DNA from: Hydrogenoanaerobacterium saccharovorans
GTDB taxonomy: Bacteria; Bacillota; Clostridia; Oscillospirales; Ruminococcaceae
Assembly (NCBI RefSeq): GCF_016901815.1
Contig: NZ_JACSNR010000007.1
Span: forward strand, 62,001 to 126,000
Direction: 5' to 3'
DNA length: 64,000 nucleotides
The notes beneath the pieces were generated by a model, which was not told the origin of the DNA, made no database searches, and was given only the letters and a program-made list of their open reading frames with translations. Both the position numbers and the translations under genes were made by a program. Positions 1 through 64,000 of this stretch are shown here, piece after piece. How positions within the stretch are numbered: position 1 is the first letter of the stretch; each line of letters begins with the position of its first letter.

Positions 1-667
1 GATACTCCTCGGGGAAGGTAACAGTTACATCGAAGCTGTCGCCGGTGCTGTGACCAACGATCTGCTCCTCAAAGCCGGGAATGAAGTGACCGGAACCCAG
101 TACCAGATCCACACCTTCACCCTTGCCGCCTTCAAAAGCAACGCCGTCAGCAAAGCCCTCGAAGTTGATGTTTACGGTATCGTTCATCTGAGCGGGACGA
201 TCCTCAATGGTTACCAGACGGGCAGCACGATCGCGCAGCTGAGCCAGAGTGGTCTCCACATCAGCCTCGTTGATCTTGGCTTCAGCCTTGGGAGCCTTCA
301 GGCCCTTGTAGTTCTTGACCTCAACCTCAGGCTTTACAGTAACAGTAGCCACGAAGGTGAAGCCGTCCTTGGAAGCTTCCTTGACCTCAACCTGAGCAGC
401 CTCAACGGGAGTTACATTGGCCTCACCGCAGGCTTCCTCATAAGCCTGGGGATACATGTCGTTGACAGCTTCCTCGATGAAGTAGTCGCCATACTGCTTT
501 TCCACATAAGCTCTGGGAGCCTTGCCCTTACGGAAACCAGGAATGGTGATCTCCTTGGCATGCTTGCGGTAAACCACATCCAGAACGGGCTGGAATTCCT
601 CAGCAGTGACGGTAACTTCCAGAGCTACCTTGTTATTCTCAAGCTTGTTGCACGAAACGAGTTTCAT
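1..667 (-). CDS. tig: Trigger factor, 3' end outside window
   Basis: Ribosome-associated chaperone and peptidyl-prolyl isomerase that meets nascent chains at the exit tunnel. The N-terminal ribosome-binding domain is visible from the start (MKLVSCNKLENNKVALEV) and carries the family signature IPGFRKGKAPR, whose FRK segment docks on ribosomal protein L23. About 222 residues of a protein usually near 430 lie in the window, so most of the PPIase and chaperone domains and the stop codon are missing here. The ATG at 667 follows an AGGAGGA ribosome site 7 bases upstream. The codon use is biased (many AAG, GAG, GTT, GCT), as expected for an abundant protein. Confidence 0.96.
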   Translation of the reverse strand, partial: MKLVSCNKLENNKVALEVTVTAEEFQPVLDVVYRKHAKEITIPGFRKGKAPRAYVEKQYGDYFIEEAVNDMYPQAYEEACGEANVTPVEAAQVEVKEASKDGFTFVATVTVKPEVEVKNYKGLKAPKAEAKINEADVETTLAQLRDRAARLVTIEDRPAQMNDTVNINFEGFADGVAFEGGKGEGVDLVLGSGHFIPGFEEQIVGHSTGDSFDVTVTFPEEY

Positions 668-708
668 TGATCTTCGTCCTCCTGTAATTACAACGATATA
701 CTTTTGCA

Positions 709-714
709 AGTATA
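709..714 (-). promoter_or_regulatory. Extended -10 element of tig promoter
   Basis: Read on the minus strand, TGG-TATACT lies about 40 bases before the tig start. The base match 17 bp further upstream (TGGATT) is poor for a -35, so recognition probably leans on the extended -10 TG. Inferred from sequence only. Confidence 0.5.
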
Positions 715-805
715 CCATAGATTTAATAAGAAATCCATACGATTTTATGAAAAAAACAGCACCAGAGGCGATGTTTTGTTCACGAAACGATAAAAAATGC
801 CGGTT

Positions 806-1513
806 TTATGGCAGAATTACGCCCGGTGTTTCGATCCGGACCGGGTCAAAGCCCAGATGATCCGCCGAGATCAGCCGGAACTCGATCCCCATATAATTGC
901 CGTTGAAGGCATAACTGCACCCGGTTCCATGGATATGTCCGTAATAGCAGCGGCGGATCTTGTGCCGGAGCAGCACTTCGATGATCTCCGGAGAGAGCTG
1001 CTCGCCATACACCGGCGGATAGTGCAGGAACACCACCTTCTCCTCCGGGATGTCCCCGGCGGACTGAATGGAAGCCTCCAGCCGTCCCGCCTCCCGGGCA
1101 ATGACCTTCTGATCAGCGGGTTCCCCCTGATCGAAGAGCCAGCCCCGGCTGCCGCAGACGCAGACCCCCTCCACCAGATAGTGGTTGTTGTGCAGGATAT
1201 GCAGGGTGTCAAAGCCGTTTTCCGCGAAAAAGGCGTTCATTTTATTCATGGTCGCCCACCAGTAATCATGGTTGCCCTTGAGAATGATCTTCTGTCCGGG
1301 CAGGGCATTCACAAATTCAAAATCAGCCTTGGCCTCCGCGAAACTCATGCCCCAGGAGGTATCTCCGGCGAGCACGACTGTATCTTCCGGCTGGATCTTT
1401 GCCAGCCAGTTCTGCCGGGTCCGGTCAACATAGTTATGCCAGCCGGGGAATATATCCATCGACTTGTTGCCCGACAGCGAAAGATGCAGATCGCCAATTA
1501 CATAAAGTGCCAT
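806..1513 (-). CDS. Calcineurin-like metallophosphoesterase
   Basis: A 235-residue single-domain phosphoesterase of the calcineurin-like fold. The metal-ligand motifs occur in the expected order: GDLHLSL near residue 7, AGDTSWGM, GNHDYWW, a HYPP segment and GHIHG near the end. Such proteins hydrolyse phosphomono- or diesters with two metal ions; the substrate cannot be told from sequence. The start MALYVIGDLHLSL at 1513 was preferred because AGGAGGC sits 4 to 5 bases upstream. A longer in-frame extension to 1594 has no ribosome site and would add residues ahead of the first beta strand. It stands alone between tig and the divergent DUF1540 gene. Confidence 0.85.
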   Translation of the reverse strand: MALYVIGDLHLSLSGNKSMDIFPGWHNYVDRTRQNWLAKIQPEDTVVLAGDTSWGMSFAEAKADFEFVNALPGQKIILKGNHDYWWATMNKMNAFFAENGFDTLHILHNNHYLVEGVCVCGSRGWLFDQGEPADQKVIAREAGRLEASIQSAGDIPEEKVVFLHYPPVYGEQLSPEIIEVLLRHKIRRCYYGHIHGTGCSYAFNGNYMGIEFRLISADHLGFDPVRIETPGVILP

Positions 1514-1596
1514 AAACGCCTCCTGTGAAGTAAATTTTTCTTGGTATGCCGAACCGGTGTCCGGGTAAGATAAAGGCGAAAGGAGATGATTCACCC

Positions 1597-1761
1597 ATGG
1601 AAAAGCAGAATTGTACCTGTCAGACCGCGGTGTCCTGTGAAGTGGGAAGCTGCGTCTACAACCGTGACAAGAAGACCTGCACTGCGCCCTCCATCAAGGT
1701 AGGCCCGCAGTTTGCAAGCAGCACCGCTGAGACCAACTGTTCCACCTTCAAGGCCCGCTGA
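1597..1761 (+). CDS. DUF1540 domain small Cys-rich protein
   Basis: A 54-residue protein with the DUF1540 pattern: CEVGSCVYNRDKKTCTA followed by SIKVG, giving a C-x5-C-x7-C arrangement plus further cysteines at both ends (CTCQ near the start, NCSTF near the end). DUF1540 proteins are small, common in Clostridia and of unknown function; the cysteines suggest metal binding. The ATG at 1597 has AAAGGAGATGA 7 bases upstream. It is divergent from the metallophosphoesterase and convergent with thrC, with no obvious terminator in the 54 bp that follow. Confidence 0.85.
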   Translation: MEKQNCTCQTAVSCEVGSCVYNRDKKTCTAPSIKVGPQFASSTAETNCSTFKAR

Positions 1762-1815
1762 CCATCGCCTGAGAACCGGCAGCTTCCTGTTTCCCATCCG
1801 GGCAGCAGAAAGCTG

Positions 1816-3315
1816 CTACATAGATTCATCCATCTTCCGCAGAGCATGCAGCAGGGCATGCTCCATCTCCTGGGGACGCACAGCCCCCTCGAACCGCACC
1901 GGAAGCTCCTCCAGCTGAGCCAGGCTTGCCGGAACCGCCAGACCGCTCACCTCGGAAAGCGCCCGCAGGCAGTCAAACTCCCCTGCCGGTACCTCACGGC
2001 CCAGTGCTGTGAGGACGCTGTCCGCAAACTTGAACGGGCTGGCAGTGGATACCACCAGTACCGGGGTCCTGTCCCCTGTTTCCTGCTGGTACTGTTCCAG
2101 TGCGTTCACCGCTACTGCGGTATGGGTATCCATCACATAGCCGCACCGGTCATGGATCTCCCGGATGGTGTCCAGGGTCTTCTGATCGTCACAGCTGTAT
2201 GCGGCAAATTCCTCCCGGATCTGATCCAGAGCCTCGGCAGTGACCGAGTACTCCCCGCCCTCATTCAGACGGTACATGCAGTAGGCCACGGCTCTCGCTT
2301 CCCGTCCGAACAGCTCGAACAGATACCGCTCCAGATTGGAGGAGATCAGGATATCCATGGACGGGGTATTGGTGAGATGGAATTCCCGCTTCCGGTTATA
2401 GGTGCCGGTGGTGAGGAATTCGGTAAGCACATCATTGCGGTTGGATGCGCAGATCAGCCGTCCGATGGGCAGTCCCATGCGCTTGGCGTAATAGCAGGCC
2501 AGGATATTGCCGAAGTTGCCGGTGGGCACCGCCACATTGAGCTTGTCCCCCACCTGGATCTCGCCCGAAGCAGCCAGATCGGCATAGGCGCTGAAGTAGT
2601 AGACAATCTGAGGCAGCAGCCGTCCCCAGTTGATGGAGTTGGCGCTGGTGAGATACATCTTCTGCTCGCCCAGGCGTTCTGCCAGCTGTTCCTTGGCAAA
2701 GAGGTGCTTTACGCCGGTCTGACAGTCATCGAAGTTGCCTTCCACAGCCTGGACTGCCACATTGGAGCCCTGCTGGGTTGCCATCTGCAGCCGCTGGATC
2801 TGGCTGACGCCGTCCACCGGATAAAAGACCGCAATGCCGGTGCCGTCCACGTCCCGGAAGCCCTCCAGGGCTGCCTTGCCGGTGTCGCCCGAGGTTGCCA
2901 CCAGCACAATGGCCCGGCGGTCATCGCCGAGATTGCGGCGGGCGGTGGAAACCAGACGGGGCAGCATCTGCAGTGCCATATCCTTGAAGGCACAGGTGGG
3001 GCCATGCCACAGCTCCAGCAGGCGCAGATCCCCTGCCGCCCGGACCGGAGCCGGCCGATCGCCGTCAAAGGTACCACGGTAGGCACCCTCGGTGCAGGCC
3101 TTCAGATCCTCCCGGGAGAAGTCGTCCAGATAGAGCGCCATAATGCGCTCTGCCCGCTCCCAGTAGGTAAGACCTTCCAGCTCCCGGATAAAGTCGAGAT
3201 CCACCTGAGGAAATTCCTCCGGGACAAACAGTCCGCCCTCCGGGGAGATACCCTTGAGGATCGCCTGCGACGCAGTGAGTTGAATGGACGGGTCCCGTGT
3301 ACTGATATACTTCAT
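1816..3315 (-). CDS. thrC: Threonine synthase
   Basis: Pyridoxal-phosphate enzyme converting O-phosphohomoserine to threonine, the last step of threonine synthesis. At 499 residues it belongs to the longer ThrC class with the N-terminal KYISTRDPS start. The PLP lysine is in CAFKDMALQ (Lys111), and ATSGDTGKAALEGF is the phosphate-cup loop. The ATG at 3315 has GGAGG 7 bases upstream. It is the last gene of a same-strand run (dipeptidase, yraN, rnhB, PHP phosphatase, rbgA) with only a 45-bp gap upstream. No other threonine-pathway gene is in the window; a ThrE-type threonine/serine exporter lies about 30 kb away. Confidence 0.95.
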   Translation of the reverse strand: MKYISTRDPSIQLTASQAILKGISPEGGLFVPEEFPQVDLDFIRELEGLTYWERAERIMALYLDDFSREDLKACTEGAYRGTFDGDRPAPVRAAGDLRLLELWHGPTCAFKDMALQMLPRLVSTARRNLGDDRRAIVLVATSGDTGKAALEGFRDVDGTGIAVFYPVDGVSQIQRLQMATQQGSNVAVQAVEGNFDDCQTGVKHLFAKEQLAERLGEQKMYLTSANSINWGRLLPQIVYYFSAYADLAASGEIQVGDKLNVAVPTGNFGNILACYYAKRMGLPIGRLICASNRNDVLTEFLTTGTYNRKREFHLTNTPSMDILISSNLERYLFELFGREARAVAYCMYRLNEGGEYSVTAEALDQIREEFAAYSCDDQKTLDTIREIHDRCGYVMDTHTAVAVNALEQYQQETGDRTPVLVVSTASPFKFADSVLTALGREVPAGEFDCLRALSEVSGLAVPASLAQLEELPVRFEGAVRPQEMEHALLHALRKMDESM

Positions 3316-3360
3316 AATGTACCTCCAAGCATTTGCAAGCAGTTGCGGTATGTAAAAGGG

Positions 3361-4293
3361 TTACAGATTTTTCTCAAAGAAGCGGCGGGCATTCTCAAAC
3401 AGGATCTTCTGAGTGATCTCCGGGGAGATGCCGCTGTCCAGCAGAGCCTGCCGGAAGTTTTCCACCCGATCCAGGCCGTTCAGATAATCCGGGATCTCGG
3501 CGCCGTCAAAGTCGGAGCCGCAGCAGAGGATATCCTCTCCGCCCAGGCTCAGGAAATGCCGCACATGGGCCAGCAGATCATCTATATCCTTCGAAATGCC
3601 ATCCTCTTTAATAAAGTAGCGGTAATAGTTGAGCCCCACCAGACCGCCCCGATCCCGGATGGCACAGAACTGTTCATCGGTGAGGTTCCGGGAGTGATTG
3701 CAGATGGTCCGGCTGTTGGAATGGGTGGCGATAAAGGGCTTGGTCGCCACCTTGCAGAGATCGGCAAAGCCCTCGTCATTGAGGTGGGATACATCCACCA
3801 GAATGCCCAGCTCCTCCATCCGGCGCACCGCCTCGATGCCAAAGGGAGTCAGGCCCTTGTGGGTATCCGAGCCGCTGCCCAGCTCATTTTCCCCGTTCCA
3901 GGTGAGCGTGAGCATCCGCACGCCGCAGTTCCGGAGCTCGTCGAGCATTTCCAGCTGTCCGCCCAGAGCGGCGCCGCCTTCCACAGTCAGAATGGCAGCG
4001 AACTTCCCATCGTCAAACGCCTGCATGATCTCTTTATAATCAGAAGCCTGGACAATGCGGTCAGCGTTCTTCTCCATCTCAGCCCGGAAGAACCGGACAT
4101 TCTCCCGGAAGAACTCCACCGCCTTTTCGCCCCGGAGCTCATCCGGGACAAAGATGGCAAATGCCTGGCCCCACCGGCTCCCAGCCGGCAGACGCTCCAG
4201 GCTGATATGCAGATCATTGCGGCGCAGCTCCAGATTTTTGGAACTGCAGACAGTAATGGTATCACAGTGCAGATCAAAGAGATCCATTGACAT
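3361..4293 (-). CDS. Membrane dipeptidase-like peptidase, family M19
   Basis: A 310-residue amidohydrolase-fold dipeptidase of the renal dipeptidase family. Metal-ligand motifs are present: DLHCDT (His9, Asp11), the bridging glutamate in TVEGGAAL, the paired histidines in DVSHL and ATHSNS, and the late GSDFDG. No signal peptide is seen, so despite the family name it is probably cytoplasmic. ATG at 4293 is preferred over the in-frame TTG at 4296 because AAAGGAGC is spaced better for it. The start overlaps the end of yraN by about 20 bp, indicating translational coupling. Confidence 0.9.
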   Translation of the reverse strand: MSMDLFDLHCDTITVCSSKNLELRRNDLHISLERLPAGSRWGQAFAIFVPDELRGEKAVEFFRENVRFFRAEMEKNADRIVQASDYKEIMQAFDDGKFAAILTVEGGAALGGQLEMLDELRNCGVRMLTLTWNGENELGSGSDTHKGLTPFGIEAVRRMEELGILVDVSHLNDEGFADLCKVATKPFIATHSNSRTICNHSRNLTDEQFCAIRDRGGLVGLNYYRYFIKEDGISKDIDDLLAHVRHFLSLGGEDILCCGSDFDGAEIPDYLNGLDRVENFRQALLDSGISPEITQKILFENARRFFEKNL

Positions 4294-4654
4294 CAAACGC
4301 TCCTTTCCAGTAGGCCTGTTCCAGAATGCTCCAGCTGCCGTCCGCCGGCTGTGCGACGATCTCCATCACATCAAACCGGGGCTGATAGCCGGAATACTCC
4401 GGATGCTCCATGGTATAGTACAGGGCAGTTTCTATGAGTTTGCGGCGCTTGGCTGGCCCCACGGCCTCCGCCGGACGCACCAGATAATCCGGGCTGCGGG
4501 TCTTGACCTCCACAAAGGCAAGATCCTCTCCATCCAGTATGATGAGGTCGATCTCCCCGTGTCCGAAGCGCCAGCCCCGCTCCAGGACGGTACATCCGGA
4601 CTCCTGCAGCCATCGGGCCGCATGGTCCTCGCCGAACCGCCCTAAGGCATTCAT
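4274..4654 (-). CDS. YraN family (UPF0102) endonuclease-like protein
   Basis: A 126-residue protein with the restriction-endonuclease-like core of the YraN family: [21 protein letters not shown] supplies the D...ExK catalytic pattern. Family members almost always sit beside rnhB, as here, where its ATG overlaps the rnhB stop by 4 bp. The cellular role is not settled; a DNA repair or recombination role is often suggested from the fold. Confidence 0.9.
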
Positions 4655-5259
4655 GACCGCCCTCCGGTGAACTTCTTCAGGAAACTGCGGCGGTGAACCG
4701 GCGAAATGCCGTATTCGGTCAGCCGTTCGTAATGCTCCTTGGTGGGATAGCCCTTGTGCTTTTTGAAATCATATTCCGGATACTGCTGATCCAGTTCCAG
4801 CATATAGCGGTCCCGGGACACCTTCGCCAGAATGGAAGCCGCCGCAATGGCCTGGGACTGTCCGTCCCCCTTGATGACCGTTTCGGTGGGAAGTCCCAGC
4901 CTGGGGTCCTGGTTGCCGTCCACCAGCACCAGTTCCGGCACCTGGGAGAGTCCCTCCACCGCCCGGTGCATTGCCAGGAAGGTGGCGCCGAGGATATTGA
5001 GCTCGTCGATCTCCGCTTCACTGGCGGAGGCAACACAGTAAGCCAGTGCCTCCTGCCGGATCACATCATAGAGGGCTTCCCTCTTCTTTTCCGAGAGCTT
5101 CTTGGAGTCGTTGAGCCCGGGGATCTCCTTGTCCGCCGGCAGGATCACTGCCGCCGCGAATACCGGACCAGCCAGTGGGCCGCGTCCGGCTTCATCCACG
5201 CCGCAGAGCAGCTGGATGCCTTTGGCATGATATTCCCGGTCCAATGTCAGTTCTGCCAT
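4651..5259 (-). CDS. rnhB: Ribonuclease HII
   Basis: Removes ribonucleotides and RNA primers from RNA-DNA hybrids. The catalytic signature [14 protein letters not shown] places Asp22 and Glu23 of the metal site, VLVDGNQDP supplies the next acidic residue, and [13 protein letters not shown] and the HKGYPTKEH tail are typical of type II RNase H. Translation is set to begin at [11 protein letters not shown] (5259), preceded by AAGGAG; an upstream in-frame extension lacks a ribosome site and overlaps the PHP gene. Length 202 residues is normal for the family. Confidence 0.95.
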
Positions 5260-5270
5260 CTTCTCTCTCC

Positions 5271-6098
5271 TTATCGCCGCAGATCCCGGATGCCTCTCTC
5301 CCGGAATCCGCCGTTTTCCCATACCCAGACGCTTCCGAAGCCCACTGTTTCCAGCAGCTCCAGCGGCTCGTCAAACCAGAACCGCAGCGCCGCTGTCTCA
5401 TGGGCGTCGGCATTGACGGTTATGCGGGCATGCTTTGCGCACAGCTCCCGCAGCAGAAAATCCGCCGGATAAGGCGTACTGCGGTACTTCCGGAAGATCC
5501 CGCCGGTGTTGAGTTCAAACACCGCACCGGTATCCAGGCAGCGGTGAAGGCTTTCCAGTGCCGCCTGCCGGTACTGCCGGCTCTCCTCGTCAAACAGGCG
5601 TCCGCCTGCGTTGTTCTTTATAATAAGGTCAAAATGTCCGATGATGTCCGGACGGTACTGCTCGGCATTTTCCGCTGTGATCTCGTAGAACCGCCGGACC
5701 ATGGCAAGACCATCGCCGCCGAAGGCTTCGTCCCGGCAGGCTTCGGCATAGGAAGCCGGGCCGTCGATGATGTACCGCTTGCCGGTGTCCGGGCTCTGGA
5801 TCTCATGCACCGAACCGATGATATAATCAAACGCCTCCCGGTGCCGCACCGGATAGTACCAGTCGTGTTCGATGCCCACGGCGATCCGCATTCTGCCGGC
5901 GAACTGTTCACCCAGCTGCCGGAGCATAGCCGCATAGGCCAGCTCGTCCCGGATGCCGAAGTCGGCAAAGTCCACATAGGTATGCCCGGAAAAGCCCAGG
6001 TCGGTAAAACCCAGCTTCCAGGCTGCTTCCGCCATCTCCTCCGGGGTATTCTTGCCGTCGCACCAGGTGGTGTGGTTGTGCGTGGAACTACTCAGCAT
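5271..6098 (-). CDS. PHP-domain histidinol-phosphatase-like protein
   Basis: A 275-residue PHP-domain hydrolase of the HisJ/HisK type. The metal-ligand motifs run in order: THNH (His7, His9), SGHTY, GIEHDW, GSVHEI, IGHFD and the terminal NADAHE. HisK enzymes dephosphorylate histidinol phosphate in histidine synthesis, but no his genes are in view, so the substrate is open. The ATG at 6098 overlaps the end of rbgA by 11 bp, and rnhB follows after 11 bp, so it is in the same transcription unit. Confidence 0.85.
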
Positions 6099-6999
6099 CG
6101 TCCTGCTCCTGTTCCCTGGCAGCCGGTGTGAACTTCGGCGGCTTTTCCAGGGTGATGCGCCCCAGCTTTCCGCCCCGGAACTCGTCCAGCAGCATGATGG
6201 CTGCCCGCTCGGTATTCACTACGCCGCCGGACTGAAGCATTCCGCGCTTGCGGCCCACCAGCTCCAGCAGGTCAAAGCCATCCTTGCCCTCAATCTCCTC
6301 GGGGGTGAGGTTGTAGCGGGCGCAGAGCAGCTTGGGATAGTTCTCCGCCACGGTCTGCAGGAAACGCATTGCCAGGTGCTCGATGTCCAGGATCTCGTCC
6401 TTGATGGAGCCGATATAGGCCAGCTTTTCACCGACCTCCTTGTCATCGAACTTGGGCCAGAGGACGCCGGGCATATCCAGCAGCTCCACACCGCCGCCGA
6501 TGCTCACCCACTGCTTGCCGCGGGTGACACCAGGGCGGTCCTCCACCTTGGCCCGCTTGCTGCCGGCCAGCTTGTTGATCAGCGAGCTCTTGCCCACATT
6601 GGGAATACCCACGATCATCATGCGCAGCAGCTTCTGGGAAAGTCCCTTGGCCTCCCGGCGCTTCATCACTTCATCCAGCACCTGACGGGCGCCGGGAATG
6701 ATTTCATTCAGTCCCCGACCGCTCTTGCAGTCGGTGGGAATGGCCAGAATCCCCTTGGAGCGGTAGTATTCACACCACCGGGCTGTGAGGTTGGGATCTG
6801 CCACATCGCATTTGTTGAGCAGGATCAGCCGGGGCTTCTGACCCAGCATCCGGTCAATTTCCGGGTTCCGGCTGCTCTGGGGAATCCGGGCATCGGTGAT
6901 CTCCACCACAATATCCACCATCTTGAGGTTGGCTGCCATCAGACGGCGGGTTTTTGCCATGTGCCCGGGGAACCACTGGATGGACTGTGCATCTATCAT
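6088..6999 (-). CDS. rbgA: Ribosome biogenesis GTPase RbgA/YlqF
   Basis: Circularly permuted GTPase needed for late 50S assembly. The permuted motif order is visible: G4 (LLNKCD) near residue 62, then G1 (GIPNVGKSSLINKLAG) near 130, then G3 (DMPGVLWP) near 180. The N-terminal IQWFPGHMAKTRR is the family hallmark. The ATG at 6999 follows AAGGGGAG. It heads a minus-strand unit that runs to thrC and sits just downstream of rplS, the same neighbourhood as in Bacillus. Confidence 0.95.
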   Translation of the reverse strand: MIDAQSIQWFPGHMAKTRRLMAANLKMVDIVVEITDARIPQSSRNPEIDRMLGQKPRLILLNKCDVADPNLTARWCEYYRSKGILAIPTDCKSGRGLNEIIPGARQVLDEVMKRREAKGLSQKLLRMMIVGIPNVGKSSLINKLAGSKRAKVEDRPGVTRGKQWVSIGGGVELLDMPGVLWPKFDDKEVGEKLAYIGSIKDEILDIEHLAMRFLQTVAENYPKLLCARYNLTPEEIEGKDGFDLLELVGRKRGMLQSGGVVNTERAAIMLLDEFRGGKLGRITLEKPPKFTPAAREQEQDDAE

Positions 7000-7039
7000 A
7001 TCTGAAACTCCCCTTAAAATATCAATTCTCTATCCTATT

Positions 7040-7068
7040 ATTCTACCGTAAATCCCGAAACTTGTATA
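7040..7068 (-). promoter_or_regulatory. Promoter of the rbgA unit
   Basis: On the minus strand TATACA and TAGAAT are separated by exactly 17 bp, ending about 40 bases before the rbgA start and after the rplS terminator. Sigma-A-type match of 4/6 and 5/6. Confidence 0.55.
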
Positions 7069-7085
7069 GACATTTTTCGGATAAA

Positions 7086-7114
7086 AACAAAAAAGGAGCT
7101 TTTAACAAGCTCCT
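7086..7114 (-). terminator. Terminator after rplS
   Basis: Minus-strand hairpin with the 8-bp stem AGGAGCTT / AAGCTCCT and a T-rich tail, 18 bp after the rplS stop. Confidence 0.85.
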
Positions 7115-7131
7115 CTTTGCCGTCACAGAAT

Positions 7132-7473
7132 TTACTTGACTTCCTTGACCTTGGCAGCCTTGCCCACACGGTCTCTCAGGTAGTAGAGCTTAGCTCTGCG
7201 AACCTTACCGCTGCGGATCACTTCCACGCTGGCAACAGCGGGGGAATGAATGGGGAATACTCTCTCGATACCAACGCCGTGAGCAACTCTGCGTACGGTG
7301 AAGGTCTCAGCGATACCGCCATGCTTCTTGGCGATTACAGTACCCTCAAAGGCCTGGATTCTCTCTCTGTCGCCTTCCTTGATCTTAACGCCGACACGAA
7401 CAGTGTCACCAATGTTTACGACCGGAAGGTCCTTCTTCATGCAGCTTTCTGCCATGAGCTTCAGTGCGTCCAT
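7132..7473 (-). CDS. rplS: 50S ribosomal protein L19
   Basis: Ribosomal protein at the 30S-50S interface. The 113-residue protein carries the family sequences [42 protein letters not shown] and [10 protein letters not shown]. Codons are of the strongly biased ribosomal type. It is transcribed alone, between a clear promoter about 140 bases upstream and a terminator directly downstream; the long leader is treated separately. The ATG at 7473 follows AAGGAGG. Confidence 0.98.
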
Positions 7474-7600
7474 TTGTTACATCCTCCTTGAAATATACAA
7501 GCGTTCATTCCCGATCACGGCAGAGGACCGCCTGCTTTAATGTCACCGCCTGTTTGGCGGGGCATCAAACCCCGCAGACGCCATTCTGGCCCCTGCGGTC
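7474..7600 (-). promoter_or_regulatory. Possible L19 autoregulatory mRNA leader
   Basis: About 130 bases of untranslated leader lie between the rplS promoter and start codon. It contains a GC-rich hairpin (GCGGGG ... CCCCGC) followed by more paired segments. Firmicutes rplS mRNAs often carry an L19-responsive leader; this match is suggested by position and hairpins only, not by a covariance search. Confidence 0.35.
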
Positions 7601-7615
7601 ATAGTATGCTGTAAT

Positions 7616-7644
7616 ATAATAGCACAATCCATTTCCGGATGCAA
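7616..7644 (-). promoter_or_regulatory. rplS promoter
   Basis: Minus-strand TTGCAT and TATTAT separated by 17 bp, a strong sigma-A-type promoter upstream of the rplS leader and downstream of the acetyltransferase stop. Confidence 0.75.
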
Positions 7645-7679
7645 GCCATTTTTCAAAGTTTTCTGCGAAAAATCCCGCT

Positions 7680-8207
7680 TCAGAGCAGCTTTTCATAGGC
7701 ATAGTACCACTTGAGGCCATAGACTTCCTCCAGCCCCAGATCGATGCGTCCGCAGCAGTGGTATCCACAGGCCTCATAGAACCCGATGGCAGTGCGGTTC
7801 TCCTCATAGACATCCAGGCGGATGGCCTGCAGCCCCGCTTCCCTGCCCATTTCGGCGGCGTGGCGGAGCAGTGCCCGTCCTACGCCCCGGTGCCGGTATG
7901 CCGGGTCCACTGCCAGGGTGTGCACCACAAAGACCGGCGCCTCAAAGGGAATCTGCCAGCTGGCCTGCCGGTAGGCACTGTCCTGCTCCCGCCGGAGGAT
8001 CACCGAGCCGGCGATCTGTCCGTCCAGCTCCGCAATATAGAGCGCGCCGGCTTCCAGCCCCTCCTGGGCATCCTGCCGCAGCGGATAGACGCCACGCTTC
8101 CACCGGGAGCCATCCAGACGGCCCTCTTCCGCGTCGCCTGCCCGTCCATAGAGCTCTTCGATCCCATCCAGATCCCCTGCTTCTGCCCGGCGCACCCGGA
8201 TCTCCAT
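7680..8207 (-). CDS. GNAT family N-acetyltransferase
   Basis: A 175-residue acetyltransferase of the GNAT fold. The acetyl-CoA pyrophosphate loop is VDPAYRHRGVGRALL, preceded by a hydrophobic strand (FVVHTLAV), and the C-terminal motif B region is YEENRTAIGFYEACGY. The acceptor cannot be predicted; RimI-like and small-molecule acetyltransferases look alike at this level. It has its own TATAAT box upstream (8243-8248) and stops about 35 bases before the rplS promoter. Confidence 0.85.
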   Translation of the reverse strand: MEIRVRRAEAGDLDGIEELYGRAGDAEEGRLDGSRWKRGVYPLRQDAQEGLEAGALYIAELDGQIAGSVILRREQDSAYRQASWQIPFEAPVFVVHTLAVDPAYRHRGVGRALLRHAAEMGREAGLQAIRLDVYEENRTAIGFYEACGYHCCGRIDLGLEEVYGLKWYYAYEKLL

Positions 8208-8242
8208 CGCCCATCCGCTCCCTTCTGCCCTGTGCTGGTTCC

Positions 8243-8248
8243 ATTATA
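8243..8248 (-). promoter_or_regulatory. -10 box for the GNAT gene
   Basis: Minus-strand TATAAT 36 bases before the ATG; the -35 position (TGGAAG) is weak. Confidence 0.4.
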
Positions 8249-8310
8249 ACCCAAACGCGCTGTTTCTTCCAGTTTTCAGAAAGAATTTTCCGGAATCTGA
8301 GAAAGATGGA

Positions 8311-8337
8311 ACCTTTTTTCTCCTGCCGCATATCATA
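8311..8337 (+). promoter_or_regulatory. Sigma-K-like promoter of the collagen-like gene
   Basis: AC at 8311-8312 is followed after 16 bp by CATATCATA at 8329-8337, which fits the sigma-K pattern AC, 16 to 17 bp, CATANNNTA. No good sigma-A promoter was found in the 186-bp intergenic region. Sigma-K acts late in the mother cell, which would suit a spore-surface protein. Inference from a short motif. Confidence 0.45.
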
Positions 8338-8393
8338 GTGATAGGCGCGGGGCAATGCTGCTGCCGCGTAAATCCACACAAAAGGAGCTTGCT

Positions 8394-9692
8394 ATGAATA
8401 TTTTCAGAAATACCGGCTGTTCATCCGGGTTCTGCCCCGACAGCTGCGGTAACTCCTGTCAGGATTGCGGCAATTCCTGCCAGAACTGCGGCAATTCCTG
8501 CTGCGGTATGCCCGGCTGCCCCTGCACACCCGTCTGTCCGGATACCATCACCATCGGCACTACCATCACCGGCGCCCCGGGCACCGAAGCACAGGTCACC
8601 AACAGCGGCACGCCGCAGAATCCTGTCCTCAACTTTGTGATTCCCCAGGGCGCTACCGGCCCTCAGGGTCCCCAGGGTCCGCAGGGGCCTCAGGGGCCGC
8701 AGGGCCTCCAGGGCGTTCAGGGCGAAATGGGTATGACCGGCCCCATGGGTCCCACCGGCCCGACCGGTCCTCAGGGCCCCACTGGTCCCACTGGCTCTAC
8801 CGGCCCCATCGGTCCTGCTGGTGCCGGCCTGGAAACTGTGACTTCCTTCACCCCCGGCTTCCCCTATCCTCGTGGTTCCATGCTGTTCTACAATGGCTCG
8901 CTGTATCAGGCCGCTGTGGATAACCCCACCGGCACACCGGGTTCTTCCCCGGATTACAACCTCATCAGCGTTGCCGGTCCCACCGGGTCTGCCGGACCGA
9001 CCGGCCCTACCGGTCCCACTGGGCCGCAGGGGCAGCAGGGTCTCCAGGGCCCGACCGGTCTGCAGGGTGCTGAGGGTCCCACTGGCCCCACTGGTCCTAC
9101 CGGCCCTCAGGGTCAGCAGGGCGTAGCAGGTCCCACCGGCCCCACCGGTGCGGAAGGTCCTACCGGGCCCACTGGTCCCCAGGGACAGCAGGGCCTCCAG
9201 GGTCCTGCCGGTTCTGCCGGCGCCCAGGGTGCGGAAGGTCCTACCGGCCCCACTGGCCCCACCGGTCCACAGGGCGCCGCACCGACTGTGAATGCCCTCT
9301 ATGCCACCAACACCAGCTCGCAGACCGCTGCCAGCACCGGAGATGACATCACCTTCGACACCAACCAGGTAGAAGAGGGCAGTGACATCACCCACTCCGC
9401 CAGCTCGGCAGACTTCTCGCTGACCCAGAATGGTCTCTACCGCATCACCTATTCGGCGGTGGTAACCAATACCTCCTCCACCGGCAATGTCGGCCTGGAA
9501 CTGCAGGAGGACGGCACCTCCATCGACGGCAGTGTCAAGGAGGCCAAGGTCAGCAATACCTCCGACCCTGCCACTGTCGGCGCAACCGTTCTGGTGAATG
9601 TCACCAGTGCGCCGGTCACCATCACCCTCAACTCCACCGAGGACAATACCACTGTGACCAACGCAGCTATGACGATCCAGAAACTCAACTGA
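8394..9692 (+). CDS. Collagen-like surface protein with Cys-rich N-terminus
   Basis: A 432-residue protein. Residues 1 to about 45 are Cys-rich with a repeated CGNSC unit. A short segment ([19 protein letters not shown]) leads into 20 Gly-X-Y triplets. A non-collagenous insert of about 50 residues (LETVTSF...YNLISVA) follows, then 34 more triplets rich in GPT and GPQ, and finally a C-terminal domain of about 130 residues resembling the beta-rich trimeric heads of BclA-like proteins. No signal peptide or LPXTG anchor is present, which fits delivery from the mother cell to a spore surface. The threonines of GPT triplets are glycosylated in Bacillus BclA; the next gene is a glycosyltransferase. 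The ATG at 8394 follows AAAAGGAG. Confidence 0.85.
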
Positions 9693-9709
9693 CAATCAAG
9701 CTGTGATCA

Positions 9710-9740
9710 GACGGACAGTCCGTGTGGCTGTCCGTCTTTT
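9710..9740 (+). terminator. Terminator after the collagen-like gene
   Basis: Nine-bp stem GACGGACAG / CTGTCCGTC followed by TTTT, 18 bp after the stop. Only about 30 bp remain to the next start, so some read-through into the glycosyltransferase is likely. Confidence 0.75.
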
Positions 9741-9772
9741 CGCACTGTATCAAAATACTGGGAGGCAAGCGG

Positions 9773-10912
9773 ATGAAAATCGTAGTTTATGCAATCTGTA
9801 AAAATGAAAGCGGGTTTGTGGACCGCTGGATGGACTCCATGCAGGAGGCAGACCGGGTCATTGTGCTGGATACCGGCTCCACCGATGATACGGTACAGAA
9901 GCTCCGCAGCCGGGGCGCCAGAGTCTATGAGGAGCAGTTCTCCCCCTGGCGCTTTGATACGGCCCGGAACCGCTCCCTGGAGCTGGTGGACGACGATGCC
10001 GATCTCTGCGTCTGCACCGACCTGGACGAGTACTTCCTCCCCGGATGGCGGGCGGAACTGGAGCGGGTATGGTCGCCGGGAGTGACCCAGGTGCGCTACC
10101 CCTATGTGTGGAGCTTCCGGGCAGACGGCAGTGACGGCGTGACCTTCTGGTACGAGAAGATCCACGCCCGGCACGGGTACAAATGGACGCACCCGGTGCA
10201 TGAGGTGCTGAGCTGGATTGGAGAAGGTACGCCGGGCAAAACGGTGGACGCACCGGGCATGCGTCTGGAGCACCACCCTGACCCTGCCAAATCCCGGGGA
10301 CAGTACCTGCCGCTGCTGGAGCTCTCGGTGCGGGAGGACCCGGACGACGACCGCAACACCCACTATCTGGGACGGGAATACTTCTACTACCGGCGCTGGG
10401 ACGACTGCATCCGCACCCTGAAAAAGCATCTTGCCATGCCCAATGCCCTCTGGGCAGATGAGCGGGCGGCCTCCATGCGGTACATTGCCTCCTCTTACAG
10501 CCACAAGGGACAGCCGGATGAGGCAGTCCGGTGGTATCTCAGGGCCGCAGCCGAAGCGCCCCATCTCCGGGAGCCGCTCACCGATCTGGCCCTGGAGCTC
10601 TACTATCAGAAGGACTGGCATGGCGTGCTCTTTGCCGCCGGGAGGGCCCTGCGCATCACAAAGCGCCCCCGTACTTATATCTGTGAAGCTGATGCCTGGG
10701 GCAGTCTGCCCTGGGATCTGATGGCTGTGGCATACTACAACATCGGACGCAATACCCTGGCGCTGGAATATGCCCTGCAGGCCCTGGAGCTGGACCCCGG
10801 AAACGAGCGCCTCCAGAACAATGTGCGCCTGCTCCGGGAGCTGGAGGATGCCGCGGCACTTCCGCCGGTATTTAGAGACAGTAACCAACTGCCCGGAGAA
10901 AATGCGGAGTAA
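9773..10912 (+). CDS. GT2-type glycosyltransferase with TPR tail
   Basis: A 379-residue protein. Residues 1 to about 210 form a family-2 glycosyltransferase: the start MKIVVYAICKNE, the nucleotide-sugar loop DTGSTDDT and the DxD-type TDLDEYF motif. The remainder contains helical repeats consistent with TPR units (ALWADERAASMRYIASSY, GQPDEAVRWYLRAA, RNTLALEYALQALELDP). This architecture occurs in enzymes that glycosylate peptides or surface proteins. The only likely protein acceptor nearby is the Thr-rich collagen-like protein just upstream, so a role in decorating it is inferred. The start at 9773 has GGGAGG nearby; the in-frame extension upstream runs through the terminator hairpin. Confidence 0.82.
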   Translation: MKIVVYAICKNESGFVDRWMDSMQEADRVIVLDTGSTDDTVQKLRSRGARVYEEQFSPWRFDTARNRSLELVDDDADLCVCTDLDEYFLPGWRAELERVWSPGVTQVRYPYVWSFRADGSDGVTFWYEKIHARHGYKWTHPVHEVLSWIGEGTPGKTVDAPGMRLEHHPDPAKSRGQYLPLLELSVREDPDDDRNTHYLGREYFYYRRWDDCIRTLKKHLAMPNALWADERAASMRYIASSYSHKGQPDEAVRWYLRAAAEAPHLREPLTDLALELYYQKDWHGVLFAAGRALRITKRPRTYICEADAWGSLPWDLMAVAYYNIGRNTLALEYALQALELDPGNERLQNNVRLLRELEDAAALPPVFRDSNQLPGENAE

Positions 10913-10939
10913 AATTGGCAGTCCCGCTCCAGGAGATTA

Positions 10940-10948
10940 TGCTATAAT
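10940..10948 (+). promoter_or_regulatory. Extended -10 promoter of the YoaK-type gene
   Basis: TGC-TATAAT, an extended -10, about 78 bases before the GTG start. No clear -35 at 17 bp. Confidence 0.5.
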
Positions 10949-11025
10949 ATCACTTGGATTTAACGCCCCGGACACAATTTTGTCTGTCCGGGCCAGCCAG
11001 AATACAATATAGGAAGTGCAAACCT

Positions 11026-11733
11026 GTGATAGAAAAAACAAACAAGACTGTACCGATTTCCGCTGAGAAACCGGCTGTTGACGCCTCTGAAGCACTGCTG
11101 TTCAGCATCCTGCTCACAATCATAGGCGGATTCTTTGAAACCTACTCCTATGTGGCACGGGATCATGTTTTTGCCAATGGTCAGACCGGCAATATGGCCC
11201 GGCTGGGCATGAATCTGGCTGCCGGAGATTTCGGCGGCGCATTCAAATACCTGATCCCCATTGTCTGCTTCGCTTTGGGTGTCTACTTCGCCGAGATGGT
11301 GAAAACCTACTGCGAACGGCACAATCTCCTGCACTGGAAGCAGGCGATCCTGCTCATCGAGATCCTGCTCACCGTCGTCACCGCCCTGGTGCCCAACGAG
11401 TACAACACCGCCGCCAATGTGCTGATCGGCGTGCTCTGCGGCCTGCAGATGGAGGCATTCCGCCGTCTGAAAACCTACGCCTACAACTCCACCATGTGTA
11501 CCGGCAACCTGCGCAGCGCCACCGAAGCCTTCTACCGCTTCTTTGCCCTGCGCCAGCCGTCTGAGGGCAGCAAGGCAACCCATTACTACGGGATCATCGC
11601 CATCTTTATCCTCAGCGCCGCACTGGGCAGCATCACCACCGAGCATTTCGGCAACTACGCCATCCTGTTCTGTGTCATCCCCCTCTGTGCCTGCCTGTGG
11701 ATTCTGGCCCAGAACCGGGATACCCTCCGGTAA
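11026..11733 (+). CDS. YoaK/DUF1275 family membrane protein
   Basis: A 235-residue integral membrane protein with about six hydrophobic helices. The family features are the early FFETYSYVARDHVFANGQTGNMARLG segment and the later MEAFRRLKTYAYNSTMCTGNLRSATEAFY. Members are widespread in bacteria and of unknown transport specificity. The start is set at GTG 11026, preceded by AGGAAG, because the frame upstream has no ribosome site. A bidirectional terminator follows. Confidence 0.85.
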   Translation: MIEKTNKTVPISAEKPAVDASEALLFSILLTIIGGFFETYSYVARDHVFANGQTGNMARLGMNLAAGDFGGAFKYLIPIVCFALGVYFAEMVKTYCERHNLLHWKQAILLIEILLTVVTALVPNEYNTAANVLIGVLCGLQMEAFRRLKTYAYNSTMCTGNLRSATEAFYRFFALRQPSEGSKATHYYGIIAIFILSAALGSITTEHFGNYAILFCVIPLCACLWILAQNRDTLR

Positions 11734-11761
11734 TCTGCCCGTAAATTACTTTCTCCCCAGC

Positions 11762-11793
11762 AAAAAAGACCGCTCAGGTGAGCGGTCTTTTTT
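11762..11793. terminator. Bidirectional terminator
   Basis: Near-perfect inverted repeat AAAAAAGACCGCTCA / TGAGCGGTCTTTTTT between convergent genes; it serves the YoaK-type gene and the DHHW-like gene, whose stop lies inside it. Confidence 0.92.
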
Positions 11794-12937
11794 AATTCCC
11801 TGCGGCTTCTCCGGCCTGGGGCAGATAGCTGGAAAGCACCGTATGCATATCCTCATGCATGAAGGTATCCACCGAAACGCCGATGAGCACCTGGTTGTAG
11901 TCCTCCAGTTTTACGGCTGCCAGATCCTCCGGTGTGGCATGCTCCACATCGATGATGGCAATATCCGAATAGTGCACCAGAAGGAACGGGATATAGCTCA
12001 GCACTGTCTCATCCGCGAAGATCACCAGGCTGTTATCGCTGCTGGTGGAGCTCTTGAGGGTAATCACCGGCGAAAGTCCGCCGAGGATCAGCTCATTCCC
12101 GCCCTTGTAGCCGGAAAGCTGGGCTGTGAACTCCGGGAACAATGTGTAATAGGTCCGGGCTTCCCCATGGTCGTAATGGGTCACCTGGTATTCCCGGCGG
12201 TACTTGGAAAAGCGGTACAGCAGCACCCGGTCAGGCTGAATCCGGTCCACCGGAAGCTGTTCATACAGCTCGCCGTAGAAGTAGTCATCCGAATAGTCGA
12301 TGTCGAACTGATCCAGGGTACGCAGCGGGGAAATACCCAGCCGCATGCCCAGCTGTTCATACACCAGATAGCCGCCCTTTGCCGTGAGGTTATCGGTGGT
12401 GCGGTAGTAGATGTACTCCTCCATGCCCGAGAGGAGCTTCAGATAGGTATCCACCACCGAAACCGAACCGGACATCTCCGTATAGACCGAATCGATATAA
12501 CTGCGCTGATTGAACAGATTGATATATTCGGGCAATTCCTGCTGCTTGATGGCACAGGCGGTCGGAAGCAGCATCACATAGGTGGGATGCTCCTGGAAAG
12601 AGGCAAGGTCGATGATCGACTGCTTGTTCTTGGTGGCGATCTCGTCATCCGGCGGCTGGACATTCTTCATCAGCATGGTGTCCCCCACCAGGATTCCGTC
12701 AATCTCAGCAGAACCGCCGAACAGCCGTGCGTCCACCGCCAGCTTGTGCAGCATAGAATGCCCCGGCATATTCTCACAGGCGGCCTCCTCCAGCTGGGCG
12801 GAGACTTCGCCGTCCACCAGGGCCCGCAGGGTCAGTGTCAGACCATCGGCGCCGCCCGCTGAAAAACGGACGCACAGCACCGCAAACGCCGAGAAAATCA
12901 CAGTGAGAAAGAAAATAGCGGAGATTCGTTTCGCCAT
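11792..12937 (-). CDS. DHHW-family-like protein lacking catalytic residues
   Basis: A 381-residue protein with one N-terminal membrane segment (residues 5-25) and an exported domain that aligns with the DHHW protein at 52367-53827. The shared frame is EYIYYRTTDNLTAKGGYLVY here against EYIYFRTDHHWTVTGAYYAY there. The DHHW tetrad is therefore replaced by T181-D182-N183-L184. The predicted nucleophile region KESFGNAF is replaced by FADETVLS, putting Glu310 at the Ser366 position, while flanking PFLxxHY and YGELY segments are kept. The frame is intact and full length. It follows the MBOAT-like gene by 33 bp. Probably a non-catalytic partner protein; function unknown. See findings. Confidence 0.75.
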   Translation of the reverse strand: MAKRISAIFFLTVIFSAFAVLCVRFSAGGADGLTLTLRALVDGEVSAQLEEAACENMPGHSMLHKLAVDARLFGGSAEIDGILVGDTMLMKNVQPPDDEIATKNKQSIIDLASFQEHPTYVMLLPTACAIKQQELPEYINLFNQRSYIDSVYTEMSGSVSVVDTYLKLLSGMEEYIYYRTTDNLTAKGGYLVYEQLGMRLGISPLRTLDQFDIDYSDDYFYGELYEQLPVDRIQPDRVLLYRFSKYRREYQVTHYDHGEARTYYTLFPEFTAQLSGYKGGNELILGGLSPVITLKSSTSSDNSLVIFADETVLSYIPFLLVHYSDIAIIDVEHATPEDLAAVKLEDYNQVLIGVSVDTFMHEDMHTVLSSYLPQAGEAAGN

Positions 12938-12970
12938 GGGACACCTCCTGAATACAGAATCGAATCGGCC

Positions 12971-14314
12971 TTACACCAGCAGAGCTGTGGTAAGGATCAG
13001 CAGCGAGCCGTTGAATACCGCGATCACCCATTCAGACGCCACCGGGAATTTCTTGGAGAGGAACCCGGTCAGGCGGTCTGCCAGACTGGTGAAGAACAGC
13101 AGGCTCAGCAGGATCACAAGATAGTTGGAAGCCAGATAATAGCTTGTTTCGTCGGAGATCATACGCTGGGCCGAGAAGCCGAGCAGCACGGAAATGAGAT
13201 CTCCGGTATTGGAAAACTGCGGCAGAACCAGCGGAGCCAGACTGAACAGGAACAGCCCGAAGGTCACGGCGGACTGCAGCAGGCCGGGGATATACCGGAA
13301 CAGCCAGAAATACAGATACCGCTCCGCCAGAACCATCAGGAACAGGAATCCAGCCCAGAGCAGAACCTGCGGCACGGGATCAAACCAGATCCCCACCACT
13401 ACAACTCCCGCCAGAACCGCAATGAGTTCCCGGGTGTCGGCGTGGCGGTACCGCCGGAGCTGGCGAATCCGTTCCGCCGAGCCGCTGACAATCTCCACCA
13501 CCAGATCATAGAGGGGCATATTGATGCGGGATACGCATTCCACCACACTCTTGGCCTGATAGGGATAGTAGATCACCCGGGGAACTTCCAGCGAGAAGAT
13601 GGAGCAGAGCCCCCGTGCCATATCGCCATAGGCGGAGATGGTGAAGAAGATCGCCATCGCAGCGGCAAAGACCAGCATCCAGGCGGAGAAAAAGGTGTAC
13701 TCCTCCACCGGAAGCGATGCCAGCTCCTGATAGAGGATCAAGGCACCATCTGCAATGATAACCTTTTTCGCCAGCCCGATGACAAACTGCACAGCGCCCC
13801 GGCTGATGAGGGTTGCCGAGGAGCGCAGCTGAGAAAACTGCGGGACAAACCGGTCATACCGCACCACCGGCCCCAGATAGCTCTTGGCAAAGAAGGTGGT
13901 AAACAGCGCATAATCCCAGAAGGAGCGGAAGTACCCCGCCTTGCCCCGGCTGTGATCCCAGAGGTAGCCGATCAGCGTGGCAGTATAGACAAACCCGCCC
14001 AGTGAGGCTCCGGGGCTCCAGTGGGAATAGGCCATCACGAGGATCTGGACCACCACCGCCTTGGCAGCGAAGGCCAGATACCCCACCGGCTTATCCGGGC
14101 AGCGGGCAAGATAGAGTTCCAGAAAGCTCAGCAGCACGAAATCCAGCAGGCAGTTCGCCGCCAAAATCAGTGCCGCCGGAACACTTGCCAGCAGATAATA
14201 GCACCAGGAGAGCAGCGTCAGGCAGGCCACCCGGCGATGGGCCGGTGTCAGCCGGAATATAATGATCGCCAGCGGCAGATACAGATAGATAAAGCTGATG
14301 CTGCTGAATGTCAT
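12971..14314 (-). CDS. MBOAT-like membrane protein lacking both active-site histidines
   Basis: A 447-residue polytopic membrane protein with about 11 hydrophobic segments and the MBOAT (AlgI/DltB-type) layout. It aligns with the intact MBOAT at 53842-55257: SYLGPVVRYDRFVPQF matches the LVAGPIVRYSDV region, AYGDMARGL matches GYSDMAIGL, and YYPYQAKSVVEC matches NYPYIAKTATEF. The catalytic motifs are gone: RRWHIS becomes SRINMP (Asn265 for His280) and GLWHGA becomes GIWFDP (Phe311 for His317), and the YIPLGGNR loop is lost. The frame is open with a good AAAGGAG site. It follows rnmV by 37 bp in the comEC-holA-rnmV direction. Not predicted to transfer acyl groups. Confidence 0.75.
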   Translation of the reverse strand: MTFSSISFIYLYLPLAIIIFRLTPAHRRVACLTLLSWCYYLLASVPAALILAANCLLDFVLLSFLELYLARCPDKPVGYLAFAAKAVVVQILVMAYSHWSPGASLGGFVYTATLIGYLWDHSRGKAGYFRSFWDYALFTTFFAKSYLGPVVRYDRFVPQFSQLRSSATLISRGAVQFVIGLAKKVIIADGALILYQELASLPVEEYTFFSAWMLVFAAAMAIFFTISAYGDMARGLCSIFSLEVPRVIYYPYQAKSVVECVSRINMPLYDLVVEIVSGSAERIRQLRRYRHADTRELIAVLAGVVVVGIWFDPVPQVLLWAGFLFLMVLAERYLYFWLFRYIPGLLQSAVTFGLFLFSLAPLVLPQFSNTGDLISVLLGFSAQRMISDETSYYLASNYLVILLSLLFFTSLADRLTGFLSKKFPVASEWVIAVFNGSLLILTTALLV

Positions 14315-14351
14315 GCCCTGCTCTCCTTTCTTAATCGTTTTTTATGATAGT

Positions 14352-14969
14352 TCAGCGGGCCGGATCGGCTGCGGACTCGTCCTCCGCACGGATCTCCGCC
14401 GCAAGTTTCAGAAACTCCTCATAGCTGAGAATACATCCCAACACTCCCACCAGGGCGTTGGTGCCCAGGTGTTCCGGGAGCCCCAGTTTCTTCTTGAGCC
14501 GTTCCCGGAGCCGGGAGCTGTTTGCTCCGCCCGAAAATCCCTGCTCCATCAGGTCGGTCTTGGTGATGCGGCGGGTCTGTTCCTCTGCCGGCTCCGCAAA
14601 TACACCGGCCTGTTCCAGCGCTTGGCGGATCACCTCGGCGGGCACCCCTTCCACCCCCAGCTTTCCCTCGGCAGAGGGCTTGTCCTTGCGCTTTTCCTTA
14701 CCGAAAATATCCGGGATATAGGCGTTGATGATCTGCTCCTTCGGAATGCTGCCGCCCAGGTACCGTCTGATCCGGAATCCGGCTGTATCGGAATCGGTGA
14801 GGATCACCAAGCCCTGCCGCCGGGCGATTTCCCGGAGCATTGCCAGCTTCTCCTTATCCTTGAAGATCCGGAACCCGCCGGTTTCTATAATCACTGCATC
14901 CAGTATGGACGCCAGCTTTGCCTTGTCATACCGTCCTTCCACCACGACGGCCTGCCTGAGATGGATCAT
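14352..14969 (-). CDS. rnmV: Ribonuclease M5
   Basis: Toprim-domain nuclease that matures 5S rRNA in Gram-positive bacteria. The toprim glutamate is in VVVEGRYDKAKL, the DxD in LTDSDTAGFRIRRYL, and the C-terminal rRNA-binding part includes GFSGGANSSRLRERLKKKLGLP. At 205 residues the length is normal. The ATG overlaps the holA stop by 4 bp (ATGA). In Bacillus it neighbours ksgA; here it is joined to holA and comEC instead. Confidence 0.92.
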   Translation of the reverse strand: MIHLRQAVVVEGRYDKAKLASILDAVIIETGGFRIFKDKEKLAMLREIARRQGLVILTDSDTAGFRIRRYLGGSIPKEQIINAYIPDIFGKEKRKDKPSAEGKLGVEGVPAEVIRQALEQAGVFAEPAEEQTRRITKTDLMEQGFSGGANSSRLRERLKKKLGLPEHLGTNALVGVLGCILSYEEFLKLAAEIRAEDESAADPAR

Positions 14970-16012
14970 GCTCTCTCCTCCCCGAGCAGCAGGAACAGCT
15001 CGGTAATGGTTTTCTGCAGAACGATTTTCTCATCGTTTCCGGAGCTCTTCAGCTCAAAGTCTGCCCGGGCCAGTACCTCCAGCGCCCGGCGCAGGAACTG
15101 CTGGGGCAGCTTCCGGCAATCCCGGAAGGCGTTGCGCATGGCAAACTCCCTGCCCTTGTAGCCGAAATCCGCTGCGGCTTTGGAGGTTTCCACCCCGGCG
15201 GAAATAGCAGCTCTGGCCCGGCTGAGATCCACAAAGGACATACTCAGCACATAGAGGATATTCACTGCCGGCTCCCGCAGATAGAGCAGCGCCGACAGAA
15301 TCCCCTGGGCTTTGGCATAATCCCGTGCCAGGATCGCTTTGGACAGACTGAACACCTCAGCCTCCACAGTGGCGCTCACCAGGCGGTCTACGGCCTCCCG
15401 GGATACCTCTCCGGACTGTGTAAAGGCAATGAGCTTGTCAGTTTCATTCTGTACTGCGATCAGCTCACCGGTGGTCTTGGATACCAGCCAATCGGCGTTT
15501 TCACGGGAAATGGTACAGCCTGCCGCAGCGCAGCGCTTCATCACGAAGGCTGCCAGATCCGCCGCACTGCGCTCCCCCAGCTCTGCCGCAATGCCCAGAC
15601 GGTCCACTGCCTCCAGCAGCTTGCGGCAGCGGCTGGACTTCTTGGGCAGGAACTCATTCTGCTTGATGGCAATGATGAATACCGTCGGCTCCACAGCATC
15701 ATTCAGAATCTGGAGCAGCTTGTCCAGATCCCCGGCAGACAGCTTATCGATGTCCGGATCGTCCAGCATCACCGCCCGGCGCTCTGCCATCATCGGCAGG
15801 GTCAGGATGCTGTCATACAGATGGTCGAAGTCAATCTTGGCTCCGTCCACCCGCTCATAGTTGAAGGTCTTATCCCCTTTGACCGCACGGTCCACAATCA
15901 GGGACGCATACCGCTCCACCAGATAACGGTCACTTCCGTAGAGCAGGAAAACCCCCGATGGCAGACCAGTGCGCAGGGCACGATTCAGTTCCTTTTCATT
16001 CATCTGCGCCAC
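14966..16012 (-). CDS. holA: DNA polymerase III delta subunit
   Basis: Clamp-loader delta subunit that opens the sliding clamp. The N-terminal LPSGVFLLYGSDRYLVERY, the degenerate AAA core (NYERVDGAKID, PMMAERRAVMLDD, VFIIAIKQ) and the C-terminal collar helices (LLYLREPAVNILYVLSMSFVDL) follow the HolA/YqeN pattern. The 348-residue length is typical. Translation starts at GTG 16012, with AGGAGGG 7 bases upstream; this ribosome site overlaps the end of comEC. Gene order comEC-holA is common in Firmicutes. Confidence 0.93.
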   Translation of the reverse strand: MAQMNEKELNRALRTGLPSGVFLLYGSDRYLVERYASLIVDRAVKGDKTFNYERVDGAKIDFDHLYDSILTLPMMAERRAVMLDDPDIDKLSAGDLDKLLQILNDAVEPTVFIIAIKQNEFLPKKSSRCRKLLEAVDRLGIAAELGERSAADLAAFVMKRCAAAGCTISRENADWLVSKTTGELIAVQNETDKLIAFTQSGEVSREAVDRLVSATVEAEVFSLSKAILARDYAKAQGILSALLYLREPAVNILYVLSMSFVDLSRARAAISAGVETSKAAADFGYKGREFAMRNAFRDCRKLPQQFLRRALEVLARADFELKSSGNDEKIVLQKTITELFLLLGEERA

Positions 16013-16024
16013 ACGCAGTCCCTC

Positions 16025-18067
16025 CTATGTCCAGAACAGCAGTTCTGTGCGCTCGGCTGTGTTTTCCCGGACCCGGATGCCTCCCGCCCGGTACACCTGT
16101 GCCTTCTGCTCCGGCAAAAGCAGAACATCCGGCTCATACTGTTTTATTATATCATAAACATCCTGAAACTTTAAGAGCAAAATATCGCCGCAGGAAACTT
16201 CCACGCCCATACCCCGCTGATAGCGAAGCTGAAGGTCCCCCGGCAGCACCGCTTCGATCTGTTCCCGGCTGGTGATTGGCGCGTCACAGACCGCTTCGAG
16301 ATAGCTGGTCACTGCGCCGCTGTCCGGAGCCGCAATCTGCAGCGGAGGATATTCCCGCAGCAATTCCAGCGTTCCCTCGGCCTGCAGCGGCGCATAGCTC
16401 TCCACAATGAGCAGATCGATCTGCTCTGCCCCATTCCGGCGGAGCTCCTCCAGCATTTCACTGTCCCGGTCTGCCAGCAGCACAACCGCATGGCCATCCT
16501 GCAGCAGCATAAGATCCTCGCCCCGGGAGATCACCTGCACGGAGCCGGCGAGTTCCCACTGCTCCCAGGCGATCAGCAGGCAGCAGATGGAGGCGCCTGC
16601 CAGCATAGCCGGACGGAAGAACCGCCGGGCTGCCGGCAAAGCCGTTATTACCACCAGCAGCAGGGTCATAAGCAGGACAACCGTCCTGGAAACCGGAGTA
16701 TCCAGCGGGAAAATGAACGGCAGCCCGGAGAACCAACCGGCAATCCGCAGGAACAAGCTGCCCAGCAGTCTGGCGGGAAGCACCAGCAGACCTGCGCCCT
16801 CCGGGAACAGCCAGAGTGCCGGAATCAGCAGGTACCCCAACAGGAGCATGGGCGTCATCATCGGCAGGATCAGCATGCCTGCCACAATGCCATTGAGAAC
16901 CAGGAGGGAATCCATATCCGCCAGGATCGGGAGAGTCAGGCACTGAGCTGCAATGGCACAGGCAAGCAGATGAACCGGACTGCTGCCGACTCGTCCGGTG
17001 AGCTGTGCCGGGAGGTGGCTCTTGAGAAATTCGGCGAAGGGACGCTCATAGAGCAGGATTCCCAGGGTCGCCAGCACCGAGAGCAGGAACCCATAGGAAA
17101 GCACCGCAAACGGGTCCATCAGAATCAGCAGGATCACAGCGAGTCCGAGGCTGTTAAGGCTATCAGCTTTACGCCCGATTACACGGCCAAACAGCAGAAC
17201 TGAGTACATCACTGCCGCCCGGAGCACTGCATGGTTGCCGCCGGAGAGCAGCACCGGACACCACAGGCACAGCAGCGCCAGACTGTTGCGCAGCCGGCGG
17301 CGCAGCGGGAGCACCCTTGTAAGCGCCAGGATCAGATGGCAGAATACAGCGATATGCAGACCGGAAATCGCCAGCACATGATAGACACCGGCGTCCTTCA
17401 TCATCTGCACCGAGTCATCAAATCCCGGGCGCAGTCCGGTGGTGATGGCGCTGAACAGATTGCCGGTTTCAGCTCCCAGGGCATGGATCAGCCGGTCACT
17501 TGTTTCCGCCCGCAGTCTGGCTGTCACAGCACGGACCGGGTAAAGCGATTTGTCCAGCAGTTCGATCTCTTCGCCGGTGGCACAGAACAGGAATCGGCTC
17601 TCCCCGGCAGAGGAGCGGTACTCCGATGTATAGGGATCATCGTAGGTCACACGGGCTGTGCAGCGGAAACTGTCCCCTGCTTCCAGTTCATCGGACAGTG
17701 CGTTCCAGAGCGTGAATTTAATATGCTCCGCACTCCCGGCTTCGGTGGATACAGAGCCGTATGCTTCATGCAGATTTCCGCTTTTCTTCTCTGTGACAAC
17801 GCCGGTCACCTCTGCGGTCTTTCCATCCAGCGGTTTGAGTTCTGATTCCAGGGAAAGGCTGACTGACAGCATCAGAAGGATCGAAGCGGCAGCACTCAGG
17901 GCGCAGACCGCAGCCTTTCTCCAGCGGGGATTTGCTGCCCGGCCCGCACAGATCATCGCTGCCGCAAGCAGCATCGGAAGCAGCAGATAGCAGTATATAT
18001 TTCCATACAAAACGACCGCTGATCCGAGCAGAACAGCAATTCCTACATCGAACAGCGGTCGTTTCAT
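16025..18067 (-). CDS. comEC: ComEC/Rec2 DNA-uptake channel with degenerate C-terminal domain
   Basis: Membrane channel for single-stranded DNA entry in natural transformation. The N-terminal DUF4131/OB part covers residues 1-200. The competence domain with about 8 to 10 helices includes the signature HVLAISGLHIAVF and SGGNHAVLRAAVMY. The C-terminal beta-lactamase-like domain is recognisable in outline but lacks its metal ligands: where ComEC proteins have a SHxHxDH motif after the D-x-L-I strand, this one reads IDLLIVESYAPLQAEG. At 680 residues it is somewhat short for full-length ComEC. No comEA is in the window. The frame is intact with no stop. Confidence 0.85.
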   Translation of the reverse strand: MKRPLFDVGIAVLLGSAVVLYGNIYCYLLLPMLLAAAMICAGRAANPRWRKAAVCALSAAASILLMLSVSLSLESELKPLDGKTAEVTGVVTEKKSGNLHEAYGSVSTEAGSAEHIKFTLWNALSDELEAGDSFRCTARVTYDDPYTSEYRSSAGESRFLFCATGEEIELLDKSLYPVRAVTARLRAETSDRLIHALGAETGNLFSAITTGLRPGFDDSVQMMKDAGVYHVLAISGLHIAVFCHLILALTRVLPLRRRLRNSLALLCLWCPVLLSGGNHAVLRAAVMYSVLLFGRVIGRKADSLNSLGLAVILLILMDPFAVLSYGFLLSVLATLGILLYERPFAEFLKSHLPAQLTGRVGSSPVHLLACAIAAQCLTLPILADMDSLLVLNGIVAGMLILPMMTPMLLLGYLLIPALWLFPEGAGLLVLPARLLGSLFLRIAGWFSGLPFIFPLDTPVSRTVVLLMTLLLVVITALPAARRFFRPAMLAGASICCLLIAWEQWELAGSVQVISRGEDLMLLQDGHAVVLLADRDSEMLEELRRNGAEQIDLLIVESYAPLQAEGTLELLREYPPLQIAAPDSGAVTSYLEAVCDAPITSREQIEAVLPGDLQLRYQRGMGVEVSCGDILLLKFQDVYDIIKQYEPDVLLLPEQKAQVYRAGGIRVRENTAERTELLFWT

Positions 18068-18102
18068 GACAGTATTTCCCCTTTAGCTCACAGATTCACA
18101 GC

Positions 18103-18639
18103 TTACTTGAAGAAGAGCGGGAGTTCACCCAGGAAGGTGACATCGGTACGCTCTCTGGCATCGCCTTCAGCCAGGACAGCGCACTTGCCGGCAATCACAC
18201 CGCCGGACTTCTCCACCAGGCACTCCAGAGCGTGCATCGACTCACCAGTGGATACAACATCATCCACGATAAGGATGCGCTTGCCGCGGATCTGCTCCAT
18301 ATCGGTGCTGTCCAGGTACAGGGTCTGCACCTGAGCAGTGGTGATCGACTTCACCGAAACGGACACGGGGTCATGCATATAGAGCTTGATGCTCTTGCGG
18401 GCAAGGATATACTTCTTGCCGGACTGACGGGACATTTCGTAAGCCAGCGGAATACCCTTGGACTCTGCGGTGATCAGCAGATCAAAGTCACCCACACGCT
18501 TGAGCAGTTCCTCCGCGCTGCGGATTGTCATCTCCACATCACCAAACATTACAAAGCCGGCAATGGACAGATTGTCGTTCAGCGGGCAGATGGGCAAGTC
18601 ACGTTCCAGACCAGCTACATGCAGCTTATAAGTTTCCAT
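18103..18639 (-). CDS. Adenine-type phosphoribosyltransferase family protein
   Basis: A 178-residue type I phosphoribosyltransferase. The PRPP-binding motif is ILIVDDVVSTGES, the flexible-loop region is KSIKLYMHDPVSVSV, and LITAESKGIPLAYEMSRQSG is the N-terminal hood/pyrophosphate loop. The overall order resembles adenine phosphoribosyltransferase and the PRT domain of PurR-like proteins, so purine salvage or sensing is likely but the base is not certain. It sits between comEC and the HIT gene with AAGGAG before the ATG. Confidence 0.8.
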   Translation of the reverse strand: METYKLHVAGLERDLPICPLNDNLSIAGFVMFGDVEMTIRSAEELLKRVGDFDLLITAESKGIPLAYEMSRQSGKKYILARKSIKLYMHDPVSVSVKSITTAQVQTLYLDSTDMEQIRGKRILIVDDVVSTGESMHALECLVEKSGGVIAGKCAVLAEGDARERTDVTFLGELPLFFK

Positions 18640-18672
18640 CTTTTACTTCTCCTTTTTTATTAAAGCAGAAAG

Positions 18673-18700
18673 CTGCCCATGCGAATCCTTGCACAGGCAG
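18673..18700 (-). terminator. Terminator after HIT gene
   Basis: Minus-strand 10-bp stem (CTGCCTGTGC / GCATGGGCAG, two G-T pairs) followed by a broken T tract. Confidence 0.55.
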
Positions 18701-18741
18701 TTGCTGCTTTTCTGTATGGTTTTTACTGTACCGGAGCCTGA

Positions 18742-19080
18742 TCAGCAGGCAGGCCAGGCCAGTTCCTTTCCGCCCAGGATATGGAAGTGCAGATGCGGTA
18801 CGCTCTGACCGCCGTCCGCTCCGATATTGGATACAACCCGGTATCCGTTGGTGAGACCCTGCTCCTTTGCCACCTTGGCGATGACAGTGAAGATATAGCC
18901 TACCAGTTCACAGTTGGAAGCATCCACTGCATCCACCGACTGGATATGCTCCTTGGGAATCGCCAGCAGATGCACCGGAGCTACCGGGTTAATATCCTTG
19001 AATACCAGAACCCGGTCATCCTCGTATACCTTTGCGGACGGGATCTCCCCTGCCGCAATCTTACAGAACAGACAATCCAT
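18742..19080 (-). CDS. HIT family nucleotide-binding protein
   Basis: A 112-residue HINT-like purine nucleotide hydrolase. CLFCKIAAGEIPSAKVYED at the start has the zinc-type cysteines, and VPHLHFHILGG is the histidine triad. Family members hydrolyse AMP-N-epsilon-lysine-type phosphoramidates, including aminoacyl adenylates formed by tRNA synthetases, which may explain its place directly after alaS (43-bp gap). The tail after the triad (KELAWPAC) is short but normal. Confidence 0.93.
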   Translation of the reverse strand: MDCLFCKIAAGEIPSAKVYEDDRVLVFKDINPVAPVHLLAIPKEHIQSVDAVDASNCELVGYIFTVIAKVAKEQGLTNGYRVVSNIGADGGQSVPHLHFHILGGKELAWPAC

Positions 19081-19123
19081 AATTCTTGCTCCTTTCCGGA
19101 AAACTGTATCTATACAGTCTGTA

Positions 19124-21787
<2,664 letters not shown>

Positions 21788-21825
21788 AATCGTTTGTCCC
21801 TCCTAAAGACTCTTTGCGAACAGAA

Positions 21826-22086
21826 AATAAAAAAGCTCCCGTCCCAGTCTGGGACGAAAGCTGTCGGTTTCACAGTTCCGCGGTACCACCCAAATTGCAC
21901 CGGAGATCTTCCTCCGCTGCCTCTTGAAGCCGATCTAACGCATCGGATACGCCGGTATTCCTCATACCGGAGCTCAGGGCCGGCCCATTGCCATCGCTTC
22001 CAGGTCCCTTTCAGCCAGGAGGACCCTCTCTGAAGCAGCGGTCAGCAAATTCTGCCCGTCAACGCTGTGACTCTATTCGCATTACA
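21826..22086 (-). promoter_or_regulatory. T-box riboswitch leader of alaS (Ala)
   Basis: On the minus strand the conserved T-box GGTGGTACCGCGG occupies 21890-21878. It is followed by a terminator (GTCCCAG / CTGGGAC extended by AGCT pairing, then TTTTTT) at 21862-21828. Upstream, the stem I elements CAGAGAGGG and GGCTGAAA are visible. The likely specifier is GCG (alanine) after GGAA, at 21997-21995. The antiterminator would form between the T-box and uncharged tRNA-Ala. Specifier assignment is by analogy with glyQS-type stem I and is less certain than the T-box itself. Confidence 0.9.
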
Positions 22087-22092
22087 AGATTC

Positions 22093-22121
22093 AGTATAGA
22101 CAGTCTGACGGAAGTTGTCAA
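22093..22121 (-). promoter_or_regulatory. alaS promoter
   Basis: Minus-strand TTGACA, 17 bp, TATACT: a near-consensus sigma-A promoter just ahead of the T-box leader. Confidence 0.88.
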
Positions 22122-22177
22122 GATTTTTCTGCGATTTTGCCGGAAAAGAAGCCCTCTTTTTCTTCGGTACTCCGCCA

Positions 22178-22206
22178 TTGTGCGTCCGCTCTCTTTATGT
22201 TACAAT
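22178..22206 (+). promoter_or_regulatory. pfp promoter
   Basis: TTGTGC, 17 bp, TACAAT with an extended -10 TGT. Divergent from the alaS promoter, about 60 bp away. Confidence 0.65.
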
Positions 22207-22254
22207 AAAACCGGATATGACCCCGCTTATTTTTGCGAAAGAGGTGCTTTGGAT

Positions 22255-23502
22255 ATGAAGAAAAATCTGCTTGTGGCACAGTCCGGCGGCCCTACCGCTG
22301 TCATCAATGCCAGCCTGTGCGGCGTAATCCGGGAAGGAATGCGCCATCCGGAGGAAATCGGTATGGTCTACGGCGCGGTGAACGGCATCCAGGGAATCCT
22401 GGAAGGAACCATCATCCGGGTGGACGACCAGTTCGAGACTGCCGCGGACTTTGAGCTGCTCTGCCACACCCCCTCCTCTGCCCTGGGCTCCTGCCGGTAC
22501 AAGATGCCCTCGCCGGACAAGGGCCCGGAACAGTATGCCAAGATTCTGGCGATGTTCCGCAAGTACAACATCGGCTACTTTGCCTACATCGGCGGCAACG
22601 ATTCCATGGACACCGCCAACAAGATCGCTGACTACTGCTATGAGCACGGCGAGGAAGTGCGGGTTGTAGGCGTGCCCAAGACCATCGACAATGACCTGCC
22701 CATCACCGACCACTGTCCCGGCTTCGGCTCGGCAGCCAAGTACATTGCCACCACCCTGATGGAGGTGGCAGCGGATGCCGAAGTCTACCCCATGAAGTCG
22801 GTGGTGATCGCCGAGATCATGGGCCGAAATGCCGGCTGGCTCACCGCCGCCGCTTCGCTGACCCGGGAACTGGGCGGCAGCTATGCGCCCCAGCTCATCT
22901 ACCTGCCCGAGGCAGTCTTTGACCCGGAACAGTTCGTGGAGGATGTGCGCCGGGAACTGGACAAGCGTGACACTGTTGTGATTGCTGTATCCGAAGGTGT
23001 GCGTCTGGCAGACGGCAGCTATGCCGCCGAGAGCATGCAGAGCGGTCAGGTGGATGCCTTTGGGCACAAGTACCTGGCTGGCGTCGGCAAGTATCTGGAG
23101 CGCCTCACTGCCGACCGCATCGGCTGCAAGGTGCGTTCGCTGGAGCTGAGCGTCATGCAGCGGGCAGCGGCTCATCTGCAGTCCGCCACCGATCTGGAGG
23201 AAGCAGTCCGGGCCGGTGAGAAGGCGGTGGAAGCCATGCTCCGGGGCGATACCCGCATTATGATCGCCTACCGCCGCATCAGCGACGCCCCCTACCGCAT
23301 CGCCTATGAGACCGCTCCGCTGGGAGAGGTTGCCAATGTGGAGCACAAGATCCCCCGGAAGTGGATCAATGAGGCCGGAAACGATGTCCGGGAAGAACTG
23401 GTGCGCTATCTTGCGCCGCTGATCCAGGGCGAGGTGTCGATACCCATGAAAAATGGCGTTCCCATGCACTTTTCCTTTGACAAGACCCGGCTGGCTGACT
23501 GA
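22255..23502 (+). CDS. pfp: PPi-type 6-phosphofructokinase
   Basis: Glycolytic enzyme converting fructose 6-phosphate to fructose 1,6-bisphosphate, probably with pyrophosphate. The 415-residue protein has the nucleotide/PPi loop SGGPTAVINASL at the start, GGNDSMDTA, the catalytic GVPKTIDNDLP and EIMGRNAGWLTAAA. The lysine in PKTIDND and the non-glycine residue in GGND are features of PPi-dependent enzymes, whereas ATP enzymes have PGTIDND and GGDGS. Start MKKNLLVAQSGG at 22255 has AGAGGTG upstream. It is monocistronic between the divergent alaS and the metNIQ T-box. Confidence 0.88.
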   Translation: MKKNLLVAQSGGPTAVINASLCGVIREGMRHPEEIGMVYGAVNGIQGILEGTIIRVDDQFETAADFELLCHTPSSALGSCRYKMPSPDKGPEQYAKILAMFRKYNIGYFAYIGGNDSMDTANKIADYCYEHGEEVRVVGVPKTIDNDLPITDHCPGFGSAAKYIATTLMEVAADAEVYPMKSVVIAEIMGRNAGWLTAAASLTRELGGSYAPQLIYLPEAVFDPEQFVEDVRRELDKRDTVVIAVSEGVRLADGSYAAESMQSGQVDAFGHKYLAGVGKYLERLTADRIGCKVRSLELSVMQRAAAHLQSATDLEEAVRAGEKAVEAMLRGDTRIMIAYRRISDAPYRIAYETAPLGEVANVEHKIPRKWINEAGNDVREELVRYLAPLIQGEVSIPMKNGVPMHFSFDKTRLAD

Positions 23503-23542
23503 GGTTCTGCAGGATTTCTGAAAACTTTTTTCAAAAAATCCC

Positions 23543-23571
23543 TTGACAAATCCCAAAAGCCAGAGTATACT
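23543..23571 (+). promoter_or_regulatory. metNIQ promoter
   Basis: TTGACA, 17 bp, TATACT, near-consensus, 38 bp after the pfp stop and just upstream of the methionine T-box leader. Confidence 0.88.
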
Positions 23572-23584
23572 GGCAACCAAGTTG

Positions 23585-23877
23585 ATAAACACCAAAGACG
23601 GTGATGAGGAGAGTACTCCTGCCGTAGCAGTTACAGAGAACCTCGGGAGCTGAGAAGAGGCGCTGCGAATCAGGACGAAAATGGCCTCGGAGTTGCGTAC
23701 CGAACTGGCATCAGTAAGGCTACGACGGGTTTGCCCGTTACAGCAATAGAGTATAATCCGGGATTTCCCGGCCGTACTTGATGAGGTTCCGGATGCGAGT
23801 CCGGAACGAAAAAAGGTGGTACCACGAAGCGATTTGCCTCGTCCTTTGATCGAACGATCAGAGGACGAGGCTTTTTT
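23585..23877 (+). promoter_or_regulatory. T-box riboswitch leader of metNIQ (Met)
   Basis: Full T-box leader of about 290 bases. Stem I contains GAGAGTACTCC, the apical CAGAGAACC and GAGCTGAGA elements, and the specifier loop GACGAAAATGGCC with ATG (methionine) at 23681-23683 in the same setting as the GGC of glyQS-type leaders. The T-box proper is AGGTGGTACCACG at 23814-23826. A 16-bp terminator stem (GCCTCGTCC... / ...GGACGAGGC) with TTTTTT ends at 23877. Predicted to switch on the methionine importer when tRNA-Met is uncharged. Confidence 0.92.
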
Positions 23878-23913
23878 ATTTCCCCGCGAAATCTTTCAGA
23901 GGTGACAGCTGCT

Positions 23914-24657
23914 ATGATAACCATTCAAAACCTGACCAAGACCTATCATACAAAATCCGGTGAAGTGGAAGCCCTCCGGGGCATCTCCGCCGAGATCCGG
24001 GACGGAGATATTTTCGGGATCATCGGACTTTCCGGCGCCGGCAAATCCACCCTCCTGCGGTGCATCGCCCTGTTGGAAACCCCCACTTCCGGTTCCATCT
24101 CCATTGACGGACGGGATCTCTCCTCCCTCCGGGGCCGGCAGCTCACCGAACACCGCCGGCAGATCGGCGTCATCTTCCAGGGCTACAACCTGCTGATGCA
24201 GCGCACCGTTTCCGGCAACATCGCTTTCCCGCTGGAAATTGCCGGTGTGCCCAAAGCGGAGATCCGCCGGCGCACCGAGGAGTTGATCCATCTGGTGGGG
24301 CTGGACGGCAAGGCTGATGCATATCCCTCCCAGCTCTCAGGCGGACAGTGCCAGCGGGTCGCCATCGCCCGGGCCCTCGCCAACAATCCCAAAGTGCTGC
24401 TCTGCGATGAGCCCACTTCGGCACTGGATTCCTTCACAACCAAGGCGATCCTGGACCTGCTTTCGGACATCAACCAGAAGCTGGGCGTCACCATTATCAT
24501 CATCACCCACGAGATCGGCGTGGTAAAGCAGATCTGCAGCCAGGTGGCTGTGATCGAATCCGGTCGCTTCGCGGAATATGGCGTTGCTGCTGAAGTGCTG
24601 GCTGCTCCCAGAAGCGTAGCCGCCCGGCAGCTCATTGGAGTTGGAGGTGCATTGTAA
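23914..24657 (+). CDS. metN: Methionine ABC transporter ATP-binding protein
   Basis: ATPase subunit of a MetNIQ-type importer. Walker A is [13 protein letters not shown], the Q-loop is VIFQGYNLL, the signature is [15 protein letters not shown], Walker B is [12 protein letters not shown], and the switch is ITHEIGVV. At 247 residues it lacks the long C-terminal regulatory (C2/NIL) domain of E. coli MetN that binds methionine for feedback inhibition, so control here probably rests on the T-box. ATG 23914 was chosen over GTG 23902 because the AGAGGTGA site suits it. The stop overlaps the metI start by 1 bp. Confidence 0.9.
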
Positions 24658-25325
24658 TGAACGAACTGATTGCCAGATATGCTCCCCTGCTGCTGCAGAG
24701 TCTTGAGGAAACCCTCTACATGACCGTCTTTTCCACGGTGCTTGCCTATGTATTCGGTCTGCCGCTGGGTGTGCTGGTCTATGTCACCAAGGACGGCGGC
24801 ATCCATCCCAACCGCCCGCTCAACCGGGTACTGAGCTGGTTCATCAACCTGATCCGCTCTGTCCCCTTCCTGATCCTGATTGTTGCACTCAATCCCATTT
24901 CCAAGCTCATCGCCGGTACTTCCATCGGCCCCAAGTCCTCCATCTTTGCCCTGGTGGTAGCTGCTGCTCCCTTTGTGGCCCGGATGGTGGAATCCTCCCT
25001 GGAAGAACTGGACACCGGCGTGATCGAAGCCGCCAAAACCATGGGCGCTTCGGATCTGCAGATCATCACAAAGGTTCTGCTGCCAGAAAGTGTACCCTCC
25101 CTGGTACGGGGACTTTCCATCTCTGCCATCACTCTGATTGGCTATTCGGCTATGGCCGGTGTTGTAGGCGCCGGCGGCCTTGGCGATATAGCAATTCGTT
25201 ACGGTGTACACCGCTACGAAGACTCCGTGATGTATATTACGGTGATCCTGATTGTCGTTGTGGTTCAGGTGATTCAGTCCACCTTTAACCTCACCGCCAT
25301 TCAGATCGACAAACGAAACCGGTAG
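24657..25325 (+). CDS. metI: Methionine ABC transporter permease
   Basis: A 222-residue permease with five hydrophobic helices. The coupling-helix EAA region is [22 protein letters not shown], followed by [22 protein letters not shown], which is highly typical of MetI. It pairs with MetN in the membrane. The start is coupled to metN, whose last codons contain the GGAGGTG ribosome site. Confidence 0.94.
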
Positions 25326-25415
25326 GAACTTCCGGATCTTCCCCACAACACGGAAATCCGGTCCTGCTTCCCCGGACTGCAAAGCTGTAACTAAAAAAGA
25401 AAAGAGGAATTTTCC

Positions 25416-26261
25416 ATGGACAACACCAAGAAGATCATTGCACTGGCTGCTGCCGCAGCTCTCACCCTTTCCCTGGCTGCCTGCTCGGGCAACAACTCCA
25501 GCTCCACCGCCGATAATTCCAGCTCCGATGCCTCCAGCACCGTGATCCGTGTGGGCGCTTCCCCCTCTCCCCATGCTGAGATCCTGGAATTCGCCAAGGA
25601 TCAGCTCGCTGCCAAGGGCTATGAACTGGAGATCGTAGAGTTCACTGACTATGTAATGCCCAATGTCGCCCTGTATGAAGGCGATCTGGACGCAAACTTC
25701 TTCCAGCACACCCCCTACCTCGATAACTACAACGAGCAGAACAGCACCGATCTGGTTTCGGCCTGCAAGGTTCACTTCGAGCCCATGGGCCTCTACTCCG
25801 AGACCCTGACCAGTGTTTCGGATGTGGCAGAGGGTTCCAAGGTCGGCGTTCCCAATGACCCCACCAATGAAGCCCGTGCCCTGAACCTGCTGGAAGCCCA
25901 GGGTCTCATCAAGCTCCGGGAAGGCGCTGGCCTGAACGCCACTCCCCTGGACATTGAGGAAAATCCCCTGAACCTGGAATTCGTAGAGCTGGAAGCTGCT
26001 CAGCTCCCCAGAAACCTGAGCGAGTTTGCCATCGCTGCCATCAACGGCAACTATGCCATTGAAGCCGGTATCCTGGACAAGGTTATCGTCAACGAAGCAG
26101 CTGATTCCGAGAGTGCCCAGGAATATGCCAATATCCTGGCTGTACAGAGCGGCGAGCTGGAGACCGACAAGACCAAGGCTCTGGTGGAAGCCCTCACTTC
26201 GGATGAAACCCGTGAGTTCATCAATACCCAGTATGAGGATCAGTTCATTCCCGTATTCTGA
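25416..26261 (+). CDS. metQ: MetQ/NlpA-family methionine-binding lipoprotein
   Basis: Solute-binding lipoprotein of the NlpA family. The signal peptide ends in a lipobox (SLAAC, lipidated Cys23), followed by a Ser/Asn-rich linker. The mature domain has [30 protein letters not shown]-like [30 protein letters not shown] and the C-terminal [10 protein letters not shown], all standard for MetQ. It is third in the T-box-controlled operon, 90 bp after metI, with a strong AGAGGA site and a terminator after the stop. Confidence 0.95.
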
Positions 26262-26276
26262 TTCCCCGAAATACCC

Positions 26277-26309
26277 AGAAAGCCCGGACAGATTGTCCGG
26301 GCTTTCTTA
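26277..26309 (+). terminator. Terminator of metNIQ
   Basis: AGAAAGCCCGGACA / TGTCCGGGCTTTCT, a 14-bp stem with a T/A-rich tail. It may also serve the convergent CLC gene. Confidence 0.9.
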
Positions 26310-26329
26310 TTATATATAATAGGAAGAGG

Positions 26330-27616
26330 TCAGCGGTTTCCGGCGATATACTCAGCCCGGAACTTGGAATAGAGAATCTTCTGGGCGCCGTACAGACTGC
26401 AGTACCCCGACAGCATATAGGAGACCGCACAGCACAATGCATAGAGCGGCAGTCCTGCTCCGCCGAACAGCTCATAGGCCAGCAGAATGGAGGTGAGTGG
26501 GCAGTTGGTCACGCCGCAGAACACCCCTGCCAGCCCCAGACCCGCCCCAAAGGAGGCGGGCAGTCCGCAGACCGGCGCCAGGACACAGCCCAGCGTAGCA
26601 CCGGTGAAGAAGGCCGGTGCAATATCCCCTCCCTTGTACCCGGCTCCAAGAGTTACGGAGGTGAAGAGGATCTTCAGCAGGAAGGCCTCCGGGCGGGCTT
26701 CTCCGGCAAAGGCCCGGATCACAACATCGGTGCCGGCGCCGTTATACGCCTGGGAGCCTGCCAGAAGGGTCAGCAAAATCAGCAGTCCGCCGCCTGTGAG
26801 GATGCGGAAATAGGGATTCGGCAGCAGTCTGCCGTAAGCATAGCGGGCAAAGCGCAGTCCGGAACAGAACAGCCGGGCAGCCAGGGCACAGGCGGCGCCC
26901 ATCAGAGCCACCTGCCCGATAGAAACCAGCGACAAAGCTGGTACCGCCGCAACCTGGTAGGCATCAGCCGGAAGCCCCATGGCACCGGTCACCAGGAAAG
27001 AGCAGAAGGCGGAGAGCAGGCAGGGAAAGAACGCCGCATAGTACATCTCTCCTACGCTGATCACCTCCATGGCAAAGACAGCAGCCGTCAGGGGTGTGCC
27101 GAACAGCGCCGAAAATCCTGCCGCCATGCCGCACATGGTCATAATATGGCAGTCCTTCTCGTCCATTCTTGCCCAATGGCCCAGCGCCCCGGAAATGGAG
27201 CCGCCCATCTGCAGGGCTGCCCCCATCCGTCCTGCCGAGCCGCCGCACAGATGGGTCAGCACAGTGGATACGGCAATCAGCGGCACCATGCGCAGCTGTA
27301 CGCCGGGATTGGTCCGAACAGACAGCAGCATATAGTCCGTACCCGGATCGGTACTGAGGCCGCAGGAACGGTACAGCCATACAATGAGGAGTCCCGCCAG
27401 CGGAACCGCAAACAACAGCGCCGGATGCTGGGCCCGGGACTGCACCGCCCAGGAAACAGCCATGCGGAACAGTCCGATCACCGTTCCGACGCTGCCTCCG
27501 ACCAGCAGTGCAGCTACCGCCCACCGGATAAATTTCCCGACCTCTCCGGCTCCTGTATGTACTGTTTCCGCTGCCTGATGCTGCAGCTTTGCCATTTCTG
27601 TCCTCTTGTCCGACAT
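26330..27616 (-). CDS. CLC-family chloride/fluoride transporter-like protein
   Basis: A 428-residue CLC-fold membrane protein with about 12 to 14 hydrophobic segments. The selectivity-filter regions are LTHLCGGSAGRMGAALQMGG (residues 120-140) and GYKGGDIAPAFFTGATLG, and the C-terminal GVTNCPLTSILLAYELFG is typical. Its general pattern (THL.GGSAGR, GGDIAPAFF) resembles the CLC-F fluoride/proton antiporter branch more than E. coli ClcA. The gating/proton glutamate of the GREG motif is replaced by Met131 (GRMG). No CBS domains. Start ATG 27616 follows AGGAGGA; it is transcribed alone from its own promoter. Confidence 0.85.
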   Translation of the reverse strand: MSDKRTEMAKLQHQAAETVHTGAGEVGKFIRWAVAALLVGGSVGTVIGLFRMAVSWAVQSRAQHPALLFAVPLAGLLIVWLYRSCGLSTDPGTDYMLLSVRTNPGVQLRMVPLIAVSTVLTHLCGGSAGRMGAALQMGGSISGALGHWARMDEKDCHIMTMCGMAAGFSALFGTPLTAAVFAMEVISVGEMYYAAFFPCLLSAFCSFLVTGAMGLPADAYQVAAVPALSLVSIGQVALMGAACALAARLFCSGLRFARYAYGRLLPNPYFRILTGGGLLILLTLLAGSQAYNGAGTDVVIRAFAGEARPEAFLLKILFTSVTLGAGYKGGDIAPAFFTGATLGCVLAPVCGLPASFGAGLGLAGVFCGVTNCPLTSILLAYELFGGAGLPLYALCCAVSYMLSGYCSLYGAQKILYSKFRAEYIAGNR

Positions 27617-27669
27617 GTGCCGTCCTCCTGTCGCAGCAGCCTGCGGGCCGCTGTGCGTTCTCGGCTATT

Positions 27670-27698
27670 ATTCTACCATTCCAATCCCCCGGTTTCAA
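27670..27698 (-). promoter_or_regulatory. Promoter of the CLC gene
   Basis: Minus-strand TTGAAA, 17 bp, TAGAAT with extended -10 TGG, about 55 bases before the start. Confidence 0.65.
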
Positions 27699-27735
27699 CG
27701 GATTTCTGAGAATCCCGCCCCGGCTTTGTTCCCAC

Positions 27736-27764
27736 AAAAAATCCCCCCGCACAGGCGGAGGGAT
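27736..27764 (-). terminator. Terminator after the helicase-loader gene
   Basis: Minus-strand stem ATCCCTCCGC / GCGGGGGGAT followed by TTTTT, 12 bp after the stop. Confidence 0.85.
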
Positions 27765-27775
27765 CAGGGTTGCTG

Positions 27776-28750
27776 CTATCGCTTCAGGATGCGGATGTCA
27801 TTGCCCAGGAACGGGATCGTATAATACCCGCCCATGATCCGGGAAACAACACGGGGAGAATACCGGGCTTCCAGCTCCTTGGCGGTCAGGTTGCTGGAAA
27901 TAATGGTGGGCTTTCCTTCAACCAGCCGGGAGTTGATGATATTGTAGATCACCGACACCGAGAAGTTGGTGGAGAACTCCGCCCCCAGATCGTCCAGGAT
28001 CAGCAGATCGCAGTCCAGCACAAAGTTGAGGGAATAGCTCTCCTCTCCCCGGCGGAACCGCTCCCGCTCCAGGGTTTCCAGCAGGGTCTGAGCCGGTGTG
28101 TAGAGGACATTGTACCCCTTGCGGATCACCTCTTTGGCAATGGACAGGGACAGATGGGTTTTGCCCAGACCTGTCTTGCCCTGGAAGAACATACTCCGGC
28201 TGGACGGTGTGAAGGTGTCGGCATAGTTCCGGCACTCCTCCAATGCCCGCCGCATCACGTCCCGGGCAGAGGATTTCGATCCGGGCAGCGGCTCCGCAGG
28301 ATAGTAGTCCAGCGAAAAGCTCGCAAAGGAGATGTTATCGGTATTGGCAGTATGGGAGAGCCGTTCCAGCATCAGCCCCGCCAGAAGATCCTTCACGCAG
28401 TGGCACATCTTCCCGTCTGTATAACCGGTATCCTTGCAGTCTTCACAGGTGAAGTGCATCTCGTCATAATCCTCCGGCAGGCCGGCCTCCCGGAGCAGTT
28501 CCCGCTTGTGCTGCTGCATATACAGATTGGTGTCCCGCAGACGGGCCAGCTTCTGCTCCACATCCACCCCGGACAGCACAGTCCGGGCGATGGCGGCACT
28601 GGTGCCGGTCAGCTCCCGGCGCAGTTCCTCCACTGCCGGAGCCTTCTCCCGGATCACCTGCAGCCGGTACTGATAGTCGTTCCGGGCCTGGCTGCGCCGT
28701 TCTGCAAGGGTTTCAAACGCCTTGTCCATTATCTCCTTGGGATATGCCAT
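27776..28750 (-). CDS. Replicative helicase loader, DnaI/DnaC type
   Basis: A 324-residue AAA+ ATPase that loads DnaB-type helicase. The N-terminal part is helical and contains a zinc-type motif CEDCKDTGYTDGKMCHC (near residue 105). The AAA+ core has Walker A FFQGKTGLGKTHLS, Walker B CDLLILDDLGAE and sensor segment PTIISSNLT. It follows the DnaD-domain gene by 14 bp, the usual DnaD-DnaI primosome pair in Firmicutes. Confidence 0.92.
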   Translation of the reverse strand: MAYPKEIMDKAFETLAERRSQARNDYQYRLQVIREKAPAVEELRRELTGTSAAIARTVLSGVDVEQKLARLRDTNLYMQQHKRELLREAGLPEDYDEMHFTCEDCKDTGYTDGKMCHCVKDLLAGLMLERLSHTANTDNISFASFSLDYYPAEPLPGSKSSARDVMRRALEECRNYADTFTPSSRSMFFQGKTGLGKTHLSLSIAKEVIRKGYNVLYTPAQTLLETLERERFRRGEESYSLNFVLDCDLLILDDLGAEFSTNFSVSVIYNIINSRLVEGKPTIISSNLTAKELEARYSPRVVSRIMGGYYTIPFLGNDIRILKR

Positions 28751-28764
28751 GAGTCATCTCCTCC

Positions 28765-29748
28765 TCACCGGTTCATAAAATCTGCAAGCACCCGGTCTTC
28801 AATCTCCTGGATGTTGTAAGAGGTTTCGCCTCCCTGCACCGGCGCACGGCGGGCCGACGCATTGGCTGCATCCGCCGCAGTCCGCACTCCCTCCCGGTGC
28901 CAGTTCTGAAGCACTTTATTGATATAGGCAAAACTGAGCTTTCCGGTGTTCTCCACGGCACGCTCATAGGCCAGCCGGATCACATCGATCCCATAGCCCA
29001 GCTCTCCGTACCAGGAGGCGATCATCTCCTTTTCCCGGGTGGTCAGGCTGCGGTCGTTGATGCCGAATGCCGCCCGGACCTGCCCCTCATTGGAGTGCCT
29101 CCGGCTGAGATAGTCAATGTACCGCTCTGCCTCCGGAACTGTGTCGATTCCCTTCTCCTGCCAGCTGGCGGCGGTTTTCTCCACATAGCGCATGCTCAGT
29201 TTATCGATGGATTTGCAGTAGCCCATCACCGTGAGGATAAACTCCGGCGACAGCCCATAATAGGCATAGAGCGCCGTCAGGCACTGCATATCCATGGAGG
29301 TAAGCGTGCTGCCGATGATCTCCTGCGCCTTGTGCAGCAGGCTCATCAGTGTATTGTCCCGGGCAGCCAGTTCCGCGCACTCCGCCCGGGTGAACCGGCG
29401 GGAATCCGCCGTGATCACAGTACGGCGGGGCTCCTCCCGGGCCATTTCCCGGGCTGGGGCAGCAACCACTGCCGCCGGTTCCGGATTGGGGGCAGCGGTA
29501 TGTTCCCCGTCCCCCTCGGACCGGAGCAGGCCGCAGTTCTCCCAGTAGAGCGCCGCATCCCGAATGTCCGCCGGGTCCTGCCGCAGAAAGGCCGCGATCT
29601 CCTGGTCGGACATAGCCCTGCCCTGGCGCAGCAAGAGGAGCAGCACCTTGAGCTGGAGCACCCCGCAGAGCCGCAGATGCTGATCTACAACGGCTGCCGG
29701 TACTGCAAACGCCGCCCCCATATTTTCAAAATTGACACTGTATTTCAA
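28765..29748 (-). CDS. DnaD-domain replication initiation protein
   Basis: A 327-residue primosome protein. The N-terminal winged-helix part (KYSVNFENMGAAFAVPAAVVDQHLRLCGVLQLKVLLLLL) is followed by a low-complexity linker rich in Ala, Glu and Pro and by two DnaD/DDBH2 helical repeats, one near residues 140-220 (CLTALYAYYGLSPEFILTVMGYC) and one near 235-300 (MIASWYGELGYGIDVIRLAYERAVE, ending YINKVLQNWHREGV). TTG at 29748 is taken as start because AAAGGAA sits 9 bases upstream and the protein then begins with the family-like KYSVNF. A GTG at 29778 is the alternative. Confidence 0.87.
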   Translation of the reverse strand: MKYSVNFENMGAAFAVPAAVVDQHLRLCGVLQLKVLLLLLRQGRAMSDQEIAAFLRQDPADIRDAALYWENCGLLRSEGDGEHTAAPNPEPAAVVAAPAREMAREEPRRTVITADSRRFTRAECAELAARDNTLMSLLHKAQEIIGSTLTSMDMQCLTALYAYYGLSPEFILTVMGYCKSIDKLSMRYVEKTAASWQEKGIDTVPEAERYIDYLSRRHSNEGQVRAAFGINDRSLTTREKEMIASWYGELGYGIDVIRLAYERAVENTGKLSFAYINKVLQNWHREGVRTAADAANASARRAPVQGGETSYNIQEIEDRVLADFMNR

Positions 29749-29884
29749 GATCCAACCGTTCCTTTCCGGCACAAACACTATGTAAAGTCAGTTTCCTTTA
29801 CACTTAAAAAGTGGCCTGTTTTCCGGCTGTTCACGCACAAACCAGCCGGTGGGCCCCTTTTACTCTCTTTTATCAGGCAGAGAT

Positions 29885-29913
29885 ATTATAGCATATTCTG
29901 ACGTGTTAGTAAA
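29885..29913 (-). promoter_or_regulatory. Promoter of dnaD-dnaI
   Basis: Minus-strand TTTACT, 17 bp, TATAAT with extended -10 TGC. About 135 bases from the dnaD start. Confidence 0.6.
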
Positions 29914-29981
29914 TTGCAGAACGGTGTCCGGAACGGTTGGTGACTCAGTCACAGTTCCGGGTATATTCAAACTTCTCTATA

Positions 29982-30010
29982 TTGAAAAATTTCCGGAAGT
30001 ATACTATAAT
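29982..30010 (+). promoter_or_regulatory. Promoter of the TSCPD gene
   Basis: TTGAAA, 17 bp, TATAAT; strong sigma-A-type match, 78 bases before the ATG. Confidence 0.78.
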
Positions 30011-30087
30011 AATCTTCGTCACAAATCTTAGCTGTGTTCTTTCAGGGGAATGCAGCTGTCACTGGTAATCCAAAGGAGGAACTTTTT

Positions 30088-30348
30088 ATGGTATATGTTT
30101 ACAAGACCAAGGGCGTATGCTCCCGTGAAATGACTGTGGATGTAGATGAAAACGGCATCATTCAGAGCTGTGTCATCAAGGGCGGCTGCCCCGGCAACCT
30201 GCTGGGTATCTCCCGGATCGTGATCGGCATGAAGGCCGAGGATGTCATCGAGCGGTTCCGCGGTACCCGCTGCGGCTTCAAGTCCACTTCCTGCCCCGAT
30301 CAGCTCTCCTATGCGCTGGAGGAGGCTCTGGCTGCTGCTGCCAAGTAA
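30088..30348 (+). CDS. TSCPD-domain small protein (TIGR03905-type)
   Basis: An 86-residue stand-alone TSCPD domain, named for the motif seen here as STSCPDQLSYALEEAL near the C-terminus. Further conserved cysteines are in CSREM, QSCVIKGGCPGN and TRCGF. The domain is otherwise found at the C-terminus of B12-dependent ribonucleotide reductases; stand-alone versions are frequent in Clostridia with unknown role, possibly metal or nucleotide binding. The ATG at 30088 follows AAAGGAGGA; the longer frame upstream runs through the promoter. It ends at a good terminator. Confidence 0.9.
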   Translation: MVYVYKTKGVCSREMTVDVDENGIIQSCVIKGGCPGNLLGISRIVIGMKAEDVIERFRGTRCGFKSTSCPDQLSYALEEALAAAAK

Positions 30349-30366
30349 ATCCTTTGCTTTGAATGG

Positions 30367-30397
30367 CTCCTGTCCCTTCCCCGGACAGGAGTTTTTT
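30367..30397 (+). terminator. Terminator after TSCPD gene
   Basis: CTCCTGTCC / GGACAGGAG stem with TTTTTT. Confidence 0.9.
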
Positions 30398-30449
30398 GTA
30401 TATCCCGGAAAAATCCTGTTCCGCTCTGGTAATTTCCGCCTGCTTCCGA

Positions 30450-30455
30450 TATAAT
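30450..30455 (+). promoter_or_regulatory. -10 box of the dehydrogenase gene
   Basis: TATAAT 55 bases before the start; the -35 (TGGTAA at 17 bp) is weak. Confidence 0.45.
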
Positions 30456-30510
30456 GAAAGCAAGAAACCGCAGCGGATCTGCGGAACTTTGCAGGAAAGA
30501 GGCGATATTT

Positions 30511-31377
30511 ATGAAAACAATCGGATTTATCGGCGTCGGCGTTATGGGCAAGCCCATGGTGCGCAACCTGATGAAAAAAGGCTTTCCCGTTTCCATTTAT
30601 ACCCGGACCAAATCCAAGGTTCTGGATGTGATCGAAGAGGGTGCCGTCTGGTGCGATGATGTGAAAACCTGCGTCCAGGACAAGGATGTCATCATCACCA
30701 TCGTGGGCTATCCCAAGGATGTGGAGGAAGTCTACTTCGGAGAAAACGGCATCATTGCCAATGCCAAGCCCGGTGCAGTGCTCATCGATATGACCACCAC
30801 CAGCCCCAAGCTCTCTGAACGCATCTATGCAGAGGCCAAGCCCCGGGGCATTTCCGCCCTGGATGCCCCGGTGTCCGGCGGTGACAGCGGCGCCAAGGCC
30901 GGTACCCTCTCCATCATGGTGGGCGGTGACCGGGAAGCCTTTGACGCCTGCCAGGATGTGTTCGCTGCCATGGGCACCAACATCATCTATGAGGGCGGCG
31001 CAGGCAAGGGCCAGCACACCAAGATGGCAAACCAGATCGCCCTGGCTGGCGCTGTTGCCAGTGTGAGTGAAGCCATCGCCTATGCCCGCCGGACCGGTCT
31101 GGATGTGGAAACCATGCTGGCAAGCATCAGCAAGGGTGCCGCAGGCAGCTGGCAGATGACCAACAACGCCCCCAAGATGGTTGCCGGTGATATGGCACCG
31201 GGCTTCTTTATCAAGCATTTCATCAAGGATATGGCCATTGCCGACGAAGAAGCCAAGGCCGCTGGTCTGACCATGCCGGTGCTGGAAGAAGTGCTGGAGA
31301 TGTACCGGGAACTGGATCGCCGAGGCGAGGGTGATCTGGGCACCCAGGCTGTGATCCACTACTTCGATGAAAAGTAA
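30511..31377 (+). CDS. Beta-hydroxyacid dehydrogenase (3-hydroxyisobutyrate dehydrogenase family)
   Basis: A 288-residue NAD(P)-dependent reductase. The N-terminal Rossmann loop is GFIGVGVMGKPM, with YTRTKSK after beta-2; the Thr at that position suggests NADPH may be tolerated. The substrate motif is DAPVSGGDSGAKAGTLSIMVGG, and the catalytic lysine lies in GAGKGQHTKMANQ. Tartronate semialdehyde reductase, 3-hydroxyisobutyrate dehydrogenase and succinic semialdehyde reductases share this layout, so the substrate is open. The start at 30511 follows AGGAAAGAGG. It is a single-gene unit. Confidence 0.88.
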   Translation: MKTIGFIGVGVMGKPMVRNLMKKGFPVSIYTRTKSKVLDVIEEGAVWCDDVKTCVQDKDVIITIVGYPKDVEEVYFGENGIIANAKPGAVLIDMTTTSPKLSERIYAEAKPRGISALDAPVSGGDSGAKAGTLSIMVGGDREAFDACQDVFAAMGTNIIYEGGAGKGQHTKMANQIALAGAVASVSEAIAYARRTGLDVETMLASISKGAAGSWQMTNNAPKMVAGDMAPGFFIKHFIKDMAIADEEAKAAGLTMPVLEEVLEMYRELDRRGEGDLGTQAVIHYFDEK

Positions 31378-31393
31378 CTGACCTTATAAAACA

Positions 31394-31432
31394 AGCCGTC
31401 CGCTGCTGCACTTGCAGACGGACGGCTGTTTT
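31394..31432. terminator. Terminator between convergent genes
   Basis: AGCCGTCCG / CGGACGGCT stem with TGTTTTGTT on the plus strand; the dehydrogenase ends upstream and the convergent S41 gene just downstream. Confidence 0.8.
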
Positions 31433-31433
31433 G

Positions 31434-32975
31434 TTATTCTGTCAAGGCTCCGGAGGCCATTTGCTCCAGCTCCTCTGCCGCACGCTCCAGGCAGGCATCC
31501 CGTCCTGTCCGGAACGCCTCCAGCGAGACCGGCACTTCGATTCTGGGCTGGACACCATTGTTCTGGATGTCAGTACCATCACTGGCGATCTGCCGTGAGC
31601 CGGAAAAAGTGACAGCATACCCGGTGCAGAGCGGCACCACCATGAGATTCCCCGTAGCGCCGGCAGTATGGGTGCCGATGGTGGTCAGACCCCAGGCATT
31701 GGCATAGTCAGCTGTGGTATCCACTGCCGAACCGCTGAAGTGCGAAAACAGCACCGTCACCGGCGTACTGCACTTGGGAAGCCCCTGGAAGGGGTAGTCC
31801 CCCTCATCCAGCTCAAGCAGAGCGGAAAAGTCGCTCTCTTCCACACAGTACCGTCCCTCCAGCATCTGGCTGCCGGTATCAAACACCTCGTCCGGGTAGA
31901 GCTCCCGCATATTCTGGAGGGTCTGCCCGTCAAGCCCCAGCCGGTACAGGGTATCGGAATCCATGGACTGGAACCAGGCCAGCGTCATCAGGCGGGAATC
32001 CTGCAACTGGTAAAGCGAACTGCCCCCTCCGACAGTCCGGATGGTTTCGTCCGGCACAAAGGGCGCCAGCACTGTCATACCGTTGAGAGAGTTCCCGCCT
32101 CCGCTTGTGCGGAAATCAAGAATGCACCCCTTCACCCCGGACAGCCGGGACAGGATCTCCTGCTCATATTCCTCCCGGAAGGCTGTCGGGTCTGCGGTCA
32201 GTGTCTTTACCTGCACTACCAGAATGCTCTCCTCTGTGGGCGTGCCGCTTTCCAGCCGGTAGAGCCCGAAGGCATCCGAATCATAGAGCTGCTCCTCCCC
32301 GCACTGGAACACCAGCTGGGATTCATGGCCTCCCATGTCAAACAGTCCCAGCTCCTTGTAGGTATAGGTGAGCTCCTTTTCTGTGCCGTCCGGCAGCTCA
32401 AATTCCAGTGTCACTTCACTCCCCTGCTCGCCCTGGGTACAGAGGAAGTTCGCCCAGCGCTCCTCCTGGGTATCCGGTGTCTGCACGCCTACATAGGGCG
32501 CAACATGTCCCTGGAAATAGGCATGGACATCGCTGCCGTTCACCTTGGTAAGCCGGCTCAGCAGTGGCAGTTCTTCAGCATCCAGCGTCTCCCGGACATA
32601 GTACTCCCCTTCGATATGGCAGAGCGCCAGCGGCAGATTGCCCAACAGGTCGCTTCCTTTGGGCGGAATCACCGTGGTATGTCCGTCCTGGAGCTGGGCG
32701 GTCAGCCGGCAGAGCTCCAGGTAATAATCATATTCCGACCCTGTCTCGGCTGCCTGATAATAGGACTCCCGACAGGCTGCCTCCCATTCAAAGTCCTCCG
32801 GGAGCAATCCGAACCCGCTGTACAAGTCATCAGCGGCAGACTGGATCTCGGTAATGGAATAGGCCCGGTCCAGGTTATTCTCTGCGGCGCTGGGCCGGGT
32901 CAGACGATCCCAGACCTGGGTTTTCAGCAAAATGGCAGCTGCCAGCACTGCCAGCAAAATTCCCGCTTTCTTCAT
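31434..32975 (-). CDS. S41-family peptidase-like exported protein
   Basis: A 513-residue protein with an N-terminal membrane anchor (residues 3-20) and an extracytoplasmic S41 (C-terminal processing/tricorn-like) core. Visible motifs are LQDGHTTVIPP, the substrate-strand ILDFRTSGGGNSLNG, the probable nucleophile strand VTVLFSHFSGSAVDTTADYANA and GTHTAGATGN. The serine in FSGSAV is the likely nucleophile; the usual catalytic lysine is not obvious. No PDZ domain was clear. The start MKKAGILL at 32975 has GGGAGGG upstream. It is transcribed alone, convergent with the dehydrogenase. Confidence 0.8.
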   Translation of the reverse strand: MKKAGILLAVLAAAILLKTQVWDRLTRPSAAENNLDRAYSITEIQSAADDLYSGFGLLPEDFEWEAACRESYYQAAETGSEYDYYLELCRLTAQLQDGHTTVIPPKGSDLLGNLPLALCHIEGEYYVRETLDAEELPLLSRLTKVNGSDVHAYFQGHVAPYVGVQTPDTQEERWANFLCTQGEQGSEVTLEFELPDGTEKELTYTYKELGLFDMGGHESQLVFQCGEEQLYDSDAFGLYRLESGTPTEESILVVQVKTLTADPTAFREEYEQEILSRLSGVKGCILDFRTSGGGNSLNGMTVLAPFVPDETIRTVGGGSSLYQLQDSRLMTLAWFQSMDSDTLYRLGLDGQTLQNMRELYPDEVFDTGSQMLEGRYCVEESDFSALLELDEGDYPFQGLPKCSTPVTVLFSHFSGSAVDTTADYANAWGLTTIGTHTAGATGNLMVVPLCTGYAVTFSGSRQIASDGTDIQNNGVQPRIEVPVSLEAFRTGRDACLERAAEELEQMASGALTE

Positions 32976-33064
32976 GCGTTTCCCTCCCTGCCTACCATTG
33001 TAACACAAAAGCTCTCCCGGAGCCGATCCAGAGGAGCCATTTTTGTATAAATCCAAGGCGAAGG

Positions 33065-33550
33065 TCAGGCGGATTCAGAGGATTCCTGTTTCTCCCGCCT
33101 GCGGCGCCCATAGGCTGCCAGAATCCGGGTCATCGAGGACACCAGCACAATGCCCATGGCAATGGCACCCGCTACAAACAGGGTATGGATTCCGGTTTCC
33201 ATGGCAAGCTGGGTCTCTCCGCCCACGAGATATTCCATGGTATAATAGGCACCGCCGCCGGGCACCAGCGGAATATAGGAGATCACCAGATAAACTGTCA
33301 CCGGGGAGTGGTGTTTCCGGGCCATATACTCGGAATAGAGGGAGACTGCCACCATCGAAAGGAAGAACTGCGGCACATCGCTGGAAAAGCAGCCGGCAAA
33401 GAGCAGGTAGACAAACCAGCTGAGCCCTCCGCCCAGAGCAGCATAGAACATATTCTTGCCCCGGAGGTTGAAGACATAGCTGAACCCGAAAGAGGCAAAG
33501 AACGCATAGATGCAGGGCAGGATCATATCAGGAGTGAGGTTCAGTTTCAT
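33065..33550 (-). CDS. Threonine/serine exporter, ThrE C-terminal-type subunit
   Basis: A 161-residue membrane protein of the ThrE_2 (DUF3815) family, with about five hydrophobic helices and the conserved PLVPGGGAYYTMEYLV. In actinobacteria ThrE is one chain; in Firmicutes it is often split into two genes, as here. The ATG overlaps the stop of the upstream partner by 4 bp, so the two subunits are probably made in equal amounts. Transport of threonine or serine is a family inference. Confidence 0.85.
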   Translation of the reverse strand: MKLNLTPDMILPCIYAFFASFGFSYVFNLRGKNMFYAALGGGLSWFVYLLFAGCFSSDVPQFFLSMVAVSLYSEYMARKHHSPVTVYLVISYIPLVPGGGAYYTMEYLVGGETQLAMETGIHTLFVAGAIAMGIVLVSSMTRILAAYGRRRREKQESSESA

Positions 33551-34320
33551 ACCAGCAGCACCTCCAGGAAGGGAGTGAAGATTGCCAGCGATACCACTAC
33601 CCCAATGGCAATGCCAATGGCAGTGACCACTGCTTCCGCAAACTTGATCATGCCGGAGATCAGATCCGCGGCGATGAACTCCCGCATGGCGTTGGTCAGC
33701 GCAATACCCGGAACCAGGTTCATCAGCATGCCGATGATCATCTTATCCTGGCTGAGGGCAAATCCCGCCTTCACCGCCAGATAGCAGCCGCAGGCCGTGA
33801 ACGCGCCTCCCACAATATTGACAAAGAAGGACGAGGCCTCCAGCTTTTCCAGCTGATGGATCACCACTTTGAGCAGTACGCCCAGCACAAAGGCAGCAGC
33901 CGCATCCACCAGGACACCGCCATAAAAGAGGGTGAAAAAGGCAGAGATCATACCGAACCCGAAGTACTGCATGGGCATGCTGTATACCGGACCCTGTTCG
34001 ATCTCCTGAAGCCGGGCCATGATCTCCCCGTATTCCGGGATCTGTTCACAGATCTGGCGGCAGAGGGCATTGAGCTTATCCACCTTGTCCAGATCGGTAT
34101 CCCGGCTCAGAATCCGGCGGGTCCGGGTGAGATAGGCACCGGTATCATCGGTGATGGTCACCACAATACTCGAGGGGATCACAAACACATCGGTATTCTG
34201 ATACCCATAAGCCGCGCACATCCGGGTAATACTCTCCTCCACACGATAGGTTTCCGCTCCGTGGCTGAGTATGTCAAATCCCAATGCAGTCGAAGCTGCC
34301 AGGATTTCCTTCATTTCCAA
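33547..34320 (-). CDS. Threonine/serine exporter, ThrE N-terminal-type subunit
   Basis: A 257-residue protein of the ThrE_1 (DUF1212) family: a soluble N-terminal hydrolase-like segment (LGFDILSHGAETYRVEESITRMCAAYG, VFVIPSSIVVTITDD) followed by about five membrane helices with MNLVPGIALTNAMREFIAADLISG. It is the partner of the downstream small subunit. TTG at 34320 is taken as start, as AGGTGA lies 6 bases upstream; an ATG two codons later is too far from it. Confidence 0.85.
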   Translation of the reverse strand: MEMKEILAASTALGFDILSHGAETYRVEESITRMCAAYGYQNTDVFVIPSSIVVTITDDTGAYLTRTRRILSRDTDLDKVDKLNALCRQICEQIPEYGEIMARLQEIEQGPVYSMPMQYFGFGMISAFFTLFYGGVLVDAAAAFVLGVLLKVVIHQLEKLEASSFFVNIVGGAFTACGCYLAVKAGFALSQDKMIIGMLMNLVPGIALTNAMREFIAADLISGMIKFAEAVVTAIGIAIGVVVSLAIFTPFLEVLLV

Positions 34321-34367
34321 ATCATATCACCTGCTGTTATCTTGATCAGTCGGGCTGTTCCATTCCG

Positions 34368-34396
34368 ATTATATCGGGCAAATTGGAAAAATACAA
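34368..34396 (-). promoter_or_regulatory. Promoter of the ThrE pair
   Basis: Minus-strand TTGTAT, 17 bp, TATAAT, ending about 50 bases before the start. Confidence 0.75.
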
Positions 34397-34441
34397 GGCT
34401 TCCGCCCAATTTCCGGGAAATTTTCCCACTGGTATCCTGCT

Positions 34442-34470
34442 GCATGGACAGCTGTACTCCGCCCATACTT
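34442..34470 (+). promoter_or_regulatory. Sigma-G/F-type promoter of sigG
   Basis: GCATG at 34442 and CATACTT at 34464 are separated by 17 bp, matching the forespore sigma-G pattern GnATr, 17 to 18 bp, CATnnTA in all but the last base. Autoregulation of sigG from such a promoter is known in Bacillus. Confidence 0.6.
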
Positions 34471-34507
34471 CCAGTATCACCAAACGAAGTAAGGACGGTA
34501 ACAACAG

Positions 34508-35272
34508 ATGAACAAAGTGGAGATCACAGGCGTCAATACCTCCCGGCTGAAAACCCTGCCGGAAAGTGAAAAGACACGGCTCCTGCTCCTGGCACGGCAG
34601 GGTGACCCGGCTGCCCGGGAACAGCTGGTAAGCGGAAATCTCCGGCTGGTGCTGAGTGTGGTGCAGAAGTTCGCCGGACGCAGTGAAAATCCCGATGACC
34701 TGTTTCAGGTGGGCTGTATCGGGCTCATCAAGGCCATCGACCACTTTGACCCGGCCTTTGATGTACGCTTTTCCACCTATGCTGTCCCCATGATCGTTGG
34801 GGAGATCCGCCGATACCTCCGGGATAACAACGCGGTGCGGGTCTCCCGTTCCCTGCGGGACACCGCCTACAAGGCCATGCAGTCCCGGGAAGCCCTGACA
34901 GCCGAGCTGCACCGGGAGCCCTCCTCGGCGGAGATCGCCCAGGACATCGGCCTGGACGAACGGGCGGTCAATGAGGCACTCGGCGCCATTGTGGAGCCGG
35001 TCTCCCTCTATGAGCCCATCTACTCGGACGGCGGCGATCCCATCTATGTGATGGACCAGATCGGCAGCGGCGTCACTGACCATGACTGGATCGATGAGAT
35101 GGCAATCAAGGAATCCATCGGCCTGCTGAGTGACCGGGAGAAAAAGATCCTCTCGCTGCGGTTCCTGGCGGGACGGACCCAGACCGAAGTCGCTGAGGAG
35201 ATCGGCATCTCCCAGGCACAGATCAGCCGTCTGGAGAAAAACGCCATCCGTAAAATCAAGGAGAGCCTCTGA
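34508..35272 (+). CDS. sigG: Late forespore sigma factor SigG
   Basis: Sporulation sigma factor for the engulfed forespore. The N-terminus MNKVEITGVNTSRLKTLP is the SigG hallmark. Region 2 is NLRLVLSVVQKFAGRSENPDDLFQVGCIGLIKAIDHFD with RFSTYAVPMIVGEIRRYLRD; region 4 is LSDREKKILSLRFLAGRTQTEVAEEIGISQAQISRLEKNAI. The 254-residue length is usual. The ribosome site before ATG 34508 is weak (AAGGAC at 13 bases). In Bacillus sigG follows spoIIGA-sigE; here neither is near, and the gene stands alone with its own forespore-type promoter. Confidence 0.95.
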   Translation: MNKVEITGVNTSRLKTLPESEKTRLLLLARQGDPAAREQLVSGNLRLVLSVVQKFAGRSENPDDLFQVGCIGLIKAIDHFDPAFDVRFSTYAVPMIVGEIRRYLRDNNAVRVSRSLRDTAYKAMQSREALTAELHREPSSAEIAQDIGLDERAVNEALGAIVEPVSLYEPIYSDGGDPIYVMDQIGSGVTDHDWIDEMAIKESIGLLSDREKKILSLRFLAGRTQTEVAEEIGISQAQISRLEKNAIRKIKESL

Positions 35273-35293
35273 TCTCCCCTGCCCCAATATACC

Positions 35294-35344
35294 AAAAAAC
35301 ACCCTGTCTTGCCTTTATGGGGCCAGGACAGGGTGTTTTGCTTT
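35294..35344. terminator. Bidirectional terminator, sigG/xdhA
   Basis: AAAACACCCTGTC / GACAGGGTGTTTT, a 13-bp stem between convergent genes. Confidence 0.88.
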
Positions 35345-35346
35345 TA

Positions 35347-37635
35347 TCAGCAATCCGATGGCTTCTTAGCCATGGCAATATCCTCCGGACGAACCGGCAG
35401 AGTATGGAACGCCACGCCGGTGGCATTCAGAATCGCACCCAGGATCGCCGGAGCCGGAGTATTGATCACCAGCTCACCGATGCTCTTGGCACCGAAGGGG
35501 CCGGTGGGCTCATAGCTGCTCTCAAACTCCACCTGGATTCTGCCTGCTTCCAGCCGGGTGGGAATCTTGTACTGCATCAGCGAATCACTCACCATGCGTC
35601 CGTCCGCATTGTACCAGACGTCCTCATAGAGCGCCATGCCGATGCCCTGTACAATACCGCCCTCGGTCTGCACCCGGGCCAGAGCCGGGTTGATAACCGT
35701 ACCACAGTCCACAGCAGCGGCATAGTCCACCACCTGGACCTCACCGGTTTCGGGGTCGAGGTCGATCTCCGCGGCACCCACCATAAAGGGAGGCGGCGAT
35801 ACCGGCGACGAATGGGACTCGCTCGCCGACAGACAGCGGTTGTGTCCCTCAAAGCTGGCATAGCCGATCTCCGAGAGGCTGACCTCCCGTCCGTCTGCTG
35901 TCCAGACCCGCTTGCCGTCAAACTCGGCCTCCTCCTCGGAAACTCCCAGCATGGAGGCACCCTGCCGCAGGATCTTTTCCCGGAGCACCTCACAGGTCTT
36001 GACCACCGCCATACCGGTGACATAGGTGGTGGACGAAGCATAGGAACCGGTGTCGTAGGGGGACTGGTCGGTGTCCACGCCCCGCACCGAAATATCGGTA
36101 TAGTCGCAGTCCAGACAGTCCGCTGCCATCTGGGCCAGAATGGTATCACAGCCGGTACCCATATCGGTACAGCCCACCAGCAGGGTGTAGAATCCATCGT
36201 CATTCAGGCGGATCTCCACGCTGGCAATGTCCACGCCGGAAATGCCGCTTCCCTGCATCGCCATCGCCAGACCCACACTGCGGATGTGTCCGTTGGGCAG
36301 CACCCGGCGGGGATATTTCTCGTCCCAGCCGATCATCTCCTTGGCCCGGGCCAGGCAGCGGTCCAGGGTACAGCTTCCGCACAGCTCATTGTAGTAAGCC
36401 GGCATAATCTGGCCTTCCCGCACCATGTTCTTCTCCCGGATCACCGAGGGGTCGATGCCCAGCTCTGCCGCCAGCTCGTTGACAGCGCTCTCCACAGCAA
36501 AAATGCCCTGGGTGGCACCGTAACCGCGGTAAGCACCCGCACCCATGGTGTTGGTGTAGACTACATCGCAGCTGAACCGGGACGCCCGCAGTCCGCCATA
36601 GAGCGGAATGGACTTGTGTCCCGCCAGGCCGATGGTGGTAGGGCCATGGTCGCCGTAAGCGCCCGCATTGGACAGCACATAGAGATCAATGGCCCGGAGC
36701 GTGCCGTCCCGGTCGGCACCAATGCGTACCGTAAGCTGCATCTCATGCCGGGGCGAACCGTTGGTCAGGCTCTCCTGCCGGGTGTATTCCAGGTAGGCCG
36801 GTCTGCCGGTCATGCGGGTGACAAAAGCCGGGAATACTTCGCTCACCGAGCTCTGCTTGGCGCCGAAGCCGCCGCCGATCCGGGGCTTGATGACCCGGAT
36901 ATCCGCCTTCTTCATCTCCAGGGCATTGGAGAGGATGCGGCGCACATGGAACGGCACCTGGGTGGAGCTGACCACACACAGGCGGCTGTACTCATCCAGG
37001 TAGCAGAAGGTGCGGAAGGTCTCCATCATCGACTGGCTGTTGGCCTTGGTATGATAGGTACGGGTGAGCACCACCTCACTGGCAGCCAGCTCCGCTTCCA
37101 CATCGCCCACCTCACTCTGCTCAGTGCTGCAGAGGTTGCGGCTGGCGTCGGTCCCCACATCGCAGAGGGTCCGGAAGTTCTCCTCCGGATGCACCACAAT
37201 GGGGTTATCCTTGGCTTTGGTGAAGTCCAGCAGCGGCTCCTGCACCTGATAGCGCACCTTGATGCGGTCCAGGGCCTTGCGGGCTGCTTCGGGGGTTTCC
37301 GCTGCCACGATGGCCACCGGATCTCCGGCACAGCGGATCTGCCGGTCGAGAATCAGACGGTCATAGGGGCTGGGCTCAGGATAGGTCTGTCCGGCGGTTG
37401 TGAACCGGCTCTGGGGCACATCCTGCCAGGTATAGATCGCCACTACACCCGGGATCTTCATCGCTGCGGTGCAGTCAATCTCCTCGATCCAGGCCCGGGC
37501 ATGGGGACTGCGCAGCAGTTTGACGGTCAGGGCGCCTGCCGGCACCAGATCGCCTGTATATACCGGCTTGCCGGTCATCAGTGCCTGGGCGTCCTTTTTG
37601 CGGACTGCCCGGCTGACAAATTTTGCTTCGCTCAT
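35347..37635 (-). CDS. Xanthine dehydrogenase-type molybdenum-binding subunit
   Basis: Large catalytic subunit of a molybdenum hydroxylase, 762 residues. The N-terminal a/b-hammerhead domain (TGKPVYTGDLVPAGALTVKLLRSPHARAW) is followed by the Moco-binding halves: RIGGGFGAKQ, GAGAYRGYGATQG, QGSGISGVDI, EGGIVQGIGMALYED and the catalytic GPFGAKSIGE, whose glutamate is the general base. XdhA, nicotinate and other N-heterocycle hydroxylases share these; the substrate is probably a purine but not proven. The ATG at 37635 overlaps the iron-sulfur gene by 4 bp. No molybdenum-insertion gene is in the window. Confidence 0.88.
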   Translation of the reverse strand: MSEAKFVSRAVRKKDAQALMTGKPVYTGDLVPAGALTVKLLRSPHARAWIEEIDCTAAMKIPGVVAIYTWQDVPQSRFTTAGQTYPEPSPYDRLILDRQIRCAGDPVAIVAAETPEAARKALDRIKVRYQVQEPLLDFTKAKDNPIVVHPEENFRTLCDVGTDASRNLCSTEQSEVGDVEAELAASEVVLTRTYHTKANSQSMMETFRTFCYLDEYSRLCVVSSTQVPFHVRRILSNALEMKKADIRVIKPRIGGGFGAKQSSVSEVFPAFVTRMTGRPAYLEYTRQESLTNGSPRHEMQLTVRIGADRDGTLRAIDLYVLSNAGAYGDHGPTTIGLAGHKSIPLYGGLRASRFSCDVVYTNTMGAGAYRGYGATQGIFAVESAVNELAAELGIDPSVIREKNMVREGQIMPAYYNELCGSCTLDRCLARAKEMIGWDEKYPRRVLPNGHIRSVGLAMAMQGSGISGVDIASVEIRLNDDGFYTLLVGCTDMGTGCDTILAQMAADCLDCDYTDISVRGVDTDQSPYDTGSYASSTTYVTGMAVVKTCEVLREKILRQGASMLGVSEEEAEFDGKRVWTADGREVSLSEIGYASFEGHNRCLSASESHSSPVSPPPFMVGAAEIDLDPETGEVQVVDYAAAVDCGTVINPALARVQTEGGIVQGIGMALYEDVWYNADGRMVSDSLMQYKIPTRLEAGRIQVEFESSYEPTGPFGAKSIGELVINTPAPAILGAILNATGVAFHTLPVRPEDIAMAKKPSDC

Positions 37636-38099
37636 GCCCGGCTGGCCTCCTTTCGCTCGGTCAGGTACCGGCGGATGGCCCGCAGCTGACCCTGGTATCC
37701 GGTGCACCGGCAGAGGTTGCCTGCCAGATAGTGCCGGATCTCATCATCGGTGGGGTTCTGAAGTTCCCGGGCCATTGCCAGTACCGACAGAATCAGGCCG
37801 GGGCTGCAGAAACCGCACTGCTCTGCGCCCTCGTCTGCCAGACAGGCACCGAAGGCAGCCGCCTCTTCCTGAAGTCCCTCCAGGGTATCGATGGTATGAC
37901 CATCTGCCCGGACTGCCAGCACACTGCAGGAGAGCACCGGATGTCCGTCCAGATGGACGGTGCAGAGTCCGCAGTTGGAGGTCTCGCATCCGCATTTTAC
38001 CGAGTAACAGCCCTGCTCCCGCAGGAAATCAAACAAGGTCGTATCGGGACGCACCTCGGCAGTGCGCACCGTACCATTCAGTGTCACAGTAATATTCAT
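37632..38099 (-). CDS. Xanthine dehydrogenase-type 2Fe-2S subunit
   Basis: A 155-residue electron-transfer subunit with two [2Fe-2S] clusters: the plant-type C-x4-C-x2-C-x11-C set in KCGCETSNCGLCTVHLDGHPVLSC, and the helical C-x2-C / C-x-C set in EQCGFCSPGLIL and NLCRCTGYQG. It passes electrons from the molybdenum subunit to the FAD subunit. Both of its gene borders are ATGA overlaps. Confidence 0.95.
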   Translation of the reverse strand: MNITVTLNGTVRTAEVRPDTTLFDFLREQGCYSVKCGCETSNCGLCTVHLDGHPVLSCSVLAVRADGHTIDTLEGLQEEAAAFGACLADEGAEQCGFCSPGLILSVLAMARELQNPTDDEIRHYLAGNLCRCTGYQGQLRAIRRYLTERKEASRA

Positions 38100-38857
38100 G
38101 CCTGTTCCCCCTCCAGTTCCCGGATGCCCCGGTTTGCCAGAACCGATGCCAGGTGCCGGCGATAGGCGGCTCCCGCCCGGAGATTGGTGCCAAAGGATAC
38201 CGCATCCAGGGCAGTTTCCAGCGTATCCGGTGTAACCTCCAGCGATACCGCCTTCATGGGACGGGCACCGATGCTCAGGCGATAAGCAGTCTCCCCTTCC
38301 CCGCAGGAAACAGCACAGGCCAGCACCGGGAAGTCGGTACCGGCATTGCGCACAGTATGGTACACTGCCTTCCGTCCGTCCAGCTGTACCCAGACTGCCG
38401 CCAGAATATCCCGGTCTGCCTTCCGGGCAGCGAAGTCCCGGAGCGGAATCCGTCCGGCCTCTGCCAGTTCCACTTCACAGTCCAGCGCCAGGAGCCCGGT
38501 GAGAATATCCGAAAAACCGAACCGTCCCCAGACACTTCCGCCGAATGTGGCGCACTCCCGGAACTGCACCCCGACAATATGACCGGTCATATCGGCAAAC
38601 AGGCTTCCGAACCGCTCTTTGAGCAGCGCACTGGTCTCCAGCTGACGCAGGGATACCATTGCGCCAATGCGCACCCAGCCATCCCGTTCCTCGATCTGAT
38701 CCAGGCCCAGGCCGCTCAGATCAATGAGCGTGCCGATGCGCTTCCTGCCCAGACGCAGCCAGCAGCCTCCGCCCAGGATCGTGCTGCTGCGTTTCCGGTT
38801 GAGTTCCAATGCCTCCTGCAGTGTGGCAGGACGCACATATCGCTCTGCTGTAAACAA
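38096..38857 (-). CDS. Xanthine dehydrogenase-type FAD-binding subunit
   Basis: A 253-residue FAD subunit of the CO dehydrogenase/xanthine dehydrogenase flavoprotein family. FAD contacts are in STILGGGCWLRLGRKR and RECATFGGSVWGRFGFSDILTGLLALD; the usual TIGGN...P is here ATFGGSVW. It is somewhat shorter than many homologues (about 280-300). Translation starts at TTG 38857, 8 bases after AGGAGAG. First gene of the three-subunit operon. Confidence 0.88.
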   Translation of the reverse strand: MFTAERYVRPATLQEALELNRKRSSTILGGGCWLRLGRKRIGTLIDLSGLGLDQIEERDGWVRIGAMVSLRQLETSALLKERFGSLFADMTGHIVGVQFRECATFGGSVWGRFGFSDILTGLLALDCEVELAEAGRIPLRDFAARKADRDILAAVWVQLDGRKAVYHTVRNAGTDFPVLACAVSCGEGETAYRLSIGARPMKAVSLEVTPDTLETALDAVSFGTNLRAGAAYRRHLASVLANRGIRELEGEQA

Positions 38858-38923
38858 AGCTCCATCTCTCCTCTATTCTGATTTTGCCGGCATGTCTGCA
38901 CCGGCTGAGAACCCTTTTCCATT

Positions 38924-38952
38924 ATTGTACCAGAAGTCGGGAAACTTGTCGA
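38924..38952 (-). promoter_or_regulatory. Promoter of the xdhBCA-type operon
   Basis: Minus-strand TCGACA, 17 bp, TACAAT with extended -10 TGG. Confidence 0.68.
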
Positions 38953-38984
38953 TGTCCGACAGATTCCCGTACACACAAAACAAA

Positions 38985-39012
38985 GCCCTGTCATTCCGAA
39001 GAACAGCAGGGC
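38985..39012. terminator. Hairpin upstream of the xdh promoter
   Basis: GCCCTG / CAGGGC stem with TTTGTTTTG on the minus side and CTGTTTTGG on the plus side. It may stop read-through from the coaD operon into xdh. Confidence 0.45.
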
Positions 39013-39321
39013 CTGTTTTGGCCGCACCGTCCGATTGTCCGGGCTGTGCGGATCAGTTGTCAAAAAACCATGATTGACGAAGTACACTATACCATTTTTC
39101 CGTGAAAAAAGCCATCCTTTCCGGACGCTTTTTCACAAAAAAGCCAAAAACTGTACACTCCTGACAGATGCACAACACGAAAAGCACAAAAAAACACCAA
39201 TACGCACAAGGCGCCTGTTTTTCTCCGTGAGGTTATGGAATCGGTGCTCTGTATGTGGAAAACTCCCCTGCTTCAGGCGCCATGCCGGCTTGTACACCGC
39301 CGCCGCTGCCCAGCCAGACAG

Positions 39322-39354
39322 CAAAAAAGAGCTGCCAGCAACTCTGACAGCTCT
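39322..39354 (-). terminator. Terminator of rsmD-coaD-coiled-coil unit
   Basis: Minus-strand AGAGCTG / CAGCTCT stem with TTTTTT, 18 bp after the stop. Confidence 0.8.
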
Positions 39355-39372
39355 CGGGATATTTGGGGGTAA

Positions 39373-39864
39373 TCAGCCCTGCTGGGAACGGGAATTGTTC
39401 TGCTGGGCAAACTGACGCTGAGCGCCCTTGAGTGCCTGCCGGGTCTGACGCACTTCTGTCAGCGAGCCAGCCAGGCTTTCCTCTGCCTTGCGCAGCACCT
39501 CGTCCGAAAATTCCTGGGAGGCCTGCCGGATCTCCTTGGACTTGGTCTGGGCCTGGGTTACGATTTCAGTAGCCTTGGCCTGGGCCTGCTTCATCACTTC
39601 GTCCTGGGCGATCATCACCCGGGCACGCTCTTCTGCCTTGCGGACAATAGCCTCTGCCTCACTCTTGGCAGAGGAGAGAATCTCGGTGCGGTCCTTGACA
39701 ATGGCCTTGGCCTGCTTGATCTCATCCGGAAGATTCAGGCGGATGTCATCCACCATCTCCCGTACCTTTTCTGCATCGATCACGCACCGTCCCCCGCTCA
39801 GCGGAAGATTCCAGGCGCGGTCCAGAAGTTCATCCAGCATATCCAGAATTTCTTCGATATTCAC
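39373..39864 (-). CDS. Coiled-coil protein resembling ATP synthase b subunit tail
   Basis: A 163-residue soluble protein. From about residue 45 it is a long heptad coiled coil rich in Ala, Glu, Lys and Gln (EIKQAKAIVKDRTEILSSAKSEAEAIVRKAEERARVMI...). This resembles the stalk of F-type b subunits or DivIVA-like proteins, but there is no membrane anchor. The first 40 residues (LDMLDELLDRAWNLPLSGGRCVIDAEKVREMVDDIRLNLPDEI) may be a small separate domain. It is translationally coupled to coaD (4-bp overlap). Function unknown. Confidence 0.75.
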   Translation of the reverse strand: MNIEEILDMLDELLDRAWNLPLSGGRCVIDAEKVREMVDDIRLNLPDEIKQAKAIVKDRTEILSSAKSEAEAIVRKAEERARVMIAQDEVMKQAQAKATEIVTQAQTKSKEIRQASQEFSDEVLRKAEESLAGSLTEVRQTRQALKGAQRQFAQQNNSRSQQG

Positions 39865-40382
39865 ATCAAGGCCTCCTTCCCAAGTTTTGCCATATCCGCA
39901 TTGCCCAGACGGGCTACTACTTCATCATGGATCGCACGGGGCACCAGATCACTGATGTCGCCGCCGAATGTTGCCACATTCTTTACCAGGCTGGAGCTCA
40001 GGTACTGATAGTTCGCCGCTGTGGTGAGGAAGATGGTCTCGGCATAGGGCAGCATCTTCTTATTGATCAGCGCCATCTGGAATTCGTACTCGAAATCCGA
40101 CATGGCCCGCAGTCCCTTGACAATGGCAACAGCACCCTTGCTGCGTACATAATCCACCAGCAGCCCCATATAGAGATCCACTTCCACATTGGGGATTCCC
40201 TCCACCGATTTGCGGATCAGTTCCACCCGCTCTTCCGGTGTAAAGCTGGTATTCTTTACAGGGTTCACAACCACCAGCACAATTACCTTATCGAACAGCA
40301 CCGATGCCCGGCGGATAATATCCAGATGTCCCATGGTGACCGGGTCAAAGCTGCCCGGACAAATTGCGATTCTCTCATTCAT
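39861..40382 (-). CDS. coaD: Phosphopantetheine adenylyltransferase
   Basis: Fourth step of coenzyme A synthesis, forming dephospho-CoA from phosphopantetheine and ATP. The nucleotidyltransferase motif is CPGSFDPVTMGHLDIIRRA with the TxGH histidine, and the second is FLTTAANYQYLSSSLVKNVA in place of the usual TxxxxxxISSTxVR. Length 173 residues is normal. It overlaps the end of rsmD by 8 bp, the usual rsmD-coaD order. Confidence 0.96.
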   Translation of the reverse strand: MNERIAICPGSFDPVTMGHLDIIRRASVLFDKVIVLVVVNPVKNTSFTPEERVELIRKSVEGIPNVEVDLYMGLLVDYVRSKGAVAIVKGLRAMSDFEYEFQMALINKKMLPYAETIFLTTAANYQYLSSSLVKNVATFGGDISDLVPRAIHDEVVARLGNADMAKLGKEALM

Positions 40383-40923
40383 CGGAATCCCTCCGACGGT
40401 ATACCGTCAGCTTGCTCTTTCCATACCGGTATTCCCGATAAATCCCAAAGGGACCGGCCTGAGCAGGCAGTTCTTCTTTCTTATCGGTTTCACAGACGAT
40501 CACGCCCGATTCGGACATCTTCTCCGCCAGGAGCGGCAGCGCCTGATCGATCATGCCCTTGGCATAGGGCGGGTCAAGCAGGGCAATGTCAAAGGTCTCC
40601 CGGGTGCTCTGCAGAAAGGCCAGATAATCCATCGGCATCACCCGGGCATTGGCGCCCAGGCCGGTGGAAGTGAGGTTCTGCCGCACCAGATCCTGGGAAG
40701 CCCGTGCCGAATCCACAAAGGTACAGAATCCGGCGCCCCGGCTCAGTGCTTCAATTCCAAGCTGTCCCGAACCGGCGAACAGATCCAGCACCCGGGCGCC
40801 TTCCAGCTCAAACTGCAGAATGCTGAACAGCGCTTCCTTGGTGATTTCGGTGGTGGGACGCACATCATATCCATCAGGCGAACGCAGCTTTCTGCCGCGT
40901 GCAATTCCTGTAATTACTCTCAT
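40375..40923 (-). CDS. rsmD: 16S rRNA m2G966 methyltransferase RsmD
   Basis: SAM-dependent methyltransferase modifying G966 of 16S rRNA. Start MRVITGIARGRKL at 40923 is preceded by GGAGGAAAG; the upstream extension of the frame has no ribosome site and covers the promoter. SAM-binding motif is VLDLFAGSGQLGIEALSRGA, and the catalytic motif is LLDPPYAKG. Length 182 residues. Confidence 0.94.
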   Translation of the reverse strand: MRVITGIARGRKLRSPDGYDVRPTTEITKEALFSILQFELEGARVLDLFAGSGQLGIEALSRGAGFCTFVDSARASQDLVRQNLTSTGLGANARVMPMDYLAFLQSTRETFDIALLDPPYAKGMIDQALPLLAEKMSESGVIVCETDKKEELPAQAGPFGIYREYRYGKSKLTVYRRRDSDE

Positions 40924-40969
40924 AAAGTTCTTTCCTCCGTCCTGTCGGAACGATACTGATTCATCATCT

Positions 40970-40999
40970 ATTATGATGGTTTTGGCGGCTCTTGTCAAT
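40970..40999 (-). promoter_or_regulatory. rsmD promoter
   Basis: Minus-strand TTGACA, 18 bp, CATAAT, in the gap after uvrC. Confidence 0.7.
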
Positions 41000-41023
41000 A
41001 GCCGTGCCGGACCCTTCCGACAT

Positions 41024-42868
41024 TCACTCCGGAGCACTTTCCGCCGGATGGAAATACCCGTACACCGCTTCCGCGGCGGGACGGGTCATACCCGGAGCTG
41101 CCAGCAGATCCTCCTCGCTGGCGGCAGAGATGGCCTTCACTGTCTTGAAATGCCGGTACAGCGCCGCCGCACGGGTCTTGCCGATGCCGGGGATTCCGGT
41201 GAGAACCGATTCCAGACCGCTCTTGCGATGTTTGGACCGGGAATAGGTGATGGAAAACCGATGGACTTCATCCTGAATGGCGGTCACCAGATTGAAGGCC
41301 CGCTTATGGGCGGAAATGGAGATCTCGCCGCCGTCACTGGCAATGGCCCGGGTACGGTGACGGTCATCCTTGACCATGCCATACATTGGGATTTTAAGCC
41401 CGAAGGCTTCCAGGATGGGCTGTACCGCATTCAGGTGCCCCTGTCCGCCGTCCAGCAGGATCAGGTCGGGCAGCCGTCCGAATCCGCGTCCGGTGTCCTT
41501 CTCCTGCTCATACCGTGCCAGACGCCGTCCGATTACCTCCTGCATGGAGGCGTAGTCATCGGTACCCTCCACCGTCTTGATGGTGAACTTCTTGTAGGCG
41601 GACCGCAGCGGCTTGCCGTTTTCAAACACCACCATGCCCGCTACCTTGGTCGCCGCTCCGAAGTTGGAAATATCGTATGCCTCAATATAGGAGGGCGGCG
41701 TCTCCATGCCCAGGGTCTTTGCCAGCTCATCCAGCGCCGCAATCTCCCGCCCGGTCTTGTCTGTTTCGTGGGAGAGAGTCTGGGCACAGTTCTTCAGCGC
41801 CATCTCCACCAGCCGGGCCTGTTCACCGCGCTGTGGAATGTGAATGGTCACCTTGCGGCCCAGACGGTCACTGAGCAGCCCTGCCAGCAGCTCCTGGTCC
41901 GCCACTTCCCCATCCACTGTTACCAGCGGCGGAATGCGGTCCGGCGTGGTGTAGTACTGGGCAATGAACTCCCGGCGCATCTCGTCCAGCGCACCCGGCT
42001 CACCCAGCAGATAGTCCTGCTTGTCCACCAGCCGTCCGCCCCGGAAGATCAGCATCGAGCAGACCGAGTTGTTATCGGTGGCCACAAAGCCCAGCACATC
42101 CTGGTTTTCCACCTTGGAGAAGATCACCTTCTGCTTGTCGCCGATCTTGCGGATGGCCATGATCCGGTCCCGGTACCGGGCTGCCTTCTCAAATTCCAGC
42201 TTTTCAGCGCACTCCTCCATTTTGCGGGTCAGCTCTTCGGTGAGGTCGCCGCCGTTGTGGATGTAGTTCTTGGCCTGGGCGATGATCTCCGCATACTCAT
42301 TCTGGGGGACCTTCCCCTGACAAAGCCCCATACAGAGCTTCATGTGGTAATTCAGACAGGGGCGTCCCTTGCCGAACTCCGCCGGGAACTTCCGGCTGCA
42401 GGTGGGCAGCTGGAAGACCTTGTTCACCTCGTCCACTGTCTGGTTCACCACAAAGCCGGACATATACGGCCCGATGTACTCGCTGCCGTCGTCCAGGTGG
42501 TTCTTGTCCGACACAATACGCGGGAAAGGTTCATTGGTGATCTTGATATAGCTGTATCCCTTATCGTCCTTGAGCAGGATATTGTACTTGGGGTTGTGCA
42601 GCTTGATCAGGCTGCACTCCAGCACCAGCGCTTCAAATTCGCTGTCGGTGACGATGTAGTCAAAATCCACTACATTCTGCACCATCTTGTAGACCTTGGG
42701 CAGATGATGATCGATGGCCCGGAAGTAGCTGGATACCCGGTTCTTGAGCTTCTTGGCCTTGCCCACATAGATAACGGTATTGTTTTTATCCTTCATAATA
42801 TAAACTCCCGGCTGCATGGGGAGCTTATGAACTTTTTCCTTGAGTGATTTCAGAATCTGTGCGTCCAA
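41024..42868 (-). CDS. uvrC: Excinuclease ABC subunit C
   Basis: Makes the dual incisions of nucleotide excision repair. The GIY-YIG nuclease domain opens with LPMQPGVYIMKDKNNTVIYVGKA, the Cys-rich segment CSRKFPAEFGKGRPCLNYHMKLCMGLC follows, then a UVR motif (KLEFEKAARYRDRI), an RNase H-like 3' nuclease domain (EAYDISNFGAA, LILLDGGQGHLNA) and tandem helix-hairpin-helix (LTGIPGIGKTRAAALYRHF). About 614 residues. TTG 42868 is favoured as start with GGGGGTG about 10 bases upstream; GTG 42880 would put the ribosome site on top of the start. Confidence 0.94.
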   Translation of the reverse strand: MDAQILKSLKEKVHKLPMQPGVYIMKDKNNTVIYVGKAKKLKNRVSSYFRAIDHHLPKVYKMVQNVVDFDYIVTDSEFEALVLECSLIKLHNPKYNILLKDDKGYSYIKITNEPFPRIVSDKNHLDDGSEYIGPYMSGFVVNQTVDEVNKVFQLPTCSRKFPAEFGKGRPCLNYHMKLCMGLCQGKVPQNEYAEIIAQAKNYIHNGGDLTEELTRKMEECAEKLEFEKAARYRDRIMAIRKIGDKQKVIFSKVENQDVLGFVATDNNSVCSMLIFRGGRLVDKQDYLLGEPGALDEMRREFIAQYYTTPDRIPPLVTVDGEVADQELLAGLLSDRLGRKVTIHIPQRGEQARLVEMALKNCAQTLSHETDKTGREIAALDELAKTLGMETPPSYIEAYDISNFGAATKVAGMVVFENGKPLRSAYKKFTIKTVEGTDDYASMQEVIGRRLARYEQEKDTGRGFGRLPDLILLDGGQGHLNAVQPILEAFGLKIPMYGMVKDDRHRTRAIASDGGEISISAHKRAFNLVTAIQDEVHRFSITYSRSKHRKSGLESVLTGIPGIGKTRAAALYRHFKTVKAISAASEEDLLAAPGMTRPAAEAVYGYFHPAESAPE

Positions 42869-42907
42869 TAGGATCAACACCCCCTGATTTCAGATTTGTC
42901 TTTACAT

Positions 42908-42936
42908 ATTATAGTGTAAAAGCTCCGGGTTGAAAA
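42908..42936 (-). promoter_or_regulatory. uvrC promoter
   Basis: Minus-strand TTTTCA, 17 bp, TATAAT. Confidence 0.6.
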
Positions 42937-42943
42937 GGGCTGA

Positions 42944-43782
42944 TCAGTCCTTTCCGGTAAAATGCCGGACCATCGCCCGGATCAGATCGTTCTCCTGATA
43001 CTGCCGGTGCACCAGAAAACTGATGCCATACAGGTCAAACAGCGCCATGGGCACGATCTCGCAGTTCCGGTACTGCTCCGGGACATGTCCTCCCTCCGGC
43101 ACAAAGGCTACGCTGCGGTCGTCCATGGGGTTCTCCCCCTCCTGGGGCAGATATAACTCCACCTGCATATCCGCCCGGCTGATGAGATGCACAACGGTGG
43201 AAAACGCCTGTTTATCCGTGCCGGTGAGCAGCAGCCGCTGACCGGAAAGATCCCTAAGACTGAGGGTGGAACGCTGACTGAGCGGATTATCCGGAGAAAT
43301 CAATGCATAAATCCGATACGGAAGATCCCACCGCTCAAATCCGGCGATGCCTTCAGTGTGCCCGGGAAGCAGGAACGCACCGTCCAGTTCCCCGGACAGG
43401 AGCATCTGACGGAGCTCCACACTGTCCTGATAAGGCAGGGATAATGCGATTTTCGGGAACTGGGACTGGAGTACAGAAATATCGTGGATCGTATAGCGAT
43501 GCGCAGACGCTCTTTCCCGGCATATCGAGAACATTTCATGTCCGATTTAATTTGTTCAAAACTCAAAATTGCCTGTTTAGCATCTTTGATAAAATTTTCG
43601 CCCACTTTTGTTAAAATTACCGTATTGCCATTCCGCTCAAACAACCGCACTCCAAGCTCTTTTCCCAGCTTGATAATCTGCTGAGAAAGCGATGGCTGCA
43701 TGATAAACAGCTCTTTTGCCGTCTGGGAAAAGCTATGGGTCTCGCTGATTTTCACTGCATAACGCAATTGATTATATTGTAT
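42944..43782 (-). pseudogene. LysR-family regulator, frameshifted and probably start-less
   Basis: Two overlapping frames together make one LysR protein. The first (from 43782) encodes the helix-turn-helix (LRYAVKISETHSFSQTAKELFIMQPSLSQQIIKLGKELG) and linker to GKERLRIAIR; the second resumes with YTIHDISVLQSQFPKIALSLPYQDS and the rest of the effector domain. The switch lies at about 43485-43500 and needs one lost base. No slippery heptamer is seen. In addition, the natural start position, spaced correctly from AAGGTGGA, reads ATA (43782-43780) instead of ATG; a TTG at 43767 could replace it. Two independent lesions argue for decay rather than a sequencing error. Confidence 0.8.
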
Positions 43783-43985
43783 AAATCCACCTTCCGGTTT
43801 ATCATCAGATTTACAATCATAGGCAAAACCTACAAGTCTATTATAATAAGATACTGGACATATTTTAAGAAGAATTCCATAATAAACATAACAGATTCCT
43901 CTATCATTGAAAGATTTTATACTATTTCTACAAACTATTTCTTCAGTGTGTGTTGTTCAAAATCTTCATCTCCAGCTGTATCCGA
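43783..43985. other. AT-rich spacer between decayed genes
   Basis: About 200 bp, much richer in A+T than its surroundings (runs such as ATTATATTGTATAAATC and TATTATAATAAGATAC). It contains several -10-like boxes but no gene. Probably the former divergent promoter region of the LysR gene and a deleted neighbour. Confidence 0.45.
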
Positions 43986-44367
43986 ATGAGAGGCGGCCTG
44001 TATACTCAGTTCAGTATCCCCGTTGGTGAACGCTGGTCCGGTTACTACGGTATCATCTACATCGTCACCAAGATGACCCTGGCTATGTACTCGCTCTCCT
44101 TCGCACAGTACTTCATCGCACTGGTTCCCGGTGCTCCTGAAAAGGCTGTCGCCCTGGGCGTTGCAACCTTCTTCATCGGCCTGGCCTTCTTCGGCGTTGG
44201 TAACCAGAATCGTTATCCTGATCCAGGCTTCATTCATGATCAACTCGATCCGCTCGAATCCGATGCTGCTCGTCTTCAACGCTCTGTTCCTTGTTATCGC
44301 GGTTGTTTACTCCGGTATCCGCTACAAGCAGGGTGTTCGCCCGACCGTTTCCTACGAGTTCACCTGA
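43986..44367 (+). pseudogene. Remnant of an amino-acid permease-like membrane protein
   Basis: Coding character is split across two frames. From 43986 one frame reads MRGGLYTQFSIPVGERWSGYY..., with hydrophobic helices including AMYSLSFAQYFIALVPGAP and GVATFFIGLAFFGV. At about 44200 the sense passes to another frame, VTRIVILIQASFMINS... and then LVFNALFLVIAVVYSGIRYKQG up to the stop at 44367. No N-terminal helices precede it, so the gene has lost its 5' part and has an internal deletion or frameshift. The style is that of an APC-type permease; substrate unknown. Its codons (GGT, GTT, CGC) are biased like highly expressed genes. A terminator follows. Confidence 0.6.
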
Positions 44368-44421
44368 TATTCGATCGATTATGGTTTCCTGAAAAGGTGC
44401 GCATGCACCTCATGTAGACGC

Positions 44422-44451
44422 AAAAAGGACACACTTCGGTGTGTCCTTTTT
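44422..44451 (+). terminator. Terminator after the permease remnant
   Basis: AAAAAGGACACAC / GTGTGTCCTTTTT around a TTCG loop. Confidence 0.9.
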
Positions 44452-44811
44452 GTTTGCCTTTCTATCCCCTGTCCCGGCGAGCACTTCTTCCATCCAGGCT
44501 AAAGCACCCCCTTCGGAACTGACCCCGGCCTGTTCTTCCTCCTGCCCGGACTGCAATGCTACTACTGGGATTGCCTCTGGGCTATCCTCCCTGCCGCTGG
44601 TGCCTGCTGCGGACTGTCCTCCCCCATGCGGTCATCGCTCGCTGTGCCGCAAAGCCGGAGCTTCCCACAGGCGGCAAGTCCATCGCAGCAATCAAAGTCC
44701 GAGCAGGCTGTCCCTCCGGGAGCAGGCAGAAAAACCAGGCAATCAACAAGGCACCCGCTGTCCGGCGGATGCCTTGTTTTGTTTCTTGGGAATTTCTTCT
44801 CACCTGCGGAA
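44452..44811. other. 360-bp block without recognisable gene
   Basis: Frames on both strands are short and unlike known proteins. Segments about 110 bp apart are complementary (GCCTGCT-CGGACT near 44610 with AGTCCGAGCAGGC near 44700; GATTGCC near 44570 with GGCAATC near 44735), and it ends in a hairpin with a T-rich tail. It could be a structured RNA or degenerate sequence. No match to 6S, SRP, tmRNA or RNase P signatures was found by eye. Confidence 0.35.
44747..44785. terminator. Terminator-like hairpin
   Basis: CAAGGCA...CCGC / GCGG...TGCCTTG followed by TTTTGTTT on the plus strand; on the minus strand it lies after the ABC permease stop and could end that operon. Confidence 0.65.
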
Positions 44812-45603
44812 TTATTCCAGGTTCAGGCGGTTTTCCAGAATATAGCGCACAGCATAGAACAGTCCGACGCAGAGCAGCAGCGAAGTCAGCAGCTGAGGGA
44901 GCAGCTCATCGCCGGAGTAAGTGGCGGTGCCCAGACCAGGGAGAAATGCCGTCTGTGCGGTGGCAATGGCTGTGCGGAGCAAGGCATTGACAAACGCGGT
45001 GACCTCGCCGAGCACAGCTGTCATCACAACATAGGAGAACACAGCGATCACAGCTCTTCCCCGGTAGAACAGGTGTCCGATGCAGGCCGCGGTGTAGACC
45101 ATCAGGATTCCGCATGCGGATTTGGACAGGGACAGCAGAATCAACTCCAGTCCCACGATCAGACCATTCTGTCCGAACAGATCATAGAGGAAGAGAATGA
45201 ACTCCTCCCAGAATGAGCGGAGCAGCAGGAAGAAAGAGGAGTCCGCTGCGATGATCAGCATGGAAATGGTACCCACCAGGAAGCCTGCCACCACAATCAC
45301 CATGGCGGTGATCAGCTTGGAGAAGATATGTACAGTTGCGGATACCGGCAGGGTATGCATCAGGTAACCTTCCGGGCCCAGCATGGTCTTGGAAAAGCGC
45401 TGGATAATGGTAATGCAGGACATGACCATTACAGCGACAATCAGCGCGGCATAAACAAAGACGGTGATCCCTGTCAGTGAGCCGGAAAGATTGTAGAGAT
45501 AGAACGGGCGCAGCAGAGAGGCAATGCCCAGCAGCGCGATATACAGGGTAATCAGTTCCCGGAACGCCGCCCGGAACTCGTATTTCAGCAGTTTGATCAG
45601 CAT
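44812..45603 (-). CDS. ABC transporter permease (ABC-2-like)
   Basis: A 263-residue membrane protein with six hydrophobic helices and no periplasmic domain. It begins MLIKLLKYEFRAAFRE, a common start of ABC-2-type permeases in GntR-controlled cassettes. The start overlaps the end of the ATPase gene by 7 bp. Substrate unknown; similar YtrA-type operons respond to cell-envelope stress or antibiotics. Confidence 0.8.
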   Translation of the reverse strand: MLIKLLKYEFRAAFRELITLYIALLGIASLLRPFYLYNLSGSLTGITVFVYAALIVAVMVMSCITIIQRFSKTMLGPEGYLMHTLPVSATVHIFSKLITAMVIVVAGFLVGTISMLIIAADSSFFLLLRSFWEEFILFLYDLFGQNGLIVGLELILLSLSKSACGILMVYTAACIGHLFYRGRAVIAVFSYVVMTAVLGEVTAFVNALLRTAIATAQTAFLPGLGTATYSGDELLPQLLTSLLLCVGLFYAVRYILENRLNLE

Positions 45604-46298
45604 CGGAACACCTCCCGGAACAATGCGTCCACGCTCTTGCCCTTCTCTTCCCGGATGTAATCCACCGAAGCGGTCAGGGCGATATGACCCCGGTCGATGA
45701 AAATAACATCATCCAGCACCGGTTCCACATCAGCGATCAGATGGGTGGAGATCAGCACAGCGGCATCGGGATTGTAGTTGCCGATAATGGTACGCAGGAT
45801 ATATTCCCGTGCTGCCGGGTCCACCCCTCCGATGGGCTCATCCAGCAGATACAGCTTCGCCTCCCGGCTCATTACCAGGATCAGCTGTACCTTTTCCTTG
45901 TTGCCCTTGGAGAGGTTTTTCAGCTTGTCGCCTGTGGAGATATTCAGATGGGTAAGCATTTCCAGCGCACGCTGCTCCCGGAAATCGCTGTAAAACTCGC
46001 TGAAGAACTCCACCAGGTCCCCGACCCGCATCCAGTTGTTGAGATACTCCTTATCCGGCAGATAGGATACAATCCGTTTGGTTTCGATCCCCGGACGGTA
46101 CCCGTTGATCCGGATCTCGCCGGAAGTGGGCGCCAGCAGTCCGTTCGCCAGTTTGATGAGGGTGGTCTTGCCGCTGCCATTGGGTCCCAGAAGTCCTACG
46201 ATCCGCCCGGAAAATACCTCCAGGTTCACATGGTCCAGCGCCATTTTGCCGCCGTAACTCTTACTGAGATCCCTGCACTGCAGGATGATATTCTGCAT
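45597..46298 (-). CDS. ABC transporter ATP-binding protein
   Basis: A 233-residue ATPase. Walker A is GLLGPNGSGKTTLIKL, the signature region is NLSKGNKEKVQLILVMSR (SKGNK in place of SGGQ, as seen in YtrB-like and exporter ATPases), Walker B is LYLLDEPIGGVDP, and the switch is ISTHLIADVE. ATG 46298 is preferred over GTG 46307 by the spacing from AAAGGAG. It lies 5 bp after the gntR stop. Confidence 0.9.
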   Translation of the reverse strand: MQNIILQCRDLSKSYGGKMALDHVNLEVFSGRIVGLLGPNGSGKTTLIKLANGLLAPTSGEIRINGYRPGIETKRIVSYLPDKEYLNNWMRVGDLVEFFSEFYSDFREQRALEMLTHLNISTGDKLKNLSKGNKEKVQLILVMSREAKLYLLDEPIGGVDPAAREYILRTIIGNYNPDAAVLISTHLIADVEPVLDDVIFIDRGHIALTASVDYIREEKGKSVDALFREVFRC

Positions 46299-46303
46299 AA
46301 TCC

Positions 46304-46681
46304 TCACTCCTTTCCGCTTGCCGGCAGACTGTATTCCTCTGCCAGCCGGAGGCTTTCTTCCCTTGTGTAGCCCAACCGGCCCATCTCCCGGTAAAAGGCT
46401 TCCAGTGTCTGCCGGGCCAGGTCCTGCCGGATACTTTCGATCCGGGCTGTATCCTCGGTGATTGTCTTGCCTTCGGTACCTCTGGATACAATCAGTCCGC
46501 TGCGTTCCATCTCATACATGGCCCGCTGCACTGTATTGGGGCTGATCCCCAGTTTTCCCGCCAGTTCCCGCACTGGCGGCACCCAGCTGCCCGGGGCCAG
46601 TGTCCCCGAGGCGATCTCACGCTCGAGCCGCTCGGTCAGCTGAAGATATATCGGCCGGTCATTGGTAAAAGTCCAGTTCAC
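46304..46681 (-). CDS. GntR-family regulator, YtrA type
   Basis: A 125-residue regulator with a winged helix (PIYLQLTERLEREIASGTLAPGSWVPPVRELAGKLGISPNTVQRAMYEMERSGLIVSRGTEG) and a short C-terminal helical dimerisation part, as in the YtrA subfamily. Such repressors control their own ABC operon. Starts at GTG 46681 after AAAGGAGGGAGG. A palindromic site at its promoter is the likely operator. Confidence 0.9.
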   Translation of the reverse strand: MNWTFTNDRPIYLQLTERLEREIASGTLAPGSWVPPVRELAGKLGISPNTVQRAMYEMERSGLIVSRGTEGKTITEDTARIESIRQDLARQTLEAFYREMGRLGYTREESLRLAEEYSLPASGKE

Positions 46682-46704
46682 AGCCTCCCTCCTTTCGGTT
46701 TCAC

Positions 46705-46726
46705 TTGTATCAATCGTTCAATACAA
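46705..46726. promoter_or_regulatory. Likely GntR operator
   Basis: Inverted repeat TTGTAT-N10-ATACAA just downstream of the gntR -10 box, covering the transcription start. Confidence 0.6.
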
Positions 46727-46754
46727 TAATACAGCCCATTGATTTCCATGTCAA
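46726..46754 (-). promoter_or_regulatory. Promoter of the gntR-ABC operon
   Basis: Minus-strand TTGACA, 17 bp, TATTAT. Confidence 0.82.
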
Positions 46755-46782
46755 GGAAAAAACGGTAATTCTCCCCTTTGGG

Positions 46783-47340
46783 TCACTGACGCTTCTGGAA
46801 CGCAAGGATAAACGGACAATCCGGGATATTGATCAGACGGTAATAGGTGGCGTCATATTTCCGGTCACTGAGCGACGATGCGAATTCCAGCAGCAGTTCG
46901 CCCTCCCGCTTGCCCTCAGGATGTCCGGGATAGACGACAACCACAACCGTTCCACCGACCTTGACCCGCTCCAGCGCCTTGGATACCGCTGCCATGGTGG
47001 TTTCCGCCTTGGTGGTGACCACATGGTCAGAGGTGGGCAGGTATCCCAGATTGAACATGCCTGCATCAAACTCCCCCGGGACATACCGGTCGAAGTTCTC
47101 ATGGCTGTCCAGGATCAGCTGGACATTGGGGCGTCCGCCTGCCTCCTCCAGACGCTTCCGGGTGCGTTCCAGCGCCAGAGGCTGGATATCGAAGGCATAG
47201 ACCTTCCCCTCCGGCACCAGATCCGAAAGATACAGGGTGTCGTGACCGCCGCCCATGGTAAAATCGCAGATGATCCCATCCTTCGGGATCTCCTCATTCA
47301 GAAAGCTCTTGGCAACCTCGGTAATCGAGCGTGTTTTCAT
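46783..47340 (-). CDS. mnmM: YtqB-type SAM methyltransferase (MnmM-like)
   Basis: A 185-residue class I methyltransferase. SAM motif I is ICDFTMGGGHDTLYLSDL with VYAFDIQPLAL; the catalytic-region motif is FDAGMFNLGYLPTSDH, typical of the YtqB family. In Bacillus YtqB (MnmM) methylates 5-aminomethyl-2-thiouridine in the wobble position of certain tRNAs. The upstream radical-SAM gene overlaps it by 4 bp, the same pairing as ytqA-ytqB. Symbol given on family and context. Confidence 0.8.
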   Translation of the reverse strand: MKTRSITEVAKSFLNEEIPKDGIICDFTMGGGHDTLYLSDLVPEGKVYAFDIQPLALERTRKRLEEAGGRPNVQLILDSHENFDRYVPGEFDAGMFNLGYLPTSDHVVTTKAETTMAAVSKALERVKVGGTVVVVVYPGHPEGKREGELLLEFASSLSDRKYDATYYRLINIPDCPFILAFQKRQ

Positions 47341-48281
47341 TTGGTTTCCCTCCCTTTGCCCTGCCAGCTGTTCCGGCGGGCCATCTCCTTATCAATGGCA
47401 TTCATCACCCGGCGCTTTTTCAGACTCCAGAGCGGCGCCAGCAGTGTTGCCTCCTCGCCGTCCCCGGTGATCCGTTCGATCACCACTTCCGGCGGCAGCA
47501 GTTCCAGCTGATCGCAGACAATGCCCACATATTCCTCCATCGAAAGCTCCCGCACCTTGCCCTCCAGGTACTCCTGTCCCATGACCGTCCCTTTTATAAT
47601 ATAGAGCAGGTGCAGTTTGACAGCGTCCACCGGCAGCTTCGCCACCCGGCGCACCGTTTCCAGCATCATGGCACGATCCTCCCCGGGGAGTCCATCGATG
47701 AGATGGACGCACACCCGGATGCCCCGCTTCTTCAGCTCGGTGACCGCAGCGGTAAATTCCGCATAGCTGTGACAGCGGTTGATCCGCTCCCCGGTGCTGT
47801 CAAAGGCGGACTGGAGCCCCAGCTCCACAGTGAGGTCGGTGCGGCGGGCGATCTCCTCCAGATAGTCCAGCACCTCCGGCGGCAGACAGTCCGCACGGGT
47901 GGCGATGCTCAGTCCCACTGTGCCGGGCAGTCCGATAAACGGCTCGAACTTCTCCCGGAGCACCTCCACCGGAGCATAGGTATTGGTATGCGCCTGGAAA
48001 TACGGGATATACCGTGCCTCAGGCCACTTGCTCCGGCTGGCTTCGATCCCCGCCCGAAACTGCTCCATCAGGGGTGTGCCGGGCAGACCGGCATGCTCGC
48101 CGCTGCCCCGGGAGGAACAGTAGGTACATCCGCCCCGTCCCCGGCATCCATCGATATTCGGGCAGGTGAACCCCGCATCCAGCGGGACTTTCACCACCCG
48201 TCCCCCGTACCGGCGGCGGTTCTCATATTCCAGCGTGTGATAACGCTTGTTGGTATCACTGTATTCAAACGGATTCTGCAT
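47337..48281 (-). CDS. YtqA-type radical SAM protein (TIGR01212 family)
   Basis: A 314-residue radical SAM enzyme. The [4Fe-4S] cluster cysteines are in CPNIDGCRGRGGCTYCSS, a spaced variant typical of this family. Further motifs are TNTYAPVEVLREKFEPF, GLSIATRADCLP, ELGLQSAFD and HLIDGLPGE. It is linked with the MnmM-like gene, so action on tRNA wobble uridine is the likely role. The start MQNPF at 48281 has AAAGGGGA upstream, rather than the in-frame codon at 48326. Confidence 0.88.
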   Translation of the reverse strand: MQNPFEYSDTNKRYHTLEYENRRRYGGRVVKVPLDAGFTCPNIDGCRGRGGCTYCSSRGSGEHAGLPGTPLMEQFRAGIEASRSKWPEARYIPYFQAHTNTYAPVEVLREKFEPFIGLPGTVGLSIATRADCLPPEVLDYLEEIARRTDLTVELGLQSAFDSTGERINRCHSYAEFTAAVTELKKRGIRVCVHLIDGLPGEDRAMMLETVRRVAKLPVDAVKLHLLYIIKGTVMGQEYLEGKVRELSMEEYVGIVCDQLELLPPEVVIERITGDGEEATLLAPLWSLKKRRVMNAIDKEMARRNSWQGKGRETK

Positions 48282-48310
48282 CGCTTCGTCCCCTTTCCCA
48301 TTCGGATAAA

Positions 48311-48339
48311 ATGATACACGGTTCACGAAAAAATTACAA
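48311..48339 (-). promoter_or_regulatory. Promoter of the radical SAM-mnmM pair
   Basis: Minus-strand TTGTAA, 17 bp, TATCAT. Confidence 0.55.
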
Positions 48340-48358
48340 TCCCTCCAGGGCCAGACAG

Positions 48359-48387
48359 TTGATTTCCCGGCAGCGAAAGGATATGAT
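48359..48387 (+). promoter_or_regulatory. Promoter of the LysR gene at 48.4 kb
   Basis: TTGATT, 17 bp, TATGAT, 38 bases before the TTG start. Confidence 0.55.
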
Positions 48388-48424
48388 AAAAGTGACCGAA
48401 TCTGTCCTGGGAGGGAGAAAACCG

Positions 48425-49336
48425 TTGAACATCAGTCTGGAATACTACAAGGTATTTTACAATGTGGCAAAGCTGGGGAGTATTTCAGCCGCAGCCAACA
48501 GTTTGTTTATCTCCCAGCCGGCGGTGAGCCAGGCCATCAAGCATCTGGAAACGGAGCTGGATGCCCGGCTGTTCAACCGTACTTCCAAGGGAGTCCGGCT
48601 GACCCCCGAGGGGGAAGCGCTCTATAACCTGATCAGCCAGGGCTATGATTATTTCCTGCGGGCTGAGAATATGTTCCGGGATATTCATGCGCTGCAGGCC
48701 GGTGAGATCCGCATCGGCGCCAGCGATATGACCCTGCAGTACTATCTGCTCCCCTATCTGGAGAGCTTCCATTCCAAGTATCCCAATGTGAAGATCCGGG
48801 TCACCAACGGCCCGACCCCTGAAACAGTCAAGGCGCTGCGTGCCGGGGAAATCGACTTTGGAATCGTCACCACACCGGTCATCAGCGACAAATGGATGAC
48901 TGTCACACCGGTGCGGAAAATCCAGGACTGCTTTGTTGCCGGAATCAAGTTCATCGGGCTCAAAGGCAAGACCCTCTCCCTGGCGGAGCTTGCCAAATAC
49001 CCGCTGACCATGCTGGAGAAGAAAACCAGCAGCCGCCGCTATATCGACAATCTGTTCGTCCAGGAAGGGTGTGTGGTACAGCCGGAATTTGAGCTTGCCA
49101 CCAGTGACCTCATCGTGCAGTTTGCCCTGCGCGGACTGGGAATCGGCTATGTGACCCAGGATTTCGCCCAGCCCTATCTGGACCGGGGACAGCTCTTCAA
49201 GCTGCAGCTGGCTGATCCCATTACACGCCGCAGCATGTGCCTGATCACGCCCACTCAGTTTCCCATGCCGCTGGCAGCCAAACGCCTCATCGAAGAGGAA
49301 CTCCGGGACGAGAAGGATTCGCACATCCATTTATAA
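48425..49336 (+). CDS. LysR-family transcriptional regulator
   Basis: A 303-residue LysR regulator. Helix-turn-helix: YYKVFYNVAKLGSISAAANSLFISQPAVSQAIKHLETELDARLFNRTSKGVRLTPEG. The effector domain (GEIRIGASDMTLQYYLLPYLESFHSKYP, DFGIVTTPV, ALRGLGIGYV) is complete. TTG 48425 is chosen, as GGGAGGGAG lies 9 bases upstream and the protein then begins (M)NISLEYYKVF. It is followed by a small membrane protein and, 640 bp further on, by the MalY-type gene, which it may regulate. Confidence 0.88.
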   Translation: MNISLEYYKVFYNVAKLGSISAAANSLFISQPAVSQAIKHLETELDARLFNRTSKGVRLTPEGEALYNLISQGYDYFLRAENMFRDIHALQAGEIRIGASDMTLQYYLLPYLESFHSKYPNVKIRVTNGPTPETVKALRAGEIDFGIVTTPVISDKWMTVTPVRKIQDCFVAGIKFIGLKGKTLSLAELAKYPLTMLEKKTSSRRYIDNLFVQEGCVVQPEFELATSDLIVQFALRGLGIGYVTQDFAQPYLDRGQLFKLQLADPITRRSMCLITPTQFPMPLAAKRLIEEELRDEKDSHIHL

Positions 49337-49373
49337 CAGGACCCATTAACCAACAGAAAGGCTGGTATTTATT

Positions 49374-49637
49374 ATGAAACAGAACCATTGTCCGCTTTCC
49401 CAGAACCTGCGTATGGCTGCGGCAGCCCTGACCGCAACCTCCATCATGGCCAGCAAGGTATTCCGTCCGGTGATCCGGGCCGGTGTTGCCGCTGCGGTGA
49501 TCCTGGCCGCGCTCATCGCCGCCGTTGTGACCGGCAAGAAGATCGCCGACCGCAGACGCTCCCCCTGGGAGAAGCTCACCGGAAACCTGCGCCGGATGCG
49601 TCCGGTTCGGAAAACCAAGTGGAGCATCCGCTTTTAA
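49374..49637 (+). CDS. Small membrane protein of unknown function
   Basis: An 87-residue basic protein with one strong hydrophobic helix (about residues 36-53, AGVAAAVILAALIAAVVTG) followed by a very Arg/Lys-rich tail (KKIADRRRSPWEKLTGNLRRMRPVRKTKWSIRF). By the positive-inside rule the tail should be cytoplasmic. Not recognised. It follows the LysR gene by 37 bp, with AGAAAGG before the ATG, and ends at a terminator. Confidence 0.65.
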   Translation: MKQNHCPLSQNLRMAAAALTATSIMASKVFRPVIRAGVAAAVILAALIAAVVTGKKIADRRRSPWEKLTGNLRRMRPVRKTKWSIRF

Positions 49638-49678
49638 CATTCCTGTTTCGTCAGTTTAACAAACCCTTTCACCCTCTG

Positions 49679-49709
49679 AACCGGTACAAAAATCCTTTGT
49701 ACCGGTTTT
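49679..49709 (+). terminator. Terminator after the small membrane protein
   Basis: AACCGGTACAAA / TTTGTACCGGTT stem with TTTTT. Confidence 0.92.
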
Positions 49710-49839
49710 TCATATCTATTTACCACAAAAAACATCATTTTCTTTTATCTAATACGACAACACAAAATTGCCTGTTTTCAAAATCCTTCCTTTCAGCTGT
49801 CAGTTTTTTGAATAGTTTGCACCAAAATTTTATTTCTAA

Positions 49840-49868
49840 TTGCATTCAATCCATAGAAGGTGTATAAT
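49840..49868 (+). promoter_or_regulatory. Promoter of the MalY-type gene
   Basis: TTGCAT, 17 bp, TATAAT; AT-rich DNA upstream may act as an UP element. About 110 bases of leader follow before the ATG. Confidence 0.82.
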
Positions 49869-49978
49869 AAAGCCAAAGGTAAGGGTTAAGCGGAACCGCG
49901 CAATCCCGCTTATATGTTTCCCCTTGTCCAAAGATATACCGGTGTATCACAAGATATAAGAAAGGTTGGTTTTCCACT

Positions 49979-51178
49979 ATGAAATTCGATTTTGAGTCGA
50001 TCATTGACCGTACTGGTAAGGACTCCTCCGCGGCCAACGTTATCCCGATCCCCGGTGCAACAGTTAAGGAAGGCTTCTCTAAGATCCCGATGTGGGTTGC
50101 TGATATGAACTTCGCTACTGCTCCTACCATTCCGGAAGCAATGATCAAGCGTGCTGAGCATCCTCTGTACGGCTACTTCCCGATTTCTGATGAGTACTAT
50201 GATGCAATCATCAAGTGGCATGCCGACAGACATCATGCTACTGTAACCAAGGAAGCTATCGGTTACGAGAACGGCGTTCTGGGCGGCGTTGCTACCGCTC
50301 TGCAGGCTTTCACCGCTCCTGGTGAGCCCATCCTGATCCACTCTCCTACTTACATCGGCTTCACCGGTACCATTACCAACAACGGTCGTAAGATCGTTCA
50401 CTCTGAGCTCTACAGAGACGAAGAGGGCGTTTGGAGAATGGACTACGAGGATATGGATAAGAAGATCAAGGAAAATCATATCCATGTCTGCATCTTCTGT
50501 AACCCCCACAACCCCTGCGGCCGTGTATGGACCCGCGAGGAAATTGAGAAGGCTATGGAAGTTTACAAGAACAACAACTGCATCGTTATCTCCGATGAGA
50601 TCTGGGCTGACCTGGTTATGAACGGCAACGTTCAGACTCCTACCCAGGAAATCTCCGAGGATGCCAAGATGCGTACCATCGCTCTGTACGCTCCTTCCAA
50701 GACCTTCAACCTGGCTGGCCTGGTAGGTTCTTACCATGTAATCTTCAACAAGTACCTGCGTGAGCGTATGGACAAGGTTGCTTCCCTGTCTCACTACAAC
50801 TCCATCAACGTTATGTCGATGCATGCTCTGGTTGGCGCTTACAGCGAGACCGGTCGTGAGTGGGTTGACGAACTGCTGGAAGTTCTGAGCAGCAACGTTA
50901 ACTACGCTTATGACTACATCTGCAAGAACTTCAAGGGCGTTAAGCTTGCTAAGCCCGAGGGTACTTACATGCTGTACCTGGATTGCGAAGAGTGGTGCAA
51001 GGAGCACAACATGTCTATGGACGACCTGCTGAAGGCCGGTGTAGCTGTTGGTGTTATCTGGCAGGATGGTCGTCCCTTCAACCGTCCCTTCGCCATTCGT
51101 GTTAACCTGGCAGTTCCGCACTCCCGTGTTATCGACGCTATGGATCGTCTGGACAAGTATGTATTCAACGCCAAGTAA
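49979..51178 (+). CDS. MalY/PatB-type pyridoxal-phosphate C-S lyase or aminotransferase
   Basis: A 399-residue fold-type I PLP enzyme of the MalY/PatB family (cystathionine beta-lyase and cysteine-S-conjugate lyase activities). N-terminal IPMWVADMNFATAPTIPEAM is the family signature; PHNPCGRVWT binds the substrate carboxylate, VISDEIWADLVM holds the PLP aspartate, and APSKTFNLAGL has the PLP lysine; NLAVPHSRV is the arginine region variant. Codons are unlike most of the window: CGT, GGT, GCT, GTT, TCT and AAG dominate, the pattern of ribosomal genes here, predicting very high expression. Ribosome site AAGGTTGG is moderate. It has its own promoter and terminator. Confidence 0.9.
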   Translation: MKFDFESIIDRTGKDSSAANVIPIPGATVKEGFSKIPMWVADMNFATAPTIPEAMIKRAEHPLYGYFPISDEYYDAIIKWHADRHHATVTKEAIGYENGVLGGVATALQAFTAPGEPILIHSPTYIGFTGTITNNGRKIVHSELYRDEEGVWRMDYEDMDKKIKENHIHVCIFCNPHNPCGRVWTREEIEKAMEVYKNNNCIVISDEIWADLVMNGNVQTPTQEISEDAKMRTIALYAPSKTFNLAGLVGSYHVIFNKYLRERMDKVASLSHYNSINVMSMHALVGAYSETGREWVDELLEVLSSNVNYAYDYICKNFKGVKLAKPEGTYMLYLDCEEWCKEHNMSMDDLLKAGVAVGVIWQDGRPFNRPFAIRVNLAVPHSRVIDAMDRLDKYVFNAK

Positions 51179-51214
51179 TTGTCGCTGATTACCTGCTAAC
51201 TTCTCTCATAGCTT

Positions 51215-51246
51215 AAAAGGCTTCGGCTTCTTGCCGAAGCCTTTTT
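51215..51246 (+). terminator. Terminator of the MalY-type gene
   Basis: AAAAGGCTTCGGC / GCCGAAGCCTTTT stem with a T tract. Confidence 0.92.
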
Positions 51247-51286
51247 CTTTCCCTCTCTCCCCTCTCCCGCACCACGCATGGGAGAA

Positions 51287-51331
51287 TAAAAAGCCACAGC
51301 CTCTGGAATCAACCAAAGGCTGTGGCTTTTA
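51287..51331 (-). terminator. Terminator of the MBOAT-DHHW-lipoprotein operon
   Basis: AAAAGCCACAGCCT / AGGCTGTGGCTTTT stem, 17 bp after the lipoprotein stop on the minus strand; could work both ways. Confidence 0.85.
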
Positions 51332-51347
51332 TACTGTATTTCTGTTT

Positions 51348-52355
51348 TTACCGGATGATCATTGTAACTGCATCATACCGGCATTTATCAATCTGGGTGA
51401 AGAAGTCGGTTTCCGATGTCAGCAGTTCCTTGCCGGACTTGCGCAGGTTATCGGTGACGAACCGGGCGGTGCGCAGACCTCTTTCCTGCAGTGTGGCATA
51501 GGCGTCCTCATAGGCCTTGTTCCGGTCCGCATCCACATACGCCAGAGCGTAAGCCGAAGCCTCCCTCATAGCTGCCTGCAGCTCCTCACCTGCTGACTGG
51601 TAGAAGTCCTCGGACACATACAGCCAGTCCACTTCAATGCGGTGTGCTGTATTGATGAGGTAGGCATGCTCCATATCCTCATCCAGAAGCTGCGCCAGCT
51701 GGGCACTGTTGACCTCCATTGCTGTGACTGTTTCGTCCTGCCAGGTTTCGGTCAGGGTAGCACTGGCTGCGGTTGTGTCACCGAACAGGCTCTCAAAAGC
51801 CGCCGCCGTGTAATAATCAGAGGGCTCTGCCAGTGTGAACTCCTGCATATCCTTCACCGCACGGATGGGGCTTTCCTTGGTCATCACCATCATGGTGCCG
51901 CCATAGAACACACCCAGCTGGCGTGCCTTGAGAGTCTCGGCATAGTCCAGCTCGGTCAGCTGGATAAAGGTCGGCGAATTGAGGGTCATGGTCATGTGCT
52001 CGTAGTCCCGGAAATAAAACGGCGAAGCATAGATGGCAAAATCGCTGTCATAAGGGATCAGGCCAGCTGAATCCACATAGATCAGGTCCGCTTCCCCTGC
52101 CAGCAGGCTGGCTTCCGGGTCTTCCTCATAGAACAGACTGATGTCCAGCGGAACTTCGCTGTACTCCACCAGCTTATCGACGAACAGGCGCATTCCGTCC
52201 CGTTCAGTCTCATCTGCGGTATTGGATACAGAAATCCGGACTTCCAGGCTCTCATTCTGCCGGAACGGGGAATCCAGTTCCCCGGACGAACAGCCGGTCG
52301 CCAGTAATGCCAGCGCCAGCGTCATTCCAAGCAGACGCCGGTGTGTATTTCCCAT
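51348..52355 (-). CDS. TRAP-type (DctP-like) solute-binding lipoprotein
   Basis: A 335-residue lipoprotein. The signal peptide ends in LLATGC (Cys22). The mature domain has the DctP/TRAP binding-protein layout: RISVSNTADETERDGMRLFVDKLVEYS, ADLIYVDSAGLIPY, FYFRDYEHM, LGVFYGGTMMVMTKESPIRAVKDMQ, AMEVNSAQL and the long C-terminal helix. The arginine that normally binds substrate carboxylates is not obvious. No TRAP permease genes are nearby. It follows the DHHW gene by 11 bp and so belongs to the acyltransferase operon. ATG 52355 follows GGGGAG. Confidence 0.78.
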   Translation of the reverse strand: MGNTHRRLLGMTLALALLATGCSSGELDSPFRQNESLEVRISVSNTADETERDGMRLFVDKLVEYSEVPLDISLFYEEDPEASLLAGEADLIYVDSAGLIPYDSDFAIYASPFYFRDYEHMTMTLNSPTFIQLTELDYAETLKARQLGVFYGGTMMVMTKESPIRAVKDMQEFTLAEPSDYYTAAAFESLFGDTTAASATLTETWQDETVTAMEVNSAQLAQLLDEDMEHAYLINTAHRIEVDWLYVSEDFYQSAGEELQAAMREASAYALAYVDADRNKAYEDAYATLQERGLRTARFVTDNLRKSGKELLTSETDFFTQIDKCRYDAVTMIIR

Positions 52356-52366
52356 TGGCTCTCCCC

Positions 52367-53827
52367 TCACTCCTCATCTTCGTCATTCTGATCCTTTTTC
52401 CGGCGGTCCTCATCTTCCTCGTCCTCTGAGGAATCCTTGTCCCGATCCGCATCCTCTTCGCCGTCCTCCGGCTCCTGACTGCTCTCGGTCTCCTCTTCCG
52501 ATTCCTCAGTTTCCTCCTGGACCGGCGGAGCCCACTGCTGGGTCATCAATCCCTGAATCCACTGGATCTGTACCGCCGTATTGGCAGCAAAGACATTGTT
52601 GATGAAGATCAGATCCGTTACGCCGTTCTGCTTGATGAAGTCCAGCAGATTCAGCTCAAAATAGCGCTGATCCACAATATATACGGTTTCATAGTGTGCC
52701 ACCAGGAACGGCGAGAAGGCATTGCCGAAGGATTCCTTCACTACCACTGCCTTGCGTCCGTTCTTGTTTTCGGTCTGGATCTCGGTAAGGGGCTGGTCGC
52801 CATGCAGGAAGACTGAGTACATATTCACGCCCGAAGCATAGTCCGCCATGATGGTGCTGGCATAGGGTGTGAACGGCTCGCCCCGCTTGTACATATATGC
52901 CTGGTGAGGCGTGGAAATGGTGGGGTAATCCACATAATCCGGATTCTCCCGCAGGGTGGAATCCTGGGTCTGGGAGTAGAGCGTTCCATAGAACGGCTCC
53001 TTCCGGTTCCACTCAAAGCTGTCATAGGGTGTGGGCGTGAAGCCCGCTTCCTTACAGAACGCCACATACGCATAGTAAGCGCCGGTTACCGTCCAGTGAT
53101 GGTCGGTGCGGAAGTAGATATATTCATCCGTATGCTGGGCAATCTCGCCATAGGCATCCACTGTCTTGACCGCATCGCTCATCTGAGAGTAGATATAGTC
53201 GATATTCGGCTTTTCCGGAGCGGAAATATCCTGATACTTTTCCGGAAGATAGAACTCGATGGAGGTGGGCACCACAATGTCATATACCTGGACATCCGGC
53301 AGTGCCGCCGCATAGGAATTGATGACATCGGCATACCACTTGCCCATGGACTGGCTGCCGCCGAACATGGACATCGCCATCCCCTTATAGATGAATACCG
53401 AGCCATTCTGTTCGCCCACAGCAGTTTCCTCTGCCTTGCTGGACGAGGAGTTCTCGGTTTCTATGCCGCTGCCCGGCTCTGTGGGGACTTCCGGTTCCGA
53501 AGTGGATGGGGCTGTTTCATGGATCTTGGCGTCATCCAGACGCAGCCCACGCATTTCCTCCAGGGTGCTGCCCAGGGAAATCAGCGCATCCCGGAACGGG
53601 AAAGTATCGCTGTAAAAGGCATCGATCCCCGAAGCCAGCGATCTATCCCAGTATCCCTTGAGGGTCAGCTCGGGCATTTTCGCCAGGTCACGCTTTTCCT
53701 GCTCTGAATAGGTGGGCTTCTCCATGGCAATGGACAGTCCGCCCACAGCAAACAGCGCTGTACAGAATGCCGCAATGTTGAGCATGGAAGCAGCGGTAGG
53801 CCGCTTGTTGTTGTGTTCGTTTGCCAT
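52367..53827 (-). CDS. DHHW-family protein (AlgJ/AlgX-like), catalytically intact
   Basis: A 486-residue membrane-anchored extracytoplasmic protein. One N-terminal helix (residues 15-34), then YSEQEKRDLAKMPELTLKGYWDRSLASGIDAFYSDTFPFRD, typical of the DHHW family. The catalytic RTDHHWTVTGAYYAY places Asp242, His243, His244 and Trp245; the likely nucleophile is Ser366 in KESFGNAF. There is a Ser/Glu/Pro-rich insert at about 104-140 and a strongly acidic tail from about 430 (Glu, Asp, Ser) that is unusual. DHHW proteins work with MBOAT enzymes to acylate cell-surface polymers. It follows the MBOAT gene by 14 bp. Confidence 0.9.
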   Translation of the reverse strand: MANEHNNKRPTAASMLNIAAFCTALFAVGGLSIAMEKPTYSEQEKRDLAKMPELTLKGYWDRSLASGIDAFYSDTFPFRDALISLGSTLEEMRGLRLDDAKIHETAPSTSEPEVPTEPGSGIETENSSSSKAEETAVGEQNGSVFIYKGMAMSMFGGSQSMGKWYADVINSYAAALPDVQVYDIVVPTSIEFYLPEKYQDISAPEKPNIDYIYSQMSDAVKTVDAYGEIAQHTDEYIYFRTDHHWTVTGAYYAYVAFCKEAGFTPTPYDSFEWNRKEPFYGTLYSQTQDSTLRENPDYVDYPTISTPHQAYMYKRGEPFTPYASTIMADYASGVNMYSVFLHGDQPLTEIQTENKNGRKAVVVKESFGNAFSPFLVAHYETVYIVDQRYFELNLLDFIKQNGVTDLIFINNVFAANTAVQIQWIQGLMTQQWAPPVQEETEESEEETESSQEPEDGEEDADRDKDSSEDEEDEDRRKKDQNDEDEE

Positions 53828-53841
53828 TTCAGTCCCTCCTC

Positions 53842-55257
53842 TCAGAACCGGTAATACAGGAACGGATTATAGCTCTGCCCGCTGAGCATGGCAGTACAGA
53901 TCAGCAGAATCCCCAGATTCATCACCGGCACCAGAATGCCCAGGATGATCTGCCGGGGGCGGCTCACAGCTGCTGCCGCGGTGATCTGCTGCGATGCGAT
54001 CCGGGCCAGCGGCAGACAGAATACCACCGCCAGAATCAGCCAGAACAGGTTGCCCTCCAGGGCCAGCAGGGTCTGGGAGTTGGTGAGCGGCTGACCCGAC
54101 AAACCGAACATGATCCCAAGGTACTGTGCGGCCCGGGAGAGATCGGTGAAGTAGAAGATCACCCAGCTGATCAGTACCGCGAACAGCAGGTAGAAATGGC
54201 TGATGAAGCCCGGCAGCTTTTCCAGCAGATTGCGCAGGCCCAGGCGCTCCAGGGCGATCAGCACGCCAAAGAACAGGCCCCAGAGGATAAAGTTCCAGCT
54301 GGCGCCATGCCACAGGCCGGTGGCAAACCATACCACAAACAGGTTGCGCCAGGCATGGCTGCGGTTGCCGCCCAGCGGAATATACAGATAATCCCGCAGG
54401 AAGCTGCTCAGGGAAATGTGCCAGCGCCGCCAGAATTCTGTGGCAGTTTTGGCGATATAGGGATAGTTGAAGTTCTCTACGAAGTGGAAGCCGAACATCA
54501 GGCCCAGGCCGATCGCCATATCCGAATATCCGGAGAAGTCATAGTAGATCTGCAGCATGAACAGCACCGCGCCGAACCAGCTTCCCAGCACAGTCACTTT
54601 GGTAAGATCGCCGTCCATATACTGCACCAACAGCGAACCGGCAACATTTGCCACCGCAACCTTCTTGAGCAGGCCGATGCAAAACCGGGTAATGCCATGG
54701 CTGATGTCGTTGGCATTGGCGGTGCGGTGACCGATCTCCCAGGCCACATCGGAATAGCGGACGATGGGACCGGCTACCAGCTGGAAGTACATGGACACAT
54801 ACATGATAAACCGCAGGAAGGAAGGCTGGGCCTTGACATCGCCGCGATAGACATCCACGATATAGGAGATCATCTGGAAGGTGTAGAAGCTGATGCCGAT
54901 GGGCAGCGAGAACTGCGGGACCGGCAAGGAAAGCGGCAAAACCGCATTGATATTCTCGATGAGGAAGCCGCTGTACTTGAAGATTCCAAGCAGCGAAAGG
55001 CTGATGGTCACAGCGAAAATCAGTGCGGCCTTTCCCCTGCGGGTTCCGGCGAACCGTTCCACCAGCAGACTGCAGAACCACACCATGAATCCCGAAGCGA
55101 GCAGCAGCAGAACCCAGACCGGTTCACCCCAGGCATAGAACAGGAACGACATCGCCACCAATACAAAATTCCGTACCGCATAGCTGCGGGTGGCATAGTA
55201 GAGGATCAGGTTGACCGGCAGGAATATATAGAGGAAAAACAGATTGGCAAATACCAT
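53842..55257 (-). CDS. MBOAT O-acyltransferase (AlgI/DltB-like), catalytically intact
   Basis: A 471-residue polytopic membrane enzyme moving acyl groups across the membrane to exported glycopolymers. Family features are FKYSGFLIENIN, PIGISFYTFQMISYIVDVYRG, LVAGPIVRYSDV, YYDFSGYSDMAIGLG and the two active-site regions EFWRRWHISLSSFLRDYLYIPLGG (His280) and ATGLWHGASWNFILWG (His317). With the DHHW protein and lipoprotein it forms a three-gene operon. No polymer-synthesis gene is adjacent, so the polymer is unknown. ACGGAGCG precedes the ATG. Confidence 0.93.
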   Translation of the reverse strand: MVFANLFFLYIFLPVNLILYYATRSYAVRNFVLVAMSFLFYAWGEPVWVLLLLASGFMVWFCSLLVERFAGTRRGKAALIFAVTISLSLLGIFKYSGFLIENINAVLPLSLPVPQFSLPIGISFYTFQMISYIVDVYRGDVKAQPSFLRFIMYVSMYFQLVAGPIVRYSDVAWEIGHRTANANDISHGITRFCIGLLKKVAVANVAGSLLVQYMDGDLTKVTVLGSWFGAVLFMLQIYYDFSGYSDMAIGLGLMFGFHFVENFNYPYIAKTATEFWRRWHISLSSFLRDYLYIPLGGNRSHAWRNLFVVWFATGLWHGASWNFILWGLFFGVLIALERLGLRNLLEKLPGFISHFYLLFAVLISWVIFYFTDLSRAAQYLGIMFGLSGQPLTNSQTLLALEGNLFWLILAVVFCLPLARIASQQITAAAAVSRPRQIILGILVPVMNLGILLICTAMLSGQSYNPFLYYRF

Positions 55258-55458
55258 ATAAGAAACGCTCCGTTAACAGACTTGTGCAGAAAAAGCCACG
55301 GACTCTCCCGCGGCAAATACCGTTTCTATTTTATCACAAACCCCATGGAAATAAAAGCATTCTGTTCGCAGTTGCAGAGAAAAATCCCGTTTTGCCGCAG
55401 TCTTCTGCTCCAATAAAAACTCCCGGCTCCTCTCCCCTCGCTTTCCTCGCTGCCATGC

Positions 55459-55490
55459 AAAAAAGCCTCTGTCATCTGACAGAGGCTTTT
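55459..55490 (-). terminator. Terminator of pepD
   Basis: AAAGCCTCTGTCA / TGACAGAGGCTTT stem with T tail on the minus strand. Confidence 0.9.
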
Positions 55491-55508
55491 GAGGGGTCTA
55501 TCCTGTGA

Positions 55509-56966
55509 TTACTTGCAGAGCTCTGCAATAAAGTCCTTCATGAACTGATATACCCGGGCATAGGAATCAATATCCATCCACTCGGTTACAGTGTGCTCAT
55601 TGCCGGAGGTGCAGCCCAGAGTAACAATGTCCATACCGGGCATCTTCTCGCTGAACACGCCCAGCTCCAGACCGCCGTGTACCGCAAGTTCACGCATATC
55701 CTCACCGGTGCGCTCCTTGTACATCTTCTTAGCCAGCTCACGCATCTTGGAACCAGCCATGTACGGCCAGGCGGGCATCCAGTCGCCTACCCATACTTCC
55801 GGCATGCCTGCCAGCTTACCGACGGTGCAGATGTTGTCCACATAGTCATCGTTGAGGCTCTTGCTGGAAGAACGCAGCATGGTGTCGACTGTAATCTTGT
55901 CCTCCAGAGTCTTGACCACACCCATGTTGGTGGAGGTCACCGGCAGACCGGGAACCTGCTTGTTCATCATACGAACGCCGTTGGGCACATTGTACAGGCA
56001 CTCTACTACAGCCTTGGTCACAGCAGCAGAGAGCATCTTGTCAGCCTTGGCGTCGGTCACAGTTACAGTCAGGCCGGGATCACTGGCTGCCAGCTCGTCC
56101 TGCAGCTCAGCAGTTACCTTGGCGATCTTGTCGATCACAGCCTGCTTCTTGCCCGGCTCTACGGCGATGATGGCATCTGCCTCACGGGGAATGGCATTGA
56201 ACATGGCGCCGCCAGTGATATGGCACAGACGGAAGTCCGCAACCTTGGCTGCGTTGTGCAGCAGACGACCCATGATCTTGTTGGAGTTGCCCTTCTCATC
56301 GGTGATGTTCATGGCAGAGTGACCGCCCAGCAGGCCGCGAACCGAAACAGCCAGCACATCGCCCTTGACCGGCTCATACTCGGTGGGAATGGAGAAGATC
56401 ACTTCCTGTGCGCCAGCGGAGGTGGTGGCTACAACACCTTCGGGGCCGGCATCCAGACCGATCATGCGGCGGGCAGTGATGTCCGAGCAATCCAGTGCCA
56501 TAGCGCCCCAGAAGCCTACTTCCTCACCGGTAGTGAACAGGAATTCCAGCGGAGGATGCGGGAAGGCATCCGAATCAGAATCCATCAGAGCCAGCATGTA
56601 AGCAACGCCCTTGCCGTCATCTGCGCCCAGGGTGGTGCCGTCTGCCCGGAGGATATTGCCTTCCAGGATCAGCTTCAGGCCGTCCTTGGTAAAGTCATGG
56701 TCCGAGTCACTGTTCTTCTCGTTTACCATATCCACATGAGCCTGCAGCAGCAGTGCCGGCAGATGTTCATAACCCGGTGTGGCAGGCTTCTTGACTACCA
56801 CATTGTTGCGCTCGTCGACACGGGCATACAGACCCAGCTTGGCAGCAGTGTCTGCGATGAATGCAGAGATTGCCTTTTCATTATAAGAACCATGCGGAAT
56901 CGCAGAAATATCCTCGAAATACTTCAGCGGCAGCTTCGGCTCCTTGTCTGTGAGAATGTAGTTCAT
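55509..56966 (-). CDS. pepD: Aminoacyl-histidine dipeptidase, M20 family
   Basis: A 485-residue zinc dipeptidase (PepD, beta-Ala-His dipeptidase type). Metal ligands: His in LLLQAHVDMVNEK, bridging Asp in TLGADDGKGVAYMLAL, the base Glu-Glu in LFTTGEEVGFWGAM, Asp in GLDAGPEG and the late His in LGCTSGNEHTVTEW. The lid domain contains LLGGHSAMNITDEKGNSNKIMGRLL. Length is standard. Codon bias is moderately high. It has its own promoter with a palindrome in the spacer. Confidence 0.93.
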   Translation of the reverse strand: MNYILTDKEPKLPLKYFEDISAIPHGSYNEKAISAFIADTAAKLGLYARVDERNNVVVKKPATPGYEHLPALLLQAHVDMVNEKNSDSDHDFTKDGLKLILEGNILRADGTTLGADDGKGVAYMLALMDSDSDAFPHPPLEFLFTTGEEVGFWGAMALDCSDITARRMIGLDAGPEGVVATTSAGAQEVIFSIPTEYEPVKGDVLAVSVRGLLGGHSAMNITDEKGNSNKIMGRLLHNAAKVADFRLCHITGGAMFNAIPREADAIIAVEPGKKQAVIDKIAKVTAELQDELAASDPGLTVTVTDAKADKMLSAAVTKAVVECLYNVPNGVRMMNKQVPGLPVTSTNMGVVKTLEDKITVDTMLRSSSKSLNDDYVDNICTVGKLAGMPEVWVGDWMPAWPYMAGSKMRELAKKMYKERTGEDMRELAVHGGLELGVFSEKMPGMDIVTLGCTSGNEHTVTEWMDIDSYARVYQFMKDFIAELCK

Positions 56967-57021
56967 GTTGTTTTCTCCCCTTTGTGAAAAATTCCCCGGG
57001 TTCTCACCGGTTTACTTTTCA

Positions 57022-57050
57022 ACCATACCACGCTAAAGCGCTTTCGTCAA
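57022..57050 (-). promoter_or_regulatory. pepD promoter with internal palindrome
   Basis: Minus-strand TTGACG, 17 bp, TATGGT with extended -10 TGG. The spacer contains the perfect 10-bp palindrome AAAGCGCTTT (57035-57044), a possible repressor site. Confidence 0.6.
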
Positions 57051-57156
57051 CGAAAATCTGTGTTTTTTTCCCATTCTCATCAAAGAACGGCGATTTACAT
57101 AAAATTCCTTTGGATTTTCCCGCTTTACATTGTGAAAATTGAGACAGGATCTGATC

Positions 57157-57600
57157 CTAACCAAAGATTCTGGAAAGGGGTTCCATGATCTTTGCCAGGC
57201 TTTCAATGGAGCGGTTCAGACTGTCCATGTCCAGCTTCTGGATCTGTTCCAGGGCGGCATACAGCTCCTGGAGGCCCTCGTTATTCAGGGACTGAAGTGC
57301 CTGGCTGAGCTGCCGGCTGGCCTCTTCCAGCTCCACCGATGCAGAGTTGAGATGGCTGAGGATCTCCCCCAGCTGGCTGAGGTTGAGCAGCAGCATCACA
57401 GCCGCGGCTCCCGCCAGCACTGCCAGCAGGATCGCGCAGATACCGGTCACCCGCATCCAGAACAGCATCTTCTCCTCATGGGTTTCCGGGCGCTTCCAGC
57501 GGGAAGCCTTCTCCCCTGCCGGTGCGGCAGTGTCGGCAGGTTCAGGGATCGCCGGTTTGTCCTCCGGACGCAATATGGGCAGTTTGTTTTCGGTATTCAT
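57157..57600 (-). CDS. Membrane-anchored coiled-coil protein, unknown function
   Basis: A 147-residue protein. Residues 1-48 are polar and Pro/Glu-rich, one membrane helix spans about 50-74 (VTGICAILLAVLAGAAAVMLLLNL), and residues 75-147 form a heptad coiled coil (LGEILSHLNSASVELEEASRQLSQALQSLNNEGLQEL...). Not recognised. The start MNTENKLP at 57600 has GGAGGAA 5 bases upstream. It is between pepD and tsf but separated from tsf by a terminator. Confidence 0.7.
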   Translation of the reverse strand: MNTENKLPILRPEDKPAIPEPADTAAPAGEKASRWKRPETHEEKMLFWMRVTGICAILLAVLAGAAAVMLLLNLSQLGEILSHLNSASVELEEASRQLSQALQSLNNEGLQELYAALEQIQKLDMDSLNRSIESLAKIMEPLSRIFG

Positions 57601-57678
57601 AAAATTCCTCCGTTTCATTCACTGCGGTTTCTCTCTGCCGTCATTATAGCAGGATTTTGGCAAACAGACAAGAAATGA

Positions 57679-57717
57679 CAAAAACAGACCCCGGCAGGAA
57701 ACTCCCACCGGGGTCTG
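57679..57717 (-). terminator. Terminator of rpsB-tsf
   Basis: Minus-strand AGACCCCGG / CCGGGGTCT stem with GTTTTTG tail after tsf. Confidence 0.88.
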
Positions 57718-57739
57718 TATAAAGAGATTCAGCAGTAAA

Positions 57740-58663
57740 TTACTTTACCATGCTGGCAACTTCAGAAGCGAAGTCATCAGCCTTCTTCTCAATGCCCTCG
57801 CCCTTCTCAAAACGAACGAAGGACTCGATCTCGATCTTGCCGCCGAGATCCTTGGCAACCTTGGCTACGTACTGAGCCACGTTCATGTTGCCATCCTTTA
57901 CGAAGGCCTGATCTACCAGGCAGTTCTCCTTGTAGAACTTCTCTACACGGCCGGTAACCATCTTCTCGATTACCTGAGCAGGCTTGTTCTTCAGCTTCTC
58001 ATCGTTCTGGATCTGAGCCTCGAGAATCTTCTTCTCCTCCTCAACTACGGCAGCGGGAACTTCTTCACGCTTCAGGTAGCCGGGGTTGATTGCAGCGATC
58101 TGCATAGCAACATCATGACCGCACTCAACGAACTCAGCCTTGTCAGCAATGCCGTCCGAAACATCGAACTTAACCATAACGCCGATCTTGCCGCCAGCGT
58201 GGATGTAGGTAGCCAGAGTGCCTTCCTCACGTACGAAACGACGGATCTTCAGGTTCTCACCGATTACCAGGATCTTCTCACGCAGCAGTTCCTCAACGGT
58301 CATGCCGTTCTCAGTCTTGCAGGCCAGCAGAGCATCAACATCAGCAGGATTCTGCTCCATGATGATCTGAGCGCACTGTGCAACGAAGGCATTGAAGTCA
58401 GCATTCTTGGCTACGAAGTCGGTCTCAGAGTTTACTTCGATGATAGCGCCTACCTTCTTGGCAGCATCAGCAACAGCGTATACAACGCCTTCAGCAGCTA
58501 CACGGTCAGCCTTCTTGGCAGCAGCGGACAGACCCTTTTCACGCAGGTATTCCACAGCCTTGTCCATATCACCGTTCGACTCGGTCAGTGCCTTCTTGCA
58601 GTCCATCATACCGCAGCCGGTCATCTGGCGCAGGGTCTGGACATCCTTAGCAGTAAAAGCCAT
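57740..58663 (-). CDS. tsf: Elongation factor Ts
   Basis: Nucleotide exchange factor for EF-Tu. N-terminal UBA-like domain FTAKDVQTLRQMTGCGMMDCKKALTESNGDMDKAVEYLREKG, then VINSETDFVAKN (here EVNSETDFVAKNADF) and core repeats. 307 residues. The start MAFTAKDV at 58663 is favoured over a Met two codons earlier, which would be too close to GAGGAGGAA. Strong ribosomal codon bias. Second gene of the rpsB-tsf unit. Confidence 0.97.
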   Translation of the reverse strand: MAFTAKDVQTLRQMTGCGMMDCKKALTESNGDMDKAVEYLREKGLSAAAKKADRVAAEGVVYAVADAAKKVGAIIEVNSETDFVAKNADFNAFVAQCAQIIMEQNPADVDALLACKTENGMTVEELLREKILVIGENLKIRRFVREEGTLATYIHAGGKIGVMVKFDVSDGIADKAEFVECGHDVAMQIAAINPGYLKREEVPAAVVEEEKKILEAQIQNDEKLKNKPAQVIEKMVTGRVEKFYKENCLVDQAFVKDGNMNVAQYVAKVAKDLGGKIEIESFVRFEKGEGIEKKADDFASEVASMVK

Positions 58664-58720
58664 TTTCATTTCCTCCTCAGCGATCAAGTCTTTCGACTTT
58701 TCTATCGGTTGCATTTTTGT

Positions 58721-58755
58721 AAAAAGAGGCCCGGATAATATGACCCGAGCCTCTA
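58721..58755 (-). terminator. Hairpin between rpsB and tsf
   Basis: Minus-strand AGAGGC / GCCTCT stem extended by CGGG / CCCG pairing, followed by TTTTTAC. A partial terminator that may reduce tsf transcription relative to rpsB. Confidence 0.7.
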
Positions 58756-58769
58756 AATTCTGAATCTGA

Positions 58770-59504
58770 TTACTCGGCAGCTTCTTCAGCCTCAGCAGCT
58801 TCAGCAGCCTCGGCGGTTTCAGCACCCTGACGGCCCTCGATAATCGCATCAGCCATAGCGCTGGCGATCAGACGAACCGCACGGATGGCATCATCGTTGC
58901 CAGGGATTACATAGTCGATCTCATCGGGATCGCAGTTGGTATCAACGATTGCAACAATCGGAATACCCAGCTTGTGAGCCTCAGCTACTGCGATGCGCTC
59001 CTTGCGGGGGTCAACGATGAACAGAGCACCAGGGAGCTTGTTCATCTCCTTGATACCGCCCAGGAACTTCTCCAGCTTCTCGATCTCGAGTTCCAGCTTT
59101 ACAACTTCCTTCTTGGGCAGACGGTCAAAGGTGCCGTCCTCTTCCATCTTGCGCAGCTGAGCCAGACGGTCAATTCTGCGGCGGATGGTCTTGAAGTTGG
59201 TGAGCATACCGCCCAGCCATCTTGCGTTTACATAGTAAGCGCCGGCTCTCTCAGCCTCTTCCTTGATGCTGTCGCCAGCCTGCTTCTTGGTGCCGACAAA
59301 CAGAACATTCTCACCGTTTGCAGACAGCTCACGAACGAACATGTAAGCCTCGTCCAGCTTCTTAACGGTCTTCTGCAGGTCGATGATGTAGATGCCGTTT
59401 CTCTCGGTGAAGATGTACTCAGCCATCTTGGGGTTCCAGCGACGGGTCTGGTGACCGAAGTGCACACCAGCCTCGAGCAGCTGCTTCATAGATACTACGC
59501 TCAT
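58770..59504 (-). CDS. rpsB: 30S ribosomal protein S2
   Basis: Ribosomal protein S2, 244 residues: [41 protein letters not shown] at the start, [39 protein letters not shown] and [19 protein letters not shown]. It ends in an Ala/Glu tail ([16 protein letters not shown]), a common variable extension. Ribosomal codon bias. First gene of the rpsB-tsf unit, with a strong promoter and about 100 bases of leader. Confidence 0.98.
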
Positions 59505-59610
59505 TGATAAAATCCTCCTTTGGTTGTTCCTCCGCTCCGGCTCCGTTCCAGCCGACCTGAAACTGCTTCAGGCACCGGGCTGTTCTTGACCGGGGCGTGC
59601 GTTTTGCCCT
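59505..59610 (-). promoter_or_regulatory. rpsB mRNA leader
   Basis: About 105 untranslated bases with a CCTGAA / TTCAGG hairpin and GC-rich pairing close to the ribosome site. S2 autoregulation is known in other bacteria; no specific leader family could be recognised here. Confidence 0.3.
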
Positions 59611-59613
59611 AAT

Positions 59614-59642
59614 ATAATACCACAGCTTATCCAGGATTGCAA
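59614..59642 (-). promoter_or_regulatory. rpsB promoter
   Basis: Minus-strand TTGCAA, 17 bp, TATTAT with extended -10 TGG. Confidence 0.78.
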
Positions 59643-59711
59643 GTCCTGTTTTGCATTTTCTCCCGGAAAACATGCGATTTTTCCTAAAATCAGCGAGCAG
59701 GTGTCCTTCGC

Positions 59712-59741
59712 TTGATTGATCCGGGTAAAGCATGGTAAAAT
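59712..59741 (+). promoter_or_regulatory. Promoter of the DUF3795-like gene
   Basis: TTGATT, 18 bp, TAAAAT with extended -10 TGG. Confidence 0.5.
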
Positions 59742-59785
59742 GGCTTTACTGTCAATACATCTATATCGGAATGGAGATGGGATGG

Positions 59786-60232
59786 ATGAAATCAATCTGC
59801 GGACTGGACTGCTGTGAACAATGCAGTCGGCTTGAAGCATGCGGCGGCTGCCGGAAAACAGACGGCCACCCGTTCGGCGGGAACTGCATGGCAGCGGAAT
59901 GCATCAAACACGGCGGCGAAGCGGAGTTCCAGTGTGTTAAGAAGGAGCTGATCTCTGAATTCAACGCATTGGGGATCAGGAATCTTTCGGTTCAGGACCT
60001 CAATCTGCTCAATGGCTTCTTTGTCAATCTGGAATATACCCTCCCCAACGGACAGCAGGTAAAGCTGCTGAAGGATTATGACATCTATCTGGGGAACCAG
60101 ATCGAGATCCCCGGCAGCGACCGGTGCTACGGGCTGGCGGCGGATGACCGGATGCTGCTGGTGTGCGAGTATGGCTGCGGCGGAGAAAACCCGGAGATTA
60201 TTCTCTATAAAAAGAGAAACTCCGCCATGTGA
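59786..60232 (+). CDS. Cys-rich DUF3795-like protein
   Basis: A 148-residue protein. The N-terminal third is Cys-rich: CGLDCCEQCSRLEACGGCRKTDGHPFGGNCMAAECIKHGG, with the CGxxCxxC...CxGC pattern of DUF3795-type zinc-binding proteins. The rest is not Cys-rich and appears as an alpha/beta domain (LNGFFVNLEYTLPNGQQVKLLKDYDIYLGNQIEIPG...). Function unknown. ATG 59786 was chosen by spacing from GGAGATGGG; Met codons a few residues upstream are alternatives. The next small gene is 26 bp downstream. Confidence 0.75.
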   Translation: MKSICGLDCCEQCSRLEACGGCRKTDGHPFGGNCMAAECIKHGGEAEFQCVKKELISEFNALGIRNLSVQDLNLLNGFFVNLEYTLPNGQQVKLLKDYDIYLGNQIEIPGSDRCYGLAADDRMLLVCEYGCGGENPEIILYKKRNSAM

Positions 60233-60258
60233 CACCGATGAAAAAAGGAGGGACTGTC

Positions 60259-60426
60259 ATGGAGCGATTCAAGAAAATCTATGAGCAGGGCTTTGTGGAA
60301 GTAATGGAGATCTGGGTCGATACTGAAACCGGGATCAACTATCTGTTCCACCGCAGCGGCAACGCAGCCGGCTTTACGCCGCTGCTGGACCAGGACGGCA
60401 AGCCCGTTGTGACACCGGACCGCTAA
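60259..60426 (+). CDS. DUF6440-like small protein
   Basis: A 55-residue protein: MERFKKIYEQGFVEVMEIWVDTETGINYLFHRSGNAAGFTPLLDQDGKPVV. The pattern I-W-V-D-xxTGxNYLFhxSGxAxGxTPLLDxxGKP matches the small DUF6440 family, frequent in Clostridia and of unknown role. AAAAGGAGGGA precedes ATG 60259. Probably co-transcribed with the DUF3795-like gene. Confidence 0.82.
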   Translation: MERFKKIYEQGFVEVMEIWVDTETGINYLFHRSGNAAGFTPLLDQDGKPVVTPDR

Positions 60427-60430
60427 AATC

Positions 60431-60465
60431 AAAGGCAGCTGGAAAAACCGGCTGCCTTTTCTTCT
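60431..60465 (+). terminator. Terminator after the DUF6440-like gene
   Basis: AAAGGCAGC / GCTGCCTTT stem with a T tail. Confidence 0.88.
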
Positions 60466-60577
60466 GTCTGCGACTGAGCGTCAGGGAAACCGTCCTTTGA
60501 CAGTGTAACAGATTGCTGTCTCCCTGAAAAGTCCCTGCCGGAAAAATCCGGGTAAAATCCGTTATAACCGCATCTTT

Positions 60578-60865
60578 TCAGAAGCCCAGGAAGGAGAACA
60601 GACCCTTCCTGGGCTCTGCCTGAGGCGGACAGTACCGCACCAGAACGGTATCCTCGCCGATGAGCTGAATGTCCTGCCAGCAGATCACCGTATCTTCCTC
60701 ACGGCCCAGCAGCCCGAACAGCCGGCTACGCCCATAGATGACAATGGCGGTGAGCTGCGCCGTGCAGACATCTACCTCCACATCGTCCACCCGGCCCAGA
60801 CAGACCCCGCTGTCCACGCAGACCACATCCTTTTTCCAGAGCTCTCCGATCCGGCAGCTTGCCAT
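60578..60865 (-). CDS. YlmC/YmxH-family PRC-barrel protein
   Basis: A 95-residue protein of the YlmC/YmxH family with a PRC-barrel-like fold: CRIGELWKKDVVCVDSGVCLGRVDDVEVDVCTAQLTAIVIYGRSRLFGLLGREEDTVICWQDIQLIGEDTVLV. Members are conserved in endospore formers and some are spore-expressed; molecular role unknown. It lies 45 bp after the LysR gene in the same direction. Confidence 0.88.
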   Translation of the reverse strand: MASCRIGELWKKDVVCVDSGVCLGRVDDVEVDVCTAQLTAIVIYGRSRLFGLLGREEDTVICWQDIQLIGEDTVLVRYCPPQAEPRKGLFSFLGF

Positions 60866-60910
60866 ACGCGCTTCCCCCTCTCCCCCTATCTTACGCCCGG
60901 GGAAGCCGGG

Positions 60911-61789
60911 TTATGCCTGTCCCGCCTCCGTCAGTGCCGCCCGGGCAAAGGCCTCCATCGCCGGTGTCAGCCACTTGTCCGAATGGGCATAGATCCGGCT
61001 GTACAGCCGGGGCTCGAAGCCTGCGATCCCAAAGGCCTCCACCGCATGGGCCGCCTGCTTTTCCCGGGAAATGAACTCCGGCATGAAGCCGATCCCCAGC
61101 CCGGCCTCTACAAACCGCAGCACCACATCGGCGCTGCCCGTTTCCAGAAACACTTCGGGTGACAGCTCCTGGTCCTCCAGAAAGCGTTCCAGCAGCCTCC
61201 GGTAGGGGCAGCCCGGTTCGGTGTAGATAATCTTCTGCCCCAGCAGCTCTGCCGGGGCGATCTGCCGTCCCGCAAGGGGCGAACCAGCGGCACACAGCGG
61301 CTGTGTGGGGTGGGAAAACTCCGCCAGCATCCGGGTATGCTCCGGCGCGTCGTGCCCATAGACCCAGATGAGATCCACCTGGTCTGCCTGCAAACGGCGC
61401 TCCAGCTCGGTCCGGGGTGCTGTCACCACCGAAAGCACCGCCCCAGGCTGGCTCTGTGAAAAACGCCGGATGGTCCCCGGCAGGAATCCGCCGCAGAGCG
61501 ACTCATAGACCCCCACCCGCACCAGGGCGTTCTCCTCACTCTGCACACTGCGCAGCAGCCGCTCCGATTCCGCCAGCATCACCCGGGCCGACTGTACCGC
61601 CTGCCGTCCGCTGTCGGTGAGCCGTATCCGCCGCCCGATGCGGTCAAAGAGCGGTGCGCCCAGCTCCTCCTCCAGCGCCTTGATCTGCATGGTCACGGTG
61701 GACTGGGTATAGCCCAGATCCTCCGCTGCCGCCGAAAAGCTCCCCAGTTCCGCAATCCGCACCAGAGTACGGAGATTCCGCAGCTCCAT
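60911..61789 (-). CDS. LysR-family regulator, divergent from glutaredoxin-like gene
   Basis: A 292-residue LysR regulator: LRTLVRIAELGSFSAAAEDLGYTQSTVTMQIKALEEELGAPLFDRIGRRIRLTDSG is the helix-turn-helix, followed by a complete effector domain (VRVGVYESLCGGFLPGTIRRFSQSQP, LETGSADVVLRFVEAGLGIGFMPEF). AAAGGAGGC precedes the ATG. The 131-bp region shared with the divergent glutaredoxin-like gene has a 31-bp-spaced direct repeat that may be its binding site. Confidence 0.92.
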   Translation of the reverse strand: MELRNLRTLVRIAELGSFSAAAEDLGYTQSTVTMQIKALEEELGAPLFDRIGRRIRLTDSGRQAVQSARVMLAESERLLRSVQSEENALVRVGVYESLCGGFLPGTIRRFSQSQPGAVLSVVTAPRTELERRLQADQVDLIWVYGHDAPEHTRMLAEFSHPTQPLCAAGSPLAGRQIAPAELLGQKIIYTEPGCPYRRLLERFLEDQELSPEVFLETGSADVVLRFVEAGLGIGFMPEFISREKQAAHAVEAFGIAGFEPRLYSRIYAHSDKWLTPAMEAFARAALTEAGQA

Positions 61790-61806
61790 GGCCTCTGCCT
61801 CCTTTT

Positions 61807-61845
61807 AATTCAATAATTTTGATATTACCTATATAATAATTCAAT
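61807..61845. promoter_or_regulatory. Direct repeats, candidate LysR operator
   Basis: AATTCAAT at 61807-61814 and again at 61838-61845, start-to-start 31 bp (about three helical turns), just upstream of the -35 of the glutaredoxin-like gene. Confidence 0.45.
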
Positions 61846-61874
61846 TTTACAAATAAGTAAATCCCTGTTATACT
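61846..61874 (+). promoter_or_regulatory. Promoter of the glutaredoxin-like gene
   Basis: TTTACA, 17 bp, TATACT. Confidence 0.75.
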
Positions 61875-61920
61875 GAAACCATCGAAAACAATCCACCCAG
61901 ACATCAAGGAGGTCACACAC

Positions 61921-62172
61921 ATGAAAGTAACTGTTTATGGAAGCCATCTCTGCCCCGATACCCTGTACGCCATCAACCAGCTCATGTCCAAGGGCGTTGA
62001 CATGTCCTTCAAGAACATCTCCGCTGCCCTCTCCGATCTCAAGGAGTTCCTGGCAATCCGGGAAAATGACGCCATCTTTGACAACGCCAAGAAGAACGGC
62101 GGTCTGGGCATTCCCTGCTTCGTCCTCGAGGACGGCACCCGCACCCTGGACATCACCAAGGTAATCGGCTGA
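61921..62172 (+). CDS. Glutaredoxin-like protein with CPDT active site
   Basis: An 83-residue thioredoxin-fold protein of the glutaredoxin-related type: VTVYGSHLCPDTLYAINQL, then GIPCFVLEDGTRTLD with the cis-proline. The active site is CPDT, not CPxC, so only one cysteine is at the catalytic position; a second lies next to the cis-proline region (IPCF). It may act as a monothiol reductase or bind a cofactor. AAGGAGG precedes the ATG. Divergent from a LysR gene. Confidence 0.85.
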   Translation: MKVTVYGSHLCPDTLYAINQLMSKGVDMSFKNISAALSDLKEFLAIRENDAIFDNAKKNGGLGIPCFVLEDGTRTLDITKVIG

Positions 62173-62188
62173 TTGCAGCACAGCATAA

Positions 62189-62225
62189 CAAAAACCGGAA
62201 GGAACTGATCCTTCCGGTTTTTCTG
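62189..62225. terminator. Bidirectional terminator
   Basis: AAAAACCGGAAGG / CCTTCCGGTTTTT between convergent genes. Confidence 0.93.
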
Positions 62226-62240
62226 TTTTTTACGGGAATA

Positions 62241-63134
62241 TCAGAGCTCCACGCCTTTGTAAGGAGCGGTTTTGTCCGGGAGACCTGCGCCGATCTTCGG
62301 CTTCTGCAGCGCCCGGGTCGGACAGACTGCCACACACTCCCCGCAGCGGATGCACTCCGGCGAGTTGGGGTCCCGGGTGGGATCGCAGTCCATCGGGCAA
62401 ATCGTAACGCACTTGCCGCAGTGGACACACTCCTCCGGCAGAAAGCGCAGCCGGTACAGTGAGAACTTATTGAAGAGCGCATAGATGGCGCCCAGCGGGC
62501 AGAGGTATTTGCAGAAGGGGCGGCTGACCATCACCGACAGCAGCACCACAGCCAGCAGCAGGGCAAACTTCCACTGGAACAGCGCACCCAGCGCCGCCCG
62601 GGTGTTTTCGCTCACCGCAGCCAGCGGGAGCGCCCCCTCCAGGATTCCCTGGGGGCAGAGGTATTTGCAGAAGGTGGGATCACCCATGCCCAGCACATTG
62701 ACCATGAGGTTGGGCAGCAGGAACACAAACACCACCAGTACCCCATACTTGAGCCAGGTGAGCGGACGAAGCCGCCGGGTGGAGAACTTTTTCGGGAAGG
62801 GGATGCGGTGCAGCAGATCCTGGAACCAGCCGAACGGACAGAGGAATCCACAGACCAGCCGTCCGCCCAGGCCGCCCACTACCATCAGGAAGCCCAGTAC
62901 CAGCAGGGACAGGGCATAATCCGGGGACCCGGCCAGTGCCTGCATGGCACCGATGGGACAGCTCCCCAGTGCTCCGGGGCAGGAATAGCAGTTGAGCCCC
63001 GGCACACAGAACTGTTTGAGCGGGCCCTTGTAGAGTTTCCCGTCCAGGAAGCCGGTGAAGTTGGCGTTGGTCAGCAGGGTCCAGAGCGCCTGGATGCCAA
63101 ACCGCTTCCGGCGCTGTGTTTTCAGTCTATCCAA
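62241..63134 (-). CDS. NapH/YccM-like membrane 4Fe-4S protein
   Basis: A 297-residue membrane iron-sulfur protein with about five helices. Cysteine motifs: LNCYSCPGALGSCPIGAM near the N-terminus, CGFLCPFGWFQD, two CKYLCP repeats (one with PQG, one with PLG) and C-terminal ferredoxin-like CVHCGKCVTICPMDC and CIRCGECVAVCPTRAL for two [4Fe-4S] clusters. Such proteins carry electrons between quinols or flavoproteins and a partner. TTG 63134 is favoured by spacing from GGAG; GTG 63143 is possible. The gene overlaps the small CD1871A gene upstream. Confidence 0.88.
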   Translation of the reverse strand: MDRLKTQRRKRFGIQALWTLLTNANFTGFLDGKLYKGPLKQFCVPGLNCYSCPGALGSCPIGAMQALAGSPDYALSLLVLGFLMVVGGLGGRLVCGFLCPFGWFQDLLHRIPFPKKFSTRRLRPLTWLKYGVLVVFVFLLPNLMVNVLGMGDPTFCKYLCPQGILEGALPLAAVSENTRAALGALFQWKFALLLAVVLLSVMVSRPFCKYLCPLGAIYALFNKFSLYRLRFLPEECVHCGKCVTICPMDCDPTRDPNSPECIRCGECVAVCPTRALQKPKIGAGLPDKTAPYKGVEL

Positions 63135-63267
63135 TGCCCACACACTCCAGACACAGATTGATGGATTTCACAAAATAGACCCCCAGTTCTCCCCGGGTAA
63201 GTCCCAGTGCCATTAGACCTGCTCCGGTGAGCAGGATCACCGCCGTCACAATCCGGCTGTTCTTCAT
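63127..63267 (-). CDS. CD1871A-type small membrane protein with CxxC
   Basis: A 46-residue protein: MKNSRIVTAVILLTGAGLMALGLTRGELGVYFVKSINLCLECVGIG. One membrane helix (residues 5-23), the conserved RGE, and a C-terminal CLEC motif. This matches the CD1871A family of CxxC micro-proteins, which are typically encoded just ahead of NapH-like ferredoxin genes, as here. AGGAGGC precedes the ATG; the upstream continuation of the frame has no start signals. Overlap with the next gene suggests they act together. Confidence 0.85.
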   Translation of the reverse strand: MKNSRIVTAVILLTGAGLMALGLTRGELGVYFVKSINLCLECVGIG

Positions 63268-63277
63268 AGGCTGCCTC

Positions 63278-64000
63278 CTATCGGATGGAATCAAGCAGGT
63301 CCCGCTTGGCCTGCCACAGGTTCTGGGAGAGATCCACATAGTACCGGTGCGGGAACTCAAACCGCTTCATCTCGTCCCAGAGAGTATCCACCTGAGCCAG
63401 ACAGTACTTCTGGATCTCGGGCAGCGACGGAGACTGATAAACCAGCTTTCCCTTTTCAAATACCGGGCAGAGCAGTTTCCGGGCGGTATAGTTCCGCAGT
63501 TCCTGACGCTTCCAGGTGGCAATGGGATCAAAGATGGTCAGCGGCTGGCTCTCATCGATCTCCTCGTCATGGAACGCGATGTAATCGGCAATGGCCTTGC
63601 CGGTGTCGTTGGCATACAGGCGGTACAGGGTCTTGAAACCGGGGTTGGTGATCTTGTCGATGCTCTCGCTCACCTTGATCTTGTTTGTATAGACTCCATT
63701 ATGCTCCACTGCCGCCAGCTTATACACGCCGCCGAATACCGGTGACGACCGGCTGGTGATGAGGCTTTCGCCCACACCAAAGGAGTCCACCTGGGCGCCC
63801 TGCGACCACAGTTCCCCGATGATGTACTCATCCAGCGAGTTGCTCGCGACAATCGCCACATCGGGATAGCCGGCATCGTCCAGCATCTTGCGCATCTTCT
63901 TGGAGAGGTAGGCAATATCGCCGCTGTCGATCCGCACGCCCTTGGGACGGAAGCCCTTGGGCACAACAACTTCATCGAACACCTTGATAGCGTTGGGCAT
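63278..64000 (-). CDS. pncB: Nicotinate phosphoribosyltransferase, 5' part outside window
   Basis: C-terminal 240 residues of the NAD-salvage enzyme that makes nicotinate mononucleotide from nicotinate and PRPP. Visible: GVRIDSGDIAYLSKKMRKMLDDAG, VASNSLDEYIIGEL, VDSFGVGESLITS, GGVYKLAAVE and the family tail FPHRYYVDLS. The full enzyme is about 480 residues, so the N-terminal half and real start are beyond 64000. It precedes the CD1871A/ferredoxin pair by 10 bp, so they are probably co-transcribed. Confidence 0.94.
   Translation of the reverse strand: MPNAIKVFDEVVVPKGFRPKGVRIDSGDIAYLSKKMRKMLDDAGYPDVAIVASNSLDEYIIGELWSQGAQVDSFGVGESLITSRSSPVFGGVYKLAAVEHNGVYTNKIKVSESIDKITNPGFKTLYRLYANDTGKAIADYIAFHDEEIDESQPLTIFDPIATWKRQELRNYTARKLLCPVFEKGKLVYQSPSLPEIQKYCLAQVDTLWDEMKRFEFPHRYYVDLSQNLWQAKRDLLDSIR

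Follow-up and report, generated by a model that had tools for sequence, protein, structure and literature searches.

Loss of catalytic residues in both partners of an MBOAT-SGNH gene pair downstream of comEC-holA-RNase M5, and a possible non-catalytic role for the retained proteins

At one orthologous locus in a family of Clostridia, a complete acyl-relay complex (MBOAT, shuttle tyrosine, and SGNH partner) may have lost its catalysis more than once, each time in the two partners together, and yet have been kept as a non-catalytic complex; we judge the chances of this to be about even. The polymers known to be acylated by MBOAT-SGNH pairs include alginate, cellulose, peptidoglycan, teichoic acids, and S-layer polysaccharides, and to our knowledge the pairs are understood solely as enzymes. 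No description of such a dead MBOAT-SGNH pair was found in the open-access papers searched, and a search there for MBOAT/SGNH pseudoenzymes gave nothing pertinent. The pair described here lies in a 64,000-nucleotide stretch of Hydrogenoanaerobacterium saccharovorans DNA (the window), and its relatives were followed through 397 genomes of the same GTDB family, many of them fragmented.

Residues and fold of the window pair

Both genes lie on the minus strand. One (12971..14314) encodes a 447-aa MBOAT-fold membrane protein and the other (11792..12937) its 381-aa SGNH-fold, membrane-anchored partner of the DHHW type; the two open reading frames are full length with AG-rich ribosome sites, in agreement with the initial annotation, which had described open, full-length frames with good ribosome sites. 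Their conserved upstream neighbors on the same strand encode an RNase M5-like Toprim/DUF4093 protein (14352..14969), HolA, the DNA polymerase III delta subunit (14966..16012), and a comEC-type competence protein (16025..18067). An intact pair elsewhere in the window, also on the minus strand, served as comparator: an MBOAT paralogue (53842..55257) with RRWH, GLWH, and a C-terminal NPFLYYRF, and a DHHW paralogue (52367..53827) with TDHHW, KES, and DQRY. A DctP-family (TRAP-type) solute-binding protein is encoded at 51348-52370 (minus strand); the first 4 bases of its gene are shared with the end of the intact DHHW gene, and the protein may belong, as a third component, to the acylation operon of the intact pair (52367-55257). 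On the plus strand, convergent with the dead-pair region, genes for a BclA-like collagen-repeat protein (8355-9692) and a glycosyltransferase-TPR protein (9722-10912) possibly belong to a glycosylated surface or spore filament system.

Aligned with the intact window pair, the MBOAT-like protein has SRI-N265-MP in place of RRW-H280-IS, which puts Asn265 (codon 13520..13522) at the first MBOAT His position, and GIW-F311-DP in place of GLW-H317-GA, which puts Phe311 (13382..13384) at the position of the universal MBOAT His. In the partner, T181-D182-N183-L184 (12386..12397) stands where the intact protein has D242-H-H-W, and Glu310 (12008..12010) occupies the position of the nucleophile, Ser366 (all codons on the minus strand, computed from the open reading frames). 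The initial annotation had these replacements right; its claim that both proteins have lost all catalytic residues is confirmed and can be widened, since the loss of the oxyanion Arg and of the acyl-shuttle Tyr had been overlooked. The oxyanion hole of PatB1 is formed by the Arg of a DxRY motif (PMC9487903); here DxRY has become DVEH, with Glu332 at the Arg position. PatA acetylates the Tyr of its own C-terminal hexapeptide, FXYXXF, and this Tyr, the proposed carrier of the acyl group on its way to the SGNH serine, is essential, as is the universal His (PMC12148441); the MBOAT-like protein ends at its last membrane helix and has no FXYXXF tail. With the MBOAT His residues, the shuttle Tyr, the SGNH Asp, His, and Ser, and the oxyanion Arg gone, every known relay station is missing, and acyl transfer by a relay of the PatA/DltB type is, judged from these residues, impossible for the window pair.

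The MBOAT-like protein is 23% identical to the intact window MBOAT (BLASTP, E 3e-23 over 446 aa), and the DHHW-like protein matches its intact counterpart (BLASTP, E 1e-18) and PF14286 (E 3.5e-15); chance similarity to the intact pair can be dismissed. The window MBOAT-like protein itself has no Pfam match; PF03062 is matched by 33 of 43 dead MBOAT relatives, and all 41 of the dead DHHW proteins compared have a Pfam-style match. AF2 models, built from input alignments that combined the window sequence with those of relatives, are confident (pLDDT 89.6 for the MBOAT-like protein and 91.7 for its partner). The first predicted fold matches DltB (6bug, E 2e-8) and other MBOATs, and the second matches PatB1/4nzk (E 1e-14 to 1e-19), with 4nzk and 5v8e among the Foldseek matches.

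Among known systems, PatA1/PatB1, the secondary cell wall polysaccharide O-acetyltransferase of the Bacillus cereus group (PMC9487903), and 4nzk of Eubacterium siraeum share the folds and the gene pairing, and the N-terminal membrane anchor that PatB1 carries on its SGNH domain is also present in the DHHW-like protein. PatB1 S337, D200, H202, and R359, however, are all replaced in that protein, and the MBOAT-like protein lacks the PatA1-type His and the shuttle Tyr. PatA/PatB, the peptidoglycan O-acetyltransferase, and DltB/DltX/DltD likewise combine an MBOAT fold with a membrane-anchored SGNH partner; the PatA shuttle motif FXYXXF (PMC12148441) is present in active orthologues at the locus, but no relay residue of these systems is left in the window pair. 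CcsH/CcsI, from the cellulose synthase locus of clostridia (PMC7710045), is also a clostridial MBOAT-DHHW gene pair, though one that sits with a polymer synthase and whose proposed substrate is cellulose, whereas the window pair has comEC-holA-RNase M5 beside it and no polymer synthase.

Survey of the locus across the family

Relatives found in the family-wide search are mostly 27-35% identical, and the first 30 dead-clade loci fetched were all dead in both genes. Because active MBOATs score almost as high on profile A1, it was rejected for separating dead from active MBOATs, and a profile of the DHHW-like protein (A2) was used instead; 66 genomes score at least 361 bits on it, with the intact proteins of the calibration set at 339 or below. 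The order holA-RNase M5-MBOAT-DHHW was seen in 20 of the 21 dead loci first mapped, nearly all of which are preceded by comEC and most of which have genes for AlaS, an HIT protein, and a phosphoribosyltransferase further upstream. An active pair occupies the same place in several genera, for example G120, G097, and G084, and at least nine further active loci adjoin RNase M5. The pair is an orthologous locus (comEC-holA-RNase M5-MBOAT-DHHW) across the family.

We classified 103 loci, by calls that rest on few alignment columns and are least certain where divergence is greatest (G037 and G052): 34 are active in both genes, 66 (including G361, whose MBOAT frame is split) are dead in both, none is mixed, and the remaining three hold a dead MBOAT without a readable partner (G193, G037, and G036, the last at a contig edge). 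The initial claim that both partners lost catalysis at once therefore holds, as a coupling, for every locus at which both can be read. Among complete proteins, FXYXXF is present in 34 of 34 active MBOATs and in none of 64 dead ones. No dead DHHW partner keeps both Ser and His; what is left varies by group, from none of the residues to D, S, D+S, D+H, or the Arg alone (G002).

A few loci deserve individual comment. The MBOAT of one pair (G132, L199, G132:C17:187963-190507) has Asn at the first and His at the second position and a tail, NIPFIMFQI, in which the Tyr is changed to Met, next to a dead partner; this pair looks intermediate. Alignment error or remote misassignment was considered as a source of the dead calls and was ruled out by the multi-genome alignments and by such intermediates (KRWNIS/AFWHGL and the same tail in G132). 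Next to the dead MBOAT of G193 (L114 10533-12936) there is no DHHW gene, and a GH113 glycoside hydrolase gene follows instead; no DHHW partner was detected beside the dead MBOAT of G037. At G361 (L194 3919-5315) the MBOAT gene is split into two overlapping pieces, by a frameshift or an assembly error, while the dead DHHW frame is open. The pair is absent after RNase M5 in several genera, and in G001, which belongs to the window's genus and is 88% complete, neither the dead pair nor its RNase M5 neighbor was found, reflecting an assembly gap or loss of the region. Frameshifted or missing orthologues, which the initial annotation had named as signs against its reading, thus do occur, but only as isolated cases: the split frame, the two MBOATs without a partner, and some pairless genera. 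Outside the family, the best-scoring matches read in a 394-genome sample of the order are all active, with rare dead pairs possible among lower-scoring ones.

History of the loss

On an MBOAT tree calculated with the motif columns removed, all dead genes form one group, on long branches. This grouping is what a single dead pair of ancient origin would produce if it had spread by transfer or by differential loss of paralogues; it would leave the same retained non-catalytic role with another history, and the attachment of most small dead groups at the base of the dead group fits it as well. However, because the dead branches are long, their grouping is also expected from long-branch attraction, and different catalytic residues are left in different dead groups. 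The neighboring genes tell against a single dead clade: a tree of holA and M5 becomes worse by 231.6 log-likelihood units when the dead loci are constrained to one group (p 1.5e-6), and an enlarged neighbor tree requires 10 state changes, of which well-supported branches force at least six; with loss taken as irreversible, it requires 11 losses. In the concatenated pair tree, the dead pair of G032 is nested among active pairs (support 100), and the best matches of both its proteins, MBOAT and DHHW, lie in that active clade, among the active pairs of its neighbors; G029 groups with two active pairs, with no noted support, and the remaining small dead groups that were tested branch off at the base. 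We therefore consider a single ancient dead pair rather unlikely, although it keeps a real share of the probability. Since the neighbors reject a single dead clade and G032 sits inside an active one, loss has recurred: at least two losses are firmly indicated by the trees, and many more are likely, unless transfer let dead pairs displace active ones.

Constraint and function of the retained pair

In 17 close comparisons between dead loci, dN/dS is 0.08-0.29 for the MBOAT and 0.08-0.44 for the DHHW partner, the corresponding ranges in active pairs are 0.05-0.13 and 0.05-0.18, and holA and M5 lie at 0.05-0.29; the values are approximate because many dS exceed 1, and pairs with saturated dS were given no ratio. 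At about 0.08-0.44, far from 1, the dead pairs bear out the earlier claim that they are retained under selection, without decay of the frames. Loss of the catalytic residues, a fold that is apparently kept, and purifying selection on the genes together mark the window pair as a putative pseudoenzyme pair.

Constraint is nevertheless weaker than in active loci, since at equal neighbor divergence dead MBOATs change far more rapidly than their active counterparts. The MBOAT core helices and the TDHHW, KDS, and DxRY blocks are the most relaxed parts, and MBOAT helix 1, the C-terminal helices, and several segments of the DHHW fold the least relaxed, a comparison limited by the fact that the least-relaxed MBOAT segments are the most variable ones in active proteins. 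In the published PatAB model, the partner contacts PatA at helices 1 and 17 (PMC12148441). The N-terminal anchor is kept in 59 of 64 dead partners and the C-terminal helix in 62 of 64. Few conserved residues are specific to the dead proteins, as those of a new binding site would be, and co-evolution of the dead partners beyond that of their neighbors (partial correlation 0.15, p 0.05) was too weak for use.

Two rival explanations each seem improbable to us. As a decoy or negative regulator, the dead pair would compete with or modulate the intact pairs of the same cell, through polymer, acyl-CoA, or partner, much as has been proposed for HHATL with respect to HHAT (PMC5831804). The window genome indeed has two active MBOATs, and another active MBOAT occurs in 43 of 47 dead-locus genomes versus 16 of 27 active-locus genomes (p 0.0019); the excess is lost, however, after pairing by phylogeny, and is compatible with redundancy that permits loss. 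In four genomes that are 94-100% complete (G005, G132, G151, and G220) no other MBOAT or DHHW protein was found, so the dead pair cannot solely regulate an intact one, and regulation of the intact pair, which the initial annotation had offered among its examples, fails as a general role. HHATL, a mammalian pseudo-MBOAT, does resemble the present case in that its catalytic His is replaced (by Leu) while the protein is retained with a proposed regulatory function; it differs in being a single vertebrate protein with an active paralogue and no SGNH partner, while loss here is paired and sometimes unaccompanied by an active paralogue (PMC5831804).

The second, slow decay, supposes that acetylation became useless, catalysis was lost, and the proteins linger before the genes disappear, to which we likewise give little credence. 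The faster divergence, the split frame of G361, the partnerless MBOATs of G193 and G037, and the genera without a pair after M5 are what such decay would leave; the dN/dS values well below 1, the full-length open frames in more than 20 genera, and the conservation of residues and anchors argue against it. Still less probable is a new chemistry, with cavity and groove rebuilt from other residues for a different reaction: Asn stands at the first His position in 84% of dead MBOATs, some eukaryotic MBOATs use Asn or Asp there (PMC5831804), and Asp309 of the DHHW-like protein is kept in 98%, but the second His position is free to vary (F, Y, L, I, A) and the catalytic segments, which are the most relaxed, contain no new invariant polar residue.

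Because both genes are kept with open frames at one fixed locus in dozens of related genera, the pair probably does a non-catalytic job, and we put the proposal that the window pair is a retained non-catalytic envelope complex, with a biochemical role read from its architecture, at roughly an even chance. The initial annotation's suggestion of selection for a non-catalytic complex thus gains from the residue losses, the purifying selection, and the coupling of the partners, and loses the regulator or decoy as its general explanation. We propose that the pair descended from an MBOAT-SGNH polymer O-acetyltransferase downstream of comEC-holA-RNase M5, whose complex would have had a second, catalysis-independent job, most likely that of an envelope scaffold. 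The MBOAT-like protein would serve as a membrane platform that holds the DHHW-like protein through its N-terminal anchor, and the outward-facing groove of the SGNH fold may be a binding site for a cell-wall polysaccharide or for another protein of the envelope, neither of which would be acetylated. This job would have been kept once acetylation became dispensable, for example where other active pairs are present. A link to sporulation was also considered and rejected, because the presence of SpoIVA does not discriminate: it is found in 78 of 80 genomes with a dead, an active, or no pair, and both genomes that lack it (G097 and G292, one genus) have an active pair.

Pfam-style annotation will call the dead proteins acyltransferases, which is very probably wrong. 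With intact orthologues in some genomes and dead ones in others, the locus amounts to a natural experiment, in which the dead members isolate the non-catalytic role and repeated loss supplies the replicates. If our reading is true, bacterial MBOAT-SGNH complexes would have a function that needs no catalysis and that has so far gone unrecognized.

Follow-up and report, generated by a model that had tools for sequence, protein, structure and literature searches.

An intact CLC-F-related gene of Hydrogenoanaerobacterium saccharovorans carries methionine in place of the gating glutamate

Introduction

It has long been asked which residues distinguish CLC channels from CLC antiporters, and so far this has mostly been addressed with laboratory mutants. 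In the CLC-F cycle, according to excerpts of the published work, E118 of CLC-Eca is Glu_ex and E318 is Glu_in; M79 occupies the position of the chloride-binding serine (PMC12035849). T320 of the same protein is given as a fluoride-binding residue, and the exchange T320A inhibited transport (PMC11077948, in excerpt). For ClcA of Escherichia coli, binding of chloride at the central site is ascribed to Y445 (PMC4188032, in excerpt).

A gene of Hydrogenoanaerobacterium saccharovorans poses this question in a natural setting, as it codes for a CLC-type protein with methionine at the position of the gating glutamate. Does such a protein still move ions, and would it do so with or without protons? 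The gene lies in a stretch of 64,000 nucleotides, which was analyzed as a whole and is called the window here (contig NZ_JACSNR010000007.1, positions 62,001 to 126,000). The initial annotation of this DNA had assigned the protein to the CLC family, with a resemblance to the CLC-F branch, and had suggested passive transport or a changed selectivity. Here we combine sequence comparison, phylogeny, structure prediction and analysis of the locus.

Results

The gene is intact and its product belongs to the CLC superfamily

The reading frame on the reverse strand starts with ATG and runs through 428 codons with zero internal stops or frameshifts (Table 1). Voltage_CLC was the sole Pfam match of the protein above the cut-off (E = 3.8e-54, residues 75-403), and the nearest solved structures by sequence were entries of the F-/H+ antiporter CLC-Eca (E 7.8e-59 to 1.6e-57). 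An AlphaFold2 model, calculated from the window protein together with 18 relatives, reached a mean pLDDT of 85.4 and a pTM of 0.85. The best VIA-align matches of this model were 6d0j, 6d0k (E118Q) and 6d0n (V319G) with Z 55.4-55.6 and an rmsd of 2.2 over 393 residues, compared to Z 43.0 for E. coli ClcA (1ots), and Foldseek likewise matched it to CLC structures. By both domain and fold the protein is a member of the CLC superfamily. We are confident that the predicted fold is CLC-F-like and well kept; the fold is silent on function.

The sequence around Met131 reads GGSAGRMGAALQ and the filter stretch reads THLCGGSAGRMGAALQMGG. Reading the codon directly (27226-27224) confirmed GRMGA with Met131 (ATG) at the glutamate position, as initially annotated, and the motifs THLCGGSAGR and ELFG are present as quoted there. 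GGDIAPAFF, which had been called well kept, also has the letters as quoted, but its GGD departs from the GGE of all 170 relatives. Thr93 aligns with CLC-Eca M79. A loss of the pore tyrosine, which would have matched engineered ClcA double mutants, had been suspected from the stretch SGYCSLY; it was rejected, as the counterpart of CLC-Eca Y396 and ClcA Y445 in the alignment is the retained Tyr409.

Table 1. Features of the CLC locus; coordinates are positions in the window.
Feature	Position	Strand	Basis or remark
Gene of the CLC-type membrane protein, 428 aa, without gating glutamate	26330..27616	-	ORF, Pfam, structure matches
Codon 131, ATG (Met), gating glutamate position (CLC-Eca E118)	27224..27226	-	read directly and by alignment
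Codon 331, GAT (Asp), position of CLC-Eca E318 (Glu_in)	26624..26626	-	alignment; Glu in 170/170 relatives
Codon 333, GCA (Ala), position of CLC-Eca T320	26618..26620	-	alignment; relatives: Val 148/170, Ala 0/170
Codon 94, Asp, GTN loop, adjoins the CLC-Eca M79 position	27335..27337	-	relatives: Asn 163/170, Asp 5/170
Codon 409, conserved pore Tyr (ClcA Y445, CLC-Eca Y396)	26390..26392	-	Tyr in 170/170
Promoter-like site ahead of the CLC gene	27670..27698	-	10/12 consensus match only, TG before second hexamer
Terminator-like hairpin in the gap to the upstream dnaC-like gene	27740..27765	-	
Terminator-like hairpin of 14 pairs in the gap to the convergent NlpA-lipoprotein gene	26277..26307	scored +	symmetric by sequence

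The residue changes are rare among relatives

For comparison, 170 different relatives were picked by BLAST (E 1e-20 or better), including two rows of the canonical CLC-F type. They came from 120 searched genomes, among them the source genome itself, from named genomes whose scan gave 19 loci and, among the matches listed, from 396 genomes of the same family (100 matches fetched by place plus automatic loci). G279, G298 and a copy in G029 were left out; the latter (G029:C138:4973-6147) lies in two stretches, one of them with an internal TGA, and looks broken.

Among the matches listed, column 131 was Glu in 169 relatives and Gly in one (L007), and column 331 was Glu in every one of the 170, compared to Asp in the window protein. 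An enlarged set of 201 rows, to which 398 searched genomes of the phylum and two references also contributed, gave 199 Glu, one Gly and one gap in column 131. An exact degenerate DNA pattern for GRMG, which near variants would escape, matched in 9 of 394 genomes of the order. The sole CLC among these matches was the window's own; the loci matched in the other eight genomes were free of CLC relatives at E 1e-5. The codons of the relatives inspected are GAG or GAA at position 131, so that Met131 requires two or three base changes and a single base error fails to explain it.

Besides the window protein, L007 (G024:C24:3953-5140) also lacks the gating glutamate. It reads GGSSGRGSAALQ and keeps GGE, and its change is possibly an error, since two nearby base changes in CGT GGA AGT would give GREG. 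The Arg before the gating glutamate is near-invariant as well, a small subgroup having Cys (L168, L170, L171 and L172) or Val (L169) in its place (GCEG/GVEG).

Never-seen residues were counted in a set of 173 rows, for which Glu at 331, a residue other than Thr at 333 and Tyr at 409 were required. This filter removed 15 canonical-type rows and 14 rows of other CLC groups, none of them from the sister clade described below as judged by the motifs of all but L050. The count for column 331 was taken from the 170 BLAST-chosen rows because the filter itself demands Glu331. With 10 never-seen residues the window protein stands above the row median of 2 and is exceeded by seven of the 173 rows; the lack of close relatives (the nearest is 58% identical) explains part of this number. 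As site positions we defined 93, 131, 331, 333 and 409, four of them from the published work and the last as counterpart of CLC-Eca Y396, which we take to be a site residue. Never-seen residues occupy three of these five (131, 331 and 333). The corresponding hypergeometric P = 1.2e-4 is descriptive, because the set was chosen after these three changes had been seen and the row filter drew in part on columns 331, 333 and 409. Any never-seen site residue occurred in just two other rows of the 173 (L054 at 93 and L007 at 131).

The protein sits in a clade sister to canonical CLC-F

A quick maximum-likelihood tree was calculated from 106 rows after removal of columns 93, 94, 131, 331 and 333. The window protein fell within a clade of 84 rows with an SH-aLRT support of 99. 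CLC-Eca and the other canonical CLC-F rows stood outside this clade, and both groups together were split from other CLCs with a support of 98. The canonical rows as one clade are not firm (support 54). Within the sister clade, the nearest relative of the window protein is L002 (support 94), whose genome belongs to the same order but to a different family. The resemblance to CLC-F seen in the initial annotation has to be stated more narrowly, as the protein belongs to the sister clade.

The sister clade is marked by the motifs GTN, GREGAALQ and GGEIVP. In canonical-type rows, position 93 is Met (9/15) or Asn (6/15), position 333 mostly Thr (13/15) and the gating position always Glu (15/15), compared to Thr93, Ala333 and Met131 in the window protein. 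Of the canonical CLC-F site residues, the tyrosine at Y396 is the one found (Tyr409), while the residues of E118, E318, M79 (or Asn) and T320 are absent. As the window protein shares Thr at the M79 position and the absence of Thr at the T320 position with its relatives, these two missing CLC-F site residues are a trait of the sister clade and not of this protein alone. It is 40-57% identical to the first 48 members inspected and differs from them by Met and Asp at the positions where relatives keep Glu131 and Glu331. The finding also draws attention to a large clade in Clostridia that is sister to CLC-F; searches of the open-licence literature, which were not aimed at the clade by name, returned no mention of it.

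Conservation outside the site is ordinary

The end branch of the window protein in the tree was 0.66, compared to a median of 0.58. At columns conserved to at least 90, 95 and 98%, it shows 4, 3 and 2 departures (row medians 2, 0 and 0; 170 of 171 rows used). These numbers were reached or passed by 27, 24 and 15 of the 170 rows, the window included, and since 24 rows come to three or more at the 95% level, decay is not general. Pairwise dN/dS between the window gene and three near relatives was 0.30-0.31, compared to 0.32-0.37 among those relatives. This ratio is silent on constraint after the Met change, because it averages over the branch and dS comes close to saturation (1.0-1.5 in the pairwise comparisons). 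GC3 of the gene was 0.71, with 0.67-0.77 in five neighbours. A pseudogene or general decay was rejected as the leading interpretation in view of the intact reading frame and the ordinary branch length and dN/dS; it is retained below as a rival, in the form of a transporter that folds but is dead.

The CLC gene is probably transcribed alone, and no fluoride riboswitch was found in the window

The CLC gene is probably transcribed alone, as judged from the terminator-like hairpins on both sides and the promoter-like site upstream (Table 1). Three such promoter-like sites occur in the region, compared to 0.7 +/- 1.1 in shuffles. Upstream on the same strand lie genes for an IstB/DnaC-like ATPase and a DnaB_2 replication-initiation protein (27776-29778, -). 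Convergent to the CLC gene, a T-box leader is followed by genes for an ABC ATPase, a permease and an NlpA-type lipoprotein (23592-26261, +), which we take to be MetNIQ-like. Among 65 flanked stretches, including that of the window, no neighbourhood was widely conserved: the two widest clusters comprised 7 loci each, one being ABC transporter gene-like by eye and the other confined to L037 and L039-L044. Wider neighbour clusters were reading-frame shadows of the CLC gene, as judged from their coordinates.

The source genome (completeness 99.58%) yielded no second CLC and no CrcB at E 0.001; the same CrcB search was positive in 10 of 14 control genomes. Two other genomes of the genus were available: G001 had no CLC match and G002 (88% complete) had a distant CLC, 27% identical and with one stop inside.

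A fluoride riboswitch upstream of canonical CLC-F genes is common, though not universal. At the Rfam gathering score none was found within the window, and 40 further loci were also negative (37 of sister-clade relatives, 2 of canonical type with short flanks and 1 own). Neither a fluoride-resistance operon nor riboswitch control was found for the CLC locus, and this reading was rejected. The one fluoride riboswitch of the genome lies on another contig (G000:C2:192874-192948, -, 42 bits), just upstream of a Na+/H+ exchanger gene in the region G000:C2:191653-192948 (L076, L216, L218). The exchanger profile match is split over two frames (192663-192791 and 191653-192648), which may reflect a broken gene or an assembly error.

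Discussion

How might this protein work? Starting from the residues, their rarity, the clade and the predicted fold, we favour the explanation that it acts as an uncoupled passive anion conduit, with Cl- more likely than F-, and put the probability of this at roughly one half. Glu_ex is replaced by Met, Glu_in by Asp and the residue at the T320 position is Ala, while the protein retains its pore tyrosine, its filter glycines and its conservation overall. Met131 would offer no titratable side chain, neither as a competitor of the anion nor as a proton carrier; having no proton to give, it would leave anions to move passively and uncoupled down their electrochemical gradient, and the ion carried would be Cl- rather than F-. 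The contrast of changed site residues with an intact reading frame, an ordinary branch and dN/dS, matching GC3, a kept fold and a promoter-like site speaks for this. Several observations count against it: T320A is inhibitory in CLC-Eca, although nearly all of the sister clade lacks Thr at this position; ORF 1290 of Streptococcus mutans, an intact paralogue that carries Met at T320, shows barely any F- transport (PMC11077948, in excerpt); Asp331 keeps an acid at Glu_in, which would be odd if coupling were simply gone; and the variant comes from one genome, the two further genomes of the genus that were compared having no close copy, and shows the 10 never-seen residues. The passive transport or changed selectivity proposed at the outset is the best fit to the altered Glu_ex, Glu_in and T320 positions in an intact gene with a kept predicted fold, but its support comes by analogy. 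More tentatively, we suggest that Glu-bearing, antiporter-like ancestors gave rise to an uncoupled uniporter or channel, probably for Cl-, in which Glu_ex, Glu_in and T320 changed together, as a natural counterpart of E118Q/A.

The main rival is a protein that is folded but dead in transport and on its way to loss, whose pore residues changed once transport was no longer selected. S. mutans ORF 1290 sets the precedent, being folded, dimeric, nearly inactive and different at T320 (PMC11077948, in excerpt). In the case of the window protein, too, the changes fall on ion-site residues, the two other genomes of the genus compared offer no close copy, and the excess of never-seen residues over the median, though read with a nearest relative at 58% in mind, fits this picture. 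However, 428 codons without stop or frameshift, the three departures at columns conserved to at least 95%, a number shared or passed by many rows, and a dN/dS no higher than among the three relatives argue against it. The gene is also the sole CLC of its genome at E 0.001, and therefore no spare paralogue is present there. On balance, we consider a dead transporter rather unlikely. A relocation of proton coupling, with Asp94 in the central-site loop and Asp331 forming a new path in place of Glu131, appears improbable to us. N94D does put an acid beside the CLC-Eca M79 position and Asp331 retains one at Glu_in, but the five relatives of the 170 with Asp94 all keep GREG and GGE, so Asp94 is not tied to the loss of the glutamate, and we know of no CLC antiporter that works without Glu_ex. 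Slightly less probable still is an error of sequencing or assembly, or a mutation of this isolate in a species that normally has Glu. The comparison does contain one genome of the species only, but Met131 takes two or more base changes, Asp331 and Ala333 take at least one more apiece, and the genome is nearly complete; several separate changes at functionally linked sites make read errors unlikely.

The window protein can be compared with several known CLC proteins. CLC-Eca is the best match of the window protein both in sequence (33% over 377 aligned residues) and in fold (Z 55.6), and it shares the tyrosine of Tyr396 and an acid at the E318 position. In contrast, the window protein has Met, Asp, Ala and Thr at the positions of E118, E318, T320 and M79, it stands outside the canonical CLC-F rows on the tree and the window holds no fluoride riboswitch. 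The mutants E118Q and E118A of CLC-Eca reportedly stop F- and H+ transport and allow an uncoupled Cl- flux. E. coli ClcA shares the fold, and Glu_ex is replaced as in its E148A and E148Q mutants; it differs by its low identity (22%), by GSGIP and GREGP where the window protein has GTDYM and GRMGA, and by Ile at the E318 position. In ClcA, E148A abolished secondary-active transport and allowed passive permeation (PMC4188032, in excerpt), and E148A/E203Q abolished proton transport with Cl- flux kept (PMC10778697, in excerpt).

S. mutans ORF 1290 resembles the window protein as an intact CLC-F relative with an altered T320 position. According to the excerpt, this paralogue transports 17 vs 830 F-/s, has most other fluoride-binding residues conserved and occurs beside an active paralogue (PMC11077948), whereas a single CLC was found in the genome studied here. 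The ClC-K channels, ClC-Ka and ClC-Kb, share the natural non-acidic replacement of the gating glutamate, in their case by valine, but are barttin-requiring chloride channels of the animal kidney (PMC4188032, in excerpt) and not a bacterial protein of 428 aa. Natural loss of the gating glutamate is therefore already known from ClC-K; the variant in a CLC-F-related bacterial branch is counted as new, searches of open-licence papers having shown no report of such a loss in the CLC-F branch. With a natural protein changed at Glu_ex, Glu_in and T320, and with its Glu-bearing relatives as controls, the question of what separates CLC antiporters from channels becomes testable by comparison.
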